A DNA stretch of 64,000 bases from Pseudooceanicola sediminis (lineage in GTDB: Bacteria > Pseudomonadota > Alphaproteobacteria > Rhodobacterales > Rhodobacteraceae): NCBI RefSeq assembly GCF_003575965.1, contig NZ_QWJJ01000001.1, positions 310,001 to 374,000 of the forward strand. Reading direction: 5' to 3'. Numbering within the stretch: the first letter of the stretch is position 1; each line of letters begins with the position of its first letter. Both the position numbers and the translations under genes were made by a program. The notes below the pieces were generated by a model, which worked only from the letters and a program-made list of their open reading frames with translations, was not told the origin of the DNA and searched no databases. Shown here in pieces: positions 1 to 64,000 of the stretch.

Positions 1-653
1 CGCAGCGTCACTTCGGTAATGATCCCCAGCGTCCCCTCGCTGCCGATCATCAGCCGCGTCAGATCATAGCCTGCCGCGCTCTTGGCCGCCCGAGATCCCG
101 TGCGGATCACGGTTCCGTCCGCCAGAACCACCTCCAGCGCCAGAACATTCTCGGCCATCGTGCCATATCGCACCGCATTCGTCCCCGAGGCCCGCGTCGC
201 GCACATGCCCCCGACCGAAGCATCGGCCCCCGGATCGATCGGAAACTGCAACCCTGTCGCCCGCAATTCGTGGTTCAGCGCCTTGCGCGTGATGCCGGGC
301 TGGGTCACCGCCAGCAGATCCTCGGCGCGCACCTCCAGCAATTGGTTCATGCGGCTCATATCGACAGACACCCCCCCCAGCGGCGCATTCAACTGCCCCT
401 CCAGCGATGATCCGGCGCCAAAGGCGATGACAGGTACGCCATGCTGCCAGCAGCAGCGCAGGATGGCCGAGACCTCCTGCGTGTCCAGCGGATAAACCAC
501 CAGGTCAGGGGCCTGCGTTCCGCGCCCTGTCGCCGTATTCGCATGTTGCGCGCACAGCGCCGCCGACGTCTGAAGCCGGTCGCCCAAAAGGGCGCTCAAC
601 GTCGCGCGCACCGCATCCAGCGAAGCCTCTGCAGGTTTCACGATCGCATTCAT
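1..653 (-). CDS. FAD-linked oxidase, D-lactate dehydrogenase/glycolate oxidase type (3' part outside window)
   Basis: The reading frame opens at an ATG at 653 and is still open at base 1, so about 217 N-terminal residues are visible and the C-terminal part is missing. The visible part is a PCMH-type FAD-binding domain: the FAD loop [10 protein letters not shown] lies near residues 77-86, [11 protein letters not shown] near 140-150, KSAAGYDL near 191-198 and [11 protein letters not shown] near 204-214. These are typical of the GlcD / cytochrome D-lactate dehydrogenase family, which oxidises 2-hydroxyacids and passes electrons to the respiratory chain. KSAAGYDL fits the D-lactate dehydrogenase branch better than GlcD, but the substrate cannot be settled without the C-terminal domain. 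It stands alone, 675 bases downstream of the cysteine-synthase-like gene on the same strand. Confidence 0.88.
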
Positions 654-1297
654 GGCCAAAACCTCCGGCAAATTGGGAACCTGCCCCGCGCCGGGACGCC
701 GCACCATCAACCGCGCCAACGACTCGTAACACTCCGCAGGGGAATGTCTTTTCCTACCCCCCACAGCCGATGCAGGCAAGGTGCGCACCACCGCGCGCCC
801 CGCACCACTGATCGGCCGGCCATGCGGCGATCATCGGCCACGCCAAAGGAACCTGCACCGCATCACACCCCCTATATGAACCAGAGCAGTAAGGGGCCTG
901 GCACCGGACCATCGGCACCATCACCGGTCCCGGAAATCCGCAGCACGGCAGAGATCTTCGCAAACATATCCACTGAACAACTCGCTGTCCCCAAGACCCT
1001 TGACCGGCCCCGTCAGAAGACCCTGCGCCACAACCTTAAATAGAACCACTCATCCGGGGGCAACATCCTGAAACCTAAAGAAAAACGTTAGATATGAAGT
1101 TCAAGATATTGAAATACCTGAATTCGATAGATATTGACACCACTCCAGACTTTCGCACAGCGAGAGTGCGATACAACATTAATCCCTCGGTGTCCGGCAC
1201 GGCCATATGACAGAAATGAAACCTGTCCACCCCGCAAGGTGACAAGTCTCCCCAGACTTATCCACAGACTTTTACGTGCGCTTTCCATGACTTGCCA
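654..1297. other. Non-coding gap between the FAD oxidase and the cysteine synthase-like gene
   Basis: No convincing gene. Short open frames on both strands lack family resemblance or ribosome binding sites. The stretch from about 950 to 1260 is clearly more AT-rich than its surroundings and contains GATATTGAA and GATATTGAC and a small inverted repeat, TCGCAC / GTGCGA, near 1151-1169. It could hold the promoter of the FAD oxidase or a small RNA, but I can support neither. Confidence 0.5.
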
Positions 1298-1320
1298 GCC
1301 CCGCGTGGATAACGCGGGGC
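1298..1320 (-). terminator. Hairpin downstream of the cysteine synthase-like gene
   Basis: GCCCCGCGT (1298-1306) and ACGCGGGGC (1312-1320) form a perfect 9-base stem with a 5-base loop, eight bases beyond the stop codon of the minus-strand gene. No T-run follows on the minus strand, so it may act as a 3' stabiliser or a Rho-assisted end rather than a classical intrinsic terminator. Confidence 0.5.
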
Positions 1321-1328
1321 CGCTCGTC

Positions 1329-2399
1329 TCAGCTCATCTGGTACCCGGGGGTCGAGGTTGAAATGGCCAGTTCCTCGGCGTCCATCTCGGCGTCGATGGC
1401 CTCGAACAGCGGGGTGCTCATGTACCGTTCGCCGGTGTCGGGCAGCATTACCAGGATCACCGTTCCCGGCGGGGCCGTCTCGGCCATCTGCATCGCGACG
1501 GCAAAGGTGGATCCGCCTGAAATTCCGGTCAGGATCCCCTCTCGCGCCGCCAGTTTGCGCGCCCAGGCGATCCCGTCTTCGCCTGCCACGGGGACAAGCT
1601 CGTCAAACGTCCGCTGGTCCAGCGCCTCCTGCAACACCAACGGAATGAAATCCGGCGTCCAACCCTGAATGGGATGCGGTTGAAAGGCGCTGTGGCTCAC
1701 GGCCGGGGCGCCATCGGAATCGCGGTCCTGCGTCACGCCGCTGCCGACCAGGGGGGCGTTCGACGGCTCGCTCAGCACGATGCGTATCTCGGGGCGCTCC
1801 GCCTTCAGCCGACGCCCCAGGCCCGTGGCCGTCCCGCCGGTGCCGTATCCCGTGACCACGGCGTCCAGCCGGTGCCCCTCGAAGTCGCCCAGGATCTCGG
1901 CCGCCGTGGTATGTTCGTGAATGGTGGCGTTTGCCTCCGTCTCGAACTGGTGCGCCAGGAACCAGCCGTTCTTTTCCGCCAGCTCGACAGCCTTGCGATA
2001 CATCCCCAGACCCTTTTCAGCCTTTGGCGTCAGCACCACCTTTGCCCCCATCATCCGCATCAGGCGTCGCCGCTCCACGGAAAAGCTTTCGGCCATGGTG
2101 ATCACCAGGGGATATCCCTTCTGGGCGCAGACCATCGCCAGGCCGATACCTGTGTTGCCGCTGGTCGCCTCGACCACGGTCTGCCCCGGCTTCAGTGCAC
2201 CGCTCTGCTCTGCCGTCTCGATGATGCTCAGCGCCAGCCGGTCCTTGACCGACGCCGCGGGGTTGAAGAACTCGGCCTTGACGTAGATCTCCACCCCCTC
2301 GGGCGCCAGGTTGTTGATCCGCACCACCGGTGTATTGCCGACCGTCTCCAGGATCGACGCATAGCGGGTGCCGCGTCCACGGGTTGTTCTCTGGGTCAT
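1329..2399 (-). CDS. Cysteine synthase family PLP-dependent enzyme
   Basis: Fold-type II PLP enzyme of the O-acetylserine sulfhydrylase group, which makes cysteine from O-acetylserine and sulfide in the cytoplasm. The PLP lysine is in NPAASVKDR (Lys52 from the start used here), the substrate loop TSGNTG is at residues 79-84, and a glycine-rich phosphate-binding loop GYGTGGT follows near residue 190. At 356 residues it is longer than the usual CysK of about 310; extra sequence lies between the phosphate loop and the C-terminal domain (DRDSDGAPAVSHSAFQ region) and in a C-terminal tail. An upstream ATG at 2405 is possible, but AGGAG sits one base from it and seven bases from the ATG at 2399, so I prefer 2399. 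CysK, CysM or a related beta-synthase cannot be separated by eye. Confidence 0.88.
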   Translation of the reverse strand: MTQRTTRGRGTRYASILETVGNTPVVRINNLAPEGVEIYVKAEFFNPAASVKDRLALSIIETAEQSGALKPGQTVVEATSGNTGIGLAMVCAQKGYPLVITMAESFSVERRRLMRMMGAKVVLTPKAEKGLGMYRKAVELAEKNGWFLAHQFETEANATIHEHTTAAEILGDFEGHRLDAVVTGYGTGGTATGLGRRLKAERPEIRIVLSEPSNAPLVGSGVTQDRDSDGAPAVSHSAFQPHPIQGWTPDFIPLVLQEALDQRTFDELVPVAGEDGIAWARKLAAREGILTGISGGSTFAVAMQMAETAPPGTVILVMLPDTGERYMSTPLFEAIDAEMDAEELAISTSTPGYQMS

Positions 2400-2721
2400 G
2401 TTCATGCTCCTTCTTCCATACTCTCACCTTATGCTCCCCCGGAATTCTGGCAATGGCGATGCGACATCCCTGCCGTTCTCACTGCGTCGCCCCCGACGTC
2501 GACCCCGACATCGACCCCGTCTGCGCGCCGAGGTGACCATGAGGTAAATAATTCGGCCCGACAGTCTGTTTTCACCGGAAATATTCTGCTGCGGCATCGC
2601 AACGCGCTCGACTTGAAAGCGCAAATCTCCTAACGATTACAGTCATGGGCGCAGCACACATCGGTGACTCGCACCAGGCCGGCGGCAAACGCCGGACTCT
2701 CCGTTACAAAAGGAAATACCT
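2400..2721. promoter_or_regulatory. Divergent intergenic region between the cysteine synthase-like gene and the sugar kinase gene
   Basis: This gap must carry the promoters of two divergent genes. A short direct repeat of a CGACCCCGACAT-like unit lies around 2492-2520, and the stretch 2540-2640 is relatively AT-rich. AAAGGA precedes the GTG start of the kinase. I see no clear operator and no small gene. Confidence 0.4.
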
Positions 2722-3657
2722 GTGCTGATTTGCTGCGGTGAAGCCCTGATCGACATGATCCCTACGCCCACTGTCGAAGGTCCGGATGGCTTTGTGCCCC
2801 ATTGCGGCGGGGCGATTTTCAATACCGCCATCGCGCTCGGACGCCTCGGCGCCAACAGCGCCATGCTCTCCGGGGTGTCGACCGACCTGTTCGGTCAGCG
2901 ACTGGCCGATGCGCTGTCGGGGGCACATGTTTCGACGGACATGCTGATCCGCTCGGACCGTCCGACCACGATGGCGTTCGTCACGCTGGTTGACGGCAAG
3001 GCCAGCTACAATTTCTACGATGAAAATTCCGCCGGTCGCATGATCACTCCGTCAGATCTGCCCGAGACGCTGTCCGACTCCATCGAGGCTTTCTATTTCG
3101 GTGGCATTTCGCTGGCCTGTGAACCCGGTGCCGACGCCTATGCCGCGCTCTGCGATCGCGTGCATACCGATCACGTCGTGATGATCGACCCCAATATCCG
3201 CCCCGGCTTCATTCGCGATCAGGACCGCTTTCGCGCGCGCCTGGACGCAATGCTGGGCCAAAGCGACATCATCAAGATCTCTGACGAAGATCTCGACTGG
3301 TTGCGTCCCGAATCCGCACCGCTGGACGAAAAGGCCTTTTCCCTGTGCGAAAGCGGTCCGGCGGTGGTGATACTGACCCGCGGCCGCGACGGTGCCTCCG
3401 CCTATTTCGGGGACGGTCGCAGCCTGCATGTCCCCGCGCGCCCCGCCCAGGTGGTGGACACCGTCGGGGCTGGCGACACCTTCAACGCAGGTGTCCTGTT
3501 CCGCCTGTCCGAACTCGGCCTGCTCAACAAGGCCGCGCTGCGCGACATCGACACCGGCGCATTGTCCGACGCCCTCGGGTTCGGCGCCCGGGTTGCGGCG
3601 GTAACCGTCTCACGTGCCGGGGCCAATCCGCCCTGGCGCAGCGAAGTGCCGAACTGA
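2722..3657 (+). CDS. PfkB-family carbohydrate kinase, probable fructokinase
   Basis: A 311-residue ribokinase/PfkB-fold sugar kinase. The glycine-rich N-terminal signature region CGGAIFNTAIALGRLG is at residues 28-43 and the C-terminal signature DTVGAGDTFNAG ends the ATP/anion-hole region, with the catalytic base expected at Asp252. The start is GTG, preceded by AAAGGA. It converges on xylB and shares a bidirectional terminator with it. Mannitol and sorbitol dehydrogenases of the neighbouring operon both yield fructose, so ATP-dependent conversion of fructose to fructose 6-phosphate is the natural role; Rhodobacter sphaeroides has such a fructokinase (MtlZ) in its polyol gene set. The family is broad, so the substrate is inferred from context. 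Confidence 0.88.
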   Translation: MLICCGEALIDMIPTPTVEGPDGFVPHCGGAIFNTAIALGRLGANSAMLSGVSTDLFGQRLADALSGAHVSTDMLIRSDRPTTMAFVTLVDGKASYNFYDENSAGRMITPSDLPETLSDSIEAFYFGGISLACEPGADAYAALCDRVHTDHVVMIDPNIRPGFIRDQDRFRARLDAMLGQSDIIKISDEDLDWLRPESAPLDEKAFSLCESGPAVVILTRGRDGASAYFGDGRSLHVPARPAQVVDTVGAGDTFNAGVLFRLSELGLLNKAALRDIDTGALSDALGFGARVAAVTVSRAGANPPWRSEVPN

Positions 3658-3663
3658 CCTGCA

Positions 3664-3690
3664 AAAAGGGCGCCAATGCGGCGCCCTTTT
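3664..3690. terminator. Bidirectional intrinsic terminator between the kinase gene and xylB
   Basis: AAAAGGGCGCC (3664-3674) pairs perfectly with GGCGCCCTTTT (3680-3690) around a 5-base loop. A-rich and T-rich flanks give a T-run on either strand, which fits termination of both converging transcripts. Confidence 0.9.
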
Positions 3691-3707
3691 CTTTGATAAT
3701 CAAACCG

Positions 3708-5159
3708 TTACTGGATGGATTTAAGGCCGGGATAAGCCGCCCGAAACCGTGCATATCCCGATTCGAAGGCATCGCTCAACGCCCTATCCGGCTCGACCAC
3801 GGACCCGATCTCGGGCCGTGTCATTACCTCTTGCGCCTCTGCTTCGCCTGCCGCGACCAGACCAAGCCGCGCCGCGCCCAAGGCTGCGCCAAACTCGCCC
3901 TTCGCAGGCAGCATCAGCGGCACGTCCAGCACCGTCGCGATCAGCTTGACCCAATAGGGCGACGCCGAACCGCCGCCGATCGCCAGCAGTGCCTCAGGCC
4001 GCGCGCCGACGCCCTTCAGCGCCTCCGCCGTGTCGCGCAGCCCGTAGGCCACGCCCTCCAGCACCGCGCGGGTCATGTCCTCCAGCGCAGTTTCTGTCCC
4101 CAGCCCGGTAAAGGCGCCCCGGATCGCCGCGTCATTGTGCGGCGTCCGTTCGCCCGCGAGATACGGCAGAAACTGTTCCCGCCCCGGCGCCCGGACATCG
4201 CCCAGAACCGAGGTCAGCTCGGCAGGGCGGCGGCCGCTGATGCGGGCCAGCCAGTTCAGACTGTCGGTTGCCGACAGCATCACGCCCATCTGGTACCAGC
4301 GCCCCGGCACCGCGTGGCAAAACGTGTGCAAAGCGCTGGCCGCATCCGGCGCATAGCCGTCGCGCGCCGCCAACAACACGCCCGACGTGCCGAGCGAGAC
4401 GAAGCCCTCGCCCTCGGCCAGGCAGCCAGTGCCGCAGGCCGCAGCGGCGTTGTCACCCGCTCCCCCTGCAACGGTCACCTTGCCCATGCCCCATTTCTGC
4501 GCCAGCTCGGCGCGCAGGCCACCGGCGGCGTCGCAGCCCTCCACCAGTGCAGGCATCTGATCGCGACGCATATGTCCGGCGTCCAGCAGGACCTCCGACC
4601 AATCACGCGCACCGACGTCCAGCCAGGACGTGCCCGCGCTGTCCGACATATCCGCCACATAGTCGCCGGTCAGATAATAGTTCAGATAAGCTGCGGGCAA
4701 TAACACCTTGGCAACGCGCGCAAAATTGTCCGGTTCGTGCTGCCGCACCCAATCCAGCTTCGGGGCTGTGAAACCGGGAAACACGATATTGCCCGACAGA
4801 TCGCGCACGCCCGGCAAACCGTCCAGACGCGCGGCCTCCACATGCGACCGCGTATCGTTCCACAGGATGCAGGGCCGGATCACCTCGCCCGCCGCATCCA
4901 ACAGGGTGGCGCCGTGCATATGCCCGGCCACGCCAATGCCGGTCACCGCCGCCAGTTCCGCAGGATGCGCCTCTTTCAGCTCGGCCAGCGCCGCTTCCAG
5001 CGCCACGACCCATTCAGCCGGGTTCTGTTCGGACCATCCGGGATGCGGGTTGCTGACCCGGCACGGGCTTTCCGCCGCGCCGATCACCGCCCCGCTCTCG
5101 TCGATCAGCAGCGCCCTCAGCCCAGATGTGCCAAGGTCCAACCCCAATGCATTCGCCAT
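3708..5159 (-). CDS. xylB: Xylulokinase
   Basis: FGGY-family kinase, 483 residues, phosphorylating D-xylulose to xylulose 5-phosphate for the pentose phosphate pathway. The N-terminal LGLDLGTSGLRALLID is the ATPase-fold phosphate-1 motif, and GGAGDNAAAACGTG contains the catalytic Asp. It is the last gene of the polyol operon: its ATG overlaps the stop of mtlK by one base (TAATG), implying translational coupling. D-arabitol oxidised by the operon's dehydrogenases gives xylulose, which explains a xylulokinase here without any xylose isomerase. Confidence 0.95.
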   Translation of the reverse strand: MANALGLDLGTSGLRALLIDESGAVIGAAESPCRVSNPHPGWSEQNPAEWVVALEAALAELKEAHPAELAAVTGIGVAGHMHGATLLDAAGEVIRPCILWNDTRSHVEAARLDGLPGVRDLSGNIVFPGFTAPKLDWVRQHEPDNFARVAKVLLPAAYLNYYLTGDYVADMSDSAGTSWLDVGARDWSEVLLDAGHMRRDQMPALVEGCDAAGGLRAELAQKWGMGKVTVAGGAGDNAAAACGTGCLAEGEGFVSLGTSGVLLAARDGYAPDAASALHTFCHAVPGRWYQMGVMLSATDSLNWLARISGRRPAELTSVLGDVRAPGREQFLPYLAGERTPHNDAAIRGAFTGLGTETALEDMTRAVLEGVAYGLRDTAEALKGVGARPEALLAIGGGSASPYWVKLIATVLDVPLMLPAKGEFGAALGAARLGLVAAGEAEAQEVMTRPEIGSVVEPDRALSDAFESGYARFRAAYPGLKSIQ

Positions 5160-6628
5160 TACTGCTCCTTAAGATAGGCGTTCAGCGCCGCCTCCGTCCC
5201 CTGCGCCCAGATCAGGCCCAGCCAATCGGCAAAGCGCCCGGCAAAGGCAGGAACCTGCGCGAGATCGCCGTAGACATCGCGCATTTCCAGCCAGGCCATC
5301 GGCGTATCCTTGGCCCGGGCGGCGGTTGCGGTCAACCGCTCCCAACTCGGGTCGTTCGGCGCGACCGCGGTGCCATCCTCGATATGGCCGATGCAATAGC
5401 GGCACCACAACGCCGACAGCAGGGCCAGACCGTCGACCGAGATGCCCGCGGCAAGACCATCGCGAACGGAGGGCACGATGAATTTCGGCTGCCTGTTCGA
5501 TCCATCCAGGCACAACCGCCGCGTCGTGTCCTTGATCGCGGGGTTGGAAAACCGCGCGTCGATCAGCTCAAGATACTGCTCAGGCGTGAATTCCGGCACT
5601 GCGTGGACATGCGGCAGGATCTCCTCTGCCTCTACCTTGCGAAAGAACGCGTGCACCAGCGGATGCGCCATCGCATCATGCGCCAGCTCGCACCCCAGCA
5701 ACGCGCCGGGATAGGCGATCACCGCATGTCCCCCGTTCAGGATACGGATCTTCATCCGTTCATAGGCGTGCACGTCGTCGGTAAAGGTCACGCCCACCTC
5801 TTCCAGGCGGGGGCGCCCCAGTGGAAACTTGTCTTCCAGCACCCACTGGCGAAACGGCTCGCAGGTCACCGGCACCGGATCGTCCAGTCCGAATCTGGCG
5901 GCCAGCGCGCGCTCTCCCTCGCCCGTGGCAGGGGTGATGCGGTCGACCATGCCGTTGGGAAAGGCCACCTGCCCCTCGATCCAGTCCGCCAGGTCCAGGT
6001 CGATCAGCTGCGCAAACCCCACGACGGCATCGCGCGTCACGTCACCATTGCCCGGCAGGTTGTCGCAGGACATCACCGTGAAGGGCGCGAGACCCGCCGC
6101 CCGCCGCGCTTTCAGTGCCGCGACGATGGCCCCGAAAACCGTGTGTGGCGCCTCGGGACGGGCCGCATCCGCAACGATATCGGGGTGCGAGGGATCAAAG
6201 GTGCCGGTGTCGGCAGAAACGAAGTATCCCCCCTCGGTCACCGTCAGGGACACGATGCGCGTCGCTTCGTCCGTCATCCTGTCGATCAGCGGCCCGTTGT
6301 CCGCGTCGACCTCGATGAAATCGATCATCGCGCCGATGACCCGGGCGCGCGTGCCTGCCGGGTCCAGCTCGATCACCGTCGACAGGAAATCCTGTTCCTT
6401 CAGCATCTGGCGCATTGCCCCGTCCGGGGCGCGCACACCGGCGCCGGTCAGGGCCCAGTCGTGATCCAGCCCCTTGGCAAACAGGTCATCCAGGTACACC
6501 GCCTGGTGCGCGCGATGAAAATTGCCCAGACCGACATGCACGATGCCATGGCTCAAGGCGGCCCGGTCATATCCGGGCACGACGATTTCAGGGCTGAGAT
6601 TCCCCAGCGTATCCGCTGCCAGTTTCAT
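5159..6628 (-). CDS. mtlK: Mannitol 2-dehydrogenase (long-chain polyol dehydrogenase)
   Basis: A 489-residue NAD-dependent long-chain secondary alcohol dehydrogenase oxidising D-mannitol to D-fructose, probably also D-arabitol to D-xylulose. The N-terminal Rossmann part carries HVGLGNFHRAHQA, and the family's catalytic Lys-x4-Asn-x2-His pattern is visible in KIRILNGGH (Lys293, Asn298, His301). Fructuronate and tagaturonate reductases share this fold, but the sorbitol dehydrogenase, ABC importer and xylB in the same operon point to polyols. It lies 45 bases behind smoS and overlaps xylB by one base. Confidence 0.93.
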   Translation of the reverse strand: MKLAADTLGNLSPEIVVPGYDRAALSHGIVHVGLGNFHRAHQAVYLDDLFAKGLDHDWALTGAGVRAPDGAMRQMLKEQDFLSTVIELDPAGTRARVIGAMIDFIEVDADNGPLIDRMTDEATRIVSLTVTEGGYFVSADTGTFDPSHPDIVADAARPEAPHTVFGAIVAALKARRAAGLAPFTVMSCDNLPGNGDVTRDAVVGFAQLIDLDLADWIEGQVAFPNGMVDRITPATGEGERALAARFGLDDPVPVTCEPFRQWVLEDKFPLGRPRLEEVGVTFTDDVHAYERMKIRILNGGHAVIAYPGALLGCELAHDAMAHPLVHAFFRKVEAEEILPHVHAVPEFTPEQYLELIDARFSNPAIKDTTRRLCLDGSNRQPKFIVPSVRDGLAAGISVDGLALLSALWCRYCIGHIEDGTAVAPNDPSWERLTATAARAKDTPMAWLEMRDVYGDLAQVPAFAGRFADWLGLIWAQGTEAALNAYLKEQ

Positions 6629-6673
6629 GGCCTTCGCCTCCGAATTATCATTATTATCAGCCGCCTGCGCGAC

Positions 6674-7447
6674 TCAGCTCATCCAGTTTCCGCCGTCGAC
6701 GTTATAGGTCTGCGCGACGATGTAATCGGCCTCGGGCGTGGCCAGGAAAACGGCCATGCCGGTCAGGTCCTCGGCCCGGCCCATGCGGCCAAAGGGAACG
6801 GCAGCGCCGACCTGCCGCTTCTTTTCGCCCGGCGCCAGCCCTTCGGCGGCGGCGAACTTTGCGTCCACCGCATCCCAATGATCGCCATCCACCACGCCGG
6901 GCGCGATGGCATTGACGTTGATACCCCGGTCGATCAGGTTCAGCCCGGCACTCTGCGTCAGCGAAATGACCGCCGCCTTGGTGGCGCAATAGACCCCGAC
7001 CAGAGATTCGCCACGCCGCCCGGCCTGGCTTGCCATGTTGATGATCTTTCCGCCGGTGCCTTGCGTCACCATCTGCCGCGCCACGGCCTGCATGGTGAAC
7101 AGCGTTCCACCCACGTTCACGGCAAACAGCCGGTCATAGCTTTCGCGGGTGATCTCGGCGATGCCGGCCAGGTCGAACAGCGCGGCATTGTTGACCAGGA
7201 TGTCGATCTTGCCCGCGGTCGCGACCACCTGGGCGACACCCGCCTCGATGCTCGCCTGGTCGCAGACATCCATCTGCACGCCATAGGCCCCCGGCCCCAG
7301 GTCCATCGCGGCCCGCTGCGCGGCATCGCCATCGATATCAGCGATCGCCACCTGCGCCCCTTCGCCAAGATAGGCGCGCGCAAAGGCCTTGCCGATACCG
7401 CGCGCCGCCCCGGTGATCAGGGCAGATTTCCCTGCCAGACGGGTCAT
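6674..7447 (-). CDS. smoS: Sorbitol dehydrogenase (L-iditol 2-dehydrogenase), short-chain family
   Basis: Short-chain dehydrogenase/reductase of 257 residues converting D-sorbitol (glucitol) to D-fructose with NAD. The cofactor loop TGAARGIG is at residues 13-20, NNAA near 87-90, and the catalytic Tyr/Lys pair is in YCATKAA. The sequence strongly resembles SmoS of Rhodobacter sphaeroides, including [13 protein letters not shown] in the substrate loop. Its ATG overlaps the stop of the ATPase gene by four bases (ATGA), so the two are probably translationally coupled. It is encoded between transporter and mannitol dehydrogenase, so uptake and oxidation are co-expressed. Confidence 0.95.
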
Positions 7448-8448
7448 GCGATCCGCAGCCCCTCGGCATCGAAGCGGTGCAGCTTGTCCATCTGCGGCGT
7501 CAGAAAGATGCGGTCGCCATGGCGCAGGGCCACCTCACCGCTGGCCCGCACCGTCAGCGTCTCGGCCAGCCCGGTGTCATGCACGTGAAAGAACGTGTCC
7601 GACCCCAGGTGCTCGCTGACGCCCACGCGCCCTTCCCAGGTCCCGGCCTCGGCCGAGGTATCCAGGTGCTCGGGGCGAATGCCGATGGTATGGGCGGCGT
7701 GCTTGGCCGCTTCCGGCCCCTCGATCAGGTTCATCTTGGGAGAGCCGATGAAGCCTGCCACGAAGGTGTTGCGCGGCGTGTGATACAGCTCCAGCGGGCT
7801 GCCCACCTGCTCGATCCGCCCGGCATGCAGCACGACGATCTTGTCCGCCATCGTCATCGCCTCGACCTGGTCGTGGGTGACGTAGACCATCGTCGTCTTC
7901 AGCGTGTTGTGCAGCTCGGAAATCTCCAGCCGCATGTTGACCCGCAGCGCCGCATCCAGGTTGGACAACGGCTCATCGAACAGGAACGCCGCCGGTTCAC
8001 GCACGATGGCACGCCCGATGGCGACACGCTGCCGCTGGCCCCCCGACAATTGCCCGGGCCGCCGGTCCAGGTAGTCGGTCAGGTTCAGCACCGAAGCCGC
8101 GTAATCGACACGCTTGTCGCGCTCGGCGGCATCCATCTTGGCCATCTTCAGCGGAAAGGCGATGTTCTTGCGCACCGACATGTGCGGATACAGGGCATAG
8201 CTCTGAAACACCATCGCCAGCCCGCGTTTTGCCGGTGGCACATGCGTCGCGTCCTCCCGGTCGATGCGGATCTGACCCGAGGTGATGTCCTCCAGCCCCG
8301 CAATCAGCCGCAGCAACGTCGACTTCCCGCAGCCCGACGGCCCGACAAACACCACGAACTCGCCATCGTCGATGGTCAGATCCAGCGGCGGAATGACCTG
8401 CACCTCGCCAAAGCTCTTGGTCACCTTATCAAGTGTGATACGTCCCAT
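7444..8448 (-). CDS. smoK: Polyol ABC transporter ATP-binding protein
   Basis: A 334-residue ATPase of the MalK/UgpC class, driving the importer from the cytoplasmic face. Walker [10 protein letters not shown] lies near residue 36, the signature [14 protein letters not shown] near 134, and Walker [12 protein letters not shown] directly after. Residues from about 235 form the C-terminal OB-like regulatory domain (TOBE) typical of CUT1 sugar importers. It follows the two permease genes (11 bases after smoG) and overlaps smoS by four bases. The class is certain; sorbitol/mannitol specificity comes from the operon. Confidence 0.94.
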
Positions 8449-8459
8449 TGAGGTCTTCC

Positions 8460-9290
8460 TTACTTAACCGCGCCAAAGGTCAGGCCGCGGACGAGTTGTT
8501 TCTGGCTGAACCAGCCCATGATCAGGATCGGCGCGATGGCCATGGTCGACGCGGCCGAAAGCTTGGCGTAGAACAGCCCCTCGGGGCTGGAATAGCTGGC
8601 AATGAAGGCCGTCAGCGGGGCCGCCTTGGCCGCCGTCAGGTTCAGCGTCCAAAACGCCTCGTTCCACGCCAGGATGATGTTCAGCAGAACGGTGCTGGCC
8701 ATCCCGGGCACCGCCATCGGCAGCAGCACGGAAATCACCTCGTCCTTCAGGCCCGCCCCGTCCATCCGCGCCGCTTCCAGGATATCGACCGGGATCTCGC
8801 GGAAATAGGTGTACAGCATCCAGACGATGATCGGCAGGTTGATCAGCGTCAGCACGATGATCAGCCCGACCTGCGTGTCCAGCAATCCGAACCGCTGAAA
8901 CAGCAGGTAGATCGGCACCAGCACACCCACGGGGGGCAGCATCTTGGTCGACAGCATCCACATCAGCAGATCCTTGGTGCGCTTGCCGGGCACAAAGGCC
9001 ATGGCCCAGGCCGCCGGCACCGCGATCGCCAGCCCGATCAGGGTCGAGCCGACCGAGATCACCACCGAATTCCAGAAGTGGCGGAAATAATTCGACCGCT
9101 CCTGCACCGTGACATAATTCTCCAGCGTCCAGTGAAAGTTGAACCAGATCGGCGGATCGGCAATCGCCTGCGCCTCGGTCTTGAAACTGGTCAGGACGGT
9201 CCACAGGATCGGGAAAAAGATCAGCAGACCCACCGTCCAGGCGATCCCGGTATTGACCGCCTTGCGCCGTGTGGAAACCTTACGTGCCAT
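8460..9290 (-). CDS. smoG: Polyol ABC transporter permease, MalG type
   Basis: Inner-membrane permease of 276 residues with six predicted hydrophobic segments, the first at about residues 15-33. The EAA loop that docks with the ATPase reads [20 protein letters not shown] near residue 175. This is the MalG-like half of a CUT1 importer. Translation starts at ATG 9290; the 112-base gap to smoF contains a copy of the hairpin-plus-core intergenic repeat described at 9303-9366. Confidence 0.93.
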
Positions 9291-9302
9291 GACACGGCCT
9301 CC

Positions 9303-9366
9303 CTGTCATCTGGCCAGAAATACTCCGGGGTGAATGGGCCGAAGGCCCAGAGGGGCAGCGCCCCTT
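9303..9366 (-). repeat. Intergenic hairpin-plus-core repeat, copy A
   Basis: Read on the minus strand, two GC hairpins (AGGGGCGCTGCCCCT and GGGCCTTCGGCCC) are followed by CCCCGGAGTATTTCTGGCC and AGATGACAG. The same core, TATTTYYGGCCAGATGA, recurs at 15313-15350 and 20921-21006. This copy lies inside the transporter operon between smoF and smoG, so any effect on transcription would be partial. Elements of this look are, to my recollection, common in Rhodobacterales intergenic DNA, but I know of no assigned function. Confidence 0.75.
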
Positions 9367-9402
9367 ACCCGGCTGATGCGAAAACCACATGTCCATCCCC
9401 CC

Positions 9403-10275
9403 TCAGGCGTCCAGGTTCTTGCCGATCATCCGCATCAGGAAGATCGCAACGATATTGGCCAGCACGATCGCCACCACGCCCCCGGCAGACCCGGTGCCGA
9501 CATCGAACCGCAACAGGCTCTCGGCATAGACAAGGTAGGTCAGGTTGGTCGAGGCATTGCCCGGCCCGCCGTTCGTGGTCACCAGGATCTCGGCGAACAC
9601 CGACAGCAGAAAGATCGTCTGGATCAGGATGACGACGGTGACAGCGCGCGACAGGTGCGGCACGACGATGTAGAAAAAGCGGCTGAACGGGCCTGCGCCG
9701 TCCATTTCAGCGGCCTCCAGCTGCTCCTGGTCCAGCGATTGCATCGCGGTCAGCAGGATCAGCGTGGCGAACGGCAGCCATTGCCAGCTGACGATGCCGA
9801 TGATCGACATCAACGGCGCCTGCGCCAGGAAATCGATCGGTTGCAGTCCCAGGAACTTGGCAAGATAGGCGAACAGCCCGTTCACCGGGTTCATGAACAT
9901 GTTCTTCCAGACCAGCGCGCTGACCGTCGGCATCACGAAGAACGGCGCGATCACCAGGATCCGCACGATCCCCTGTCCCCACATCACCTGGTCCAGCAAC
10001 AGGCCCAGCAGAACGCCCCCGATGACGGTGATGATCAGCACCCCGCCCACCAGCAGCAGCGTATTGACCAGCGCGATCTTGAACGCCGGATCGCTCAGGA
10101 AATAACTGTAGTTCTCCCAACCGACAAAGGGATGCTCGCCGGGCATCAGCAGGTTGTAGCGCAGCAGCGAGAAATAGATCGTCATCCCCAGCGGGATCAG
10201 CATCCACCCCAGCAGCAACAGAACGGACGGCGAAATCATGAACCGCGCCGCGGCGCGCGAATGCTGTGTGGCCAT
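9403..10275 (-). CDS. smoF: Polyol ABC transporter permease, MalF type
   Basis: Inner-membrane permease of 290 residues with six hydrophobic segments beginning at about residue 13 and an EAA loop reading EAAEMDGAGPFSRFFYIVVP near residue 190. It is the MalF-like partner of smoG. It lies 99 bases downstream of the binding-protein gene, a wider gap than elsewhere in the operon, as often seen where the binding protein is made in excess over the membrane parts. Confidence 0.93.
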   Translation of the reverse strand: MATQHSRAAARFMISPSVLLLLGWMLIPLGMTIYFSLLRYNLLMPGEHPFVGWENYSYFLSDPAFKIALVNTLLLVGGVLIITVIGGVLLGLLLDQVMWGQGIVRILVIAPFFVMPTVSALVWKNMFMNPVNGLFAYLAKFLGLQPIDFLAQAPLMSIIGIVSWQWLPFATLILLTAMQSLDQEQLEAAEMDGAGPFSRFFYIVVPHLSRAVTVVILIQTIFLLSVFAEILVTTNGGPGNASTNLTYLVYAESLLRFDVGTGSAGGVVAIVLANIVAIFLMRMIGKNLDA

Positions 10276-10374
10276 CTCAGCCTCCCTCAGCGAAATGTCT
10301 GATCGGTAATGGTGTGATCGTCAGGAAAAGGCGGCCGGAGGCAAACGTCGTGCCCCCGACCGCAAGGAAAAGCG

Positions 10375-11691
10375 TCAGTCCTGGTAGCCTGAGCGCTTCA
10401 TTTCGCGCGAGGTCAGTGCCTGCGCGTTTGCCAGGGCTTCATCCGCCGTGACCTGCCCGGCCAGCGCGGCCGAGAATTGCTGACCCACAGCCGTACCGAT
10501 GCCCTGGAATTCCGGGATGGCGACGAACTGCACGCCGACGTAGGGCACTTCGTCCACGGTCGGGTTCTGCGGATCTGCCGCCTGGATGGACTCCAGCGTC
10601 ATTTTCGCGAAAGGCGCCGCATCCAGGTATTCCTGGTTTTCGTACAGCGAGGTGCGGGTGCCCGGCGGCACGTTCGCCCAGCCTTCATTGGCCGCGACCA
10701 GCTCGGTGTACTGCTTGCTCGTCGCCCAGGCGACGAAAGCCTTGGCAGCGTCTTCCTTTTCGGTGCCCGCGGGGATCCCCAGGTTCCATGCCCACAGCCA
10801 GTTGCCGCGCTTGCCCAGGCCCTTGTCGGGTGCCAGCGCAAAGCCGACCTTGTCGGCCACGGTGCTGTCGGTGGGGTTGGTCACGAAGGACGCCGCGACG
10901 GTCGCGTCGATCCACATGCCGCATTTGCCCTGCTGGAACAGCGCCAGGTTCTCGTTGAAGCCGTTCGAGGACGCGCCCGGAGGACCGTAGTTGTTCATCA
11001 GGTCCAGATAATCGGTCAGGGTGGCTTTCCACTCGGGGCTGTCGAACTGGGCGTTCCAGTCCATGTCGAACCACTTGGCACCATAGGAGTTCGCCATGGC
11101 AGTCAGGAACGCCATGTTCTCGCCCCAGCCGGCCTTGCCACGCAGGCAGATGCCGTAGATCTCGCCGTCCTTGTCGGTCATTGCCGCCGCGGCTTCCTTG
11201 ATCTCGTCCCAGGTGGGGGCATCAGGCATTTCCAGCCCGGCCTTCTCCATCAGGTCCTTGCGATACATGACCATGGAGCTTTCGCCGTAGAACGGCGCGG
11301 CATACAGCTCGCCGTCGGTCGTCAGACCGCCCGCGATGGCAGGCAGCAGGTCGTCGGCATCATAGCCGTCGGGCATGTCGGTCAGCGGCAGCAGCCAGCC
11401 CTGCTTGGACCAGATCGGAACCTCGTAGGTGCCGATGGTCATGACATCGAACTGGCCGCCCTTGGTGGCGACGTCCTGCGTGACGCGCTGACGAAGGACG
11501 TTTTCCTCCAGCGTGACCCACTCCAGTTCGATATCGGGATGGCTTTTCGTAAAGTCGTCGGTCAGCCCCTGCATGCGGATCATGTCGCCGTTGTTCACGG
11601 TGGCGATGGTGATCGTCTCACCGCTCGCGGCGGATGCGACAAGCGCAGAGGCGGCACAGGCCATAAGCCCGGCACGGATCGTGAAAGTCAT
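10375..11691 (-). CDS. smoE: Polyol ABC transporter substrate-binding protein
   Basis: A 438-residue periplasmic binding protein of the extracellular solute-binding family 1. It begins with a signal peptide (basic TIRAG, then a hydrophobic stretch ending in SAASGE, cleavage near residue 24). The body has the usual features of polyol/sugar binders, such as VTLEENVLRQRVTQDVATKGG and FDVMTIGTYEVP. It is the first transporter gene behind the probable operon promoter, and GGGAGG precedes its ATG. By neighbourhood it delivers sorbitol, mannitol and perhaps arabitol to SmoFG. Confidence 0.93.
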   Translation of the reverse strand: MTFTIRAGLMACAASALVASAASGETITIATVNNGDMIRMQGLTDDFTKSHPDIELEWVTLEENVLRQRVTQDVATKGGQFDVMTIGTYEVPIWSKQGWLLPLTDMPDGYDADDLLPAIAGGLTTDGELYAAPFYGESSMVMYRKDLMEKAGLEMPDAPTWDEIKEAAAAMTDKDGEIYGICLRGKAGWGENMAFLTAMANSYGAKWFDMDWNAQFDSPEWKATLTDYLDLMNNYGPPGASSNGFNENLALFQQGKCGMWIDATVAASFVTNPTDSTVADKVGFALAPDKGLGKRGNWLWAWNLGIPAGTEKEDAAKAFVAWATSKQYTELVAANEGWANVPPGTRTSLYENQEYLDAAPFAKMTLESIQAADPQNPTVDEVPYVGVQFVAIPEFQGIGTAVGQQFSAALAGQVTADEALANAQALTSREMKRSGYQD

Positions 11692-11728
11692 GGTTTCCTC
11701 CCAAAGCTCTCCTGAGCTTCTGCCCAGT

Positions 11729-11768
11729 TGATGAACTATTTCTCACAATACAGCGCAGCTCAAGTCAA
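11729..11768 (-). promoter_or_regulatory. Candidate promoter/operator of the polyol transporter operon
   Basis: On the minus strand a -35-like TTGACT (11763-11768) is followed 17 bases later by an imperfect dyad, TGAGAA-ATAG-TTCATCA (11729-11745), where the -10 box should be. The -10 match is poor, which would suit an activator-dependent promoter. The site lies between the SorC-type regulator gene and smoE, the natural place for that regulator to bind. This is a reading by eye. Confidence 0.35.
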
Positions 11769-11838
11769 GAACCTTTTCCGCCGCAGCGCAGCGGTCTCCC
11801 TGGCGCGACCCTGCGGGCCTTTGCCTGCCGCCGGGTTG

Positions 11839-12804
11839 TCAAGCCTGCAACAGCGCCTCTGCCGAGATTTCGTCCGTCACCAGGCTGGCAACCAGTCGCC
11901 CTTTCAGAGCGGCCCGCAAAGCCTTGATTTTCTTGGCACCCCCCCCGATGCACAGCGTCGTGTCCCCCTGTTCGGGCACCCGGACGCCGACCATCATGCG
12001 GTTGATCGAGTGATCGAGGTAGCGCCCCTCGTCATCAAAGACGTGGCCGCAGATTTCCCCCGCCGCCCCGGCGGCCCGAAGGCTCGCCAGCTCCTGCGCC
12101 GTGATGAATCCATCCATGAAAAGCGGGGCGTCGTCCCCCATCTGACCGATCCCGACGATGACCCTGCCCGCCGCCGCCGCCAGCGCACGCGAGTTTCGCA
12201 CATGCGGCAATGTCCGGTAGAGAGAAAGCTCGTCCGAATCGCGTGCCATGACCGGAACCGACATCGGATAATGCGCCGCCCCCGTGCGATCCGCGAATCG
12301 CATCAGCACCTCGTAAAAGCTGGCAGAGCCATCGGGGGCGACATTGCCGATCAGCGACACCAGCTTGTGCTGCATCCCTTGCACGGCCTGCATGTTTTCG
12401 ACCACGTAGCGCAGGGTGCGCCCGGTCCCCAGGCCGATGATCTGCGGCACCTCGTCGCGAAAGATCCGCTCGACCTCGGCGGCAGCCACCGGCGCGATTG
12501 CCTTCAACGCGTCGCCGTCCCCCCCCAGCGACGGCGCCACCCGCACCAGGTCGAGGGCGAACTTGCGTTTCAACTGTCGCTCCAGGTCCAGGCAGGCCCC
12601 GATGGGGTGGTCGATGCGCACCCGGATCAACCCCTCCTGCACCGCACGCGCCACCAGCCGCTGCGCGCGCTGCCGGGAAATCCCCATTTCCTCCGCGATC
12701 AGGTCCTGCCGCATCCCCCCGACATAGTACAACCACGCCGCCCGCGCCGCGTCATCCTTCAGCGCCCTGTCCGTATCCTCGATGCTGCCGTTCGCCATGA
12801 CCAC
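11839..12804 (-). CDS. SorC/DeoR-type sugar-binding transcriptional regulator of the polyol operon
   Basis: A 321-residue regulator. The N-terminal helix-turn-helix (about residues 25-60: MRQDLIAEEMGISRQRAQRL) precedes a long sugar-binding domain like those of SorC/DeoR regulators, which bind phosphorylated sugars. It lies 147 bases upstream of smoE and 9 bases behind the HAD gene, so it is probably co-transcribed with both. It should sense polyols or their phosphorylated products and control the operon; activator or repressor cannot be told from sequence. A GTG at 12804 and an ATG at 12798 are both usable starts; AAGGGA is better spaced for the GTG. Confidence 0.9.
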   Translation of the reverse strand: MVMANGSIEDTDRALKDDAARAAWLYYVGGMRQDLIAEEMGISRQRAQRLVARAVQEGLIRVRIDHPIGACLDLERQLKRKFALDLVRVAPSLGGDGDALKAIAPVAAAEVERIFRDEVPQIIGLGTGRTLRYVVENMQAVQGMQHKLVSLIGNVAPDGSASFYEVLMRFADRTGAAHYPMSVPVMARDSDELSLYRTLPHVRNSRALAAAAGRVIVGIGQMGDDAPLFMDGFITAQELASLRAAGAAGEICGHVFDDEGRYLDHSINRMMVGVRVPEQGDTTLCIGGGAKKIKALRAALKGRLVASLVTDEISAEALLQA

Positions 12805-12813
12805 CCGTTTCCC

Positions 12814-13494
12814 TTACGCGCCTGTCCGGAACAGACCGGGCGCAAGATGCGGCAATTCATCGAAATGTGCAAAGTGGCTTTGCGGCGCAACCTGCAATTC
12901 GCGCGCCAGGTCCAGCCCCGCCAGGTGGCTGCCGCCGCGAAAATGCCAGACCTGCATCCCCGCCGCCAAGGCGCCGCGAATGCCCGGCAGGCTGTCCTCG
13001 ATCACCAGGCAGCGCGACGGCGCCACCCCGGCCTTTTCCGCCGCGCGCAGGAACAGGTCCGGCGCCGGCTTGCCACGCGTCACCTCCGATGCGGTGGTAA
13101 AGCGATCCCCGAACAGCTCCGTCAGGCCCACCATCCGCATCGAACTGCGCACCCGCTGCTCGCTCGACGAGGTCGCGATGCAGAAGGGCACCACCATACG
13201 CTCCAGCACGGCCCGCACGCCCGGCATGATCACCAGCTCCTCGGCAAAGGCCGCCAACAGGCGCGCCCGATAGGCCGCCTCGAACCCCTCGGGCAGGTCG
13301 ATGCCGAATTCGGCGCGGATCTGCGCCAGCACGACAGGATAGGACCGCCCCAGGAAGTGCCGCGCGATATAGGCCAGATCGACCTCGATCCGATGACGTG
13401 CCAGCTCGGCCACCAGCATCCGCGCGCTGATCACCTCGCTGTCCACCAGCACCCCGTCGAAATCAAAGATCACCAGATCGAAATCGCCCCGCAT
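12814..13494 (-). CDS. HAD-IA family hydrolase (sugar-phosphate phosphatase or phosphomutase-like)
   Basis: A 226-residue haloacid-dehalogenase-superfamily protein. The nucleophile motif FDFDGVLVDSE is at residues 8-18, the motif-2 region CIATSSSEQRV near 110, and the acidic motif VIEDSLPGIRGALAAGM near 170. The cap between motifs 1 and 2 is the alpha-helical type found in phosphoglycolate phosphatase and beta-phosphoglucomutase. ATG 13494 places the nucleophile motif correctly; an open frame extends upstream but is low-complexity sequence from tandem repeats. It heads the polyol unit 9 bases before the regulator gene and may dephosphorylate a sugar or polyol phosphate, but no substrate can be read from the sequence. 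Confidence 0.87.
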   Translation of the reverse strand: MRGDFDLVIFDFDGVLVDSEVISARMLVAELARHRIEVDLAYIARHFLGRSYPVVLAQIRAEFGIDLPEGFEAAYRARLLAAFAEELVIMPGVRAVLERMVVPFCIATSSSEQRVRSSMRMVGLTELFGDRFTTASEVTRGKPAPDLFLRAAEKAGVAPSRCLVIEDSLPGIRGALAAGMQVWHFRGGSHLAGLDLARELQVAPQSHFAHFDELPHLAPGLFRTGA

Positions 13495-13612
13495 CACGCC
13501 CCTTTCCGACCGCCCTGACCATGCCCCCAGACATGCAAACGCCCCCGAATGTCGATCCGGAGGCGCGCTTTCCCACGATCCAACCCGCCCCGAAGGATCC
13601 GCCTGAACGGAC

Positions 13613-15544
<1,932 letters not shown>

Positions 15545-17593
15545 ATGAGCGAACAGGACCCCCTGGTGATCTTCACCCCTTCCGGCAAACGCGGACGCTT
15601 TCCCGCCGGAACCCCCGTCCTTCATGCCGCCCGGTCTCTCGGCGTCGACCTAGATTCGGTCTGCGGCGGCCGCGGCATCTGCTCCAAATGCCAGATCACC
15701 CCGAGCTATGGTGACTTCTCCAAGCATGGCGTCACCGTGCATGACGACGCCCTGTCCGAATGGAACAAGGTCGAACAGCGCTACGAGGACAAACGCGGCC
15801 TCAAACCCGGCCGCCGTCTCGGCTGCCAGGCGCAGATCCTGCGCGACGTGGTGATCGATGTTCCCGCCGAAAGCCAGGTGCACAAGCAGGTCATCCGCAA
15901 ACGCGCCGATACCCGCGCCATCGTGATGGATCCCGCCACCCGCCTCTACTTCGTCGAGGTGCTCGAACCGGACATGCACGAACCCTCCGGTGACTTCGAA
16001 CGCATCGCCGCCGCCCTCGCGGACCAGTGGAAAATCAACGGGTTGATCGCCGATCTCAGCATGATGGCGAAACTGCAACCGGTGCTGCGCAAGGGCAAAT
16101 GGCAGGTCACGCTCGCCGTGCATCACGACCATACCGGCGCCGCGCCGCGGCTGGTCGAAATCTGGCCCGGCCTGCATGAATCCGGCCTCTACGGGCTGGC
16201 CATCGACCTCGGCTCGACCACCATCGCCGCCCACCTGACCGATCTTGAAACGGGCGAGGTCAAGGCCGCCTCGGGCCTGATGAACCCGCAGATCCGCTTT
16301 GGCGAAGACCTGATGAGCCGGGTCTCCTACGTCATGATGAACCCCGGCGGTGACCGCGAAATGACGCGCGCCGTGCGCGAGGCTCTCTCTCAACTCGCGA
16401 TGGAACTGGCCGCCGAAGCAGACATCTCGCCCGATCTCATCGTCGAGGCGGTCGTGGTCTGCAACCCCGTGATGCACCACCTGTTTCTCGGCATCGACCC
16501 GGTGGAACTGGGCCAGGCCCCCTTTGCCCTCGCGACCTCCTCGTCGATGTCACTGGCCATGGCCGAACTCGATATCACCTCCATCAACCCCCGGGCGCGC
16601 GGCTATATCCTGCCCTGCATCGCGGGCCACGTCGGGGCCGATGCCGCCGCCGTCGCCCTCTCGGAAGCCCCTGAAAAATCAGAGGATCTTGTGCTGATCA
16701 TCGATGTCGGCACCAATGCGGAAATCCTGCTCGGCAATACCACGCGCGTGCTTGCCTGCTCCTCGCCCACCGGCCCCGCCTTTGAGGGTGCGCAGATTTC
16801 CTCGGGCCAGCGCGCCGCCCCCGGCGCCATCGAGCGGGTCGAGATCGACCCCGACACGAAAGAACCGCGCTTTCGCGTCATCGGCTCCGACATCTGGTCC
16901 GACGACCCTGCCTTTGCCGAGGCCGTCGGCGCCTCCGGCATCACTGGCATCTGCGGCTCGGGCATCATCGAGGCCGTGGCCGAAATGCGCATGGCGGGTA
17001 TTCTCGACGCCTCCGGCCTGATCGGCTCGGCCAGCCAGACCGGCACCCCCCGGTGCATCGCAGAGGGGCGCACGCATTCCTACGTGCTACATGACGCGAC
17101 CGCCGACAACGGCCCCCTGATCAGTGTCACCCAGGGCGACATCCGCGCCATTCAGCTTGCGAAATCAGCGCTTTATGCCGGTGCGCGGTTGCTGATGGAT
17201 GAAATGGGTGTCGACAAGGTCGATCGTATCGTTCTGGCCGGGGCCTTCGGCGCGCATATCTCGTCAAAGCATGCGATGGTGCTGGGCATGATCCCCGACG
17301 CCCCGCTCAACAAGGTCTCCTCGGCCGGCAACGCCGCAGGGACAGGCGCGCGCATTGCGCTGTGCAACATCGCTGCCCGCAAGGCGATCGAGGCCAATGT
17401 CAGCAAGATCACCAAGGTCGAAACCGCCATCGCCCCCGCCTTCCAGGAACACTTCGTCTCGGCAAACGCGATCCCCCATGCAACCGCCCCCTTCCCGGAA
17501 CTCGCCCGGATCGTCACCCTGCCCGCCGTCAGCTTCAATTCCGGCGGTGAAGACGGCGGGGGACGCACCCGGCGCGGGCGGCGGCGAGGCTGA
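15545..17593 (+). CDS. RACo-like ASKHA/2Fe-2S reductive activator of corrinoid proteins
   Basis: A 682-residue protein with an N-terminal plant-type 2Fe-2S ferredoxin domain (CGGRGICSKC, then LGCQ, giving the C-x5-C-x2-C...C ligand set within about residues 39-100), a linker, and a large actin-like ATPase domain with GLAIDLGSTTIAAHL near residue 217 and IIDVGTNAEI near 384. This is the architecture of RACo/RamA-type proteins, which use ATP to reduce inactive Co(II) corrinoid to Co(I) for methyltransferases. The in-frame extension upstream of ATG 15545 is not convincing. No corrinoid protein or methyltransferase lies nearby, so its partner must be encoded elsewhere. Confidence 0.87.
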   Translation: MSEQDPLVIFTPSGKRGRFPAGTPVLHAARSLGVDLDSVCGGRGICSKCQITPSYGDFSKHGVTVHDDALSEWNKVEQRYEDKRGLKPGRRLGCQAQILRDVVIDVPAESQVHKQVIRKRADTRAIVMDPATRLYFVEVLEPDMHEPSGDFERIAAALADQWKINGLIADLSMMAKLQPVLRKGKWQVTLAVHHDHTGAAPRLVEIWPGLHESGLYGLAIDLGSTTIAAHLTDLETGEVKAASGLMNPQIRFGEDLMSRVSYVMMNPGGDREMTRAVREALSQLAMELAAEADISPDLIVEAVVVCNPVMHHLFLGIDPVELGQAPFALATSSSMSLAMAELDITSINPRARGYILPCIAGHVGADAAAVALSEAPEKSEDLVLIIDVGTNAEILLGNTTRVLACSSPTGPAFEGAQISSGQRAAPGAIERVEIDPDTKEPRFRVIGSDIWSDDPAFAEAVGASGITGICGSGIIEAVAEMRMAGILDASGLIGSASQTGTPRCIAEGRTHSYVLHDATADNGPLISVTQGDIRAIQLAKSALYAGARLLMDEMGVDKVDRIVLAGAFGAHISSKHAMVLGMIPDAPLNKVSSAGNAAGTGARIALCNIAARKAIEANVSKITKVETAIAPAFQEHFVSANAIPHATAPFPELARIVTLPAVSFNSGGEDGGGRTRRGRRRG

Positions 17594-17734
17594 GAAAGGG
17601 CTGCGACGGGACGGATCGCGCGCGCCGGTAACTCTTTTTAACATCTTCTCTGCGCAGTATCGGGAAATCAGGCGCGTGATCTGCTCTTTCAACTTGACGG
17701 GGCAAACACCTTGAATTAGCTCGGTCCTCGCGCG

Positions 17735-17808
17735 GCGGGTGTAGCTCAATGGTAGAGCTTTTGCTTCCCAAGCAAGTGACGAGGGTTCGATTCCCTTCAC
17801 CCGCTCCA
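17735..17808 (+). tRNA. tRNA-Gly (anticodon CCC)
   Basis: Complete cloverleaf. Acceptor arms GCGGGTG and CACCCGC pair fully, the D arm is GCTC-AATGGTA-GAGC, the anticodon loop TTCCCAA gives CCC, and the T arm is AGGGTTCGATTCCCT. Discriminator T and CCA are encoded (17806-17808). CCC reads glycine codon GGG. Confidence 0.96.
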
Positions 17809-17890
17809 GTTCTTTTCCGCCCGGATCGCTTCGGCCCGTTCAACGCCATGGCCTCGGTGGCGTTTCGCGCCAAGACCGGCCTAGAATGAC

Positions 17891-18985
17891 TTGAACGCTT
17901 TCCTGAAATCCCTGCCCCTCGCTCTCGGTATCTGTGTTTTGGGCCTGGTCGGCGGGATGATTGCCCACTACGCCCATGCGCCGCTGCCCTACATGCTCGG
18001 CTCGTTGTTCTGCGTTGCACTCGTGACCGGCCTGATGCCGGGGCTCCTGCCGCAGAACTACCGCTTTCCCGAACATTTCCGCTCCATCTTCATCGGCATG
18101 ATCGGTGCCACCATCGGCGCCAAGATCACGTGGGACGTGCTGGCGCAATTGCCGCAAGTGGCGCTGTCGATGGCCGCGCTGACCCTGTTCGTGCCGCTGA
18201 CACAATGGCTCAACTTCTTGATTTTCCACAAGATAGGCCGCTACGATCGCCCGACAGCCTTTTTCTCGGGATCACCCGGCGGCCTGATCGAGGCCATCGT
18301 CTCGGGCGAAGCGGCGGGCGCGGATGTGCGCATCCTGGCCGTGCAGCAATTCCTGCGTATCATCATGGTGGTGACCTGCCTGCCCATCGGCCTGTCGCTG
18401 TACTATGGCCACCCTGTCGGTTCGGCCGCCGGCATGTCGTTGAACCGCACCGCGGTCGGGGCCGAACATATCCCGGAGGTTCTTGCGGTTGCCATCCTCG
18501 GGTTGCTGATCTTTCGCCGCCTCAAGATCCCCGCGTCGCAATTGATCGGGCCGCTGATCTGTGCCGCAATCGTGACGCTGTCAGGGTTGGCGGTGATCCA
18601 GGCGCCGTCCTGGTTGATCAGTGGCTGCCAGGTGGTGATCGGCGCATCTCTCGGGACACGTTTTGCCGGGATGAACCTGGGGCGGCTGGTTCGGGCGACC
18701 GGGCTCAGCCTGCTGTCGGTCGGCACGATGGTGGCCGTGGGCCTTGCCATGGCGCTCAGCATCGCACCGATCACCGGGCAGCACATGGACGTCTTGCTGA
18801 TTTCGTTTTCGCCCGGCGGCGTGACCGAAATGGCGCTGATCGCCCTCAGCCTGAACGCAAATCCGGCGGTGGTCACGCTGCACCATCTCTACCGGATCAT
18901 CCTGACCGTGGCGATGCTGGGCGTGGCGAAACGCCGGCAATGGTTCCCGGCCCCCGCCGAACGGCAGGATCCGGGCCAGTCCTAG
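17891..18985 (+). CDS. AbrB-family membrane protein (ammonia monooxygenase-like, putative regulator)
   Basis: A 364-residue, strongly hydrophobic protein with about ten membrane segments arranged as two related halves. The repeated motifs GSPGGLIEAIVSGEAAGAD and FSPGGVTEMALIALSL mark the duplication typical of the PF05145 'AbrB' membrane family. Members are annotated as regulators or ammonia monooxygenases on weak grounds, and a transport or redox role is equally possible. The start is TTG at 17891. The 3' end overlaps the convergent uup gene by four bases. Confidence 0.82.
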   Translation: MNAFLKSLPLALGICVLGLVGGMIAHYAHAPLPYMLGSLFCVALVTGLMPGLLPQNYRFPEHFRSIFIGMIGATIGAKITWDVLAQLPQVALSMAALTLFVPLTQWLNFLIFHKIGRYDRPTAFFSGSPGGLIEAIVSGEAAGADVRILAVQQFLRIIMVVTCLPIGLSLYYGHPVGSAAGMSLNRTAVGAEHIPEVLAVAILGLLIFRRLKIPASQLIGPLICAAIVTLSGLAVIQAPSWLISGCQVVIGASLGTRFAGMNLGRLVRATGLSLLSVGTMVAVGLAMALSIAPITGQHMDVLLISFSPGGVTEMALIALSLNANPAVVTLHHLYRIILTVAMLGVAKRRQWFPAPAERQDPGQS

Positions 18986-20802
18986 CTTTCGGCTTTTTCT
19001 TCCAGCTGCATCCATTCGGCTTCGGCACGCGACAGATCCGCCTGGCGCGCCGTCAGGGCCTCGGTACCCTTGGAAAACTTTACCGGTTCTTTTTGGTAAA
19101 GATCCGGCTGGGCCAGGAATTCTTCCAGCTTGGCGATCTCGGCCTCAAGCTTTTCGATGACCGCGGGCAGTTCCTCGAGGCGATGCCGCTCGGTAAACGA
19201 AAGACCCGATTTCTTGCCTTTGCCACTGTCTTTTGAGGGCTGAGCCGGGGCTCTCGGGGCTGCCTTGGCACGGGATTCAGCTTCTGCCGCAACCTCCTTG
19301 CGCTGCGCCTGGTAGTCGGTCCAGCCGCCGGCATACACCGTGGCCCGGCCATCCCCCTCCATCGCCACCGTCGTCGAGGCCACCCGATCCAGAAAATCCC
19401 GGTCGTGGCTGACCAGCAGAACGGTGCCATCGTAATCGTCCAGCAGTTCCTGCAACAGGTCCAGCGTCTCGACATCCAGATCGTTGGTCGGTTCGTCCAT
19501 CACCAGCAGGTTGGATTCCCGGGCCATCAGCTTGGCCAGCAGCAGCCGCGCCTTTTCCCCACCCGACAGTGACCGGACAGGGGCACGTGCCTGCGCCTCG
19601 TCGAACAGGAAATCCTTGAGATAGGCCACCACGTGCTTGGGCGTGCCACGCACCATTACCTGATCCGCCTGCCCCGACACCCGCATGTCCTTGTCGCCGG
19701 TAAGGCTCTCCCACAGCGTCATCTTGGGGTCCAGCGCCGCGCGGCTCTGATCGAAGATCGCCGGCAACAGGTTGGAGCCAAGCTTGACCGTGCCGGAATC
19801 CGGTGCCTCTTCGCCCATCAGCATTTTCAGCAGGGTCGTCTTGCCAACGCCGTTCGGTCCGACAAAGGCCACCCGATCGCCACGGTTGATCTTGAGGTCG
19901 AAACCGCTGACGATCTGCTTGCCACCAAACGATTTTTGCAGGCCCTCGGCCTCGATGACCTTGCGCCCGGATTGCTGGCCGCTGTCAAAGGCCATTGCGG
20001 CGGTGCCCTGGCGGCGGATCTGGCCGGCGCTTTCAGCGCGCAGGTCCTGCAGCGCGCGCACCCGGCCCTGATTGCGCTTGCGCCGGGCGCTGATGCCTTC
20101 GACCGCCCATTTCGCTTCGGCCTTGATCTTGCGGTTCAGCTTGTGGCGGGCGACGTCCTCGTCCTCCCAGACCTTGTCGCGCCAGAGCTCGAAATTCTCG
20201 AATCCCTTTTCCTGACGACGCACCTGGCCCCGGTCGATCCAAAGCGTGGCGCGGGTCAGGTTGCGCAGAAACGCCCGGTCGTGCGAAATCAGCACATAGG
20301 CGGTGCGGGTCTGGGCAAGTTCGGCCTCGAGCCAGGCGATCGCCTCGATGTCGAGGTGGTTGGTCGGTTCGTCGAGCAGCATCAGCTCAGGCGCTTCGGC
20401 CATCAATTTTGCCAAGGCGGCCCGGCGACGTTCCCCACCCGAGGCAGTATCGACCGGGCGGGAGGGATCGAATTTCAGACCCTCGCCCGCGATCTCGACC
20501 TTGTATTGTTCGGAAATGTCGAGGCGCGACATGGCAAAATCGCCGAGGGTCGCGAAGCCGGACATGTCCGGTTCCTGTTCCATGTAGCCAACGGCGGTCC
20601 CGGGCGCCATGACGACATCGCCGCGGTCAGCCTCGACGAAGCCGGCCATGACTTTCATCAGGGTTGATTTGCCAGAGCCGTTGCGCCCGACAAGGGCGAC
20701 ACGGTCGCCTTGCTGAACGGTCAGGGAAAGGTCATCGAAAACGGGATCGCCACCGAAAGTCAGGGAGATGCCGGAAAGTTGGAGAAGGGGTGCCTGTGCC
20801 AT
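18982..20802 (-). CDS. uup: ABC-F family ATPase Uup
   Basis: A 606-residue protein with two ABC ATPase domains and no membrane segments. Walker A motifs are GRNGSGKST (residues about 40-48) and GPNGVGKTT (about 318-326). Signatures are ASGGERRRAALA and LSGGEKARLLLA, each followed by a DEPTN motif. The lysine/glutamate-rich C-terminal 70 residues form the coiled coil that in Uup contributes to DNA and ribosome contacts. ABC-F proteins act on ribosomes; Uup loss in E. coli raises precise transposon excision. Confidence 0.92.
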   Translation of the reverse strand: MAQAPLLQLSGISLTFGGDPVFDDLSLTVQQGDRVALVGRNGSGKSTLMKVMAGFVEADRGDVVMAPGTAVGYMEQEPDMSGFATLGDFAMSRLDISEQYKVEIAGEGLKFDPSRPVDTASGGERRRAALAKLMAEAPELMLLDEPTNHLDIEAIAWLEAELAQTRTAYVLISHDRAFLRNLTRATLWIDRGQVRRQEKGFENFELWRDKVWEDEDVARHKLNRKIKAEAKWAVEGISARRKRNQGRVRALQDLRAESAGQIRRQGTAAMAFDSGQQSGRKVIEAEGLQKSFGGKQIVSGFDLKINRGDRVAFVGPNGVGKTTLLKMLMGEEAPDSGTVKLGSNLLPAIFDQSRAALDPKMTLWESLTGDKDMRVSGQADQVMVRGTPKHVVAYLKDFLFDEAQARAPVRSLSGGEKARLLLAKLMARESNLLVMDEPTNDLDVETLDLLQELLDDYDGTVLLVSHDRDFLDRVASTTVAMEGDGRATVYAGGWTDYQAQRKEVAAEAESRAKAAPRAPAQPSKDSGKGKKSGLSFTERHRLEELPAVIEKLEAEIAKLEEFLAQPDLYQKEPVKFSKGTEALTARQADLSRAEAEWMQLEEKAES

Positions 20803-20920
20803 GTGCGGCAGCTAATCAGGCGGCGGGTCGGCGTCAAGCGGTGCTTTGCAGGCTGGCCTGGGCAGGGCCTGTGCAGAGGCTGGGCTGATATGGGGCGCGG
20901 GCTGGGCGGAGGCTGGCTCG

Positions 20921-21006
20921 AAGGGGGCTCTGCCCCCGCCGCGCGTGCCGCGCGCCTCCCCCGGGGTATTTTCGGCCAGATGACAGGGAAGCCAGATGAC
21001 AGGGAG
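20921..21006 (+). repeat. Intergenic hairpin-plus-core repeat, copy C
   Basis: On the plus strand GGGGGC-TCT-GCCCCC (20923-20937) is followed by a second GC hairpin around GCGCG-TGC-CGCGC, then CCCCGGGGTATTTTCGGCC and AGATGACAGG. Part of the tail is duplicated at once (GCCAGATGACAGGGA twice). It is the longest of the three copies and lies between the uup start and the olsB-like stop. Confidence 0.75.
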
Positions 21007-21046
21007 AGGATGCAGGGGAACCAGATACATCGCCTGGGCTGGCGCG

Positions 21047-21796
21047 TCAATTGGCGGAGAGACGCAGCAGCCGTTTGCGGGCGGCGGGAATGGCGCGGAT
21101 CTCGAGCCCGGTGAAGACATGCAGCGTGTTCATCCGGGCATCGACCACGGCATGATCGGACACCCAGCCGCCCATGAGCAGATATGTGCGCAGCAGTGGC
21201 GGCATTCCCAGAACGGCGCGTTTGCGATCCGGCGTGCGACGCAGTTTCTGGGCAAAGCGGAAGACGCGCGGCGCCTTGACCCGCGGCAGCCATCGTTTCG
21301 GGGCGAGATGGCGTTCCTTGAGAACGGCGAAGGCATCGAGATAGGCGTCGGCATCGGTGCCCTTGAAGGAGGAGCAGCCAAAGAGCATCTCGACGCCGTT
21401 GTCATCGACATAGGCGGTCATTGCGGCCCAGGCAACGCGCAGGATATCGGCGTCGTGGTGGTCGGGATGAATGCAGAATCGCCCCATTTCGACCATCGGA
21501 CCTTCGAAGGATTCGAGGCTGGAGAGTTCGTAATATTGTGCCGAATAGCTGCGCCCGATCTCTCGGCCTGCGCTGAGCGGGAGAATGCGGAAACAGCAGA
21601 CCAGCGTGCCGTCGCGCTGATCCTCCACCAGCACATGGGTGCAGATCCTGTCAAAATCGTCGATGTCGCGGGGCGCGGCAGAGGCCCCGTCCGGCGCGCC
21701 GAAAAACGCCAGGGATCGCAGGTGCTGCGCGGATTGCACGTCCGCCTCCGTTTCAGCGATGCGGGCGGCGTAGCGCCCCTTCTTCAGTGTCAGCAT
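21047..21796 (-). CDS. OlsB-like N-acyltransferase (ornithine lipid synthesis)
   Basis: A 249-residue protein of the acetyltransferase (GNAT)-like family that includes OlsB, which moves a 3-hydroxyacyl chain from acyl carrier protein to ornithine, giving lyso-ornithine lipid. The central block EMGRFCIHPDHHDADILRVAW is the conserved acyltransferase core, followed by LFGCSSFKGTDADAY. I prefer ATG 21796, which has GGAG at proper spacing, over the ATG 30 bases upstream. No olsA-type second acyltransferase lies next to it. Hemolysin-like acyltransferases of the same fold are an alternative name. Confidence 0.82.
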   Translation of the reverse strand: MLTLKKGRYAARIAETEADVQSAQHLRSLAFFGAPDGASAAPRDIDDFDRICTHVLVEDQRDGTLVCCFRILPLSAGREIGRSYSAQYYELSSLESFEGPMVEMGRFCIHPDHHDADILRVAWAAMTAYVDDNGVEMLFGCSSFKGTDADAYLDAFAVLKERHLAPKRWLPRVKAPRVFRFAQKLRRTPDRKRAVLGMPPLLRTYLLMGGWVSDHAVVDARMNTLHVFTGLEIRAIPAARKRLLRLSAN

Positions 21797-21940
21797 TCTT
21801 GTTGCTCCGACAGGACCCCGAGGCATGATAGGCCCCGGTTACCATGTCAGATGTGACCTCAGCGTGACAGAAGGAAGGTTCCGCTGCGCGATTTCCGGCA
21901 ACGTCCGGCGAATAGAGGGCGCCTTACCGGCGCCCGAGGC

Positions 21941-22402
21941 CTATTCCGCACCGAGCACGGAGGCAGCGTCAAAGGTGCCGAGGTTGCCCAGCAACTGGCG
22001 TATGAATGTCTTGTCGGCGGTCGAGGAATCGGTCACCCGACGGGTCAGAGGCACCACACGGCCCTGATCGAGGCCGAAGGTTTCGATGTTGCTGACGGTG
22101 CCGGAGGGCGCAAAGCTGATGGCCAGCACTTCGCGTGACACCACTGTTGGCCGCAGGAAGGCGTAGTGGCGCACCCGCGAGCGGACGTAGTACAGGCTGC
22201 TGTCCTTGAGCACGCCCGCCGTGGTCGGCGGACCCGCGACCTCTTCCACGGTGTCGCGGGTATCGACACCGACGGTGATCTGGGAAAGCTGTCCTTCGTC
22301 GGGCATATATCCGTGATTGCGGTATTGCGCCGAGCAGGCCGACAGGCCGACAATGGCGACGAGCGACACCAGCCACCCTGCCCTGATCTTGTTGCGCCCC
22401 AT
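21941..22402 (-). CDS. bamE: Outer membrane assembly lipoprotein BamE (SmpA/OmlA family)
   Basis: A 153-residue lipoprotein with a signal peptide ending in the lipobox LSAC, so lipidation is expected at the Cys about 22 residues from this start. The SmpA/OmlA core starts with GQLSQITVGVDTRDTVEEVAGPP and continues through YYV. The protein is part of the BAM complex that inserts beta-barrel proteins into the outer membrane. ATG 22402 puts a basic residue cluster before the hydrophobic core; an upstream ATG at 22429 adds nine residues. It is transcribed divergently from the yceD-like gene. Confidence 0.88.
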   Translation of the reverse strand: MGRNKIRAGWLVSLVAIVGLSACSAQYRNHGYMPDEGQLSQITVGVDTRDTVEEVAGPPTTAGVLKDSSLYYVRSRVRHYAFLRPTVVSREVLAISFAPSGTVSNIETFGLDQGRVVPLTRRVTDSSTADKTFIRQLLGNLGTFDAASVLGAE

Positions 22403-22481
22403 CTTTGCCCCTCTTGTATTCAACCGCACAGGCTTTTACCTCGCTTACAGAAGGAACGCGGCCTGTTCAAGAAAGGAAGCC

Positions 22482-23057
22482 ATGACCGATCCCACAGCGG
22501 ACGCCCTGCGCGTCTCGACACTGTCAAAGACCACAGCAACCCCGTTCGAGGTGCGCCCCGATGCCGAGCTGCTGGGCCAGATTGCCGGGCGCCTTGAGCT
22601 GATCGGCCTGCGCAAGCTGAGCTTTCGTGGCGATGTGCGCGCGGACGGCAAGGCGGACTGGCTGCTGAAAGGGCAGTTGGGTGCGACGGTCGTCCAGCCC
22701 TGTTCGGTCACTTTGGAGCCCGTCACCACCCGTATCGACCAGCCGGTCTTGCGCCGATTTACGCCGACGCTGCCCGACGAGGAGGGCGATTCCGACGAAA
22801 TCGAGATGCCGGAGGACGAAACGCTGGAAAAGCTCGGCACCCATATCGACCCGAGCAGCGTGATGGAGGAGGAGCTGGCCCTGGCGCTTCCGCTGTATCC
22901 GCGGGCCGAGGGGGTGGCGCCGGTCGAGATCGCGGTTACGGAGCCGGGGCGCGCGCCGATGACCGACGAGGACGCGAAACCGTTTGCCGGCCTGGCAGGC
23001 CTGATGTCGGAGCTTGACCCAAACGCGGCAAAAGACGACGACGACGGCAAGGCGTGA
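22482..23057 (+). CDS. YceD family protein (DUF177)
   Basis: A 191-residue protein of the YceD/DUF177 family, which in most bacteria lies directly upstream of rpmF, as here. The family's conserved CSVTLEPV stretch sits near residue 75, and the C-terminal part is acidic. The protein is linked to 23S rRNA accumulation and ribosome formation in other organisms. GAAAGGAAG precedes the ATG. Confidence 0.9.
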   Translation: MTDPTADALRVSTLSKTTATPFEVRPDAELLGQIAGRLELIGLRKLSFRGDVRADGKADWLLKGQLGATVVQPCSVTLEPVTTRIDQPVLRRFTPTLPDEEGDSDEIEMPEDETLEKLGTHIDPSSVMEEELALALPLYPRAEGVAPVEIAVTEPGRAPMTDEDAKPFAGLAGLMSELDPNAAKDDDDGKA

Positions 23058-23226
23058 TCACACCTCTGGAAAGAGGCAAAGAATCGCTTGCGCCGGCAAG
23101 ATTTAGAAGTATTTTCGCGCCTCCATCCGAATTTTGGGTTGAATGCAGAGGCCGGGTCCGACTATGAGCCTCGCATCCGACTGAAACCGGGCCGATGTGC
23201 CCCCGAATTACAGATAAGGTTGTGAC

Positions 23227-23433
23227 ATGGCTGTCCAACAGAACAAAGTCTCCAAGTCGCGCCGCAACAACCGTCGTGCGCATGACTCCCTCGTGGCTGC
23301 AAACCCGAACGAGTGCCCCTCCTGTGGCGAGCTGAAACGCCCGCACCACGTGTGCCCGTCCTGCGGCAACTATGCCGACCGTGAAGTTATCGCCATGGTC
23401 GATGAAGTCGATCTCGACGAAGACGCGGCATAA
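23227..23433 (+). CDS. rpmF: 50S ribosomal protein L32
   Basis: A 68-residue ribosomal protein with a basic N-terminus ([13 protein letters not shown]) and the zinc-binding form of L32: Cys30, Cys33, Cys43 and Cys46 in CPSC and CPSC. It lies 169 bases after yceD and 29 bases before plsX, the classical rpmF-plsX-fabH arrangement. Confidence 0.98.
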
Positions 23434-23462
23434 GTCGGGTTCGGGAGGGCTGGTCGTCTTCT

Positions 23463-24575
23463 ATGTCTGAGACGGATACGCCAGTTTCAGCGGTGCAAGC
23501 GCCCGAGCCCAAAGGCCGGATCGTTCTTTCCATTGACGCCATGGGTGGCGATCGTGGGCCGGCGACGGTTGTCGCCGGCATGGCGCGTTCTGCGCGCAAG
23601 AATCCCGATATCAACTTTATCCTGCACGGCCCACGGGCCGAGCTGGAAAAGCTGGTGGGAAAGCGACGCTATCTGGCCGACCGGGTCGAGATCCGGGATG
23701 CCTCCGACGTCGTGACGATGGACGACAAGCCGAGCCAGGTCGTGCGGCACGGCAAGCAAACCTCGATGTGGTCTGCCCTGGATGCTGTGCGCGCTGGCGA
23801 TGCCTCTGTTTGCGTATCCTGTGGCAACACCGGGGCGCTGATGGCGCTGTCGATGATGCGCCTGCGCAAGCTGCCGGGGGTCAACCGGCCGGCCATTGCC
23901 GTTCTGTGGCCATCGCGCAATCCGCAGGGTTTCAATGTCATGCTGGATGTCGGCGCGGATATTCGCGCCGACGAGAGCGACCTGCTGCAATATGCGCTGA
24001 TGGGTTCGTCCTATGCGCGCAACGGCTTGCACCTCCCCCGCCCTCGCGTAGGCCTGCTGAACGTCGGCACCGAGGAGCACAAGGGCCGGACCGAGCTGAA
24101 AGCCGCGCATGAGATGATCCAGACCGCATCGGAAGCGGCGAATTTCGAATTCGTCGGCTTTGTCGAAGGCGGCGATATTCCCGGTGATCGCTGCGATGTG
24201 ATCGTGACGGATGGGTTTACCGGCAACGTGGCCCTGAAAACCGGCGAAGGCACAGCGAGCCTGATCGGTGATCTGCTGAAAGAAGCGTTCAAATTCACAC
24301 CCTTGTCGCGGATCGCCGCCGTTCTGGCGCTGACCTCGATGCGACGTCTGAAAAAGCGCATCGATCCGCGCCGGGTCAACGGTGGCGTGTTCCTGGGCCT
24401 GAACGGACCGGTCGTGAAGTCGCACGGGTCTGCTGACGCGACAGGGGTTTCCGCCGCCATCAAACTGGCCTATCAGCTGGCGCTGTCCGGGTTTCAGGAC
24501 AAAATCGCTGCACGGGTTGCATCTGCCGTTTCGCTGGCACAGGATGCCGCGGAACGGGAGACGGGAACGGAATGA
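23463..24575 (+). CDS. plsX: Phosphate acyltransferase PlsX
   Basis: A 370-residue enzyme converting acyl-ACP and phosphate to acyl-phosphate, which feeds PlsY in phospholipid synthesis. The family start SIDAMGGDRGP is at about residues 23-33; GNTGALMALSMMRL and DVGADIRADESDLLQYALMG are typical. The first 20 residues are a non-conserved leader. Its 3' end overlaps fabH by four bases (ATGA). Confidence 0.97.
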   Translation: MSETDTPVSAVQAPEPKGRIVLSIDAMGGDRGPATVVAGMARSARKNPDINFILHGPRAELEKLVGKRRYLADRVEIRDASDVVTMDDKPSQVVRHGKQTSMWSALDAVRAGDASVCVSCGNTGALMALSMMRLRKLPGVNRPAIAVLWPSRNPQGFNVMLDVGADIRADESDLLQYALMGSSYARNGLHLPRPRVGLLNVGTEEHKGRTELKAAHEMIQTASEAANFEFVGFVEGGDIPGDRCDVIVTDGFTGNVALKTGEGTASLIGDLLKEAFKFTPLSRIAAVLALTSMRRLKKRIDPRRVNGGVFLGLNGPVVKSHGSADATGVSAAIKLAYQLALSGFQDKIAARVASAVSLAQDAAERETGTE

Positions 24576-25546
24576 CACTTCGCTCAGTTGCAACAGGCGT
24601 CGGGCACTATCTGCCAGAACGAGTGGTTCCGAACAGCGAATTCGAAAAGAGCCTGGACACGTCGGACGAATGGATTCGCACCCGGTCGGGCATCGAGCGT
24701 CGTCATTTTGCAGCCGAAGGCGAAACCACCTCTCAGATGGCTACCGCTGCGGCGCGCAACGCGCTTGAGATGGCCGGGCTGACGCCAGATGACATAGATG
24801 CGATTGTCGTCGCAACCTCGACCCCCGATCTGACCTTTCCCTCGGTCGGCACCATGGTGCAGAACGGGCTGGGCATGACACGTGGCTTTGCCTACGACGT
24901 TCAGGCAGTCTGCGCCGGGTTCATCTTTGCGATGGCGAATGCCAATGGGCTGATCCTGTCAGGCCAGGCCGAACGGGTGCTGGTGATCGGCGCGGAGACC
25001 TTCTCTCGGATCATGGACTGGACCGACAGGTCGACCTGTGTGCTGTTCGGTGATGGCGCCGGTGCGGTCGTGCTCGAGGCGCGCAACGGCAGCGGATCCT
25101 CCGATGATCGCGGCATCCTGTCCAGCGACCTGAACTCGGACGGTCGTTACCGCGAAATGCTTTACGTTGACGGGGGTGTTTCCACCTCAGGGGACTCGGG
25201 CAAGTTACGCATGCAGGGTAACCCCCTGTTCCGGCAGGCCGTCGGAAAACTGGCCGATACCGCAGAAGCCGCACTGGGCAAGGCAGGTCTGAGCGGGACC
25301 GACGTAGATTGGATCGTGCCGCACCAGGCCAACATCCGCATCATCCAGGGCACCGCAAAACGCATGGGAGTGTCGATGGACAAGGTGATCGTGACCGTAC
25401 AGGATCACGGCAACACCTCTGCGGCATCGATTCCCCTCGCCCTGTCTGTCGGCGTGGCGGAGGGCAAGATTCGTCAGGGCCAGCTGCTCGTTGCCGAGGC
25501 AATTGGCGGTGGACTGGCCTGGGGATCGGTCGTACTGCGCTGGTAA
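24572..25546 (+). CDS. fabH: Beta-ketoacyl-ACP synthase III
   Basis: A 324-residue thiolase-fold enzyme starting fatty acid synthesis by condensing acetyl-CoA with malonyl-ACP. The catalytic cysteine is Cys114 in VQAVCAGF, His is in VPHQAN near residue 250 and Asn in HGNTSAAS near 280, completing the Cys-His-Asn triad. It is translationally coupled to plsX through a four-base overlap. The gene is complete. Confidence 0.97.
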   Translation: MTLRSVATGVGHYLPERVVPNSEFEKSLDTSDEWIRTRSGIERRHFAAEGETTSQMATAAARNALEMAGLTPDDIDAIVVATSTPDLTFPSVGTMVQNGLGMTRGFAYDVQAVCAGFIFAMANANGLILSGQAERVLVIGAETFSRIMDWTDRSTCVLFGDGAGAVVLEARNGSGSSDDRGILSSDLNSDGRYREMLYVDGGVSTSGDSGKLRMQGNPLFRQAVGKLADTAEAALGKAGLSGTDVDWIVPHQANIRIIQGTAKRMGVSMDKVIVTVQDHGNTSAASIPLALSVGVAEGKIRQGQLLVAEAIGGGLAWGSVVLRW

Positions 25547-25643
25547 GGTCGATTAAGGCCGTTAGGCCCATCGTCACAAACCATTGATATTGACTCGGAA
25601 AATGCAGCACGCCTATTCTGACGCAACCAGAGAGGGACGGGGA

Positions 25644-25946
25644 ATGAGTGAAAAAACATTGACGCGCATGGACCTTAGCGAAGCAGTCTTCCGTGAGGTC
25701 GGCCTGTCGCGCAACGATTCAGCACAATTGGTCGAGACCGTACTGGCGCATATGTCAGATGCCTTGGTCAAAGGTGAGCAGGTCAAGATTTCGTCTTTCG
25801 GCACCTTTTCGGTGCGCGAAAAAGCGGCCCGGATCGGGCGCAACCCCAAGACCGGGGAAGAGGTGCCGATCAACCCTCGCCGGGTTCTGACCTTCCGTCC
25901 GTCGCACCTGATGAAAGATCGCGTCGCCGCCGGAAACAAGAGCTAA
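25644..25946 (+). CDS. ihfA: Integration host factor subunit alpha
   Basis: A 100-residue DNA-bending HU/IHF-family protein. It has the alpha-subunit start [19 protein letters not shown] and the arm [23 protein letters not shown] with the intercalating proline. Partnered by IhfB it sharply bends DNA in recombination, replication and promoter control. GAGGGACGGGGA precedes the ATG at 25644. It lies 97 bases after fabH and 9 bases before the merR-type gene. Confidence 0.96.
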
Positions 25947-25955
25947 GGCACAACT

Positions 25956-26621
25956 ATGGTTAAGAGCGCCGACGCTTTCCGGACCATCAGCGAAGTCGCC
26001 GAATGGCTGGAAACCCCTGCGCATGTCCTGCGTTTCTGGGAGAGCAAATTCAGCCAGGTCAAACCGGTCAAACGGGCGGGCGGACGACGGTACTATCGCC
26101 CCACCGATATGGAGCTGCTGGGCGGCATCAAACGGCTGCTGCATGACGAAGGCATGACCATCAAGGGTGTGCAAAAGATGCTGCGCGATCAGGGGATTGC
26201 CCATGTCGCCGCGATGTCGCCACCGCTTGAGGACATGGCCGCCCCCCTGCAAGCCGAGATCGTGCCGCTGCGCCGCCCTGCCGCGCCGGAAACGACAGAA
26301 GTCGCATCGCGGATGGCAGTTGCCAGCGAGGGCACCTCGCCGGAACAGGCGCCTGAAACCGCCGCCCTCAAGGCCCAAATACCTGCCGACTCGCCCCCCG
26401 ACGAACACCCCCCTGCGCATGCCGCGGAAGAGAATACCGATATGTCTGCTGATGCGCCCGCCGGCCTCCCCTTCGCGCTGCCCCAAGACCCCGAGGACGA
26501 CGCCTATGACGTTGCCCCCGGTATCCTTGAACTGCTGGCTGCGCGCCGTACCTCCATGCCGACGGACGTCGCCATGGAGGCCTGGATGCTGGCCCGCAAG
26601 CTGACCCGAACGCTCACCTGA
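25956..26621 (+). CDS. MerR family transcriptional regulator
   Basis: A 221-residue protein with an N-terminal MerR winged-helix domain (about residues 8-80), including [19 protein letters not shown] and the wing [13 protein letters not shown]. Residues of about 85-160 are Pro/Ala-rich and likely disordered, and no cysteine metal-sensing loop follows. It lies 9 bases after ihfA, an association I regard as usual in alphaproteobacteria, where the target is not known. Confidence 0.88.
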
Positions 26622-26723
26622 TCCTGCGTTTGAACGCCCCTGACCGGCCCCGCAGAATTTTGGTCTGGACGCTGGAAAAACCTCTTGCCCTCGCGGTCAG
26701 ATCGGATATTACACCCGGACATT

Positions 26724-26800
26724 CGGGCTATAGCGCAGCCTGGTAGCGCGTCCGTCTGGGGGACGGAAGGTCGCAGGTTCGAGTCCTGCTAGCCCGACCA
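26724..26800 (+). tRNA. tRNA-Pro (anticodon GGG)
   Basis: Complete cloverleaf: acceptor arms CGGGCTA and TAGCCCG, D arm GCGC-AGCCTGGTA-GCGC, anticodon loop CTGGGGG giving GGG, T arm GCAGGTTCGAGTCCTGC, discriminator A and encoded CCA. It reads codons CCC and CCU. Confidence 0.96.
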
Positions 26801-26815
26801 AAAATTCCCCGATAG

Positions 26816-26857
26816 CCAAATCCGCCGCAGCGAAAGCTCGGCGGATTTGGTGTTTTA
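26816..26857 (+). terminator. Intrinsic terminator after tRNA-Pro
   Basis: CCAAATCCGCCG (26816-26827) and CGGCGGATTTGG (26839-26850) form a perfect 12-base stem with an 11-base loop, followed by TGTTTT. It starts 16 bases after the tRNA 3' end. Confidence 0.88.
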
Positions 26858-26950
26858 AGCCTTGATTTACGGGCCTTTTTACCGCTGTTGCGGCTTTCCT
26901 TCGCGCGCTCTGCGTCCTAATCTCGGGCATCACACCGCTAAGGACACGCT

Positions 26951-28027
26951 ATGACCGGCATTCTGGCCAGCCAACATCTGAAACGCATGATTGCCAAGGG
27001 CGAGATCGCGGCGGCCCCTGCCGTCATCGACGCGCAGATCCAGCCGGCCAGCCTTGACCTGCGGCTTGGCATGACGGCCTGGCGGGTGCGCGCATCGTTC
27101 CTGGCTGGCGAAGGCCGCACGGTACAGGAGCGGCTGAACGAATTCGAAATGCACAAGGTGGACCTGTCGCAGGGTGCCGTGCTGGAAAAGGGCTGCGTCT
27201 ACGTCGTTCCGCTGATGGAGCATCTGGCCTTGCCCGACGACATCGCGGCGATGGCCAATGCCAAAAGCTCGACCGGGCGACTGGATCTCCTGACGCGTCT
27301 GATCACCGACGGCGGCACGGAATTCGACCGTATCCCCAGCGGGTACACCGGGCCTCTGTACGCTGAAATTTGCCCGCGCAGCTTTTCGGTGCTGGTCCGC
27401 CCCGGAATGCGCCTGAACCAGATCCGGTTCCGCGCCGGTCAGGCCGGGTTGAGCGATGATGCCCTGCGTGCCCTGCATGCGCAGACACCCCTGGTCGACG
27501 GGATCGCGGTGATCGAACAGGGGCTCGGCTTTTCCGTCGACCTGCGCCCGGGCGCAGACAAGCTGGTGGGGTATCGCGCCAAACCGCACACGGGCGTCAT
27601 AGATCTGGATCTTCTGAACCACTATGACGCCAGCGATTATTGGGAAGAGGTGCGTACGGACGCGCAGCAGATCATCCTTGATCCCGGCGCGTTCTACATC
27701 CTTGTCAGCCGGGAATCTGTCACGATTCCACCAGATTACGCAGCCGAGATGGCGCCCTACCTTGCCATGGTGGGAGAGTTCCGCGTGCACTATGCGGGCT
27801 TTTTCGACCCTGGCTTCGGCTATGCCGAGGCGGGTGGCGCCGGATCGCGCGGCGTGCTCGAGGTGCGCTGCCACGAGGCGCCCTTTGTGCTGGAACATGG
27901 GCAGGTGGTTGGCCGTCTGGTGTTCGAGCGCATGTCGGAGCGGCCAGAGACGCTCTATGGCACTGGAATCGCCTCGAATTACCAGGGTCAGGGGCTGAAG
28001 CTGTCGAAGCATTTCCGGGCCGGTTAA
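26951..28027 (+). CDS. dcd: 2'-deoxycytidine 5'-triphosphate deaminase, long form
   Basis: A 358-residue protein of the dCTP deaminase/dUTPase superfamily; the length is about twice the E. coli enzyme and matches the duplicated alphaproteobacterial form. DAQIQPASLDLRLG near residue 30, ANAKSSTGRLDLLTRLITDGG near residue 100, and a second partner block in the C-terminal half support this. The product dUTP goes to dTMP synthesis. The MFS gene starts two bases after its stop. Confidence 0.93.
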   Translation: MTGILASQHLKRMIAKGEIAAAPAVIDAQIQPASLDLRLGMTAWRVRASFLAGEGRTVQERLNEFEMHKVDLSQGAVLEKGCVYVVPLMEHLALPDDIAAMANAKSSTGRLDLLTRLITDGGTEFDRIPSGYTGPLYAEICPRSFSVLVRPGMRLNQIRFRAGQAGLSDDALRALHAQTPLVDGIAVIEQGLGFSVDLRPGADKLVGYRAKPHTGVIDLDLLNHYDASDYWEEVRTDAQQIILDPGAFYILVSRESVTIPPDYAAEMAPYLAMVGEFRVHYAGFFDPGFGYAEAGGAGSRGVLEVRCHEAPFVLEHGQVVGRLVFERMSERPETLYGTGIASNYQGQGLKLSKHFRAG

Positions 28028-28028
28028 G

Positions 28029-29168
28029 ATGAACCGTGCTGTTGCCTTGCTGACCGGCGCCATTGCCGTGGTCGGCGCGAATTCCATGGTGCTGGCGCCG
28101 ATCACGGCGGCAGTCGCGCGCGACCTGGGCGGAGACCCGGCGGAAATCGTCCAGGCCGCCGCCGCCTATGGCCTGACGACCGCTGTATCCGCGATGTTTC
28201 TGGCGCCGCGGTCGGATACCATCGGCGCGGATCGCGCCCTGAACCAGGCGGTGATTATCCTTATTCTTTCGCTGGTTGCGTCCGTATTGGCCCCGAGCAA
28301 ATGGGCGCTGATCGGCGCGCAGGCCATCGGCGGGCTGGGCGCGGGCATGGCCATTCCCGCGATCTATGTGCTGGCGCCGCAGCTGGGCCCCCGGGGCGAG
28401 GAAAAGCGCACGATGGGCCTGGTGCTGAGCGGCTGGACGCTTGCCCTGGTGGCCGGTGTCGCGGGGTCGGGCTTTCTTGCCGAATGGGCCGGATGGCGCG
28501 CGGTTTACGTGGTCCTGGGTCTGCTGATGGCGGGTCTGTGGATTGCGATGCGTCGCACAGATCTGAGGGTGCCGCGCATTGCGACCAGCGCGACCTCTCC
28601 TCTGACGGCGCTGCGGGTGCCCGGGATCACGCGGGCCTTGTTTTCCGCGCTGATGCTGATGCTGAGCTTTTATGGCACCTATGCCTTTGTCGGGGCCCAT
28701 GTGGCTGATGCCCTGGGTCGCGGCACCGACGTCGCCGGGATCATAACGCTTTGTTATGGAACAGGTTTCGGGATCTCTGCCCTGCTGGACAGGTACTTTG
28801 ACAGGCTGCGGCCCGGATTGGCGGGCGCGCTGTCGTTCGCGGCGCTGACAGTGATCTATGCGTTACTGGCCCTACTGGGCACGAACCTGTGGCTGCTGGC
28901 GGGGCTGGCCGTGCTGTGGGGCATGGCGCAGCACCTGGCGCTGAACTTTGTGGTGTCGCGGCTGTCGTCGCTGGACCCGAGCCAGCGGGGCGCAATCCTC
29001 GGCCTTAACTCTTCGGTAACCTATCTGGCAGTGTTTGGCGGGGCGCTGGCGTTCCGGCATCCCTACGAGGTGAGCGGCTTTGCAATCTGCAACACCGTTT
29101 CGGCCATCGTGGCGGCGATAGCATTGGTGGAATGTGTTTATCCCCAAAGGCTTGCGCCGCGAAGCTAA
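28029..29168 (+). CDS. Major facilitator superfamily transporter
   Basis: A 379-residue inner-membrane protein with about twelve hydrophobic segments split by a loop (about residues 178-190). The first half resembles drug:proton antiporters (GAIAVVGANSMVLAPI, then an APRSDTIGADRAL loop 2-3 motif). The gene follows dcd by one base and is probably co-transcribed. The substrate is unknown; efflux of small molecules is the usual role of this subfamily. Confidence 0.85.
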   Translation: MNRAVALLTGAIAVVGANSMVLAPITAAVARDLGGDPAEIVQAAAAYGLTTAVSAMFLAPRSDTIGADRALNQAVIILILSLVASVLAPSKWALIGAQAIGGLGAGMAIPAIYVLAPQLGPRGEEKRTMGLVLSGWTLALVAGVAGSGFLAEWAGWRAVYVVLGLLMAGLWIAMRRTDLRVPRIATSATSPLTALRVPGITRALFSALMLMLSFYGTYAFVGAHVADALGRGTDVAGIITLCYGTGFGISALLDRYFDRLRPGLAGALSFAALTVIYALLALLGTNLWLLAGLAVLWGMAQHLALNFVVSRLSSLDPSQRGAILGLNSSVTYLAVFGGALAFRHPYEVSGFAICNTVSAIVAAIALVECVYPQRLAPRS

Positions 29169-29503
29169 TCTTTCCTAACGGATCAGGCGGCGCACTTTCC
29201 GTGTGTGATCCGCAATCTTTTTCGTGTGCACAGTCTCATTTGTGCGGTGTGCTTGCGTCCCTGGGGCGTGCCGCCGGCCCGTTGATGCGGACCCTTGGCG
29301 ACGGCTTTGCGCAGGACCCTGCGCGCAATGCCGTGGAACAAACGTGCGGCGTTCACTGGCGGCGCTTTAAGGGCGAAATTTCGACACAGTATAACACATG
29401 GCCGAGGGTGTTGCGCCGCGCGATCGCCCGGCACGGTGCCCCCTTGGTTTGACCGTCCGGGCGTTGCATCGCACCGTCGCATCGGGCCCGGTGCGCGATT
29501 GGG
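29169..29503. other. Convergent gap between the MFS gene and scpB
   Basis: No supported gene. Short open frames on both strands show no family features. No strong terminator hairpin is visible although two transcripts meet here. In several Rhodobacterales genomes tat genes follow scpB; none is here. Confidence 0.4.
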
Positions 29504-30334
29504 TTACGCTTCGTCCTCGAACATGTCGGGCTGGTCGTCGTCGGTGGGGTCGTCCTCGTCAGGGATCGCGCGGCCCGGCGGTGGACGATTGTCGAGCAGA
29601 CCGGCGGCGCGCAGATCCTTGAGGCCTGGCAGATCGCGCGGCGACTCGAGGCCGAAGTGATCCAGGAACGACGGCGTCACCACGAATGTCACCGGACGGC
29701 CGGGCGTCATGCGGCGGCGGCCAAAGCGAATCCATTCCATTTCAAGCAGTTGGTCGACGGTGCCCCGCGACACGGACACGCCCCGGATCTCTTCTATCTC
29801 GGCACGGGTGACGGGCTGATGATAGGCGATGATTGCCAGAGTCTCGATCGCGGCGCGGGACAGCTTGCGCGTTTCAACCGTCTCTTTCTGCATCAGAAAT
29901 CCGAGGTCGGGCGCGGTGCGGATGGCCCAGGCCTCGCCCACCCGGACGATGTTGACGCCCCTGCCCTCATAGCGTTTTGCCAGATTGACCAGCGCCGCCG
30001 CGCCATCGCATCCATGGGGCATGCGTGCGTTCAGTTCGGCCACGGAAACAGGTTCGGTAGAGGCGAACAGGATCGCTTCGACCATGCGCTCCTGCTCGCC
30101 CATCGGGGGGGCCTCGAACAGGCTGTCACGGGGCGCGTCGCGCCCGGTGGGCACGTCGGTGTCGGTATCGGCGGATTGATCTGCGCTAAGGTCTTGATTC
30201 AATGGATTTTCAACGTCGGTATCTGAACGGTGTCGGAGCGGTATCCGAACGGTGTCATTTCGGGTGCTGTGAAAGGCGGGGCCCGGCGCGGCGCGCGGGC
30301 CGTCATCCGCGGGATCGGGGGGTGTGTCAGACAT
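29504..30334 (-). CDS. scpB: Segregation and condensation protein B
   Basis: A 276-residue ScpB with an N-terminal low-complexity, probably disordered part (about residues 1-75) before two winged-helix domains (from EQERMVEAILFASTEPVSV). AIETLAIIAYHQPVTRAEIEEIRG and PGRPVTFVV are typical. The C-terminus is very acidic. It acts with ScpA and SMC in chromosome organisation. ATG 30334 overlaps the 3' end of scpA by eight bases; an in-frame extension further upstream is the antisense/out-of-frame part of scpA. Confidence 0.93.
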   Translation of the reverse strand: MSDTPPDPADDGPRAAPGPAFHSTRNDTVRIPLRHRSDTDVENPLNQDLSADQSADTDTDVPTGRDAPRDSLFEAPPMGEQERMVEAILFASTEPVSVAELNARMPHGCDGAAALVNLAKRYEGRGVNIVRVGEAWAIRTAPDLGFLMQKETVETRKLSRAAIETLAIIAYHQPVTRAEIEEIRGVSVSRGTVDQLLEMEWIRFGRRRMTPGRPVTFVVTPSFLDHFGLESPRDLPGLKDLRAAGLLDNRPPPGRAIPDEDDPTDDDQPDMFEDEA

Positions 30335-31127
30335 TGTCGCCCCTGTCCCTGCGGCGCAGGTGGATCGGTTCAAAGGTATCGGACTGGCGGATTTCCAGCT
30401 TGCCTTCCTTGGCCAGCTCAAGCGAGGCGGCGAAGGTGGCGGCGGTGACCGAGCGGCGGCGCATCGGGTCCGAGGTCCAGCCCGGGGGCATGTAGGCCGA
30501 AAGATCGGTCCAGCTGCCAGCATAGGCGATCATGCCGCGCATGTGAGCCAGTGCCTGTTCCATGGTGAAGACATTGTCACGATCCATCACGAAGGGGCGG
30601 AATTCGTCGCGGGTACGGATGCGCGCATAGGCCTGCATCAGGTCCAGCAGCGTCGCGGAGTAGCTGACGCGGCGCACGCGTGTGACGTCTTCGGGAAGGC
30701 CGCGCACAAAGAAATCGCGGCCCCGCTGGTCGCGCGCCATCAGGCGGGCGGCGGCATCGCGCATGGCCTGAAGGCGTTCGAGCTGGAACGCCAGGTGCGC
30801 GGCGAGTTCTTCGCCCGAGGGGCCCTCTTCGGTCGGGTCGGGCGGCAGCAGCAGGCGCGATTTCAGAAACGCCAGCCAGGCGGCCATCACAAGATAGTCG
30901 GCGGCCAGTTCGATGCGCAGTTTCTTGGCGCGTTCGACAAAGGCCAGGTATTGCTGGGCCAGCATCAGGATGGAGATCCGCCGCAGGTCGACCTTTTGCG
31001 TGCGCGACAGCGTCAGCAACAGGTCGAGCGGCCCCTCGAAACCATCGACATCGACAATCAGCGCCTCGGCCGCAAGGCGTTCGGAGACGCTATCGGGGTC
31101 TTCCTGAAACAGGTCTTTTTCAGCCAT
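30327..31127 (-). CDS. scpA: Segregation and condensation protein A
   Basis: A 266-residue kleisin. The N-terminal FEGPLDLLLTLSRTQKVDL (about residues 30-48) is the SMC-neck-binding region of ScpA, and the C-terminal winged helix near 195-250 contains the conserved TFAASLELAKEGKLEIRQ. ATG 31127 overlaps the end of nagZ by eight bases and its own end overlaps scpB by eight bases, so nagZ, scpA and scpB are translated as a coupled unit. Confidence 0.94.
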   Translation of the reverse strand: MAEKDLFQEDPDSVSERLAAEALIVDVDGFEGPLDLLLTLSRTQKVDLRRISILMLAQQYLAFVERAKKLRIELAADYLVMAAWLAFLKSRLLLPPDPTEEGPSGEELAAHLAFQLERLQAMRDAAARLMARDQRGRDFFVRGLPEDVTRVRRVSYSATLLDLMQAYARIRTRDEFRPFVMDRDNVFTMEQALAHMRGMIAYAGSWTDLSAYMPPGWTSDPMRRRSVTAATFAASLELAKEGKLEIRQSDTFEPIHLRRRDRGDNV

Positions 31128-32127
31128 AGAGCGGTCCGTCCAGCAGAGCGGACAGCTTGGCCTCCATGGCGTCAAAGTCAAGCGCGGGGGCGGTATCGGG
31201 GCGCATCGAGAGGGCACGTTCGGCGCGTTGCTGCGCGGCGGGGGTCATGAAACCGGCCGCCTCGGCCACCTCCATGCGGTCCTTGAGGTCGGCGTTGCAC
31301 AGCAGCACGACGTCGCAGCCCGCGGCAAGAGAGCCCCGCGCGATGTCGGTCAGGCTGCCCGAGAGCGCCTTCATCGAGATATCATCGGTCATCAGCAGGT
31401 TGTCGAAGCCGATCTGGTTGCGGATCATCTGGATCCCGCGCGGCGACAGGGTGGCCGGCTGATCGGGGTCAAGCGCGTCGTAGACGATATGCGCGGTCAT
31501 CGCCATCGGCTGATCGTTCAGCACCTTGAACGGCGCGAGGTCGACCGCGTCCAGTTCGGCCAGCGAGGCGGTGACACGCGGCAGTTCCATGTGGCTGTCG
31601 GCACGGGCCCGGCCATGGCCGGGGATATGCTTGATCACCGGCAGCACGCCACCGGCCAGCAGGCCCATCGAGACGGCGCGGCCAAGGCCCGCGACCGTGG
31701 CGGCATCGGTGCCATAGCACCGGTTGCGCAGAAACGGGTGGGTGCTGTCATCGGCCACGTCGACCAGCGGCGCGCAATTGGTGTCGATGCCGACGCTGCG
31801 CATTTCCGCCGCGATGATGGCATAGCGCAGGTACATGGCCGCGATGGGATCTGAGGCGCGCGCGACGAAATCGAGCGGTGCGTCCCATTGGCGAAAGTGC
31901 GGCGGGCCAAGGCGCTGTACCCGCCCGCCTTCCTGGTCCAGCAGGATCGGGGCGTTGCGGCCAACGGCCTCGCGCAGCTCGGCGCACAGGGCGGCCGTCT
32001 GTTCGGGCGTTTCGATATTGCGGGCGAACAGGATGAAGGCAAAGGGATCGGCGCTGCGGAACACGCGCTTTTCCTCGGGCGTCAGCGTGGTGCCGGTGGG
32101 GTCGAGAATGGTGGCTCCGAAGGCCAT
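31120..32127 (-). CDS. nagZ: Beta-N-acetylhexosaminidase NagZ
   Basis: Family-3 glycoside hydrolase of 335 residues removing N-acetylglucosamine from anhydro-muropeptides in peptidoglycan recycling. The family motif KHIPGHGRARADSH is complete, containing the catalytic His on a flexible loop, and DDISMKAL carries the nucleophile Asp. AGAGG precedes ATG 32127; an ATG 51 bases upstream is less likely. It follows the SPOR gene, so cell-wall functions are grouped here. Confidence 0.94.
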   Translation of the reverse strand: MAFGATILDPTGTTLTPEEKRVFRSADPFAFILFARNIETPEQTAALCAELREAVGRNAPILLDQEGGRVQRLGPPHFRQWDAPLDFVARASDPIAAMYLRYAIIAAEMRSVGIDTNCAPLVDVADDSTHPFLRNRCYGTDAATVAGLGRAVSMGLLAGGVLPVIKHIPGHGRARADSHMELPRVTASLAELDAVDLAPFKVLNDQPMAMTAHIVYDALDPDQPATLSPRGIQMIRNQIGFDNLLMTDDISMKALSGSLTDIARGSLAAGCDVVLLCNADLKDRMEVAEAAGFMTPAAQQRAERALSMRPDTAPALDFDAMEAKLSALLDGPLYG

Positions 32128-32233
32128 GCTAACCTCTGACGGCAACTGTCGCTGTTGCCTGTTGCGGATGGCGCGCATCCGGGGGCGAGTGGGGCCGCCG
32201 CGCCCATCCCCGAAGGGCGGGCGCGGGTCGCGG

Positions 32234-33355
32234 TTACTTGGTCAGGACGGGGATGCAATCGGCCTTGTCGGCCACCAGTGCTGCGCAGAAACGGCGGGTG
32301 TCGGACAGATCCGCAAAGCCCATGGCGCGCAGGCGATAGAAGGTGCGCCCACCGGTTTCGGCCTTTTGGATCACGCGGGCCTTGCCGGCGAGGTAGATGT
32401 CGAACTGCTTGGACAGGCGGGTCCATTCGGACAGGGCGACATCCTCGGAGGCAAAGGCGCCGAGCTGGGCGAGCTGGGTGCCGGGGGGCACGGCGTCGGC
32501 GGCAATGTTGGTCACGGTTTCCGCCGGCGGCGCCGAGGCCACGATATCGGCGGAGGAGGCCGAGGCCTGAACGACGCTGGCCAGCGCGGTCAGGCTGGCC
32601 GGGCGCGCGCGCGGTCGAATGGTGGTGCCGGAGGCCTCGGCGCGGTCGTCGCTCGCCCCCTGGCTGGTCCCTTCGCCGTCGGCACGCAGGCGCGCGATGG
32701 CGGCGGCGTCCTGGCCGGTGCCGTCGGTTTCGCCGGTATCGAGCACCGCGCCGTCCAGCGACATGGTGGCACTGGCGGGGATGGCCGAACGCGCGGCCAG
32801 TTCCTCTTCGGTAAGGGCGTCGTCGCCCAGGGCGATGCCATTCGGGGCCAGGGTGACCTGATCCGGGGCCGAGGCGGCCTCTTTCGCGGCGGCGACGTGA
32901 TTGACCGACAGGCCAAGGAAATCGGCGGTCTGGCCCCCGGCGTCGGTGGGCACGCGCCGCACCTCGCCCGTCATGGCGCGCACCACGGGCACACCGCTGA
33001 CGTCGCGCATGACCATCTGGTAGCCCCAGAGGCCGATGCCCGCGACCAGCGCCAGCGAGACGACGCCGCCGACCCAGGTGAACATGGTGCCAAAGGAGGC
33101 GCCATCGCGCAGATCGGCGCCGTGATCGTGGGGGGGATGATCGTAGGACCCGGCGTCATAGCCGCCCTCATCGTCGGGGCCATAGCCGTAGGGCTGGCTG
33201 TTGCCGTAGGGCTGGCCGTTGTCGTAGGGCTGGGCCTGACCACGCGGGTACTGGCCTTGGTTGTGGCCCTGGTTGTGGCCATAGCCCTGGCCGCGATTGG
33301 AACGGGTGCCGTAATTGACGGGCGCAAAATGCCCGTCTGCCTGAAAGTCTGCCAT
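32234..33355 (-). CDS. SPOR domain-containing protein
   Basis: A 373-residue inner-membrane protein with a cytoplasmic Gln/Gly/Tyr-rich N-terminus with near-repeats (PYDNGQPYGNSQPYG), a single membrane segment at about residues 95-115 (VGGVVSLALVAGIGLWGYQMV), a Ser/Ala-rich periplasmic linker, and a C-terminal SPOR domain from TQLAQLGAFASEDVA. SPOR domains bind denuded peptidoglycan at the division septum. GAGG precedes ATG 33355. It sits between argS and nagZ. Confidence 0.9.
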   Translation of the reverse strand: MADFQADGHFAPVNYGTRSNRGQGYGHNQGHNQGQYPRGQAQPYDNGQPYGNSQPYGYGPDDEGGYDAGSYDHPPHDHGADLRDGASFGTMFTWVGGVVSLALVAGIGLWGYQMVMRDVSGVPVVRAMTGEVRRVPTDAGGQTADFLGLSVNHVAAAKEAASAPDQVTLAPNGIALGDDALTEEELAARSAIPASATMSLDGAVLDTGETDGTGQDAAAIARLRADGEGTSQGASDDRAEASGTTIRPRARPASLTALASVVQASASSADIVASAPPAETVTNIAADAVPPGTQLAQLGAFASEDVALSEWTRLSKQFDIYLAGKARVIQKAETGGRTFYRLRAMGFADLSDTRRFCAALVADKADCIPVLTK

Positions 33356-33447
33356 ACTGCCTCGCACGCCGGGGCTTTGACGCCCGGTCTTGTCGTGTCA
33401 CGGTTCGCGAACGGAATTATTGCCTGCTCGGGCCCCGGCGCGCTGCG

Positions 33448-35193
33448 TTATCGCATTTCTTCCGCCGGAGTGACGCCAAGGATACCAAGACCTGCGGAAA
33501 TGACAACGGCCACGGCACGCGCCAGCGCCAATTTTGCCTGAGACACCTCGGGGGCGTCTTCCTGGACGAAGCGCAACTGGTGTTCTTCGTTGCCGCGATT
33601 GTAGAGACCGTGCAGATCCGACGCCAGTTCATAGAGGAAAAAGGCGATGCGGTGCGGTTCGTTGGTGCGCGCGGCCAGCTCGACGTGGCGCGGCCATTCG
33701 GCAAGTTTGCGCGCAACCGCCAGCTCGGACTCATGCGTCATGGCGGACAGATCGGCGGCGGCCAGCGTGGCATCGTCGGTGGCGATCCCTGCCTCGTCCG
33801 CGCGACGCAGCGCCGAGCAGACGCGGGCATGGGCGTATTGAACGTAGAACACCGGGTTGTCGCGCGACTGTTCCATCACCTTGTCGAAATCGAAATCCAG
33901 CGGGGCGTCGTTCTTGCGCGTCAGCATGACGAAACGGGTCACGTCAGGGCCAACCTGTTCGACCAGATCGCGCAGCATGATGAAGGTGCCGGCACGCTTG
34001 GACATCTTGAACGGCTCGCCGTTCTTGAACAGTTTGACCAGTTGGCAGAGCTTGATATCGAGCGGCACGGTGCCGCCCGAAAGCGCGGAAACGGCCGCCT
34101 TCATGCGTTTGACATAGCCGCCGTGATCCGCGCCAAACACATCAATAAGGGCGTCGAAGCCCCTGGAAACCTTGTCATAATGATAGGCGATGTCAGGCGC
34201 GAAATAGGTCCAGTCGCCGTCGGATTTCTGGATCGGGCGATCCACGTCATCGCCATGCTCGGTGGACTTGAACAGGGTCTGTTCGCGGGGTTCCCAATCT
34301 TCCGGCAGCTTGCCCTTGGGCGGCTCCAGGGTGCCGCGATAGATCAGCCCCTTGGCGCGCAGGGAATCGATGGCCGCCTCGATGCGCCCGGTGCCATAGA
34401 GCGATTTTTCGGAGAAGAAGACGTCCATCTTGACCCCGAGCAGCGCCAGGTCGGACCGGATCAGGGCCATCATCGCCTCGGTTCCGAAGGTGCGCACATC
34501 GGCCAGCCAGACGGATTCGGGTTGATCGACATAAGCGTCGCCCACCTTGGCCTTGAGCGCCTCTCCCACCTCGATCAGATAGTCACCGGGATAGGTGCCA
34601 TCCTCGAACGCGACCTCCTGGCCGTGTGCTTCGAGGTAGCGCAGATAGACGGAGCGGGCGAGGACATCGACCTGCGCACCGCCGTCGTTGATATAGTATT
34701 CACGCGTCACGTCGTAGCCCGCGTAGGCCAGCAACGAGGCCAGGGCATCGCCGAAGACGGCGCCGCGAGTGTGGCCGACATGCAACGGGCCGGTAGGATT
34801 TGCCGAAACATATTCGACGTTTACCTTTGCGCCCTGCCCCATGTCGGAGCGCCCGTAAGCGGTGCCGTCGTTCAGCGCCGCCCTGACGACGCCCTGCCAA
34901 AGAGGATTGGCCAGCCGCAGGTTGAGAAAGCCCGGGCCCGCGACCTCGGCCAGCGCGATGCGGTCATCGGCGGCAAGCCGGGTGGCCAGCGCCTCGGCGA
35001 TGTCGCGCGGCTTGAGCGCGGCGGGTTTGGCCAGCACCATCGCGGCATTGGTGGCCATGTCGCCATGGGCCGCGTCGCGCGGCGGCTCGACCGTGACGTT
35101 GTCGAAGGAAAGCCCCCCGGGCAGATCGCCTGCGGCCTGCATGGCGGCGAGGCTGTCCAGAACGAGGCTGCGGATATCGGTAAAGAGGTTCAT
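33448..35193 (-). CDS. argS: Arginyl-tRNA synthetase
   Basis: A 581-residue class I synthetase charging tRNA-Arg. The HIGH-like motif reads [18 protein letters not shown], and the KMSKR motif of most synthetases is seen as MSKRAGTF. The N-terminal add-on domain and the C-terminal anticodon-binding domain (helical, from about residue 460) are present. ATG 35193 with a nearby AGGAAAG is the natural start; a longer in-frame extension is not credible. Confidence 0.97.
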
Positions 35194-35347
35194 GGCGCTT
35201 TCCTGAGATTTCGGGCGGGCCGGAGAGGTCCGGCAGGCTCGACACGTTCCGGCCGGGTTTATCATTGCGGTATCGAAGGTCAATGGAGGAGGCCGTCTTG
35301 CCCCCCCCCCTTCCGAGGCGCGGGTGTCACCCCGCCTGCCCCGATGT

Positions 35348-35390
35348 GGCCTGAGTGGTGCCGCGCGCACGGTGCGGCACCACTCAGGCC
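35348..35390 (-). terminator. Strong perfect hairpin at the 3' end of dgt
   Basis: GGCCTGAGTGGTGCCGC (35348-35364) and GCGGCACCACTCAGGCC (35374-35390) are perfect 17-base inverted repeats around a 9-base loop. The right arm ends on the first base of the dgt stop codon. No T-run follows on the minus strand, so it may be a transcript stabiliser or Rho-type end. Confidence 0.75.
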
Positions 35391-36598
35391 TACTCCTCGA
35401 CCCGGTCGGCGTAGCGGATATGACCGGGGCCAGAGGCACGCAGCCCCGGCTCGGGATCGTGCCCCATCAGACGGGCGTGTTCGACAATGGCGAAACGGTC
35501 GGTCATGCCCGAGATATAGTCACCGACCAGCCGCGCCAGGGCGACCTTGTCATCGCCGATATCTTCGATATCGCGGCGCCATTGCTTTGGCAGCACCTCG
35601 GGGCGCTGCATAAACAGGGGAAACAGCTCCTGCACGATGCGGGTGACTTTCTTGCGCATCTCGACGACCTCGGGCGCGCGATACATGCGATGGAACAGGA
35701 ATTCGCGGATTTGCTTGAGGTCGGCCCAGACGGCGGGCGAAAACTGCACCATCATGCGGCCCGCAAGCCGGATGTCGGTCACGCTCTGCGGGTTGAGCGC
35801 CGCGATATTCGCCCGCGACACCTCGATCACGTCCTCGACCAGGATGCCGAAGAAGCGGCGCAGCGCCTCGTGCCGGCGGCGGTAGTAGTTGAGGCCGGGA
35901 TAGAGCTGATCGACGCGGGCGAAGCAATCGCGCAGGATCGGCAGCTCGGCCAGTTCATCGGTCGAGAACAGCTCGGCCCGCAAACCGTCGTGCAGGTCGT
36001 GGTTGTTGTAGGCGATGTCATCGGACAGCGCGGCAACCTGCGCCTCCGCGCTTGCGTGGGTGTGCAGTTCCAGATCGTGCCTGCGGTTGTAATCGGCCAG
36101 CGCAAAGGGAATGTCCCCCGTGACCGGTCCGTTGTGCTTGGCGATGCCTTCGAGGGTTTCCCACGTCAGGTTGAGGCCGTCCCATTCGGCATAGTGGCGT
36201 TCCAGCGCGGTGACGATGCGGATTGCCTGGGCGTTGTGATCGAAGCCGCCGTAGGGTTTCATCAACGCCGCCAGCGCATCTTCGCCCGTGTGACCGAAGG
36301 GCGGATGCCCGAGGTCATGGGCCAGGGCGACCGCCTCGGTCAGTTCATCGTTCAGGTTCAGCGCGCCTGCGATGGTGCGCGCCACTTGCGCCACCTCGAT
36401 CGAATGGGTCAGGCGGGTGCGGAAATAATCGCCTTCGTGTTCGATAAAGACCTGTGTCTTGTGTTTCAGGCGGCGAAACGCCGAGGCGTGGATGATCCGA
36501 TCTCGATCGCGCTGGAAACACGAGCGAAAATGGCTTTCGTCTTCGGGATAGAGCCTGCCCCGCGACTGGGCGGGGTCGGAGGCATAGATCGCGCGCAT
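35390..36598 (-). CDS. dgt: Deoxyguanosinetriphosphate triphosphohydrolase-like protein
   Basis: A 402-residue HD-superfamily enzyme that cleaves dNTPs to deoxynucleoside and triphosphate. The HD motif is spread over [19 protein letters not shown] and [16 protein letters not shown], and the family start [21 protein letters not shown] is at about residues 30-50. ATG 36598 is preferred to a start 111 bases upstream that overlaps the divergent iron-sulfur gene. It is divergent from the IscA-type gene, with an 88-base shared region. Confidence 0.93.
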
Positions 36599-36686
36599 GT
36601 GTTTGGTCCCTTCGGCTTCTTGTCGCCTTTTGCCATTGTCCTTATATTGGCTGGGAACGACATGCAAAATGTCAGGAGTACATGCG

Positions 36687-37004
36687 ATGAATTTGCCACC
36701 GAAAGTCACTGACCGCGCCTTTGCCCGCCTGGCCGAGATCGCGCCCGGCGCCCAAGCGCTGCGCGTTGCCGTCGAGGGCGGCGGGTGTTCCGGCTTTCAG
36801 TACGACATCAAGCTGGACGATATTGCCGAGGATGATCTGGTGCTGGAAGGTCAGGGCCAGAAAGTGATCGTGGACAGCGTGTCCCTGCCCTTTCTGTCCG
36901 GTGCCGTGATCGATTTCACCGAAGAGCTGATCGGCGCGCGTTTCGTGATCGAGAACCCGAACGCCACGTCGTCCTGCGGCTGCGGCACATCGTTTTCGAT
37001 GTAG
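36687..37004 (+). CDS. Iron-sulfur cluster assembly protein, IscA/ErpA/HesB type
   Basis: A 105-residue A-type carrier passing Fe-S clusters to apo-proteins. The three conserved cysteines are Cys34 (GGGCSGFQY), Cys97 and Cys99 (SCGCGTSF). AGGAG lies nine bases before ATG 36687; an earlier in-frame ATG is not preceded by a good site. IscA, ErpA and SufA cannot be separated by eye, and no other isc or suf gene is near. Confidence 0.93.
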   Translation: MNLPPKVTDRAFARLAEIAPGAQALRVAVEGGGCSGFQYDIKLDDIAEDDLVLEGQGQKVIVDSVSLPFLSGAVIDFTEELIGARFVIENPNATSSCGCGTSFSM

Positions 37005-37030
37005 CCTGACCCGCGTGAGCGCGAAAGACG

Positions 37031-37054
37031 GGCCGCCCGAGGGGCGGCCTTTTT
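37031..37054 (+). terminator. Intrinsic terminator after the IscA-type gene
   Basis: GGCCGCCC (37031-37038) and GGGCGGCC (37042-37049) form an 8-base stem with a 3-base loop, followed by TTTTT. Confidence 0.9.
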
Positions 37055-37116
37055 CATCTCTGGCGTGAGGTATCCTGCCTGGCGCACCGTGCGGCGTGGC
37101 CCCGACCGACGGCGGC

Positions 37117-38085
37117 CTATTCGGCGGGGGTGCCCGTGGCGGGGGCCGGTGACGCCTTGAGCGATCCGGTCATGACGCGCACCGCGTCCTGTTGGACAAT
37201 CGTGCTGCGGGCGAATTGTTCATAGATCAGGTAGAGGCCCGACCCCATCACGAAGGTGACGCCCAGATAGATATGCGCCCCCGGGATTTCACCGAAGAAC
37301 AGCGCCCCCAGGATCACCATCCAGACGAATTGCAGGTTCATCAGCGGCGTCACGACATAGGCCGCCATCTGGCGCAGCGCCACCACCAGCACCCAGCGGG
37401 CCAGAAACAGGAACCCGGCATAGGCGGCGGCCCAGCCGACATCGATCAGCGGCATCGGCTTGTAGACAAAGGGCAAGGCACACCCCATCACCAGCATGAT
37501 CGTGACGTTCGGCCAGAAAACCTGCGCCAGCGCGTTGGTTTCGTGGCGCCCGATATAGCGGGCCATCACCATCGAGGTGGTCCCGGACAAGGAGGCGGAC
37601 AGGGCAATCAGGTGGCCGGCCGAAATGGAATGGATGCCGCCGGGAAACAGGCAGATGACCCCGACGAACCCCGCCGCAAGCGAGATCCACACCGCAAGGC
37701 TGACCTTTTCCCGCAGGATCGGGCCCGACATCAGACCGGCGAAGATCGGCATCAGCCCGACGAAGACAAAGACCTCGGCAAAGGGCAGCAGCTTGAATGC
37801 GTAGAAGAAGCAGGTGGCGGCGATCACCGTGGCGATGGAACGCACCGCCATGGCCGGCACCTGGGTGGTGCGCACCGCCGCGACGAGGCCGCTGCGGTTC
37901 GACAGCGACTCGGCCAGAAGGCAGAACAGCGCAACAAGCCCCCCCGAGATGGCATAGAGCTGGGGCGCGGCATAGCCGCCTGCAATGAACTTGGTGATCG
38001 CATCGGCGGACGAAATCAGCGCCGTGTAGATCAGAACCATCGCCACCCCGAACAGGGTCGCCCGTCGCGCCATTTCTGCTGTCAC
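37117..38085 (-). CDS. EamA/DMT-superfamily transporter
   Basis: A 322-residue membrane protein with ten hydrophobic segments in two five-segment EamA repeats (second repeat starts near residue 160, SAGHLIALSASLSGTTSMV). Members move metabolites, often outward. It lies 21 bases after the 363-residue gene on the same strand and is very probably co-transcribed with it and with the repeat-peptide gene. Whether it exports a peptide-derived product or another metabolite is unknown; EamA proteins are not established peptide exporters. Confidence 0.87.
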   Translation of the reverse strand: MTAEMARRATLFGVAMVLIYTALISSADAITKFIAGGYAAPQLYAISGGLVALFCLLAESLSNRSGLVAAVRTTQVPAMAVRSIATVIAATCFFYAFKLLPFAEVFVFVGLMPIFAGLMSGPILREKVSLAVWISLAAGFVGVICLFPGGIHSISAGHLIALSASLSGTTSMVMARYIGRHETNALAQVFWPNVTIMLVMGCALPFVYKPMPLIDVGWAAAYAGFLFLARWVLVVALRQMAAYVVTPLMNLQFVWMVILGALFFGEIPGAHIYLGVTFVMGSGLYLIYEQFARSTIVQQDAVRVMTGSLKASPAPATGTPAE

Positions 38086-38106
38086 ACCCGTTTCCCCGCA
38101 GTCACG

Positions 38107-39198
38107 TCATGAGGCCCTCAGGACCATGTTGGTGCGGGCAAATCCCGCGAAAAAGTCATTGAAATCAGTGCAGGATTCTTCGGCCGACTGAAGGTGGAGG
38201 ATCTGGTCGTCATCCCCCAGGGCCTGGAACATCCGGTCGCGCATGTGATGCCAGTCGCCGCTGCGCGCGCCGTCCAGCGACAGCAGGCATTGCGACATGA
38301 GACGCAGCGGCCCGGCGCGGTCCGCACGCGCATGAAACCGCGCGCTGCCCTCTGGGATCTTGTGGGGAAATGCGTCATGGCCAGCTGTGGCCAGCGCCCA
38401 ATTGCTCACGAGGTATTCGTGGTAATCGTCTTGCGCCGGACCTCCCTCTCCCCTGTCGACGGCAAAGCCGTGTGTTTCGCCCACCAACCAATCCTCCCAC
38501 AGTTGTGGAGGAACGAGGCCAGCGTGACGCATCGCGACACAGATTTCGGCCAAAAGGTCTGCATTACAATCAAGATATGCCAGAGTTCCGGCAAAGTTAA
38601 GGCTTTCTTTGGTGCGCTCCGGCAATTGCGGAATTTTTCGGCCATACTCGCTCAGGTAGAACAGCGTATGGGTCAATTCATAGGCGGCTTTCTTGTTCGG
38701 CATCACGAAAGTGGCGGGCCGGGATATGAAAGCATGCAGTCTTTCGGTCAGATCGTCGGAGCCGAAATAGGGGTCGCGGCCTCGGCGCAGCATCAGGCGG
38801 CGGGCCTCTGCGCGTTGCAGGTCCGACAGTTCCGCCGCCGGAAGATCCTGCATGAGTGCCCAATCAACCAGCGCCTGCCCCTTTGACCCGGGCATCCCGA
38901 GATCTTCGAGGTCGAGGCAGATCGAGAGAAAAAAGCGGTAATATTGCGGAAAGAACCCGAGACGTTTTTCGATGGAGTCATAGAGGTCCTGGTGGGCGCT
39001 GAGCGCATCGTCGGGCAGGCTCTGCCCCGTGCATTCGAAGATGTTCAGGACTTCGGCATTTTCCTTGAGCCAGTAGACGTCGCCTTCGTCGCGACGGCCC
39101 TTGGCAAAGCCCCGCAGCAGGGTCGCGCGGCGGGCGCCGCGCGTCTGGGCACGGCTGGGGAAGGACAGCTGCACAACGTTCGAAGCGGGGTTGGACAT
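38107..39198 (-). CDS. Hypothetical protein, 363 residues, partner of the FSSGSAP repeat peptide
   Basis: I do not recognise this family with certainty; it may be one of the Rhodobacterales-specific DUF families. It has no signal peptide or membrane segment and is rich in helix-forming residues. Notable patches are FPQYYRFFLSICLDLEDLGM near residue 82, PNKKAAYELTHTLFYLSEYGRK near 165 and WLVGETHGFAVDRGEGG near 236. Cysteines are scattered (about six) with no metal-binding spacing. I see no radical-SAM, ATP-grasp, YcaO, LanM or protease motif. AGGAG precedes the ATG. It lies 83 bases downstream of the repeat-peptide gene and 21 bases upstream of the EamA gene. Confidence 0.8.
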   Translation of the reverse strand: MSNPASNVVQLSFPSRAQTRGARRATLLRGFAKGRRDEGDVYWLKENAEVLNIFECTGQSLPDDALSAHQDLYDSIEKRLGFFPQYYRFFLSICLDLEDLGMPGSKGQALVDWALMQDLPAAELSDLQRAEARRLMLRRGRDPYFGSDDLTERLHAFISRPATFVMPNKKAAYELTHTLFYLSEYGRKIPQLPERTKESLNFAGTLAYLDCNADLLAEICVAMRHAGLVPPQLWEDWLVGETHGFAVDRGEGGPAQDDYHEYLVSNWALATAGHDAFPHKIPEGSARFHARADRAGPLRLMSQCLLSLDGARSGDWHHMRDRMFQALGDDDQILHLQSAEESCTDFNDFFAGFARTNMVLRAS

Positions 39199-39234
39199 GG
39201 GATTCTCCTATCCGTCTGGGCGGATCCGGGCGGC

Positions 39235-39257
39235 GCGGCGGGGACATGCCCCACCGC
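39235..39257 (-). promoter_or_regulatory. Hairpin between the repeat-peptide gene and its partner gene
   Basis: GCGGCGGGG (39235-39243) pairs with CCCCACCGC (39249-39257) with one G-U pair on the minus-strand transcript and a 5-base loop. It lies 24 bases after the repeat-peptide stop and has no T-run. A partial terminator or processing site that lowers downstream expression is plausible. Confidence 0.5.
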
Positions 39258-39281
39258 GACCCGGGCGCATCTGGCGTGCGA

Positions 39282-39680
39282 TCAGCTACCCGAAGAGAAG
39301 CTGTGCACCGCATCGCCCATCTGGGCGTCCGTCGCGCCAACCGGCGCAGAACCGGAGGAGAAGGCACCGGTTTCGGCACCCGCCGTCACAGGGGCGGAGC
39401 CGGAGGAAAACGCCTCGACCGCGTCGCCGGAGAGCGCGGCGGTGGTCACAGGGGCGGAGCCGGAGGAGAACGCCTCGACCGCGTCGCCGGAAAGCGTGGC
39501 GGTGGTCAGCGGAGCGGAGCCGGAGGAAAACATCGAAAGGCCGTCACCGCCCAGAAGGCTGTTGGAAAGGGTGGGAGCAGAGCCGGAGGAGAACATCTCA
39601 AGGCCCTCGCCGTCCAGCATGGTATCAGCAATGGATTTGGAAATATCGTTTTGGAACATGGATTTACGAATAGCGGTCAT
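39282..39680 (-). CDS. Small protein with six FSSGS(AP) repeats
   Basis: A 132-residue protein. After a leader of about 28 residues (MTAIRKSMFQNDISKSIADT) it holds six copies of FSSGS, five continuing as FSSGSAP, with Phe at 30, 51, 71, 91, 107 and 128; the last copy is the C-terminus. Spacers have a common form, D/GxxGD(A/G)(V/L)xx before the motif. No Cys, no signal peptide, no membrane segment. GGGAG lies eight bases before ATG 39680; an upstream in-frame ATG (39734) lacks a site. Leader plus repeated cores resembles multi-core ribosomal peptide precursors, but a disordered structural or regulatory protein is also possible. The gene heads the unit with the 363-residue protein and the EamA transporter. 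Confidence 0.8.
   Translation of the reverse strand: MTAIRKSMFQNDISKSIADTMLDGEGLEMFSSGSAPTLSNSLLGGDGLSMFSSGSAPLTTATLSGDAVEAFSSGSAPVTTAALSGDAVEAFSSGSAPVTAGAETGAFSSGSAPVGATDAQMGDAVHSFSSGS
39391..39525. repeat. Near-identical 60-bp tandem repeats inside the repeat-peptide gene
   Basis: The DNA coding the middle repeats is a 60-base tandem array: units at about 39391-39450, 39451-39510 and a partial third differ at only a few bases, while outer units are more diverged. This suggests recent duplication or gene conversion and possible copy-number change. Confidence 0.85.
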
Positions 39681-40156
39681 GGTCGTCTCCCGGTATGTGG
39701 TCAATGGTTTTCGATTTTGTTTGGCGATGACCAACGCTGTGCACGCACAGCGATTTCGTCAAAACGAAAATTCAATTTTAACGTGTCAAGAAAAAACCGA
39801 CCACATGAGCTTTGACGCGCACGGGATTGCTTCCGAATTCTTAACACATTCTTGACACAATTATGATTTCCCACCTTTGCAAAATGCTACACAGCGAGAA
39901 CACAAAGCGAACACTCGGCCCTGAACGAGCATGATTCGTGCAACTGCGGCGACTCCTCGGTCGAAATGAGTCGCCTTTGCGGACGAAACCCGGACGATTC
40001 GACCCCAGGGAACAGCGGTCGGGCGTGAAAATCCGGGGGCGCATCGGCGTTTGAAATGGTCTAGAACGGCCCTGACACCGGCACGGGCCGGGCCCGGCCC
40101 AGGCCGTCGGCCGGACCGCGACCGCCACGATGGACCAGGAAAAAGGGCTGCCCGGC
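39681..40156. promoter_or_regulatory. AT-rich divergent region between the repeat-peptide gene and xthA
   Basis: The stretch 39700-39900 is the most AT-rich in this part of the window and probably carries the repeat-peptide promoter. On the minus strand a TTGACA lies near 39782-39787 and another CTTGACA-like sequence is present on the plus strand near 39851, but neither has a convincing -10 box. The 8-base dyad at 39735-39752 is listed separately. No gene is seen. Confidence 0.45.
39735..39752. promoter_or_regulatory. Dyad (candidate operator) upstream of the repeat-peptide gene
   Basis: CGCTGTGC (39735-39742) and GCACAGCG (39745-39752) are perfect inverted repeats separated by two bases, 55 bases upstream of the ATG at 39680. 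The geometry fits a dimeric repressor or an mRNA hairpin in the leader. Confidence 0.45.
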
Positions 40157-40966
40157 ATGAAACTCGCCACGTTCAACATCAACGGAATCAAGGCGCGGGC
40201 ACAGGCCCTGTGTGACTGGCTGGACGAGGCGCAGCCCGATGTCGTGGTGTTGCAGGAGATCAAGTCCGTCGACGAGGGCTTTCCCCGCGAGCTGTTCGAG
40301 GATCGCGGCTATCAGGTCGAAACCCACGGCCAGAAAAGTTTCAATGGCGTTGCGATCCTGTCGAAACTGCCGCTGGAGGACGTCACGCGCGGCCTGCCCG
40401 GTGATGACGCCGATGAACAGGCCCGCTGGATCGAGGCAACCGTGGTCGGCGACAAGGCCGCATTGCGGATTTGCGGGCTCTACCTGCCCAACGGCAACCC
40501 GGTCGAGCTGACCCCCGACGGGCAGCCTGTGGAGGGTGGCAAGTACGCCTACAAGCTGGGCTGGATGGACCGCCTGCGCGACCGCGCCGCCGCTTTGCTG
40601 GCCGCCGAGGAACCGGCGGTGATGCTGGGGGATTACAACATCATCCCGCAGGAAGAAGATGCCGCCAACCCTGCGAAATGGCGCGACGACGCCCTGTTTC
40701 GCCCCGAAAGCCGTGCTGCGTATCGCCGGGTGCTGAACCTGGGCTTTACCGAGATCTTTCGCACCCGGAATGCGGCACCGGGCCATTATACATTCTGGGA
40801 TTATCAGGCCGGCGCCTGGAACAAGAACGACGGCATCCGTATCGACCATATGCTGATGACACCGCAATGCGCCGACCTGGTGACGGAATGCGGCATCGAT
40901 TCCGAGATCCGCGGCCGCGAGAAGCCATCGGATCACGTGCCGCTATGGGCGGACATCGATCTCTGA
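40157..40966 (+). CDS. xthA: Exodeoxyribonuclease III
   Basis: A 269-residue apurinic/apyrimidinic endonuclease and 3'-exonuclease acting in base-excision repair. MKLATFNINGIKAR at the start, VVVLQEIKS with the metal-binding Glu, GDYNIIPQEEDAANP with the active-site Asp/Asn, and the C-terminal SDHVPLWADI complete the DNase-I-fold motif set. I use ATG 40157 because the family begins at MKLA/MKIA. The 3' end overlaps the convergent monooxygenase gene by 24 bases. Confidence 0.94.
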   Translation: MKLATFNINGIKARAQALCDWLDEAQPDVVVLQEIKSVDEGFPRELFEDRGYQVETHGQKSFNGVAILSKLPLEDVTRGLPGDDADEQARWIEATVVGDKAALRICGLYLPNGNPVELTPDGQPVEGGKYAYKLGWMDRLRDRAAALLAAEEPAVMLGDYNIIPQEEDAANPAKWRDDALFRPESRAAYRRVLNLGFTEIFRTRNAAPGHYTFWDYQAGAWNKNDGIRIDHMLMTPQCADLVTECGIDSEIRGREKPSDHVPLWADIDL

Positions 40967-42145
40967 CAGGGTTTCGCCGCCCGTGACGTCATGATCATAC
41001 AGCCAGTCGAACTGGTGTTTCATGAAGGACGGCGCCACGCGATCCGACAGGCGCAGCACGCTGTGCGCCACGGCGCGCAGCGGGGCAAAGCGCAGGTGAT
41101 ATTTCCAGGCGTTGCGATTGGCGGCGGTGATCGCACGGGTCACGCGTGCCTTGCGCAGGGCCTGGTACTGGGCCAACCCGTCGGGAACGGTGTCGGCCGT
41201 GTCGAGCGCCGCGGCCAGCACCCAGGCGTCTTCCAGCGCCATGTTCGCGCCCTGCGCCAGAAACGGCAGTGTCGGATGCGCCGCATCCCCCAGCAGGACG
41301 CAATGATCGCGGTGCCATTCCGGGGCGATGGGGTGGCTGTGCAACCCCCAGAGGTTGACGGTGGTTACGCGCCCCAGCAGATCTTTCACCTCGGGGCAGA
41401 ACCCCGCGAAGGCACGGCGCAGCGCCTTTGGATCATCCTGGTGTGACCAGCTGTCGGGCGCCCATTCGCGCCGTTCCTCGACCGCCACGATGTTCTGGGC
41501 CCGGCCGCCGCGCAGCGGATAGGTCACCAGGTGGCGCCCCGGCCCCATGAACAGACGCGCCTCGGACGGTGGCCCGGGACGGTTGGCGGGCACAGGCACA
41601 ACCGCACGCCAGGCAACCTGACCGGAAAATCTCGCCTGCGCCTCGCCCAGAAGCGCTGCGCGCAAACGCGAATGAAGACCATCGGCCCCGACCACGAGAT
41701 CGGGACGAATGCGGGTCTGGGTGCAGGTGCGGATTTCCGGGGTATCGCTGACATCGACCGTGTCGACACATTGCAGCAGCCGGATGCGCACCCCTGCCTG
41801 GCGCGCGGATTCCGCCAGCGCAGAGATAACATCGGCCCGATGACAGAAATAGTATCCCGGCGCACCGTCCCGCGGCGTCAGGTCCATGCGCAACGCGCTG
41901 CGTCCGCGATAGTCCAGCAAATTCAGCGCCCTGCCCGCCTGTCCGATCTGCGCCACGTCCAGGCCAAGCCCGCGCAACACGGCAGCGCCGTTCGGGCTGA
42001 TCTGAAGCCCCGCCCCGACCTCTCGGATGGCGCCGGCCTGTTCCAGGATGGTGACGTCGGCCCCCCGCAGCGCCAGCGCCCGCGCAGCCGCGAGGCCACC
42101 GATTCCGGCGCCGATCACAGCTATCTTGAGATCTCGCAAGGCCAA
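40943..42145 (-). CDS. FAD-dependent monooxygenase (salicylate hydroxylase-like)
   Basis: A 400-residue group A flavoprotein monooxygenase. It has the FAD-binding GAGIGGLAAARALALRGADV at the N-terminus, the DG fingerprint VGADGLHSRLR in the middle, and the second FAD motif LLGDAAHPTLPFLAQGANMALED near residue 280. Such enzymes hydroxylate aromatic acids with NAD(P)H and oxygen. I prefer the TTG at 42145, preceded by AGGAG with five bases spacing, because residues upstream in the open frame are unconserved in style. It stands alone, so the substrate is open. Confidence 0.87.
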   Translation of the reverse strand: MALRDLKIAVIGAGIGGLAAARALALRGADVTILEQAGAIREVGAGLQISPNGAAVLRGLGLDVAQIGQAGRALNLLDYRGRSALRMDLTPRDGAPGYYFCHRADVISALAESARQAGVRIRLLQCVDTVDVSDTPEIRTCTQTRIRPDLVVGADGLHSRLRAALLGEAQARFSGQVAWRAVVPVPANRPGPPSEARLFMGPGRHLVTYPLRGGRAQNIVAVEERREWAPDSWSHQDDPKALRRAFAGFCPEVKDLLGRVTTVNLWGLHSHPIAPEWHRDHCVLLGDAAHPTLPFLAQGANMALEDAWVLAAALDTADTVPDGLAQYQALRKARVTRAITAANRNAWKYHLRFAPLRAVAHSVLRLSDRVAPSFMKHQFDWLYDHDVTGGETLSEIDVRP

Positions 42146-42435
42146 GGACGTCTCCTGTCGCGCAAAGGTATCGGGATTCGCATACAGGTCGATGCAATTC
42201 GAAAGCGCCGTGATATGGCCCGTCAGACGGCCGCTTTGCAAGCGACAACGCCGAGGCTGGGCCCCGGCGTCGTCAAATCCCGTATCACATTGATGTCAGG
42301 CCCCGGCGTCGTCTCCTCCACGCCTGTCAGCCGACGCCGAACGTCGCTTACGCCCTGCGCGGCGCAGGCATGGACCGCGTTGTTCGGGGCGCGATCGCTC
42401 GGCCAAATCCCCGATCAGATCCCCGATGCAGCCGG
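42146..42435. other. Gap between the monooxygenase and dksA
   Basis: About 290 bases without a supported gene. GGCCCCGGCGTCGTC occurs twice exactly, at 42260-42274 and 42299-42313. No terminator with a T-run is seen after dksA. Confidence 0.4.
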
Positions 42436-42858
42436 TCAGTCGTCGCGGTGCACGCGCTCGCGCCGCTCATGACGTTCCTGTGCCTCAAGGCTCATCGTGG
42501 CGATGGGGCGCGCGTCGAGCCGTTTCAGGCTGATCGGCTCACCGGTCACTTCGCAATAGCCATATTCACCCTCTTCGATGCGGCGCAGGGCCGCGTCGAT
42601 TTTCGACACCAGCTTGCGCTGGCGATCACGGGTGCGCAGTTCCAGTGCGCGGTCGGTTTCTTCGCTGGCACGGTCGGCAACATCCGGAATGTTCCGGGTA
42701 TTTTCCTGCAGACCTTCAACAGTGTCGCGGCTGTCGGCCAGCAGATCTTCGCGCCAGGAAAGCAATTTGCGGCGGAAATATTCGAGCTGACGCTCGTTCA
42801 TGAACGGCTCGCCCTCAGCCGGACGATAATCGTCTTCAAGGAAAGATTCAGCTTTCAT
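42436..42858 (-). CDS. dksA: RNA polymerase-binding transcription factor DksA, one-cysteine form
   Basis: A 140-residue DksA/TraR-family protein that enters the RNA polymerase secondary channel and acts with ppGpp in the stringent response. A long coiled coil (about residues 20-90) carries the acidic tip DVADRA (Asp59, Asp62). The four-cysteine zinc finger of E. coli DksA is replaced: only Cys102 remains (YGYCEVTGEPISLKRLDARP). One-cysteine DksA is known from Rhodobacter sphaeroides. GGGAG precedes ATG 42858. It is divergent from the MoxR gene. Confidence 0.93.
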   Translation of the reverse strand: MKAESFLEDDYRPAEGEPFMNERQLEYFRRKLLSWREDLLADSRDTVEGLQENTRNIPDVADRASEETDRALELRTRDRQRKLVSKIDAALRRIEEGEYGYCEVTGEPISLKRLDARPIATMSLEAQERHERRERVHRDD

Positions 42859-43051
42859 CAGCGGCTCCCAAACTAGTCCTAAGCCCGGGGCGCGATACGC
42901 AATTCCGGGCAACAGGGTCCCCTGCTGCGGGGACTTAAACTGTTCGCATATGGTTGTCACTACAGAAATCCAGTTAACCACTTTGCATTGCACCAAACTG
43001 CGGAAAACTTTATCGTTCCGCGGAATTGGCGCGATCAGGGGCGATGACTCA

Positions 43052-43894
43052 ATGCATTTCGACGGCACGGAAACTTATGTTGCGACAGAAGACCTTAAGG
43101 TCGCGGTGAACGCGGCGGTAACACTGGAGCGTCCCCTGCTGGTCAAGGGCGAACCGGGCACCGGCAAGACCGAGCTGGCCCGTCAGGTTGCCCAATCTTT
43201 GGGCCTGGAGATGATCGAGTGGAACATAAAATCCACCACGAAAGCGCAACAGGGCCTGTATGAATACGACGCTGTAAGCCGCTTGCGGGACAGTCAGCTG
43301 GGCGAGGCGCGCGTGCATGACGTGGCCAATTACATCCGCCGGGGCAAGCTGTGGCAGGCGTTCGAGGCCGACCGCAAGGTGGTTCTGCTGATCGACGAGG
43401 TCGACAAGGCCGATATCGAATTCCCCAACGACCTGTTGCAGGAACTGGACCGGATGGAATTCCATGTCTACGAGACGGGAGAGACCATTGCCGCACGTGT
43501 GCGTCCCATCGTCATCATCACGTCGAACAACGAAAAGGAACTGCCGGACGCCTTTCTGCGGCGCTGCTTTTTCCACTATATCCGCTTTCCCGACATGGAG
43601 ACGATGAAGCAGATCGTCGAGGTGCACCATCCGGGTATCAAACCGCAGCTGCTGACCGCCGCGCTGACGCAGTTCTTTGAGCTGCGCGAAACCTCGGGCC
43701 TGAAGAAAAAGCCATCGACCAGCGAAGTCCTGGATTGGCTGAAGCTGCTGCTGGCCGAGGACATGAGCGCCGAGGACCTCAAGCGCGACGGGGCAAATGC
43801 GCTGCCGAAACTGCATGGTGCGCTGTTGAAAAACGAACAGGACGTGCATCTGTTCGAACGCCTGGCCTTCATGGCGCGGGGCCAGCGGCGCTGA
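43052..43894 (+). CDS. MoxR-family AAA+ ATPase (CoxD-like)
   Basis: A 280-residue AAA+ ATPase with Walker A GEPGTGKT at residues 33-40, Walker B VVLLIDEVDKAD near 110 and sensor-1 IITSNNEKELPDAFLRRC near 155. MoxR/CoxD ATPases work with von Willebrand-domain proteins to remodel or insert metal into partner enzymes. The CoxE-like gene lies about 2 kb downstream on the same strand with the DUF2927 and a 55-residue gene between. ATG 43052 is preferred to upstream in-frame codons that overlap the dksA promoter side. No CO dehydrogenase genes are present. Confidence 0.92.
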   Translation: MHFDGTETYVATEDLKVAVNAAVTLERPLLVKGEPGTGKTELARQVAQSLGLEMIEWNIKSTTKAQQGLYEYDAVSRLRDSQLGEARVHDVANYIRRGKLWQAFEADRKVVLLIDEVDKADIEFPNDLLQELDRMEFHVYETGETIAARVRPIVIITSNNEKELPDAFLRRCFFHYIRFPDMETMKQIVEVHHPGIKPQLLTAALTQFFELRETSGLKKKPSTSEVLDWLKLLLAEDMSAEDLKRDGANALPKLHGALLKNEQDVHLFERLAFMARGQRR

Positions 43895-44113
43895 TCCCAG
43901 CCGCTGCGCCTGACCCTTGTGCCAGCGTGCTGTGCCAGTCCAGTCCGTGCGCCCCCTGCGCGTGGCTTCGCCGATCAGGGGCGGCGGGGCCTTGCCTGTT
44001 CCGCCCGTTCCGTATTTTCTGTATGCCGGGCGCCGCGCCCGTTCAGCGGCAAGAGGATGACTTCGGATGACCGGCACCGCCCCTGTTCCAACCTTTGCAC
44101 GGGTGTGGCCTGA

Positions 44114-45640
44114 ATGACCTGCGGTGCCGGAGCGTTTCGCCGGATGGCGTTGGGTGCGGGGCTGTTGCTGGCGGCCTGTGCGCCGGCGCCGACACCGCCG
44201 GCACCCGACAAGGCCCCCGGTCCGACGACCCATTCGATGCGGCCGCAACTGCCGCCGGTCCGTCATTTCGGCGTCTATGTGCCCGAGGCGCCCCATATCG
44301 CCAATGCCGATCTGGCGCGTGATTTCCTGGACCTGACGTTTCAACTTGAATCCGGCCGGGCCCTGCCCGTTCTGACGCGGTTCGAAGGGCCGGTGCGCGT
44401 GACGGTTCAGGGCGCGACACCGCCGGGCATGATGCGTGATCTGACCGCGCTGATCAGCCGTTTGCAGGACGAGGCCGGCATCGACATCGCCCTGGCCCCC
44501 ACAGCGCCCCCCACCGCACCCGACAGCGCCTCCGAGGCCGGCAAAGGCACCGGCAGCGCGCCCGACGCGTCAGGCCCGCCGCCCGCCACCGGAGCCACCG
44601 GGACCGGCGGCGGCACGGCTCCGGTAAACATGATCACCATTCAACCCGTCAGCGGCGACGATATCCGCGGCGAATTGCCCGATGCGGCCTGCTTCGTGAT
44701 CCCCGGTATCCGCAATCTGAGCGAATTTCACGGCGCGCGGCGGCAGGATCGGTCGGACTGGGCCAAGCTGACCACCCGCAGCCAGCTTGCGATCTTCGTG
44801 CCCAACGACGCCGCGCCGCAGGAAACCCGCGATTGCATGCACGAGGAACTGGCGCAGGCGCTTGGCCCGCTGAACGACCTGTTTCGCCTGAACGACAGCA
44901 TCTTCAACGACGACAACGTCCATTCCGTGCTGACCGGTTTCGACATGCTGGTGCTGCGCATCACCTACGCCCCCGAACTGCACAGCGGCATGACCAAGGC
45001 TCAGGTCGCCGCCCAGTTGCCCGCGCTGCTGGCGCGCCTGAACCCCGAAGGCCAGCGTTTGACACCCACCCCCCTGCCGCAGACCACGCCGGAATGGCGC
45101 GCCGCCGTCCAACAGGCCTTGGGTGCGGGCGGTTCCCCCGCGGCGCGGTTGCGCGGTGCTCAGGCTGCGCTGGCGATTGCCGGGCAACAGGGCTGGCGCG
45201 ATCATCGGATGGGCTTTTCCGAATATATCCTGGGCCGGTTGCTCGAGGCGCGTGATCCGAACGCGGCGCTGGCCCATATGCGCCGCGCCCATGCCGTGTA
45301 TTCCGCCACCCCGGCAACACGCCTGTACGCGGCACAAACCGGCGTGGCGCTGGCCCGCGACGCGTTGCGACGCGGCGATGCACAGGCTTGCCTGGCGCTG
45401 TTGCAGGATCTGCCCGCCCTGGCAGAGGCCAACCAAAACGCATCGCTGCTGGCGCAGGTTCTGATGCTACAGGCTGAGGCCCATGCGATGCAGGGCCGGG
45501 ACGATCTGGCGCGGGCTGCCCGGCTGGACAGTCTGGGCTGGGCAAGATACGGCTTTGGCCCAACTTGGGCGATCCTGGCCAAGCTTCAGGACGTGGCCGA
45601 TCTGCCCCCCGACACGACATCGGAACCGGGGGCGGGCTGA
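44114..45640 (+). CDS. DUF2927 domain lipoprotein
   Basis: A 508-residue protein with a lipoprotein signal (MALGAGLLLAACAPAP, lipobox LAAC, cysteine near residue 22). The N-terminal half is a DUF2927 domain with a protease-like look: DAACFVIPGI, then QETRDCMHEELAQALGPLNDL containing an HEE motif near residue 239, and NDSIFNDD. A Gly/Pro/Thr-rich linker lies around residues 125-175. The C-terminal half (from about 345) is helical with TPR-like repeats (YAAQTGVALARDALRRGD). It is probably anchored in the outer membrane facing the periplasm. It sits within the MoxR/CoxE-like gene group. Confidence 0.86.
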   Translation: MTCGAGAFRRMALGAGLLLAACAPAPTPPAPDKAPGPTTHSMRPQLPPVRHFGVYVPEAPHIANADLARDFLDLTFQLESGRALPVLTRFEGPVRVTVQGATPPGMMRDLTALISRLQDEAGIDIALAPTAPPTAPDSASEAGKGTGSAPDASGPPPATGATGTGGGTAPVNMITIQPVSGDDIRGELPDAACFVIPGIRNLSEFHGARRQDRSDWAKLTTRSQLAIFVPNDAAPQETRDCMHEELAQALGPLNDLFRLNDSIFNDDNVHSVLTGFDMLVLRITYAPELHSGMTKAQVAAQLPALLARLNPEGQRLTPTPLPQTTPEWRAAVQQALGAGGSPAARLRGAQAALAIAGQQGWRDHRMGFSEYILGRLLEARDPNAALAHMRRAHAVYSATPATRLYAAQTGVALARDALRRGDAQACLALLQDLPALAEANQNASLLAQVLMLQAEAHAMQGRDDLARAARLDSLGWARYGFGPTWAILAKLQDVADLPPDTTSEPGAG

Positions 45641-45692
45641 CCATCGGCCGGCACGACCGGGGATCGCCACGGCAAAACGCGAAGGGTGTGCG

Positions 45693-45860
45693 ATGTTCAT
45701 TTTGGCAGGTCTGGTTCTGGGCGCCATTTTCGGGGCCGTACGGGCGCGCAAGCGCGGCGGCAATGCCAAGGACATTTGGCAATACGCGGCGGTTCATGCG
45801 ATGCTGTTCGCAATCATCGGATTGTTCGCGACTGTCATCCTGAATCGCATGATTGGCTGA
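45693..45860 (+). CDS. Small membrane protein, 55 residues
   Basis: A 55-residue protein with two hydrophobic segments (MFILAGLVLGAIFGAV and MLFAIIGLFATVILN) and a basic loop RARKRGGNAKD between them. It begins at ATG 45693, preceded by GAAGGGTGTG, 52 bases after the DUF2927 gene and 51 bases before the CoxE-like gene, on the same strand. It belongs to no family I know, but its position in the MoxR group suggests real expression. Confidence 0.78.
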   Translation: MFILAGLVLGAIFGAVRARKRGGNAKDIWQYAAVHAMLFAIIGLFATVILNRMIG

Positions 45861-45911
45861 GGCAGCACCGCGACCCTGCGAAAAGACCCCTGAGACAGGA
45901 TCGTAACCAGC

Positions 45912-47096
45912 ATGTTCATTTCGTTTTTCGAGGCCTTGCGCGCCCATGCCGTGCCCGTGTCGCTGCGCGAATACCTGACCTTTCTGGAAGCGCTGAAGGC
46001 CAATCTGGTCACCTATGACGCCGAGGGGTTCTATTACCTTGCCCGCGCCAGCATGGTGAAGGACGAACGTAACATCGACCGGTTCGACCGCGCCTTTGCC
46101 GCCAGTTTTGAAGGGTTGGAGCAGATCACTTTCGACCAGGTGCTGGACAAGGTCGAGATCCCCGGCGACTGGCTTCGCTCGATGGCGGAAAAGCATCTGA
46201 GCGAGGAAGAAAAGGCCGAGATCGAGGCGCTCGGCGGTTTCGAGGCCTTGATGGAGACGCTGAAAAAGCGGCTTGAAGAGCAGAAAGGCCGCCATCAGGG
46301 TGGCAACAAATGGGTCGGCACGGGGGGCACCTCGCCCTTTGGCGCCGATGGCTACAACCCCGAGGGTGTGCGGATCGGGCAGGAAAAGGCCCGCCACCAG
46401 CGCGCCGTGAAAGTGTGGGACAAGCGCGAATTCCGCAATTTCGACGATCAGGTCGAATTGGGCACGCGCAATATCAAGGTGGCGCTGAAACGGCTGCGCA
46501 AATGGGCCCGCGATGGCGCACACGAGGAGCTGGACCTGGACGGCACGATCCGCGCCACGGCCGAACATGGCTATCTTGACGTGGTGACCCGGCCCGAGCG
46601 GCGCAATGCGGTCAAGGTGCTGTTGTTTCTTGATGTGGGCGGCAGCATGGATCCGCATATCAAGGTGGTCGAGGAGCTGTTCAGCGCCGCGCGCAGCGAA
46701 TTCAAGCACCTGGAGCATTTCTATTTCCACAACTGCCTGTACGAAGGCGTCTGGAAGGACAACCGCCGCCGCTGGGATGCGCAGATGCCGACATGGGACG
46801 TGCTGCGCACCTATGGCAGCGACTACAAGTGCATCTTTGTCGGTGACGCATCGATGAGCCCCTATGAAATCGCCCACCCCGGTGGTGCGAACGAACACTG
46901 GAACCCCGAGGCGGGCCAGACCTGGCTGGAGCGGGCGCGGGCACAATGGCCCGATCATCTGTGGATCAATCCGGTGCCGCAGAAATACTGGGGCTACACC
47001 CACTCAATCGGCATGATCTCGCAGATCTTCGAAAATCGCATGGTGCCGATGACGCTTCAGGGCCTTGAGGCCGGCATGCGCGAGCTGACACGGTGA
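45912..47096 (+). CDS. CoxE-like von Willebrand factor A domain protein
   Basis: A 394-residue protein of the CoxE family, usual partner of MoxR/CoxD ATPases. The N-terminal half is helical and charged (SEEEKAEIEALGGFEALMETLKKR region). The von Willebrand fold follows at about residues 230-390, where the metal-ion site is DVGGSM instead of DxSxS, with Gly replacing the first Ser. WLERARAQWPDHLWINP is also typical. The 3' end overlaps the following gene by four bases (GTGA). Confidence 0.9.
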   Translation: MFISFFEALRAHAVPVSLREYLTFLEALKANLVTYDAEGFYYLARASMVKDERNIDRFDRAFAASFEGLEQITFDQVLDKVEIPGDWLRSMAEKHLSEEEKAEIEALGGFEALMETLKKRLEEQKGRHQGGNKWVGTGGTSPFGADGYNPEGVRIGQEKARHQRAVKVWDKREFRNFDDQVELGTRNIKVALKRLRKWARDGAHEELDLDGTIRATAEHGYLDVVTRPERRNAVKVLLFLDVGGSMDPHIKVVEELFSAARSEFKHLEHFYFHNCLYEGVWKDNRRRWDAQMPTWDVLRTYGSDYKCIFVGDASMSPYEIAHPGGANEHWNPEAGQTWLERARAQWPDHLWINPVPQKYWGYTHSIGMISQIFENRMVPMTLQGLEAGMRELTR

Positions 47097-47563
47097 GCGA
47101 CCCCGAAGGCCGGGTATCAGACGGCCCGCCCCCCGACAGCACATTCGGCGGTTTCCTGCGGCACATGTGGCATGATCACAGGCTTGGCACGATCGCCTTT
47201 CTGGCAGCCATGGTGCTGGTGGTGCTGTTCGCGCTGCGCCTTATGCTGTTTTCGATGCACTATCGCGACGGCGACTGGCGCAATCCGGTGCCCGAAGCCT
47301 GGATGACTCCCGCCTTCGTGGCGCACGCCTGGCACGTGCCACGCCCCCAGGTTTATCGGTTTCTCAGCTATCGCGCCCGTCCCGATCACGCGCTGACCCT
47401 GTCCGAAATCGCGGAACGCCAGGGAATGAGCGAGGACGAGCTGTTGACCCGCCTCAACATCTGGCTTCTGGAATGGAAGCTGGCCAATCCGGCCACGGGC
47501 AGCACCATAAACCTGCCGTCCGAAGCGGAGCACGCGCCACAATCGACGGGCACGGCGGACTGA
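47093..47563 (+). CDS. Hypothetical membrane protein, 156 residues
   Basis: A single membrane segment (about residues 33-51, TIAFLAAMVLVVLFALRLM) precedes a periplasmic or cytoplasmic region with PEAWMTPAFVAHAWHVPRPQ, then LSEIAERQGMSEDELLTRLN, which looks like a small helical, perhaps DNA- or protein-binding motif. It is translated from GTG 47093, coupled to the CoxE-like gene by a four-base overlap. The family is not recognised; tight coupling suggests it serves the MoxR/CoxE system. Confidence 0.75.
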   Translation: MSDPEGRVSDGPPPDSTFGGFLRHMWHDHRLGTIAFLAAMVLVVLFALRLMLFSMHYRDGDWRNPVPEAWMTPAFVAHAWHVPRPQVYRFLSYRARPDHALTLSEIAERQGMSEDELLTRLNIWLLEWKLANPATGSTINLPSEAEHAPQSTGTAD

Positions 47564-47660
47564 TGCCCGTTGTGCTGTCCCCTGCCCGGCGTGCAGCCGT
47601 GCCCGATGCCCTGCGCTATGCCGCGCCCTGTCCGATGCTGCGGGATGCCGTGCCGACCCC

Positions 47661-47735
47661 TTGCCTGTCCCCGTCTTGCCCGTCCCAGTCTTGCCTGTCC
47701 CAGTCTTGCCCGTCGCCGTCTTGCCTGTTCCCGTC
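47661..47735 (+). repeat. Five 15-bp tandem repeats upstream of the DedA-like gene
   Basis: Five copies of TTGCCYGTYSCMGTC lie head to tail (47661, 47676, 47691, 47706, 47721), followed by a degenerate sixth. In the DedA frame they would read LPVPV pentapeptides from a TTG, but the DedA start with a ribosome binding site is further on, so I take them as non-coding. Confidence 0.85.
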
Positions 47736-47777
47736 TTACGTGTCGTCCCGCCGCCCGCTGAGCAGAAGGGCCGCCGC

Positions 47778-48512
47778 ATGAACGAAGAACTGATGGAGCT
47801 GCTGGCCAGTTACGGCGCGCCGCTGGTATTTGCCGCGACGCTGGCCAGCTGCCTTGCCCTGCCGGTGCCGGCGTCATTGATCATGCTGGGCGCCGGGGCA
47901 CTGGCGGCAGCGGGCGACCTGCCGTTTGCCGTGCTGGTGGCGGCCGCCTTTGCCGGTGCAATCATCGGTGACCACATCGGGCTGATGCTGGGGCGCGGCC
48001 TTCAGGGGGCCCTGCGACGCCGCCTGAAACCGGGCAAGCGCGCCGCCGCAACGATGGACGACGCGCGCGGCTTCCTGATCCGGCGCGGCGGCCTGGCGGT
48101 GCTGTTGTCGCGGTTTCCCCTGTCGCCCCTCGGGCCTTATGTAAACTTTGCGGCAGGCGCGGCGCAGATGCCCTTGTTGAAATTCACGCCCTTCATCCTG
48201 CTGGGCGAACTGATCTGGGTCTCGCTCTATCTCGGGCTGGGCTACGTCGCCGAGGCCCACCTTGAGGCCGTCTTGCGGATCGCATCCGATCTGACGGGTC
48301 TGCTGACGGCGCTGACGGCGGCGGCGGGGCTTGGATACTGGCTGTGGCGCACTCATCGCAATCGCCAGCGCAGCAGTGGCGATGCCCTGCCAGGCCACGC
48401 CCCCGATGTCACCGATCACAATGGCGCGCGCGACGGGACGCAGGCAGGAACTTCCCCGCAGGCTGGATCGTTGGGTCGGGACAAGTCATTCAAGGAAAGG
48501 ACGGACCCATGA
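47778..48512 (+). CDS. DedA family membrane protein
   Basis: A 244-residue protein of the DedA/SNARE-associated family, which includes lipid flippases and scramblases. It has four to five hydrophobic segments, and the family motif FLIRRGGLAVLLSRFPLSPLGPYVNFAAG is present near residues 97-125 (family F/Y-G-x...G-R-F/P type). AGAAGG precedes ATG 47778. The tail beyond residue 200 is polar and basic. The gene overlaps the OsmC gene by four bases (ATGA). Confidence 0.88.
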   Translation: MNEELMELLASYGAPLVFAATLASCLALPVPASLIMLGAGALAAAGDLPFAVLVAAAFAGAIIGDHIGLMLGRGLQGALRRRLKPGKRAAATMDDARGFLIRRGGLAVLLSRFPLSPLGPYVNFAAGAAQMPLLKFTPFILLGELIWVSLYLGLGYVAEAHLEAVLRIASDLTGLLTALTAAAGLGYWLWRTHRNRQRSSGDALPGHAPDVTDHNGARDGTQAGTSPQAGSLGRDKSFKERTDP

Positions 48513-48937
48513 TCAAGAAAACAGGCTCGGCAAAATGGAGCGGCGGTCTGAAAGACGGCAAAGGGTATGTCTCGACCCAATCCGGCGCATTGAGCGACCA
48601 GCCTTACGGCTTCAACACCCGCTTTGAGGACGGCAAGGGGACCAACCCCGAAGAACTGATCGGCGCGGCCCACGCCGGATGCTTCTCGATGGCGCTGTCC
48701 AATATCCTTGGCGACAAGGATCTGGTGGCCGAGGATATCGCCACCACGGCGACGGTGATGATGGAACAACAGGATGGCGGTTTCGCGATCACCAAGATTC
48801 ATCTGGACCTGACGGCCAAGATCCCCGGCGCGACCGAGGAAGTGTTCCAGGAGGTCGCAAAAACCGCCAAGGAAAATTGCCCGGTGTCGAAACTTCTGAC
48901 CGGCGCCGAAATCACGCTGACGGCAAAATTGGCGTAA
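48509..48937 (+). CDS. OsmC family peroxiredoxin
   Basis: A 142-residue thiol peroxidase of the OsmC/Ohr superfamily, reducing organic hydroperoxides. The two redox cysteines are in AHAGCFSMAL (about residue 57) and NCPVSKLLTG (about 125), and TNPEELIGAAHAGC is the family signature. AAGGA lies before ATG 48509, which overlaps the dedA stop. It resembles OsmC more than Ohr. Confidence 0.93.
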   Translation: MIKKTGSAKWSGGLKDGKGYVSTQSGALSDQPYGFNTRFEDGKGTNPEELIGAAHAGCFSMALSNILGDKDLVAEDIATTATVMMEQQDGGFAITKIHLDLTAKIPGATEEVFQEVAKTAKENCPVSKLLTGAEITLTAKLA

Positions 48938-48969
48938 ATTCCGCGCTCTAAATAGCGTTAACACCTCAA

Positions 48970-49003
48970 AAAGGGTCGCCTACTGCACTGTCGGCGGCCC
49001 TTT
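48970..49003 (+). terminator. Intrinsic terminator after osmC
   Basis: AAAGGGTCGCC (48970-48980) pairs with GGCGGCCCTTT (48993-49003) with one T-G pair, followed by GTCTTTG. It separates the DedA-OsmC pair from the protease gene. Confidence 0.82.
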
Positions 49004-49096
49004 GTCTTTGCCTGCACTGCCCCGCGCCTGCTCTGCCGCGACGTTTCCCGGCTGCCATCGCTTGCACAGCCGCACAAGACGGCACATATCCGTGCT

Positions 49097-49786
49097 ATGC
49101 TGAAGTTCACCCCCCTTTTGCTGGCGCTGATCTACGGGCTTGTCGCCTGGCGGTTTTCCACGTGGCGCCTGAAACGGGAGCTGGACGAAAAATCGAGCGA
49201 GCTGGCAGACCCCCGCCTGCATGCCCTGACCAGGCAGATGGCACAGGCGCTGGACCTGCCCCGCATTCGCGTCAATCTCTACGAAATTCCCGCAATCAAC
49301 GGGCTGGCAGCGCCGGATGGGCGGATTTTCCTGACCCGCGGTTTCTACAATGCCTACCGCCAGGGCCAGGTCACGGCCGAGGAACTGGCCAGCGTCATCG
49401 CGCATGAGCTGGGGCATGTCGCCCTTGGTCATTCGCGCCGCCGCATGATCGACTTTTCCGGCCAGAACGCCCTGCGCATGGGGCTGACGATGGTGATCGG
49501 ACGGTTCATTCCCTTTGTCGGACCGATGCTCGTCAATGCCGCCATGTCGCTGCTGACTGCAAAACTGTCCCGCAAGGATGAATACGAAGCCGATGCCTAT
49601 GCCGCTGCCCTGCTCAGCAAGGCCGGGATCGGTGTCGGCCCGCAGATCAGCCTGTTTACCAAGCTCGAAGCACTGTCAGGCGCACGCGGCGCACAAAGCA
49701 CCGCCTGGCTGCACAGCCACCCGGCCACCGCCGAACGAATTGCCGCCATCCGGGCCCTCGACAAGGGCTGGAACGCGCGCGACTGA
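49097..49786 (+). CDS. M48 family metallopeptidase
   Basis: A 229-residue zinc protease. The HELGH motif (about residue 104) supplies two zinc ligands, the third being Glu in DEYEADAYA near residue 160. An N-terminal hydrophobic segment ([14 protein letters not shown]) anchors it. It is shorter than HtpX and lacks its extra membrane segments; a role in membrane protein quality control is possible. Confidence 0.9.
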
Positions 49787-49797
49787 AAGGACCCCAG

Positions 49798-50796
49798 ATG
49801 AAATACTCCCTATTGGATCTTGCCCCCGTCCCCGAGGGCAGCACCACCGCCGAGGCGATGGCAAATTCCGTGGCGCTGGCGCAGGCCGCCGAGGCCGCAG
49901 GATACCACCGGCACTGGCTGGCGGAACACCACAACATGCCCGGCATTGCCTCCTCCGCCACGGCCGTGATGATCGGGCATATCGCGGGGGCCACCAGCCG
50001 CATCCGCGTCGGATCCGGCGGCATCATGTTGCCGAACCATTCGCCGCTGGTGATTGCCGAACAATTCGGCACGCTTGCCTCGCTCTACCCCGGCCGTATC
50101 GATCTGGGGCTGGGGCGCGCACCGGGCACGGATCAGGAAACCGCCCGCGCCCTGCGCCGCCACATGGGCCAGCAGGATACCTTTCCCCGCGATGTGGGCG
50201 AACTGATGGCCTATCTGGACGACCCCGTCGACGGCCAGCGCGTGCATGCCTATCCGGGCGAGGGCACAAAGGTGCCGGTCTGGATCCTCGGCAGTTCCCT
50301 CTATGGTGCGCAACTGGCCGCGCAGGCGGGTCTGCCCTATGCGTTTGCGTCGCATTTCGCGCCCGATGCGTTGGAACAGGCCTCCGAAATCTATCGCCGC
50401 AGCTTTCGTCCCTCAGAGGTCTGCGAGGCCCCCTATTTCATGATGGCGTTGAACGTCTACGCCGGGGATACGGACGCCGAGGGCGCCTATCTGCGCTCCT
50501 CCATGCAGCAGGCCTTCGTCCGCCTGCGCACCGGTATGCCCAGCAAGTTGCCGCGACCGGTCGACAATATCGAAGACCTGGTGCCGGCGCATATTCTGGC
50601 TGGCGTCAATCAGGCGGGGTCTGTTTCCGCCACGGGCGCGCCCGAGACGGTGCGTCGGCAACTGGCAGACCTGATCGACCGTTTCCGCCCGGACGAGGTC
50701 ATCATCGCCGGTCAGATCCACGACAATGCCAAACGGATCAAGAGCTTTCAGATCGCCGCCGAGCAACTGCAGGCGCTTGGCCACGAGGCAAGCTGA
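49798..50796 (+). CDS. LLM-class flavin-dependent oxidoreductase
   Basis: A 332-residue luciferase-like TIM-barrel flavoprotein. It has [22 protein letters not shown] at about residues 32-53, [43 protein letters not shown] around 70-112 (FMN-binding core), and [30 protein letters not shown]. This set matches the MsnO8/alkanal monooxygenase-like subgroup. The electron donor and substrate are unknown. It follows the protease by 11 bases. Confidence 0.9.
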
Positions 50797-50806
50797 GCCG
50801 CCCGCG

Positions 50807-50828
50807 CCGCCCGCCCATTTGCGGGCGG
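50807..50828. terminator. Hairpin between the convergent LLM oxidoreductase and PIN genes
   Basis: CCGCCCGC (50807-50814) and GCGGGCGG (50821-50828) form a perfect 8-base stem with a 6-base loop, just before the PIN gene stop. No T-run, so termination is only likely. Confidence 0.5.
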
Positions 50829-50830
50829 TG

Positions 50831-51382
50831 TCAGACGCCGAGCCCCTCAAGGGCCTTGCCAAGGCGCGGCAGCCGCGCCTTGCGCATCAGTGCCCGTATG
50901 CGCCAGCCCGGATCCGACATGGCGCGGGCCTGCGCCAGAACGCGGGTCGCGACGGGGATCATCGCGGCAGGGCTGGCCTCGGCAAATCCGACCAGCAGCG
51001 CGTCGGGGTCGGCGCGGCTCAGCCCCTCTTCCGCCAGGATATGGCGCGGGAAATCCTTTGCGTTGACGGTCACGATGGCATCGGCGGAACTGGCAATCGC
51101 CGCTGCCAGCACATGCAGATCACCCGGATCGGGCAGCCACAGGCGCTTTACCAGCTCCGCGGGAAACCGCACCTCGGCCTTGGGAAAGGCGACACGCGTC
51201 ATCGCCACTTCGGCGCGGGCCTGCGCCTCGCCCTCGTCCCCCAGCTTGGCGGCGGCCCGCGCCCATTCCTCCAGAATGCGATCGGACCAGACAGGGGTGA
51301 ACATCCCCTGCCCGGCCGCGCCCAACAGCATTTCACGCATCACCGTCGGATACAGGACGCAGGCATCGAGAAGCGCCTTCAT
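50831..51382 (-). CDS. PIN domain protein
   Basis: A 183-residue PIN-fold (VapC-like) putative ribonuclease. Acidic residues sit in MKALLDACVLYPTVMREML (Asp6), in DRILEEWARA and in the PDPGDLHVLAAAIASSADAIVTVNAKDFP block. It is larger than typical VapC toxins and no antitoxin gene is adjacent. It is encoded three bases downstream of the methyltransferase gene, a pairing I recall from Rhodobacter relatives, which suggests a housekeeping RNA role rather than a toxin-antitoxin module. Confidence 0.85.
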   Translation of the reverse strand: MKALLDACVLYPTVMREMLLGAAGQGMFTPVWSDRILEEWARAAAKLGDEGEAQARAEVAMTRVAFPKAEVRFPAELVKRLWLPDPGDLHVLAAAIASSADAIVTVNAKDFPRHILAEEGLSRADPDALLVGFAEASPAAMIPVATRVLAQARAMSDPGWRIRALMRKARLPRLGKALEGLGV

Positions 51383-51385
51383 GCC

Positions 51386-52609
51386 TCAGACCCGAAAGAA
51401 CAGCGCCTTGAGATAGCCGCTTTCCGCCAGGTGCGGGTGCATCGGGTGATCCGCCCCGGCAAAGCCCGTGTGCAGCAAGGCCGAGTCGCGACCCGCGCGC
51501 CCGATACCCCGGATGCAGGCCGTGCGGAACTTGGCCAGGTCCGCAGCATGAGAGCAGGAGCACAACCCAAGGTATCCGCCCGGTGCCACCAGCGGCGCGG
51601 CCAGCTTTGCCAGCCGTTCATAGGCCCGCAAGCCCGCCTCGAGCGACTGACGCGCCGGGGCAAAGGCGGGCGGATCGCAGATGACCACGTCAAATTGCGC
51701 GCCCTCTTCGGCCAGCGCCTCCAACGTCTCGAAAGCATCGCCCTGACGGGTGGAAAAACGCGCCGAGGCGCCCATGGCCGCCGCGCCCTGCTCGGCCAGC
51801 TCAAGCGCCGGGGCGGATCCGTCGACCGCCAGCGCGGACGTCGCACCGTTCGCCAGGCAGGCCAGCCCGAAGCCCCCGACATGCGAAAACAGGTCCAGCA
51901 CCCGCGCGCCCCTGGCCAGGCGGGCCGCAAAGGCATGGTTGGGACGCTGGTCGTAGAACAGGCCGGTCTTTTGACCGCCCATCAGGTCGGCCATGTAGGT
52001 TGCGCCGTTCATCTCGACCGGCACCGGCCCCTCGGGTGCGGTGCCCAGCAACACGCCCGACACGTCATCCAGCCCTTCCAGGCTGCGCGCGCGCCCCGAG
52101 GCGCTTTTCAGCACGCAGGTCACGCCCGTGACCTCGACCAGCGCGGCGCACAGCGGTTCGATCAGGGCCTCGGCCCAGGCGGCATTGGGCTGAACCACGG
52201 CAGTATCGCCGAAACGGTCGATGATGACACCAGGCAGGCCATCGGCCTCGGCATGGATCAGGCGGTAGAAGGGCGCGTCGAACAGGCGCTCGCGCAAGCT
52301 CAGCGCCTTGGCAAAGCGTGCCGCAAACCAGGCCTGGTCGACCGGGCCACCATCGACGGCGTCCAGCACCCGCGCCATGATCCGGCTTTCGGGGTTGACG
52401 GTGACCAGTGCCAGCGGCGTCCGGTTCTCATCCTCGAGAATGGCCAGCGCGCCGGGCGTCAGCGCCTTGGTGCGCCGATCGGTGACAAGTTCGTTGCCAT
52501 AGACCCAGGGAAAGCCGTGGCGGATGCGGCGGGCATCCGTCTTTGGCTTCATGCGCACGGTTGGCAGGGTCGCAGGATCGGTGGCGGGAAGGGTGTCATG
52601 TGATTGCAT
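51386..52609 (-). CDS. RlmI-like class I SAM-dependent rRNA methyltransferase
   Basis: A 407-residue protein with an N-terminal PUA-like RNA-binding domain (about residues 20-95), then an EEHUD-type region, then a Rossmann methyltransferase domain with LDLFSHVGGFGLACLANGA as the SAM-binding motif I and VVICDPPAFAPARQS as catalytic motif IV. RlmI methylates C1962 of 23S rRNA in E. coli; the CSCS motif (LCSCSHAADL) fits a cytosine-5 methyltransferase. The gene is complete and leads into the PIN gene. Confidence 0.92.
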   Translation of the reverse strand: MQSHDTLPATDPATLPTVRMKPKTDARRIRHGFPWVYGNELVTDRRTKALTPGALAILEDENRTPLALVTVNPESRIMARVLDAVDGGPVDQAWFAARFAKALSLRERLFDAPFYRLIHAEADGLPGVIIDRFGDTAVVQPNAAWAEALIEPLCAALVEVTGVTCVLKSASGRARSLEGLDDVSGVLLGTAPEGPVPVEMNGATYMADLMGGQKTGLFYDQRPNHAFAARLARGARVLDLFSHVGGFGLACLANGATSALAVDGSAPALELAEQGAAAMGASARFSTRQGDAFETLEALAEEGAQFDVVICDPPAFAPARQSLEAGLRAYERLAKLAAPLVAPGGYLGLCSCSHAADLAKFRTACIRGIGRAGRDSALLHTGFAGADHPMHPHLAESGYLKALFFRV

Positions 52610-52879
52610 TCCCCTCTCCTAGCGACTTCCCCGATCCGGGGGAAGCCGGCACGCGCAAGGCGTCGCGCAAATCCAACAAGTAGCTCCCCCGGAGCAGCGC
52701 ACCCGATACCTTTCCGGCGCAGGCCCCGGCCGGACCAACGCCCCGTCCTGCGCGCCCAAAGCGACGAAATGCCGGTCATTCGGCCGCAAAACTCTCGCGG
52801 CCCCCCAACCGCAGGCCCCCCCGGCAGGCCACCGCGAGTGGTCTCCTCTGCGGATCAGGCCGCGCCATGCCAAGCACAG

Positions 52880-52921
52880 ATTTGCAATTACTCTGCAAAT
52901 ACATACATCTGACTTTGCAAA
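52880..52921. promoter_or_regulatory. Cluster of TTTGCA half-sites
   Basis: ATTTGCA (52880-52886) and TGCAAAT (52894-52900) are 7-base inverted repeats with a 7-base spacer, and an 8-base palindrome TTTGCAAA follows at 52914-52921. The spacing of about 27 bases between the dyad centre and the palindrome is compatible with binding on one helix face. No regulator can be named. Confidence 0.4.
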
Positions 52922-53084
52922 CCCTAGCCCGACCCCGCCCCCCGCGACCAGCCTTGCCCCGCGATCCGGCGTGACCAGCTTTCATCGCAAGACGGATGGG
53001 CATTCGCAGACAAATCAGGCAGGTTGCGGCAGGTGAAGAGTTGTTTCGCGGTGACGGTCCGTTTTATGGGCTGGCATCTGCGAC

Positions 53085-53098
53085 TGTTAGCGCTAAAC
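53085..53098. promoter_or_regulatory. LacI-type operator upstream of edd-eda
   Basis: TGTTAGCGCTAAAC contains a perfect 10-base palindrome TTAGCGCTAA with the central CG typical of LacI-family sites. It lies about 93 bases upstream of the edd ATG. In Rhodobacter the LacI-family regulator CceR controls Entner-Doudoroff and other central carbon genes through a similar site, so CceR is the prime candidate. No lacI-type gene lies in this window. Confidence 0.7.
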
Positions 53099-53190
53099 TG
53101 GCCCCGACCCGAGGAGGCGCCCGCGCCGCGCCCTCCGCGAACGGCATAACCCAACGATCAGCGACGCAGCCAGATTGGAGGCTTCGACCC

Positions 53191-54990
53191 ATGGCCCTGA
53201 ACCAGACAATTGCAGATGTAACCGACCGGATCCGCGAAAGATCCCAAGGCAGCCGCGACCAATACCTGGAGCGTATCGGACGCGCCGCGGATGCCGGGCC
53301 GGTTCGCGCCCACCTGACCTGCGGCAACCAGGCCCATGCCTATGCCGGTATGCCCACCGACCAGGAGGCGCTGTCAAAGGGACGCGCCGCCAACCTGGGC
53401 ATCGTCACCGCCTACAACGACATGCTGTCGGCCCACCAACCCTATGAACATTTCCCCGAACTGATCCGCAAGGCTGCCCGCGCGCAGGGCGCAACGGCGC
53501 AGGTCGCCGGCGGTGTACCCGCCATGTGCGACGGCGTGACCCAGGGCCAGCCCGGCATGGAACTGTCGCTGTTTTCGCGCGACGTGATTGCCATGGCGGC
53601 GGGCATTGCCCTGTCGCACAACTGCTTCGACGCCGCGCTTTACCTCGGCGTCTGCGACAAGATCGTGCCGGGCCTCGTCATGGCCGCCGCGACCTTTGGC
53701 CATATCCCTGCCGTCTTCCTGCCTGCCGGGCCAATGCCCTCGGGGCTGCCGAACGACGAAAAGGCCCGCGTGCGCCAGCAATACGCCAACGGCGAGGTCG
53801 GCCGCGACAAGCTGATGGAGGCCGAGCTTGCCTCCTACCACTCGCCCGGCACCTGCACCTTTTACGGCACCGCCAATACCAACCAGATGCTGATGGAATT
53901 CATGGGGTTGCACCTGCCGGGTGCCAGCTTTGTCAACCCCAATACCCCGATGCGCGAGGCGCTGACCGTCGCGGGCACCGAACGCGCGCTGGCGATCACG
54001 GCCCTCGGAAACGAATTCCGTCCGGCAGGCGAGATCCTCGATGAAAAGGCCTTCGTCAACGGCATCGTCGGCCTGATGGCGACCGGTGGGTCCACCAACC
54101 TGGTGCTGCACATGCCCGCCATGGCGCGGGCCGCCGGCATCATCCTGGACCCCGAGGATTTCGATACGATCTCTTCGATCACGCCGCTGATGGCCAAGGT
54201 CTATCCCAACGGTCTGGCCGACGTGAACCATTTCCACGCTGCGGGTGGCCTCGGCTACATGATCGGCCAGCTGCTGAACGACGGGTTGCTCCACCCCGAT
54301 ACCAAGACCGTCGCCGGCGACGGCCTGGAACTCTATACCCAGGAACCCAAGCTGCGCGAGGGCCGCATCGTCTATGAACCCGGCGCCAGGGAGTCGCTGA
54401 ACGACAAGATCCTGCGCCCGGCCTCTGATCCCTTCCAGAAATCCGGTGGGTTGAAGCACCTGTCCGGCACGCTGGGCCGCGCCATCATGAAGGTGTCGGC
54501 CGTCAAGCCGGAAAACCACGTGATCGAGGCGCCCGTGCGCATCTTTCACGATCAGGCCGACGTCAAGACCGCGTTCAAGGCCGGTGAGTTCACCGAAGAC
54601 ACCATCGTCGTCGTGCGCTTTCAGGGGCCGAAGGCGAACGGCATGCCGGAACTGCATTCGCTGACGCCGACGCTGGCCGTGCTGCTGGATCGCGGGCTCA
54701 AGGTGGCGCTGCTGACCGACGGTCGCATGTCGGGCGCATCGGGCAAGGTGCCCGCCGCCATTCACCTCGCCCCCGAGGCGGCAGACGGCGGGCCGATTGC
54801 CCTGCTGCGCGATGGCGACGTGGTCAAGCTGGATGCCGTCAACGGCACCATCACCTGCCCGGATCTGACCGGCCGCGCCCCCGCCACACCGGACCTGTCG
54901 GCCAACAAGCACGGCATTGGCCGCGAGTTGTTCGAGACCTTCCGCCAGAATGCCTCGGCCTCCAGCGCCGGCGCCTCCAATATCGTCTGA
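53191..54990 (+). CDS. edd: Phosphogluconate dehydratase
   Basis: A 599-residue IlvD/Edd-family [4Fe-4S] enzyme turning 6-phosphogluconate into 2-keto-3-deoxy-6-phosphogluconate (KDPG). Family motifs are [18 protein letters not shown] near residue 50, [28 protein letters not shown] near 108, a Cys in [21 protein letters not shown], and [19 protein letters not shown] near 510. TGGAGG precedes ATG 53191. It is co-transcribed with eda, 21 bases downstream, and is the key enzyme of the Entner-Doudoroff pathway that would also use fructose from the polyol genes. Confidence 0.97.
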
Positions 54991-55011
54991 TCCCCTGAAA
55001 CGGAGCCCGTC

Positions 55012-55653
55012 ATGACCCCCGAAACCGCCACCGCCGAAGCCTCCAGGATCTGCCGCCTTGCGCCCGTCGTTCCCGTGCTTGTCGTCCATGACGCCTCGAT
55101 TGCGCGCCCCTTGGCCGAAGCCCTTGTTGCCGGAGGGCTGCCCGCCCTCGAGGTGACATTGCGCACCCCCGCCGCGCTGGACGTGATCCGCGAAATGGCC
55201 CAGGTCGAGGGGGGCGTTGTCGGTGCAGGGTCGATCCTGACCCCCGCCGCCGTTACCCAGGTTGTCGCGGCAGGCGCCAGGTTCGGCGTTTCCCCCGGGG
55301 CCACCGACACGGTGCTGACCGCCGCTGAACAGGCCGACCTGCCGATGCTGCCGGGGGCTGCCACTGCCTCCGAGGTGATGGCCCTGCTGGAACGCGGTTA
55401 CCGCGTGCAGAAATTCTTTCCCGCATCGATCAACGGCGGCGCGCCCGCCATCAAGGCCATCGGCGCGCCCATCCCCGACGTGATGTTCTGCCCGACCGGC
55501 GGCGTCACCCCGGAAAACGCACCCGAATACCTGTCGATGAAGAACATCATCTGCGTCGGCGGGTCCTGGGTGGCACCGCAATCCCTGATCGATGCAAAAG
55601 ACTGGGCCGCGATCGAGGAGCTGGCGCGCGAGGCCGCAGCCCTGCGCGGCTGA
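55012..55653 (+). CDS. eda: KDPG aldolase (2-keto-3-deoxy-6-phosphogluconate aldolase)
   Basis: A 213-residue TIM-barrel class I aldolase splitting KDPG to pyruvate and glyceraldehyde 3-phosphate. The catalytic Glu47 is in ALEVTLRT and the Schiff-base lysine Lys134 in VQKFFPAS. Complete, directly downstream of edd and followed by a strong terminator. Confidence 0.97.
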   Translation: MTPETATAEASRICRLAPVVPVLVVHDASIARPLAEALVAGGLPALEVTLRTPAALDVIREMAQVEGGVVGAGSILTPAAVTQVVAAGARFGVSPGATDTVLTAAEQADLPMLPGAATASEVMALLERGYRVQKFFPASINGGAPAIKAIGAPIPDVMFCPTGGVTPENAPEYLSMKNIICVGGSWVAPQSLIDAKDWAAIEELAREAAALRG

Positions 55654-55674
55654 TACCCACAGGAACAAAAAGAA

Positions 55675-55706
55675 AAGGCGCGCCAGTATCTTGGCGCGCC
55701 TTCTTC
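55675..55706. terminator. Bidirectional terminator between eda and the small hypothetical gene
   Basis: AAGGCGCGCCA (55675-55685) and TGGCGCGCCTT (55692-55702) form a perfect 11-base stem with a 6-base loop; a CTTC run follows on plus and TTTTCTTTTT on minus, so both convergent transcripts can end here. Confidence 0.9.
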
Positions 55707-55725
55707 ATGTCTTGCATCAAGATCC

Positions 55726-55995
55726 TTAGTGCGGCGTTCGCCCGCGCGAACCGCCGCGCCGTCCCATCGGTGTCAGGCTGCGCAGACCGTCCTTCAACAG
55801 CGCCGTCATCGGATGATCCGGCGCGTGCCTGCCGTATTGCTCCATCAGCGCCTCAAGCGCGGCTTTCTGATCCTGGCCGTCGTCCAGGCTCAGCGCCCAG
55901 TCCATCAGCACGGAACGGCACTCGGGGTCGTCGATCCCCTCGATTCGATAGGCCTCGCGGATCAGGGCCTTCGGGTCCGTTGCATCACCTTTCAT
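55726..55995 (-). CDS. Hypothetical protein, 89 residues, downstream of glnE
   Basis: A small soluble protein with helix-rich ALIREAYRIEGIDDPECRSVLMDWALSL and a basic Gly/Arg C-terminus (MGRRGGSRGRTPH). GGAG lies seven bases before ATG 55995; an upstream ATG at 56010 overlaps the glnE stop as ATGA. Either start indicates translation coupled with glnE. I do not recognise the family. Confidence 0.75.
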   Translation of the reverse strand: MKGDATDPKALIREAYRIEGIDDPECRSVLMDWALSLDDGQDQKAALEALMEQYGRHAPDHPMTALLKDGLRSLTPMGRRGGSRGRTPH

Positions 55996-56006
55996 GACCA
56001 CTCCAA

Positions 56007-58895
56007 TCATGTGTCCGCCTCTCGTTCCAAAATCGCGTCAATGGCCGCTGCCGCCGCCTCGGTTGACGCCGCGACCTGCGCCTGAAGCGCCTCGATCGTC
56101 TCGGCGCCGGTATCGCGCAGCAACAGGGCGCGACCGCCCTCGCCGATCTCGTCGGGGTCCAGCGCCTTGCCGCTCAGCAGCTTTCCGACCTGTCCGATAT
56201 TCCACAGCAACCGGTAAGTCGAGAGCAGGGCATCGCTTTCCGCCGTACGCATCCAGCCGCTTTTGACCGCCAGGTTCAGGCCCTCTCCGATCCAGCCGTC
56301 GGGATCCCCGGCAATCAGGCCGCCGGCCTGCGCCATCAGCTCGATTTCCTGGTTGCGACCGGGGCCTGTCTTGACGTCCCAGATCGTGCGGGTGCCCTTG
56401 GCGGCAGCTATGCGCGACCGCATCTCGGCCACGTCCCTCAACACCGGCCCAGAGGCGCGCCCGCGCGCGATAAGATCGCGCCGGAATGTCATGATATCGT
56501 TCGACAATGCCTCTGGCCCGGCGATCACCCTTGCCCGCGTCAGCGCAAGATGTTCCCAGGTCCAGGCCTGGGTCTCCTGGTAGTCGCGAAAGCTTTGCCA
56601 GCTGGTCGCAACCGGTCCCTGGCTGCCCGACGGGCGCAACCGCATGTCGACCTCATACAGCCGTCCCTCGGCCATGGGCGCCGACAGCGCCGTGACCAGC
56701 GCCTGCGTCAGACGGGCATAATAGGTGCGGGACGCCAGCGGGCGACGGCCTTGCGACGTCTCCTGGCCCGCCGCGTCGTAGATCACGATCAGGTCCAGGT
56801 CCGAACGTGCGTTCAGCCGCCCTGCGCCCATCGACCCCATCCCCATCACCGCCGCGCCGCGCCCCGGCGGCGGCCCATGCCGCGTGGCGAATTCGGTCTG
56901 CACGACCGGCCACAGAACCCGCAGCACCACGCTGGCCAGTTCCGCATATTCGTGCCCCGCCTCCTTCGGGGCGACCAGCCCGCGCAGGTGATGCACGCCG
57001 ATGCGGAAATGCCATTCCTTGACCCAGCGACGCGCCGCATCCAGCTTGCGCTCATAGTCTTCTTCGATTTGCAAAACACGGCTCAGCTCTTTGCAAAGCG
57101 CATCCTCACCGGGCCACTCGGTGAAAAAGCCGCCCCCGATCACCGCGTCGAACACCGCCGAATTGCGGCTGAGGTACAGCGCCAGATCCGGCGCCGTCCC
57201 CGTGATGTCGCCCAGCAGGTCAATCAGTTGCGGATTGGCCTGGAACATCGAGAACAGCTGCACGCCCGCCGGCAATCCCCGCAGAAATCCGTCAAAGGCC
57301 ACCAGGGCTTCGTCCGGGCGGGCGGCGCGGGACAGGCTGTGCAACAGCTGCGGACGCAGCCGGTCGAAAATCTGTCTCGCGCGTTCCGAACTCAGCGCGG
57401 GATAGGCGCGCCAGCGGGCCACCAGCGCCTCGTCGATGGCTATTTCAACCTCGGCCTGCCCCGCGGCGGCCCCTGCCGGATCCTGTCCCACCGTGCGGGT
57501 CCCGTCCTTGCGGTGTCCATCCGCGCCCGCGGCGGGTATCGCGCCCGGGGTTCCGGGGGCCTTTTCGCCGGGCGTGTCGGGGGCAAAGAACGCCTCCGTG
57601 ACGCCATGGACCTCCTCCAGGCGGTCCTTGATCTCGCGCCCCAGCTCCTCGGCGTCCCGTCCCATGAATGCCGCCAGCCGCGACAACCCCTCGGCACCGC
57701 CAGGCAGCTGATGGGTCTGTGCGTCATTGATCATCTGGACCCGATGCTCGACCTCCCTGTGCGACCGATAGTGGCGCGCCAGCACGTTCGCCGTGTCCTG
57801 CGGAATCCAGCCCCGTTCTGCCAGTTGCCCAAGCGCGGGCACCGTGCCCGGCAGCCGCAGCGACGGATCACGCCCCCCGGCGACGATCTGGTGGAACTGG
57901 GCAAAGAACTCGATCTCCCGGATGCCGCCGCGCCCCAGCTTCATGTCGTGCCCGGCCAGCTGGATCGGGCCAAAGAACCCCTTGTTGCGCCGGATCGCCA
58001 GGCGCACGTCATGGGCATCCTGAATGGCCGCGAAATCCAGATGCCGCCGCCAGACAAAGGGCCGCAGATCCTCGAGAAAGCGCGCGCCTGCGGCAATGTC
58101 GCCGGCAGCGGGGCGCGCCTTGATATAAGCGGCGCGTTCCCAGGTGCGCCCGAGGCGTTCGTAGTATCGCTCGGCCGCCGCCATCCCCATGCAGACCGGC
58201 GTCACGCCGGGGTCGGGACGCAGCCGCAGGTCGGTGCGAAAGACGTATCCCTCGTCTGTGATGTCGTTCAGCGTCGCGGTCATCCTGCGCGTGGCCCGGA
58301 TCAGGGCCGGGCGTGCCTCCAGCACCGCGTCGCCGCCATAGCGGCCCTCGTCATACAGCACGATCAGGTCGATATCCGAGGAATAGTTCAACTCTCCCGC
58401 GCCCATCTTGCCCATGGCCAGCGCCACCAGGCCGCACCCCGTTTCAAGGTCGTCCTCCTGCATGCCCGGCAGCTTGGCGCGCCTGATCTCGGCTGTCAGC
58501 GCCGCCCGCATCGCCAGCGCCACGCAATGATCCGCGAATGCGCTCAGGCTTTCGGTGACGGTCTCAAGCGGCCAGGCCCCCGCCAGGTCGGCCAGTGCCA
58601 CCAGCAGCGCCATGCGCCGCTTGCCCCGCCGCAGCTCGGGCGCGATCTGGTCCGGGGCGATGCCGGACAGGCGGTCCCGTTCCGCGGCAAGTGCCGCAAG
58701 CGGCGCGCTCAACGCGCCGGGCAACCAGTCGGCCTCGCGCGCCATCAGCCCCGCCAGGTAGGGGCTGCATCCCGCCGTGCCCTCGATCAACGCGGCCAGG
58801 TCGCCGTCCAGATCGGGAAACAGCGCGCGCGCCTCGCGGCCACGGTCAGGGTCAAAGGGGCGTGGCAGGCGGGTCGGGATCAATGTATCGCTCAT
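56007..58895 (-). CDS. glnE: Bifunctional glutamine synthetase adenylyltransferase/deadenylase
   Basis: A 962-residue regulator of glutamine synthetase: it attaches AMP when nitrogen is ample and removes it when nitrogen is scarce, under PII control. Both nucleotidyltransferase domains are present: MGKMGAGELNYSSDIDLIVL (acidic pair Asp174/Asp176) in the N-terminal half and MGSMGAGRLNARSDLDLIVI in the C-terminal half. Around residues 450-490 a low-complexity Gly/Pro/Ala linker is longer than in E. coli. Length is normal. It is divergent from the ybaK-like gene. Confidence 0.96.
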   Translation of the reverse strand: MSDTLIPTRLPRPFDPDRGREARALFPDLDGDLAALIEGTAGCSPYLAGLMAREADWLPGALSAPLAALAAERDRLSGIAPDQIAPELRRGKRRMALLVALADLAGAWPLETVTESLSAFADHCVALAMRAALTAEIRRAKLPGMQEDDLETGCGLVALAMGKMGAGELNYSSDIDLIVLYDEGRYGGDAVLEARPALIRATRRMTATLNDITDEGYVFRTDLRLRPDPGVTPVCMGMAAAERYYERLGRTWERAAYIKARPAAGDIAAGARFLEDLRPFVWRRHLDFAAIQDAHDVRLAIRRNKGFFGPIQLAGHDMKLGRGGIREIEFFAQFHQIVAGGRDPSLRLPGTVPALGQLAERGWIPQDTANVLARHYRSHREVEHRVQMINDAQTHQLPGGAEGLSRLAAFMGRDAEELGREIKDRLEEVHGVTEAFFAPDTPGEKAPGTPGAIPAAGADGHRKDGTRTVGQDPAGAAAGQAEVEIAIDEALVARWRAYPALSSERARQIFDRLRPQLLHSLSRAARPDEALVAFDGFLRGLPAGVQLFSMFQANPQLIDLLGDITGTAPDLALYLSRNSAVFDAVIGGGFFTEWPGEDALCKELSRVLQIEEDYERKLDAARRWVKEWHFRIGVHHLRGLVAPKEAGHEYAELASVVLRVLWPVVQTEFATRHGPPPGRGAAVMGMGSMGAGRLNARSDLDLIVIYDAAGQETSQGRRPLASRTYYARLTQALVTALSAPMAEGRLYEVDMRLRPSGSQGPVATSWQSFRDYQETQAWTWEHLALTRARVIAGPEALSNDIMTFRRDLIARGRASGPVLRDVAEMRSRIAAAKGTRTIWDVKTGPGRNQEIELMAQAGGLIAGDPDGWIGEGLNLAVKSGWMRTAESDALLSTYRLLWNIGQVGKLLSGKALDPDEIGEGGRALLLRDTGAETIEALQAQVAASTEAAAAAIDAILEREADT

Positions 58896-59004
58896 GCGCG
58901 GAAAGTGCGGCGCAGGGCCGCCCCGGTCAATCCCTCATGCGTGCCGCCTCTGGTCAATCCCGGCGCAGCTTGGCAGATTGCCCTGACCGCAAGGGAGAGT
59001 GCGA

Positions 59005-59487
59005 ATGAGCAAGAGCATGAAGCGCGTCGCCCGCGCGTTGCAGGACGCCGGCGTCGACACCCAAATCCAGGAACTGGGAGAGTGCCGCACCGCGCAACAG
59101 GCCGCCGATACCGTCGGCTGCGCACTTGATCAGATCGCCAAGTCGATCATCTTTCGCGGCGAACACAGCGGCGAGGCGATCCTGTTCCTGACCGCAGGCG
59201 GCAACCAGGTCGATGCCCTTCGCGCCAGCGAGGTCGCAGGCGAGCCGTTGGGCAAGGCCGATGCCGCCCTGATCCGCGCCCAGACCGGATTTGCCATCGG
59301 GGGCGTGTCGCCCGTCGGCCACCTGAACCCGATCCGCGCCTTTCTGGACCCGCGCCTCCTCGACTTTGACCGGATCTGGGCCGCCGCCGGCACCCCGCGC
59401 CATCTTTTCGGCCTGCCACCACAGCTTTTGCAGCCCATGACAGGGGCCCAAGTCGCTGAATTCACACGCGAAGACAAACTAATGTAA
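59005..59487 (+). CDS. YbaK/EbsC family aminoacyl-tRNA deacylase-like protein
   Basis: A 160-residue protein of the YbaK/ProX superfamily, which hydrolyses misacylated tRNA (Cys-tRNA-Pro or Ala-tRNA-Pro). Family features are CALDQIAKSIIFRG, GEAILFLTAGGNQVD and GFAIGGVSPVGHL near residue 95. AAGGGAGAG precedes the ATG. Which tRNA is edited is not readable. Confidence 0.88.
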   Translation: MSKSMKRVARALQDAGVDTQIQELGECRTAQQAADTVGCALDQIAKSIIFRGEHSGEAILFLTAGGNQVDALRASEVAGEPLGKADAALIRAQTGFAIGGVSPVGHLNPIRAFLDPRLLDFDRIWAAAGTPRHLFGLPPQLLQPMTGAQVAEFTREDKLM

Positions 59488-59500
59488 AAAACATTCACAT
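59482..59500. promoter_or_regulatory. Palindrome copy 1 upstream of the DUF2852 gene
   Basis: ATGTAAA-AAACA-TTCACAT, nearly identical to the copy at 59541-59559. It overlaps the last codons and stop of the ybaK-like gene. Confidence 0.6.
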
Positions 59501-59540
59501 GACCCCCTTGCGGTTGAGGGGCGGACTTCCGATCTAGGTA

Positions 59541-59559
59541 ATGTGAAAGACATTCACAT
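59541..59559. promoter_or_regulatory. Palindrome copy 2 upstream of the DUF2852 gene
   Basis: ATGTGAA-AGACA-TTCACAT, perfect 7-base arms. With copy 1 it brackets a stretch with possible -35 boxes (TTGCGG or TTGAGG). The consensus ATGTRAAARACATTCACAT and two-site layout suggest a dimeric repressor of TetR or MarR type for the downstream gene. Confidence 0.65.
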
Positions 59560-59589
59560 AGCAACAAGAACCAAGTTACGGAGACAGAC

Positions 59590-60066
59590 ATGACACCCGC
59601 CACCGCTCAAATGTACGACCACCAGGGCCCGGCCACGCGCCCCGCCTCCTGGCTGCGTCGCGCTGAGGCCTGGATGGACAGCAAGGGCAAACCCGCATGG
59701 ATCACCGCGATGGTGCTGGGTTTCGTGTTCTTCTGGCCGGTCGGCCTTGCCATTCTCTTCTACATGATCTGGGGTAAGAAAATGTTCGGAAAATCCTGCC
59801 GTCACTCACGTTACAACGACATGCGCCGCACCGGTTACGCCGCGATGAAATCCAGCGGCAACACCGCCTTCGATGCCTACAAGACCGAGACGCTGCAACG
59901 CCTCGAAGAGGAGCAGAACAGCTTCGAGGGTTTCCTGGAACGCCTGCGCGCCGCCAAGGACAAGGCCGAGTTCGATCAGTTCATGGAAGACCGCTCCAAA
60001 AAGGCGCGTGCCGACCGTGAGGCCGATCATCAGTCCGCCGACACCGGCGACCACGACCGGGCCTGA
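59590..60066 (+). CDS. DUF2852 domain protein
   Basis: A 158-residue protein with one membrane segment (about residues 39-62, ITAMVLGFVFFWPVGLAILFYMIW), the conserved DUF2852 WPVGLAILFYMIWGKKMFG, and a C-terminal charged helix (residues 95-135) likely to be a coiled coil. Function unknown. Translation starts at ATG 59590, preceded by a GGAGA stretch, downstream of the twin palindromes, so it is under specific control. Rhodobacterales often have such a gene. Confidence 0.88.
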   Translation: MTPATAQMYDHQGPATRPASWLRRAEAWMDSKGKPAWITAMVLGFVFFWPVGLAILFYMIWGKKMFGKSCRHSRYNDMRRTGYAAMKSSGNTAFDAYKTETLQRLEEEQNSFEGFLERLRAAKDKAEFDQFMEDRSKKARADREADHQSADTGDHDRA

Positions 60067-60267
60067 TCGCCCCTGCCTGCCGCCCGGCGCGCCCCGACCC
60101 GGCGCGCCCACGGCGCATATGTCCCGGTGCACATGTCCCGGCGCCAACCGCGCATATGTCCCGTCCCGCGGGCCTGCTCAGCGCCGGGCCGCCACCATTG
60201 CACCGCACGGCCCCACCGGGGCCGTTGCCACGCCGCCCAATTCCGCTTTCACAGGATACCGGACCAG

Positions 60268-60702
60268 ATGAGCCTGCCCCTCCCCGATCCCGATCACAGC
60301 CCCGAATTCTACGACAGTGTCGCGATGAAGCGCGGCTTTGCCTGGATTGTCGATGCCATCGTGATCACCCTGATCGCGCTGGTGATCGTCCCGCTGACGG
60401 CCTTTATCGGTGCGTTCTTCTTTCCCGTCCTGCTGCTTACGGTCAGCTTTTTCTATCGCTGGATGACCATCGCGGGACGCTCCGCCACCTGGGGCATGCG
60501 CCTGATGTCGATCGAGTTGCGCAGCACCGAGGGGCACCGCCTTACCCCGCTGGAATCGCTGCTGCACACGTTGGGCTTTACCGTCAGCTTTGCGCTGCCG
60601 ATCCTTCAGGTGATCTCGGTCGTGCTGATGCTGACCTCGCGGTACGGCCAGGGTCTGACCGACCATGTTCTGGGAACCACCGCCGTCAATCGCCGGGCCT
60701 GA
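60268..60702 (+). CDS. RDD family membrane protein
   Basis: A 144-residue membrane protein with an RDD fold: GFAWIVDAIVITLIALVIV is the first segment with the family Arg-Asp-Asp area (KRGFAWIVDA), a second segment follows, and QGLTDHVLGTTAV ends it as in other RDD proteins. ATG 60268 is chosen over an earlier in-frame codon without a binding site. Role unknown; some RDD proteins work as transporters. Confidence 0.86.
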   Translation: MSLPLPDPDHSPEFYDSVAMKRGFAWIVDAIVITLIALVIVPLTAFIGAFFFPVLLLTVSFFYRWMTIAGRSATWGMRLMSIELRSTEGHRLTPLESLLHTLGFTVSFALPILQVISVVLMLTSRYGQGLTDHVLGTTAVNRRA

Positions 60703-60754
60703 ACGCGCAAAAACGCAGCCTGCGGTGATCGAACGCGCCCACGGGGCTTGGCGC

Positions 60755-60782
60755 TCGGGAACTTCGTTGTTATCGTTCCCGA
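60755..60782. repeat. Inverted repeat upstream of bpt
   Basis: TCGGGAAC (60755-60762) and GTTCCCGA (60775-60782) are perfect 8-base arms with a 12-base loop. No T-run; it lies 52 bases upstream of bpt and may be an mRNA leader hairpin. Confidence 0.4.
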
Positions 60783-60833
60783 ACCTCCGGCCTGCGGGCC
60801 GCGCCATTCACCCGATGCTCCAAGCTGGTTTTC

Positions 60834-61646
60834 ATGCGCCATTCCCTGCCTCTTGCACCGCAATTCTACGTGACAGCGCCACAGCCCTGCCCCTATCTGC
60901 CGGGCCGGATGGAGCGCAAGCTGTTCACCTCGTTGCAAGGGGAATCCGCCGAGCAGCTGAACAACGCATTGTCGAAACAGGGGTTTCGGCGGTCCCAGAA
61001 CGTGTTGTACCGGCCGTCCTGTGCCGATTGCGCGGCCTGCCTTTCGGCGCGCATCAACGTTGCCGACTTTACCCCGTCGCGCAGCCAGCGCCGCACCCTG
61101 CGGCGCAATGCCCACCTGGAACGGCGCGCCACCTCTCCCTGGGCCACCGAAGATCAATACGCGCTGTTCCGGCGCTACCTCGACAGCCGCCACGCCGACG
61201 GCGGCATGGCCGACATGGATGTCTTCGAATTCGCCGCGATGATCGAGGAAACGCCGATCCGGTCCCGCGTGGTCGAATATCTCGACCCCGACAGCGGCCT
61301 CAAGGCCGCGTCGCTGACCGATGTGCTGGATGATGGCGTTTCGATGGTCTACAGCTTCTATGACCCTGCGCTGGAAAAGAATTCGCTCGGCACCTACCTG
61401 ATCCTCGATCATATCGAGATCGCGCGGAATGCCGGTCTGCCCTATGTCTACCTCGGGTACTGGGTGCCCGGCTCTCCCAAGATGGGCTACAAGTGCAAGT
61501 TCACGGGGCTTGAGCTCTACCATGGCGGAAAATGGGACCGGATGCGCGACCCACACGATTACGATGCCACCACCCATCCGCTCAAAAGCGATCCGATCGC
61601 AGAACAGGTTGCCAATATTTCCCTGCCAGACACGCGCGCGCCCTGA
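60834..61646 (+). CDS. bpt: Aspartate/glutamate leucyltransferase
   Basis: A 270-residue leucyl/arginyl-tRNA-protein transferase that adds a leucine to proteins with N-terminal Asp or Glu, marking them for ClpS/ClpAP in the N-end rule pathway. [12 protein letters not shown] near residue 63-74 is the conserved Cys-rich motif, and [27 protein letters not shown] plus [18 protein letters not shown] are family blocks. Complete and followed by the VOC gene one base on. Confidence 0.93.
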
Positions 61647-61647
61647 A

Positions 61648-62136
61648 ATGACACAAAACCTTTTTGCCGCGACGCTGGTGGTGCCCGACTATGATGCCGG
61701 GATCGCCTTTTACGTCGACACGCTTGGCTTCGACCTGGTCGAGGATACTGCACTGTCAGACACCAAACGCTGGGTGCTGATTGCGCCGAAGGGCGCGCAG
61801 ACCTGTCTTTTGCTGGCCCTTGCCGCGACCCCCGAACAACGTGCCGCCATCGGCAGGCAGGCGGGGGGCCGCGTGGCCTTTTTCCTGCAAACCGATGATT
61901 TCGCCGGGGACCATGCCCGCATGGTCGCCGCCGGTGTGCATTTCGAGGAACAGCCCCGCACCGAACCCTATGGCATTGTCGCCGTCTGGTGCGACCCGTT
62001 CGGCAACCGCTGGGATCTGGTGCAGTTCACGAAAACCCCGACGCGCGGCGTTCCCCCCGCCAAATCCCGCAGCAACCGCGAAACCGGCACGCCGGTGATC
62101 TGGCCGCCGCATGACAAGGCCCGTTCCGACAGCTGA
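61648..62136 (+). CDS. VOC family (glyoxalase/bleomycin-resistance-like) protein
   Basis: A 162-residue vicinal-oxygen-chelate protein. Two beta-alpha-beta-beta-beta units are visible: FAATLVVPDYDAGIAFYVDTLGFDLVE and VAFFLQTDDFAGDHARMVAAGV, ending in WCDPFGNRWDLVQF with the metal-binding Glu position replaced by Asp-Leu context (DPFGNRWDLVQ). It could be a dioxygenase-, glyoxalase- or resistance-type protein. A single base separates it from the bpt stop, so it is co-transcribed. Confidence 0.87.
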   Translation: MTQNLFAATLVVPDYDAGIAFYVDTLGFDLVEDTALSDTKRWVLIAPKGAQTCLLLALAATPEQRAAIGRQAGGRVAFFLQTDDFAGDHARMVAAGVHFEEQPRTEPYGIVAVWCDPFGNRWDLVQFTKTPTRGVPPAKSRSNRETGTPVIWPPHDKARSDS

Positions 62137-62197
62137 CCCTGCGGCCCGGCACGTCTGCCCGCAGCGGGCAGGCACGTCACCGGACCGATAGATGACA

Positions 62198-62231
62198 AAA
62201 GGCCGCGGCCCCCTCGGGGATCGCGGCCTTT
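62198..62231. terminator. Bidirectional terminator between the VOC gene and the TRAP gene
   Basis: AAAGGCCGCG (62198-62207) and CGCGGCCTTT (62222-62231) pair perfectly, with GCCTTTTTG on the plus side and TTTTGTC on the minus side. Confidence 0.88.
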
Positions 62232-62282
62232 GCCTTTTTGGCCCGCCCCCACCCTCCGGGGGCAGGCCATTTTCACATCGGA

Positions 62283-64000
62283 TCAGCCGCCCATCAGCGC
62301 CGGAACGATCGTCACGATCTGCGGCACGAACCACAGCAGCGCCAGCCCCAGCACCTGAATGCCGACAAAGGGGATGATACCGCGATAGATATGGCCGGTC
62401 GTCACGCTGGCCGGGGCCACCCCGCGCAGATAGAACAGGGCAAACCCGAACGGCGGCGTCAGGAACGACGTTTGCAGGTTCACCGCGATCATGATCGTCA
62501 CCCACTTCGGATCGAACGTCCCGCCATAGATGACGGGGCCGACGATCGGGATGACGATGTAGATGATCTCCAGGAAATCCAGCACGAAGCCCAGCACGAA
62601 CAACACCAGCATCACGATCAGAAAGACCGTGAACTCGTTGTCGAAACTGCGCAGGAAGTCCTGGATGTAATGCTCCCCCCCGAACGAGATCACGACAAGG
62701 TTCAGCAGCTGGCTGCCGACCAGAATGGTGAACACCATCGAGGTCACCTTGGCCGTTTCGCGCACGATGGGTGTCAGAACCCGTGTGCGAAACAGCACCC
62801 ATCCCGAATAGATCATCCCGAACCCGGCGATCATGTAGGCCGCCGCCGCCGCAAGATAGGCAATCCAGTTCTCGGCCGTGACGACATCCTGGTTGATGCG
62901 CAGATCGAAATTCGCGCCCAGCAGGATCATCGCGCCCAGGGCAATGGTTGCCCAGATGATCACCTTGGGGTCGCGCCCCTCTTCGCGCAGCTTGCGATAG
63001 GCGGCCAGCATCATCGCGCCACCGGCCCCGAGCGCCGCCGCAGGCGTCGGGTTGGTGATCCCGCCCAGGATCGAGCCGAGCACGGCCACGATCAGCATCA
63101 GCGGCGGAAATACCACCCGCACCAGCTCGTTCTGGGCCAGCCGCGCGGCGGCATGGCGCAGCGACCAGAAGGTGATCGCCAACGGGATCGCCAGCAACAG
63201 CACCGTTGCGCCCGGCGTCGTGCGCGGCCCGATGAACAGCACGTCGACCAGCACCACCAGCGCCAGGCCAAATCCCCCCACCGCCAGCGGCGCCGCACTG
63301 TCGCCCGGTTTCACCCCGCGCGCCAGCATCAGCACCAGCGCCAGAAGCACCACGATGGTGGCGACGCCGGTGCCGATGGGCGCAGCCCGATCCGCCTTGG
63401 CATCGACCGCCGCCGCGATTTCTGCGTCGTTCAGCCTGTGCCCGGTATCCAGCCCGCCCGAGGCCGCAATCGCCTGCGTTTCGGCAACGGCCGCATCCCA
63501 GCGGGCCTGACCATGCAGATCGATCATCGCAGCCTTGCAACTGTCGCTGACATTGGTGCGCAGGCTGGCGCCCTCGCCCATTTCGGAAAAGTTCGACACG
63601 CGCAGGTTCTGCGACCCGACCATCCCGACCTCGGCCATCAGCAGCACCCCGGCGATGATCGCAACCGGCGCGAACACGAACCAGGTCAGCCCCTCGCGGC
63701 GGGTGATCACCTCCCCCCTGCCGTCGTGCTCGACCGCGACCGCGGGCGCCTTGGACGGGTTCAGCACGGCATAGCCAAAGGCATAGAGCGCATAGAGAAC
63801 CGCCAGCAGGATCCCCGGCAGCAGCGCCGCCTGGAACAACGTGCCCACCGACACCACGGCAGGCTTGCCCAGATAGGTCAGCGCGTCCGAACAGCCCAGC
63901 GACTGCGCCCGCGCCTCCTGAGCGGCGGAATACAGATCGCCCGCCAGCGTGCCTAGCAGCACGATCACGATCGAGGGCGGAATGATCTGCCCCAGCGTGC
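62283..64000 (-). CDS. TRAP transporter large permease subunit (DctM-type), 5' end outside window
   Basis: At least 572 residues are visible and the frame is open at the window end, where TLGQIIPPS, the typical IPPS motif of the DctM subunit, is found. Membrane segments alternate with loops. A long non-membrane stretch with VSDSCKAAMIDLHGQARWD separates two hydrophobic blocks, making the protein longer than the usual 430-residue subunit. C-terminal half: MFTILVGSQLLNLVVISFGGEH, then LGFVLDFLEIIYIVIPIVGPVIYGG. With a small DctQ and a periplasmic DctP, TRAP systems take up carboxylates or amino acids by sodium symport; both partners would lie outside the window. Confidence 0.9.
   Translation of the reverse strand, partial: TLGQIIPPSIVIVLLGTLAGDLYSAAQEARAQSLGCSDALTYLGKPAVVSVGTLFQAALLPGILLAVLYALYAFGYAVLNPSKAPAVAVEHDGRGEVITRREGLTWFVFAPVAIIAGVLLMAEVGMVGSQNLRVSNFSEMGEGASLRTNVSDSCKAAMIDLHGQARWDAAVAETQAIAASGGLDTGHRLNDAEIAAAVDAKADRAAPIGTGVATIVVLLALVLMLARGVKPGDSAAPLAVGGFGLALVVLVDVLFIGPRTTPGATVLLLAIPLAITFWSLRHAAARLAQNELVRVVFPPLMLIVAVLGSILGGITNPTPAAALGAGGAMMLAAYRKLREEGRDPKVIIWATIALGAMILLGANFDLRINQDVVTAENWIAYLAAAAAYMIAGFGMIYSGWVLFRTRVLTPIVRETAKVTSMVFTILVGSQLLNLVVISFGGEHYIQDFLRSFDNEFTVFLIVMLVLFVLGFVLDFLEIIYIVIPIVGPVIYGGTFDPKWVTIMIAVNLQTSFLTPPFGFALFYLRGVAPASVTTGHIYRGIIPFVGIQVLGLALLWFVPQIVTIVPALMGG

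Follow-up and report, generated by a model that had tools for sequence, protein, structure and literature searches.

What does a group of three closely spaced minus-strand genes in Pseudooceanicola sediminis produce, when the first gene encodes a short protein that carries one pentapeptide six times? The genes lie in the window, by which we mean the whole stretch of 64,000 nucleotides that was analysed. A preliminary description of this DNA had proposed a multi-core ribosomal peptide locus composed of a repeat protein, a partner protein and a transporter. We recovered the same coordinates for the three genes (Table 1) and the same spacing, with 83 nt between the precursor gene and the second gene and 21 nt between the second gene and the transporter gene, and the three are presumably co-transcribed. 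Our main reading, held at a probability of about 0.65, is a multi-core RiPP cassette in which the second protein, a member of DUF6902, is the modifying enzyme. That the locus is a peptide cassette of whatever kind, we hold with high confidence.

Table 1. Features of the three-gene cassette and its upstream region (positions in the window).
Feature	Position	Strand	Basis or remark
EamA/DMT transporter gene, 322 aa, GTG start, candidate exporter of the product	37117..38085	minus	Pfam and co-occurrence
DUF6902 protein gene, 363 aa, candidate peptide-modifying enzyme (epimerase-like)	38107..39198	minus	Pfam and comparison
GC-rich hairpin between precursor and DUF6902 gene, candidate attenuator or processing site	39226..39264	minus	predicted, z -1.6
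Precursor gene, 132 aa	39282..39680	minus	ORF and comparison with relatives
Core 6, FSSGS, stop codon immediately after	39285..39299	minus	
Core 5, FSSGS + AP	39342..39362	minus	
Core 4, FSSGS + AP	39390..39410	minus	
Core 3, FSSGS + AP	39450..39470	minus	
Core 2, FSSGS + AP	39510..39530	minus	
Core 1, FSSGS + AP	39573..39593	minus	
Four GANTC sites at 39933, 39951, 39968 and 39996	39933..40000		between xth and precursor gene

The precursor was composed of a leader of about 29 aa and six FSSGS cores, joined by linkers that mostly end with G-D-x-x-x-x before the phenylalanine. The cores begin at residues 30, 51, 71, 91, 107 and 128, as the preliminary description had placed them; AP follows five of them and the sixth forms the C-terminus. 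The codons differed between the six copies, so they are not a recent DNA duplication and the identity of the core is maintained at the protein level. The protein fell under every Pfam cut-off, and no NCBIfam or PADLOC family matched it with E-values of up to 1 admitted. A folded repeat protein was considered and found unsupported, since the structure predicted from 11 sequences reached only pLDDT 42 and pTM 0.29, a low confidence that does not by itself prove disorder.

The 363-aa protein had been thought to belong to no recognised family, which has to be corrected: it is a member of Pfam DUF6902 (PF21843), with an E-value of 1.8e-149 and 497.9 bits against a cut-off of 27, covering positions 2-351 of the 351-position profile. 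The invariant polar residues of the family form an enzyme-like pattern. The predicted structure is nearly all-helical (pLDDT 91), and its structural neighbours are of the toroid type, including farnesyltransferase beta and terpene cyclases. No solved structure was related by sequence, save two matches at E 0.4 that we judged to be chance. The third protein was correctly named as an EamA transporter (322 aa; Pfam EamA, E 6.7e-13). Through a family scan of the eight genes in 33448-42241 of the window, seven were assigned (argS, dGTPase, ErpA-like, EamA, DUF6902, xth and an FAD-dependent monooxygenase) and the precursor was not; lasso peptide genes (leader peptidase, asparagine-synthetase-like cyclase) were absent among these eight. 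On the left side of the cassette lie dGTPase, argS and, on the opposite strand, the ErpA-like gene, which passes the cut-off of the general family TIGR00049 and falls slightly under that of ErpA; on the right side lies the divergent exodeoxyribonuclease III gene xth. An anti-phage defence system was rejected, because none of the three cassette proteins matched a PADLOC family at E up to 1.

DUF6902 was detected in 82 of 295 sampled genomes of Rhodobacteraceae, the family of the window. In a sample of the phylum it was found in 7 of 398 genomes, all seven in the same family, and neither the 14 control genomes nor the 72,556 plasmid records contained a match. Thirty loci carried organism names, mostly of genera that we take to belong to the Roseobacter group, and two of the 30 were Granulosicoccaceae metagenome bins.

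We examined 81 loci, composed of 80 fetched loci and the window. A repeat precursor was located upstream of DUF6902 in 79 of the 81 genomes, 77 by script and two by eye (L090 and L123, the latter being the same contig stretch as L054). For the other two, L124 and L141, no repeat precursor was visible on reading the upstream stretch; L141 has the weakest of the nearly full-length DUF6902 matches (E 2.3e-37). All 30 organism-named loci, which overlap the rest and are not independent, contained a precursor-like ORF, that of L046 with three divergent cores. The profile of the precursor was then compared with a 100-genome sample, where it matched 31 of 32 DUF6902-positive genomes and one of 68 negative genomes (G069, E 7.4e-4); since some of these positives had gone into the profile, it is the negatives that carry this test. 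An EamA orthologue, defined by E 1.9e-73 or better and identity of 48% or more, was present in 27 of the 32 positive genomes vs none of the 68 negative ones. The next EamA matches below the orthologues had 32-34% identity, the best in a DUF6902-negative genome having 34%. The transporter gene was on the same strand and downstream of DUF6902 in 62 of 81 loci. The preliminary description had made its reading depend on the genes occurring together, and precursor, DUF6902 and transporter do so.

Kin of the window neighbours were also found within up to 6 kb on either side of the cassette, with xth in 75, dGTPase in 70 and argS in 59 of the 81 genomes. Among the DUF6902-negative genomes searched, 24 of 25 contained xth, and within 1.5 kb on its 5' side, the expected place of the cassette, erpA was found in 19 of the 24 and dGTPase begins in 16. 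By this arrangement at the cassette-free sites, the cassette seems to be gained or lost as a unit at one site. No mobility gene caught our eye in reading the loci. An encoded precursor with leader and cores beside a conserved partner gene is the anatomy of a RiPP, and together with the co-occurrence and the cassette-free sites it supports the multi-core ribosomal peptide locus proposed before.

The core peptide was compared across 77 precursors, and 38 versions of the majority core were found, with the general form F-x-(S/T/C)-x-x. FSSGS (16 precursors), FTSWS (9) and FTSGS (5) were the commonest; others include FTSGL, FTTSC, FCSAS, FPSWS and MMCCS. Pseudooceanicola spongiae shares the FSSGS core of the window. 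Position 1 was F in 72 of 77 and position 3 was S, T or C in 75 of 77, while positions 2, 4 and 5 were variable. The absence of cysteine noted earlier thus holds for the FSSGS cores of the window and fails for some relatives, such as those with FCSAS. A count of copies per homologue, as proposed in the preliminary description, gave 2-20 copies with a median of 7, and core identity was 0.93 inside one precursor vs 0.515 between majority cores, the sequence often differing between genomes; because the extraction counted a few leader stretches (e.g. FTTTE, FSGEG) as copies, the copy numbers are slightly high and the 0.93 is slightly low. The spacing of cores was 20 or 21 residues in 409 of 456 intervals, from an extraction in which the anchor is shifted in part of the rows.

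In 70 precursors with at least three good copies by a stricter copy count, differences between core copies were 4.3, 4.0 and 39% at codon positions 1, 2 and 3. The corresponding values were 21, 21 and 48% in the six-residue flank before the core, and 46, 43 and 55% in the seven linker residues before that flank. All cores were identical as protein in 49 of the 70 precursors, and in none of these 49 were they identical as DNA. A core so strongly constrained might also belong to a scaffold protein that functions uncut and releases nothing, its many identical short motifs docking DUF6902 or a different partner. No protease gene was found inside the three-gene cassette, and docking platforms often have no confident fold, like the chain predicted here at pLDDT 42. 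However, a docking motif should track its partner, yet mapping the core onto the DUF6902 tree (77 core-bearing rows, 37 versions) required 50 or more changes, some of them among near neighbours; support was weak for 40 of the 75 inner branches of this tree. An exporter co-occurs, and small ORFs precede the genes of the related family DUF6895 too, so that we give the scaffold very little chance. For a multi-core RiPP cassette, constraint within a genome and change between genomes would be expected of a signal or antagonist with its own recognition, not of a housekeeping peptide.

Of the 61 precursors whose core lacks W, 46 end with their last core; none of the 16 with W in the core does so, and a tail such as GPVKA follows there. 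At the masked W-type locus L054/L123, outside the 16, the protein ends at the core. The leader pattern M-(S/T/N/I/Q)-(A/T)-x(1-3)-K/R/H matched 54 of 77 precursors.

Through profile comparison, we found that the DUF6902 protein of the window also matched DUF6895 (PF21836; E 6e-21, 75.5 bits against a cut-off of 23.8), over a partial range (21-225 of 289) and far under its DUF6902 score; it is distantly related to DUF6895 and probably not a member. All 30 DUF6902 members tested matched DUF6895, and hhalign of the two families gave 97%; the window protein was 16-19% identical to six proteins of DUF6895. Ten residues were invariant across eight DUF6902 and six DUF6895 proteins, and H177, D214, E218, Y259 and H260 are among the common residues, which suggests a common chemistry. 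The neighbourhood count of DUF6895 comprised five loci (L164 and L171-L174), with three further plasmid matches and weaker genome matches outside it. In all five, an ORF of 62-118 residues lay upstream of DUF6895; it was the next listed gene in four, and in L173 one gene of unassigned family separates it from a pair of DUF6895 genes. The title of a paper by Shi et al. (ACS Catal 2026, doi 10.1021/acscatal.5c08590, cited in PMC13352647) calls a DUF6895 protein a lasso-peptide epimerase. Both families thus adjoin small peptide genes and one of them has, by that title, an assigned peptide chemistry; the modification role of DUF6902 gains weight from this relation. The two differ in that DUF6902 is a separate Pfam family, its partners are a multi-core precursor and mostly an EamA transporter, and no lasso genes adjoin it in the window.

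This relation also bears on a reading in which the locus yields a short peptide signal that carries no modification, and DUF6902 is a non-catalytic binding protein or chaperone. The pentapeptide is simple, present in many copies and genome-specific, and multi-copy pheromone precursors offer a parallel with their several copies of a short peptide. The invariant polar residues of DUF6902 are enzyme-like, however, and its relative contains an epimerase, going by the title above; we consider an unmodified signal very unlikely.

As for the reaction, L-to-D epimerisation would be the likeliest by analogy with DUF6895, and for epimerisation in particular we would put the chance a little short of even. 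DUF6902 could instead act otherwise on S/T/C3 or F1 of the core, by dehydration, cyclisation or oxidation, or cut the linker. Position 3 carries a side-chain nucleophile in nearly all majority cores (75/77), and a toroid arrangement is found in prenyl transferases and terpene cyclases as well, farnesyltransferase beta and terpene cyclases being among the structural neighbours. In addition, several invariant residues of DUF6902 (R35, K45-N47, Q85-R88, S125-R129, N168 and K170) are absent from the aligned DUF6895 proteins. Against this, the five residues held in common suggest the same chemistry, and the activity named in the title for DUF6895 is epimerisation. Such another reaction in the same cassette is somewhat unlikely. 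The lasso-peptide epimerase MslH (PMC10406935) has a calcineurin-like fold; its reaction, the epimerisation of a peptide, is like the one proposed for DUF6902, and its fold differs from the helical one predicted for DUF6902.

For the RiPP cassette with DUF6902 as modifying enzyme, we might propose the following course. The precursor would be translated as a leader followed by a single pentapeptide, F-x-(S/T/C)-x-x, repeated 2-20 times (six in the window) and mostly at a spacing of 20-21 residues. DUF6902 would bind it via the leader or the flank and alter one residue per core, likeliest by L-to-D epimerisation with H177, H260, E218 and D214. A general protease from outside the cassette would cut around the cores, the C-terminal end of the core being already free at the last copy, and the EamA protein would export the small product. 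Because the core varies between genomes, the product may serve as a species-specific signal or small antagonist.

In Alphaproteobacteria, GANTC (CcrM) and DnaA act as signals of the cell cycle, and GANTC sites as well as DnaA boxes were found upstream of the precursor gene in relatives. The upstream analyses covered 72 of the 77 precursors, five without a start codon in the stretch being left out. GANTC occurred within 350 bases upstream in 69 of 72 genomes. Between -350 and -200 its density was 14.0 per kb vs 0.89 per kb elsewhere in the same loci (71 genomes, one more left out), with two or more sites in 48 of 71. Counting both strands, the 300 bases upstream contained a perfect DnaA box (TTATCCACA) in 39 of 72 genomes, at a density of 3.0 per kb vs 0.0045 per kb in the remainder of these loci, and the boxes were mostly located near -185 and -110. 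PMC6699656 describes this sequence as the perfect DnaA box of E. coli. Twenty-six of the 72 genomes, including the window, had not even the DnaA 8-mer upstream; in the window no DnaA box with fewer than two mismatches was found there, and GANTC only. In DUF6902-negative genomes the 8-mer occurred within about 400 bases of the 5' end of xth in 0 of 24, so the boxes do not come with xth itself, and GANTC within 200 bases of xth in 2 of 24, a shorter stretch than in the positives.

The boxes and GANTC had first suggested an oriC, which was rejected because the site is far from dnaA and parB. In six records starting at dnaA, the cassette was located 0.31-0.64 of the way along the sequence, and parB lay within 108-229 kb of the start or end. 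Among 11 genomes searched, the cassette and dnaA were on different contigs in two (the window genome and G148) and on one contig, more than 1 Mb apart, in three. The GC skew of the window near the site goes from positive to negative, not the reverse, which also counts against oriC. The site could therefore be considered a promoter feature or another kind of DnaA-binding site. In the gap between the precursor and DUF6902 genes, a hairpin with z below -2 was found in 21 of 72 gaps (the window among the 72) vs none of 72 control stretches taken within the DUF6902 gene, a weak control composed of mononucleotide shuffles and coding sequence. No structured RNA was matched by an Rfam scan of 36500-40500.

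Multi-core RiPP precursors are known from cyanobactins, graspetides and fungal and plant cyclic peptides. The present precursor resembles them in its leader, several near-identical cores, spacers and a core variable between species; it differs in a core of only five residues, in the absence of a maturase of those classes from the cassette, and in its partner DUF6902. In the open-licence PMC literature, which leaves preprints and most subscription journals outside, no paper named DUF6902 or FSSGSAP, and a topical search of its titles gave none on such a peptide system among those listed. By anatomy the locus is a RiPP, and its partner family, core size and transporter matched no described class. 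We might speculate on a new class as a whole, with a toroid-fold DUF6902 epimerase, D-residue pentapeptides uniform per genome, dedicated EamA export and often cell-cycle control, acting as a replication-timed species-specific signal of Rhodobacterales; in all these parts together it is unlikely.

If the main reading is right, DUF6902, so far without assigned function, would gain a substrate and a testable reaction, and a peptide product would be predicted for the 82 of 295 sampled Rhodobacteraceae genomes that carry it. The very short core with its 38 natural versions would be a ready set for probing what the enzyme accepts. If the pattern of DnaA boxes and GANTC holds, peptide production in these bacteria would be tied to the cell cycle.

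Four outlying cores lacked the usual F: MMCCS, MMSCS, SPSCA and YIAGL (loci L125, L127, L138 and L140, each carrying a relative of the window enzyme). One enzyme family possibly gives rise to distinct products at these loci, although SPSCA might also reflect an anchor set at the wrong position. Where the core contained W, every one of the 16 precursors counted had a short tail past the last core (loci L070, L077, L084-L086, L091, L093, L096-L099, L101, L107-L109 and L113); among precursors without W, the protein ended exactly at the last core in 46 of 61. The exception was the masked W-type locus L054/L123, outside the 16, which had no tail.

The EamA gene was missing from 19 loci, such as L102, L117, L118 and L122. 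Cassettes without it had fewer core copies than the others (median 4, n = 17, versus 7, n = 60; p = 1.4e-4), and in 14 of the 19 loci a dGTPase relative started at most 1.6 kb from the DUF6902 start.

Two genomes, G053 and G027, gave a second match to the precursor profile on a contig (C31 and C6, respectively) other than that of the main locus. Since a contig edge falls within the repeats of both main loci, the second match in each genome is probably the remaining half of a precursor gene that was split.

Small ORFs of 62-118 aa were located 5′ of genes of the distantly related family DUF6895 in Alphaproteobacteria, Streptomycetaceae and Bacillaceae, and they look like further candidate peptide precursors. 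A Streptomyces fungicidicus plasmid (L173:4718-6603) contained a tandem pair of DUF6895 genes, after which came a gene encoding a serine hydrolase domain.

Small ORFs located 5′ of DUF6895 genes
Locus	Position	Remark
L164	6251-6850	two similar ORFs in tandem
L171	5708-5905	
L172	5329-5685	
L173	3833-4021	
L174	4398-4658	

Distant from the cassette, two DnaA boxes, one perfect and the other with a single mismatch, were found at 1258-1312 of the window, on opposite strands and 46 bases apart; the whole window contained five DnaA-box matches, the number expected from shuffles.

Upstream of the precursor gene, perfect DnaA boxes were detected in 39 of 72 genomes (for example at loci L062, L065 and L104), while 69 of the 72 carried GANTC sites there; of the two motifs the window itself had only GANTC, at 39933-40000. 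At the corresponding place in cassette-less genomes both motifs were absent or rare. This pattern suggests that expression is linked to DnaA and to methylation.
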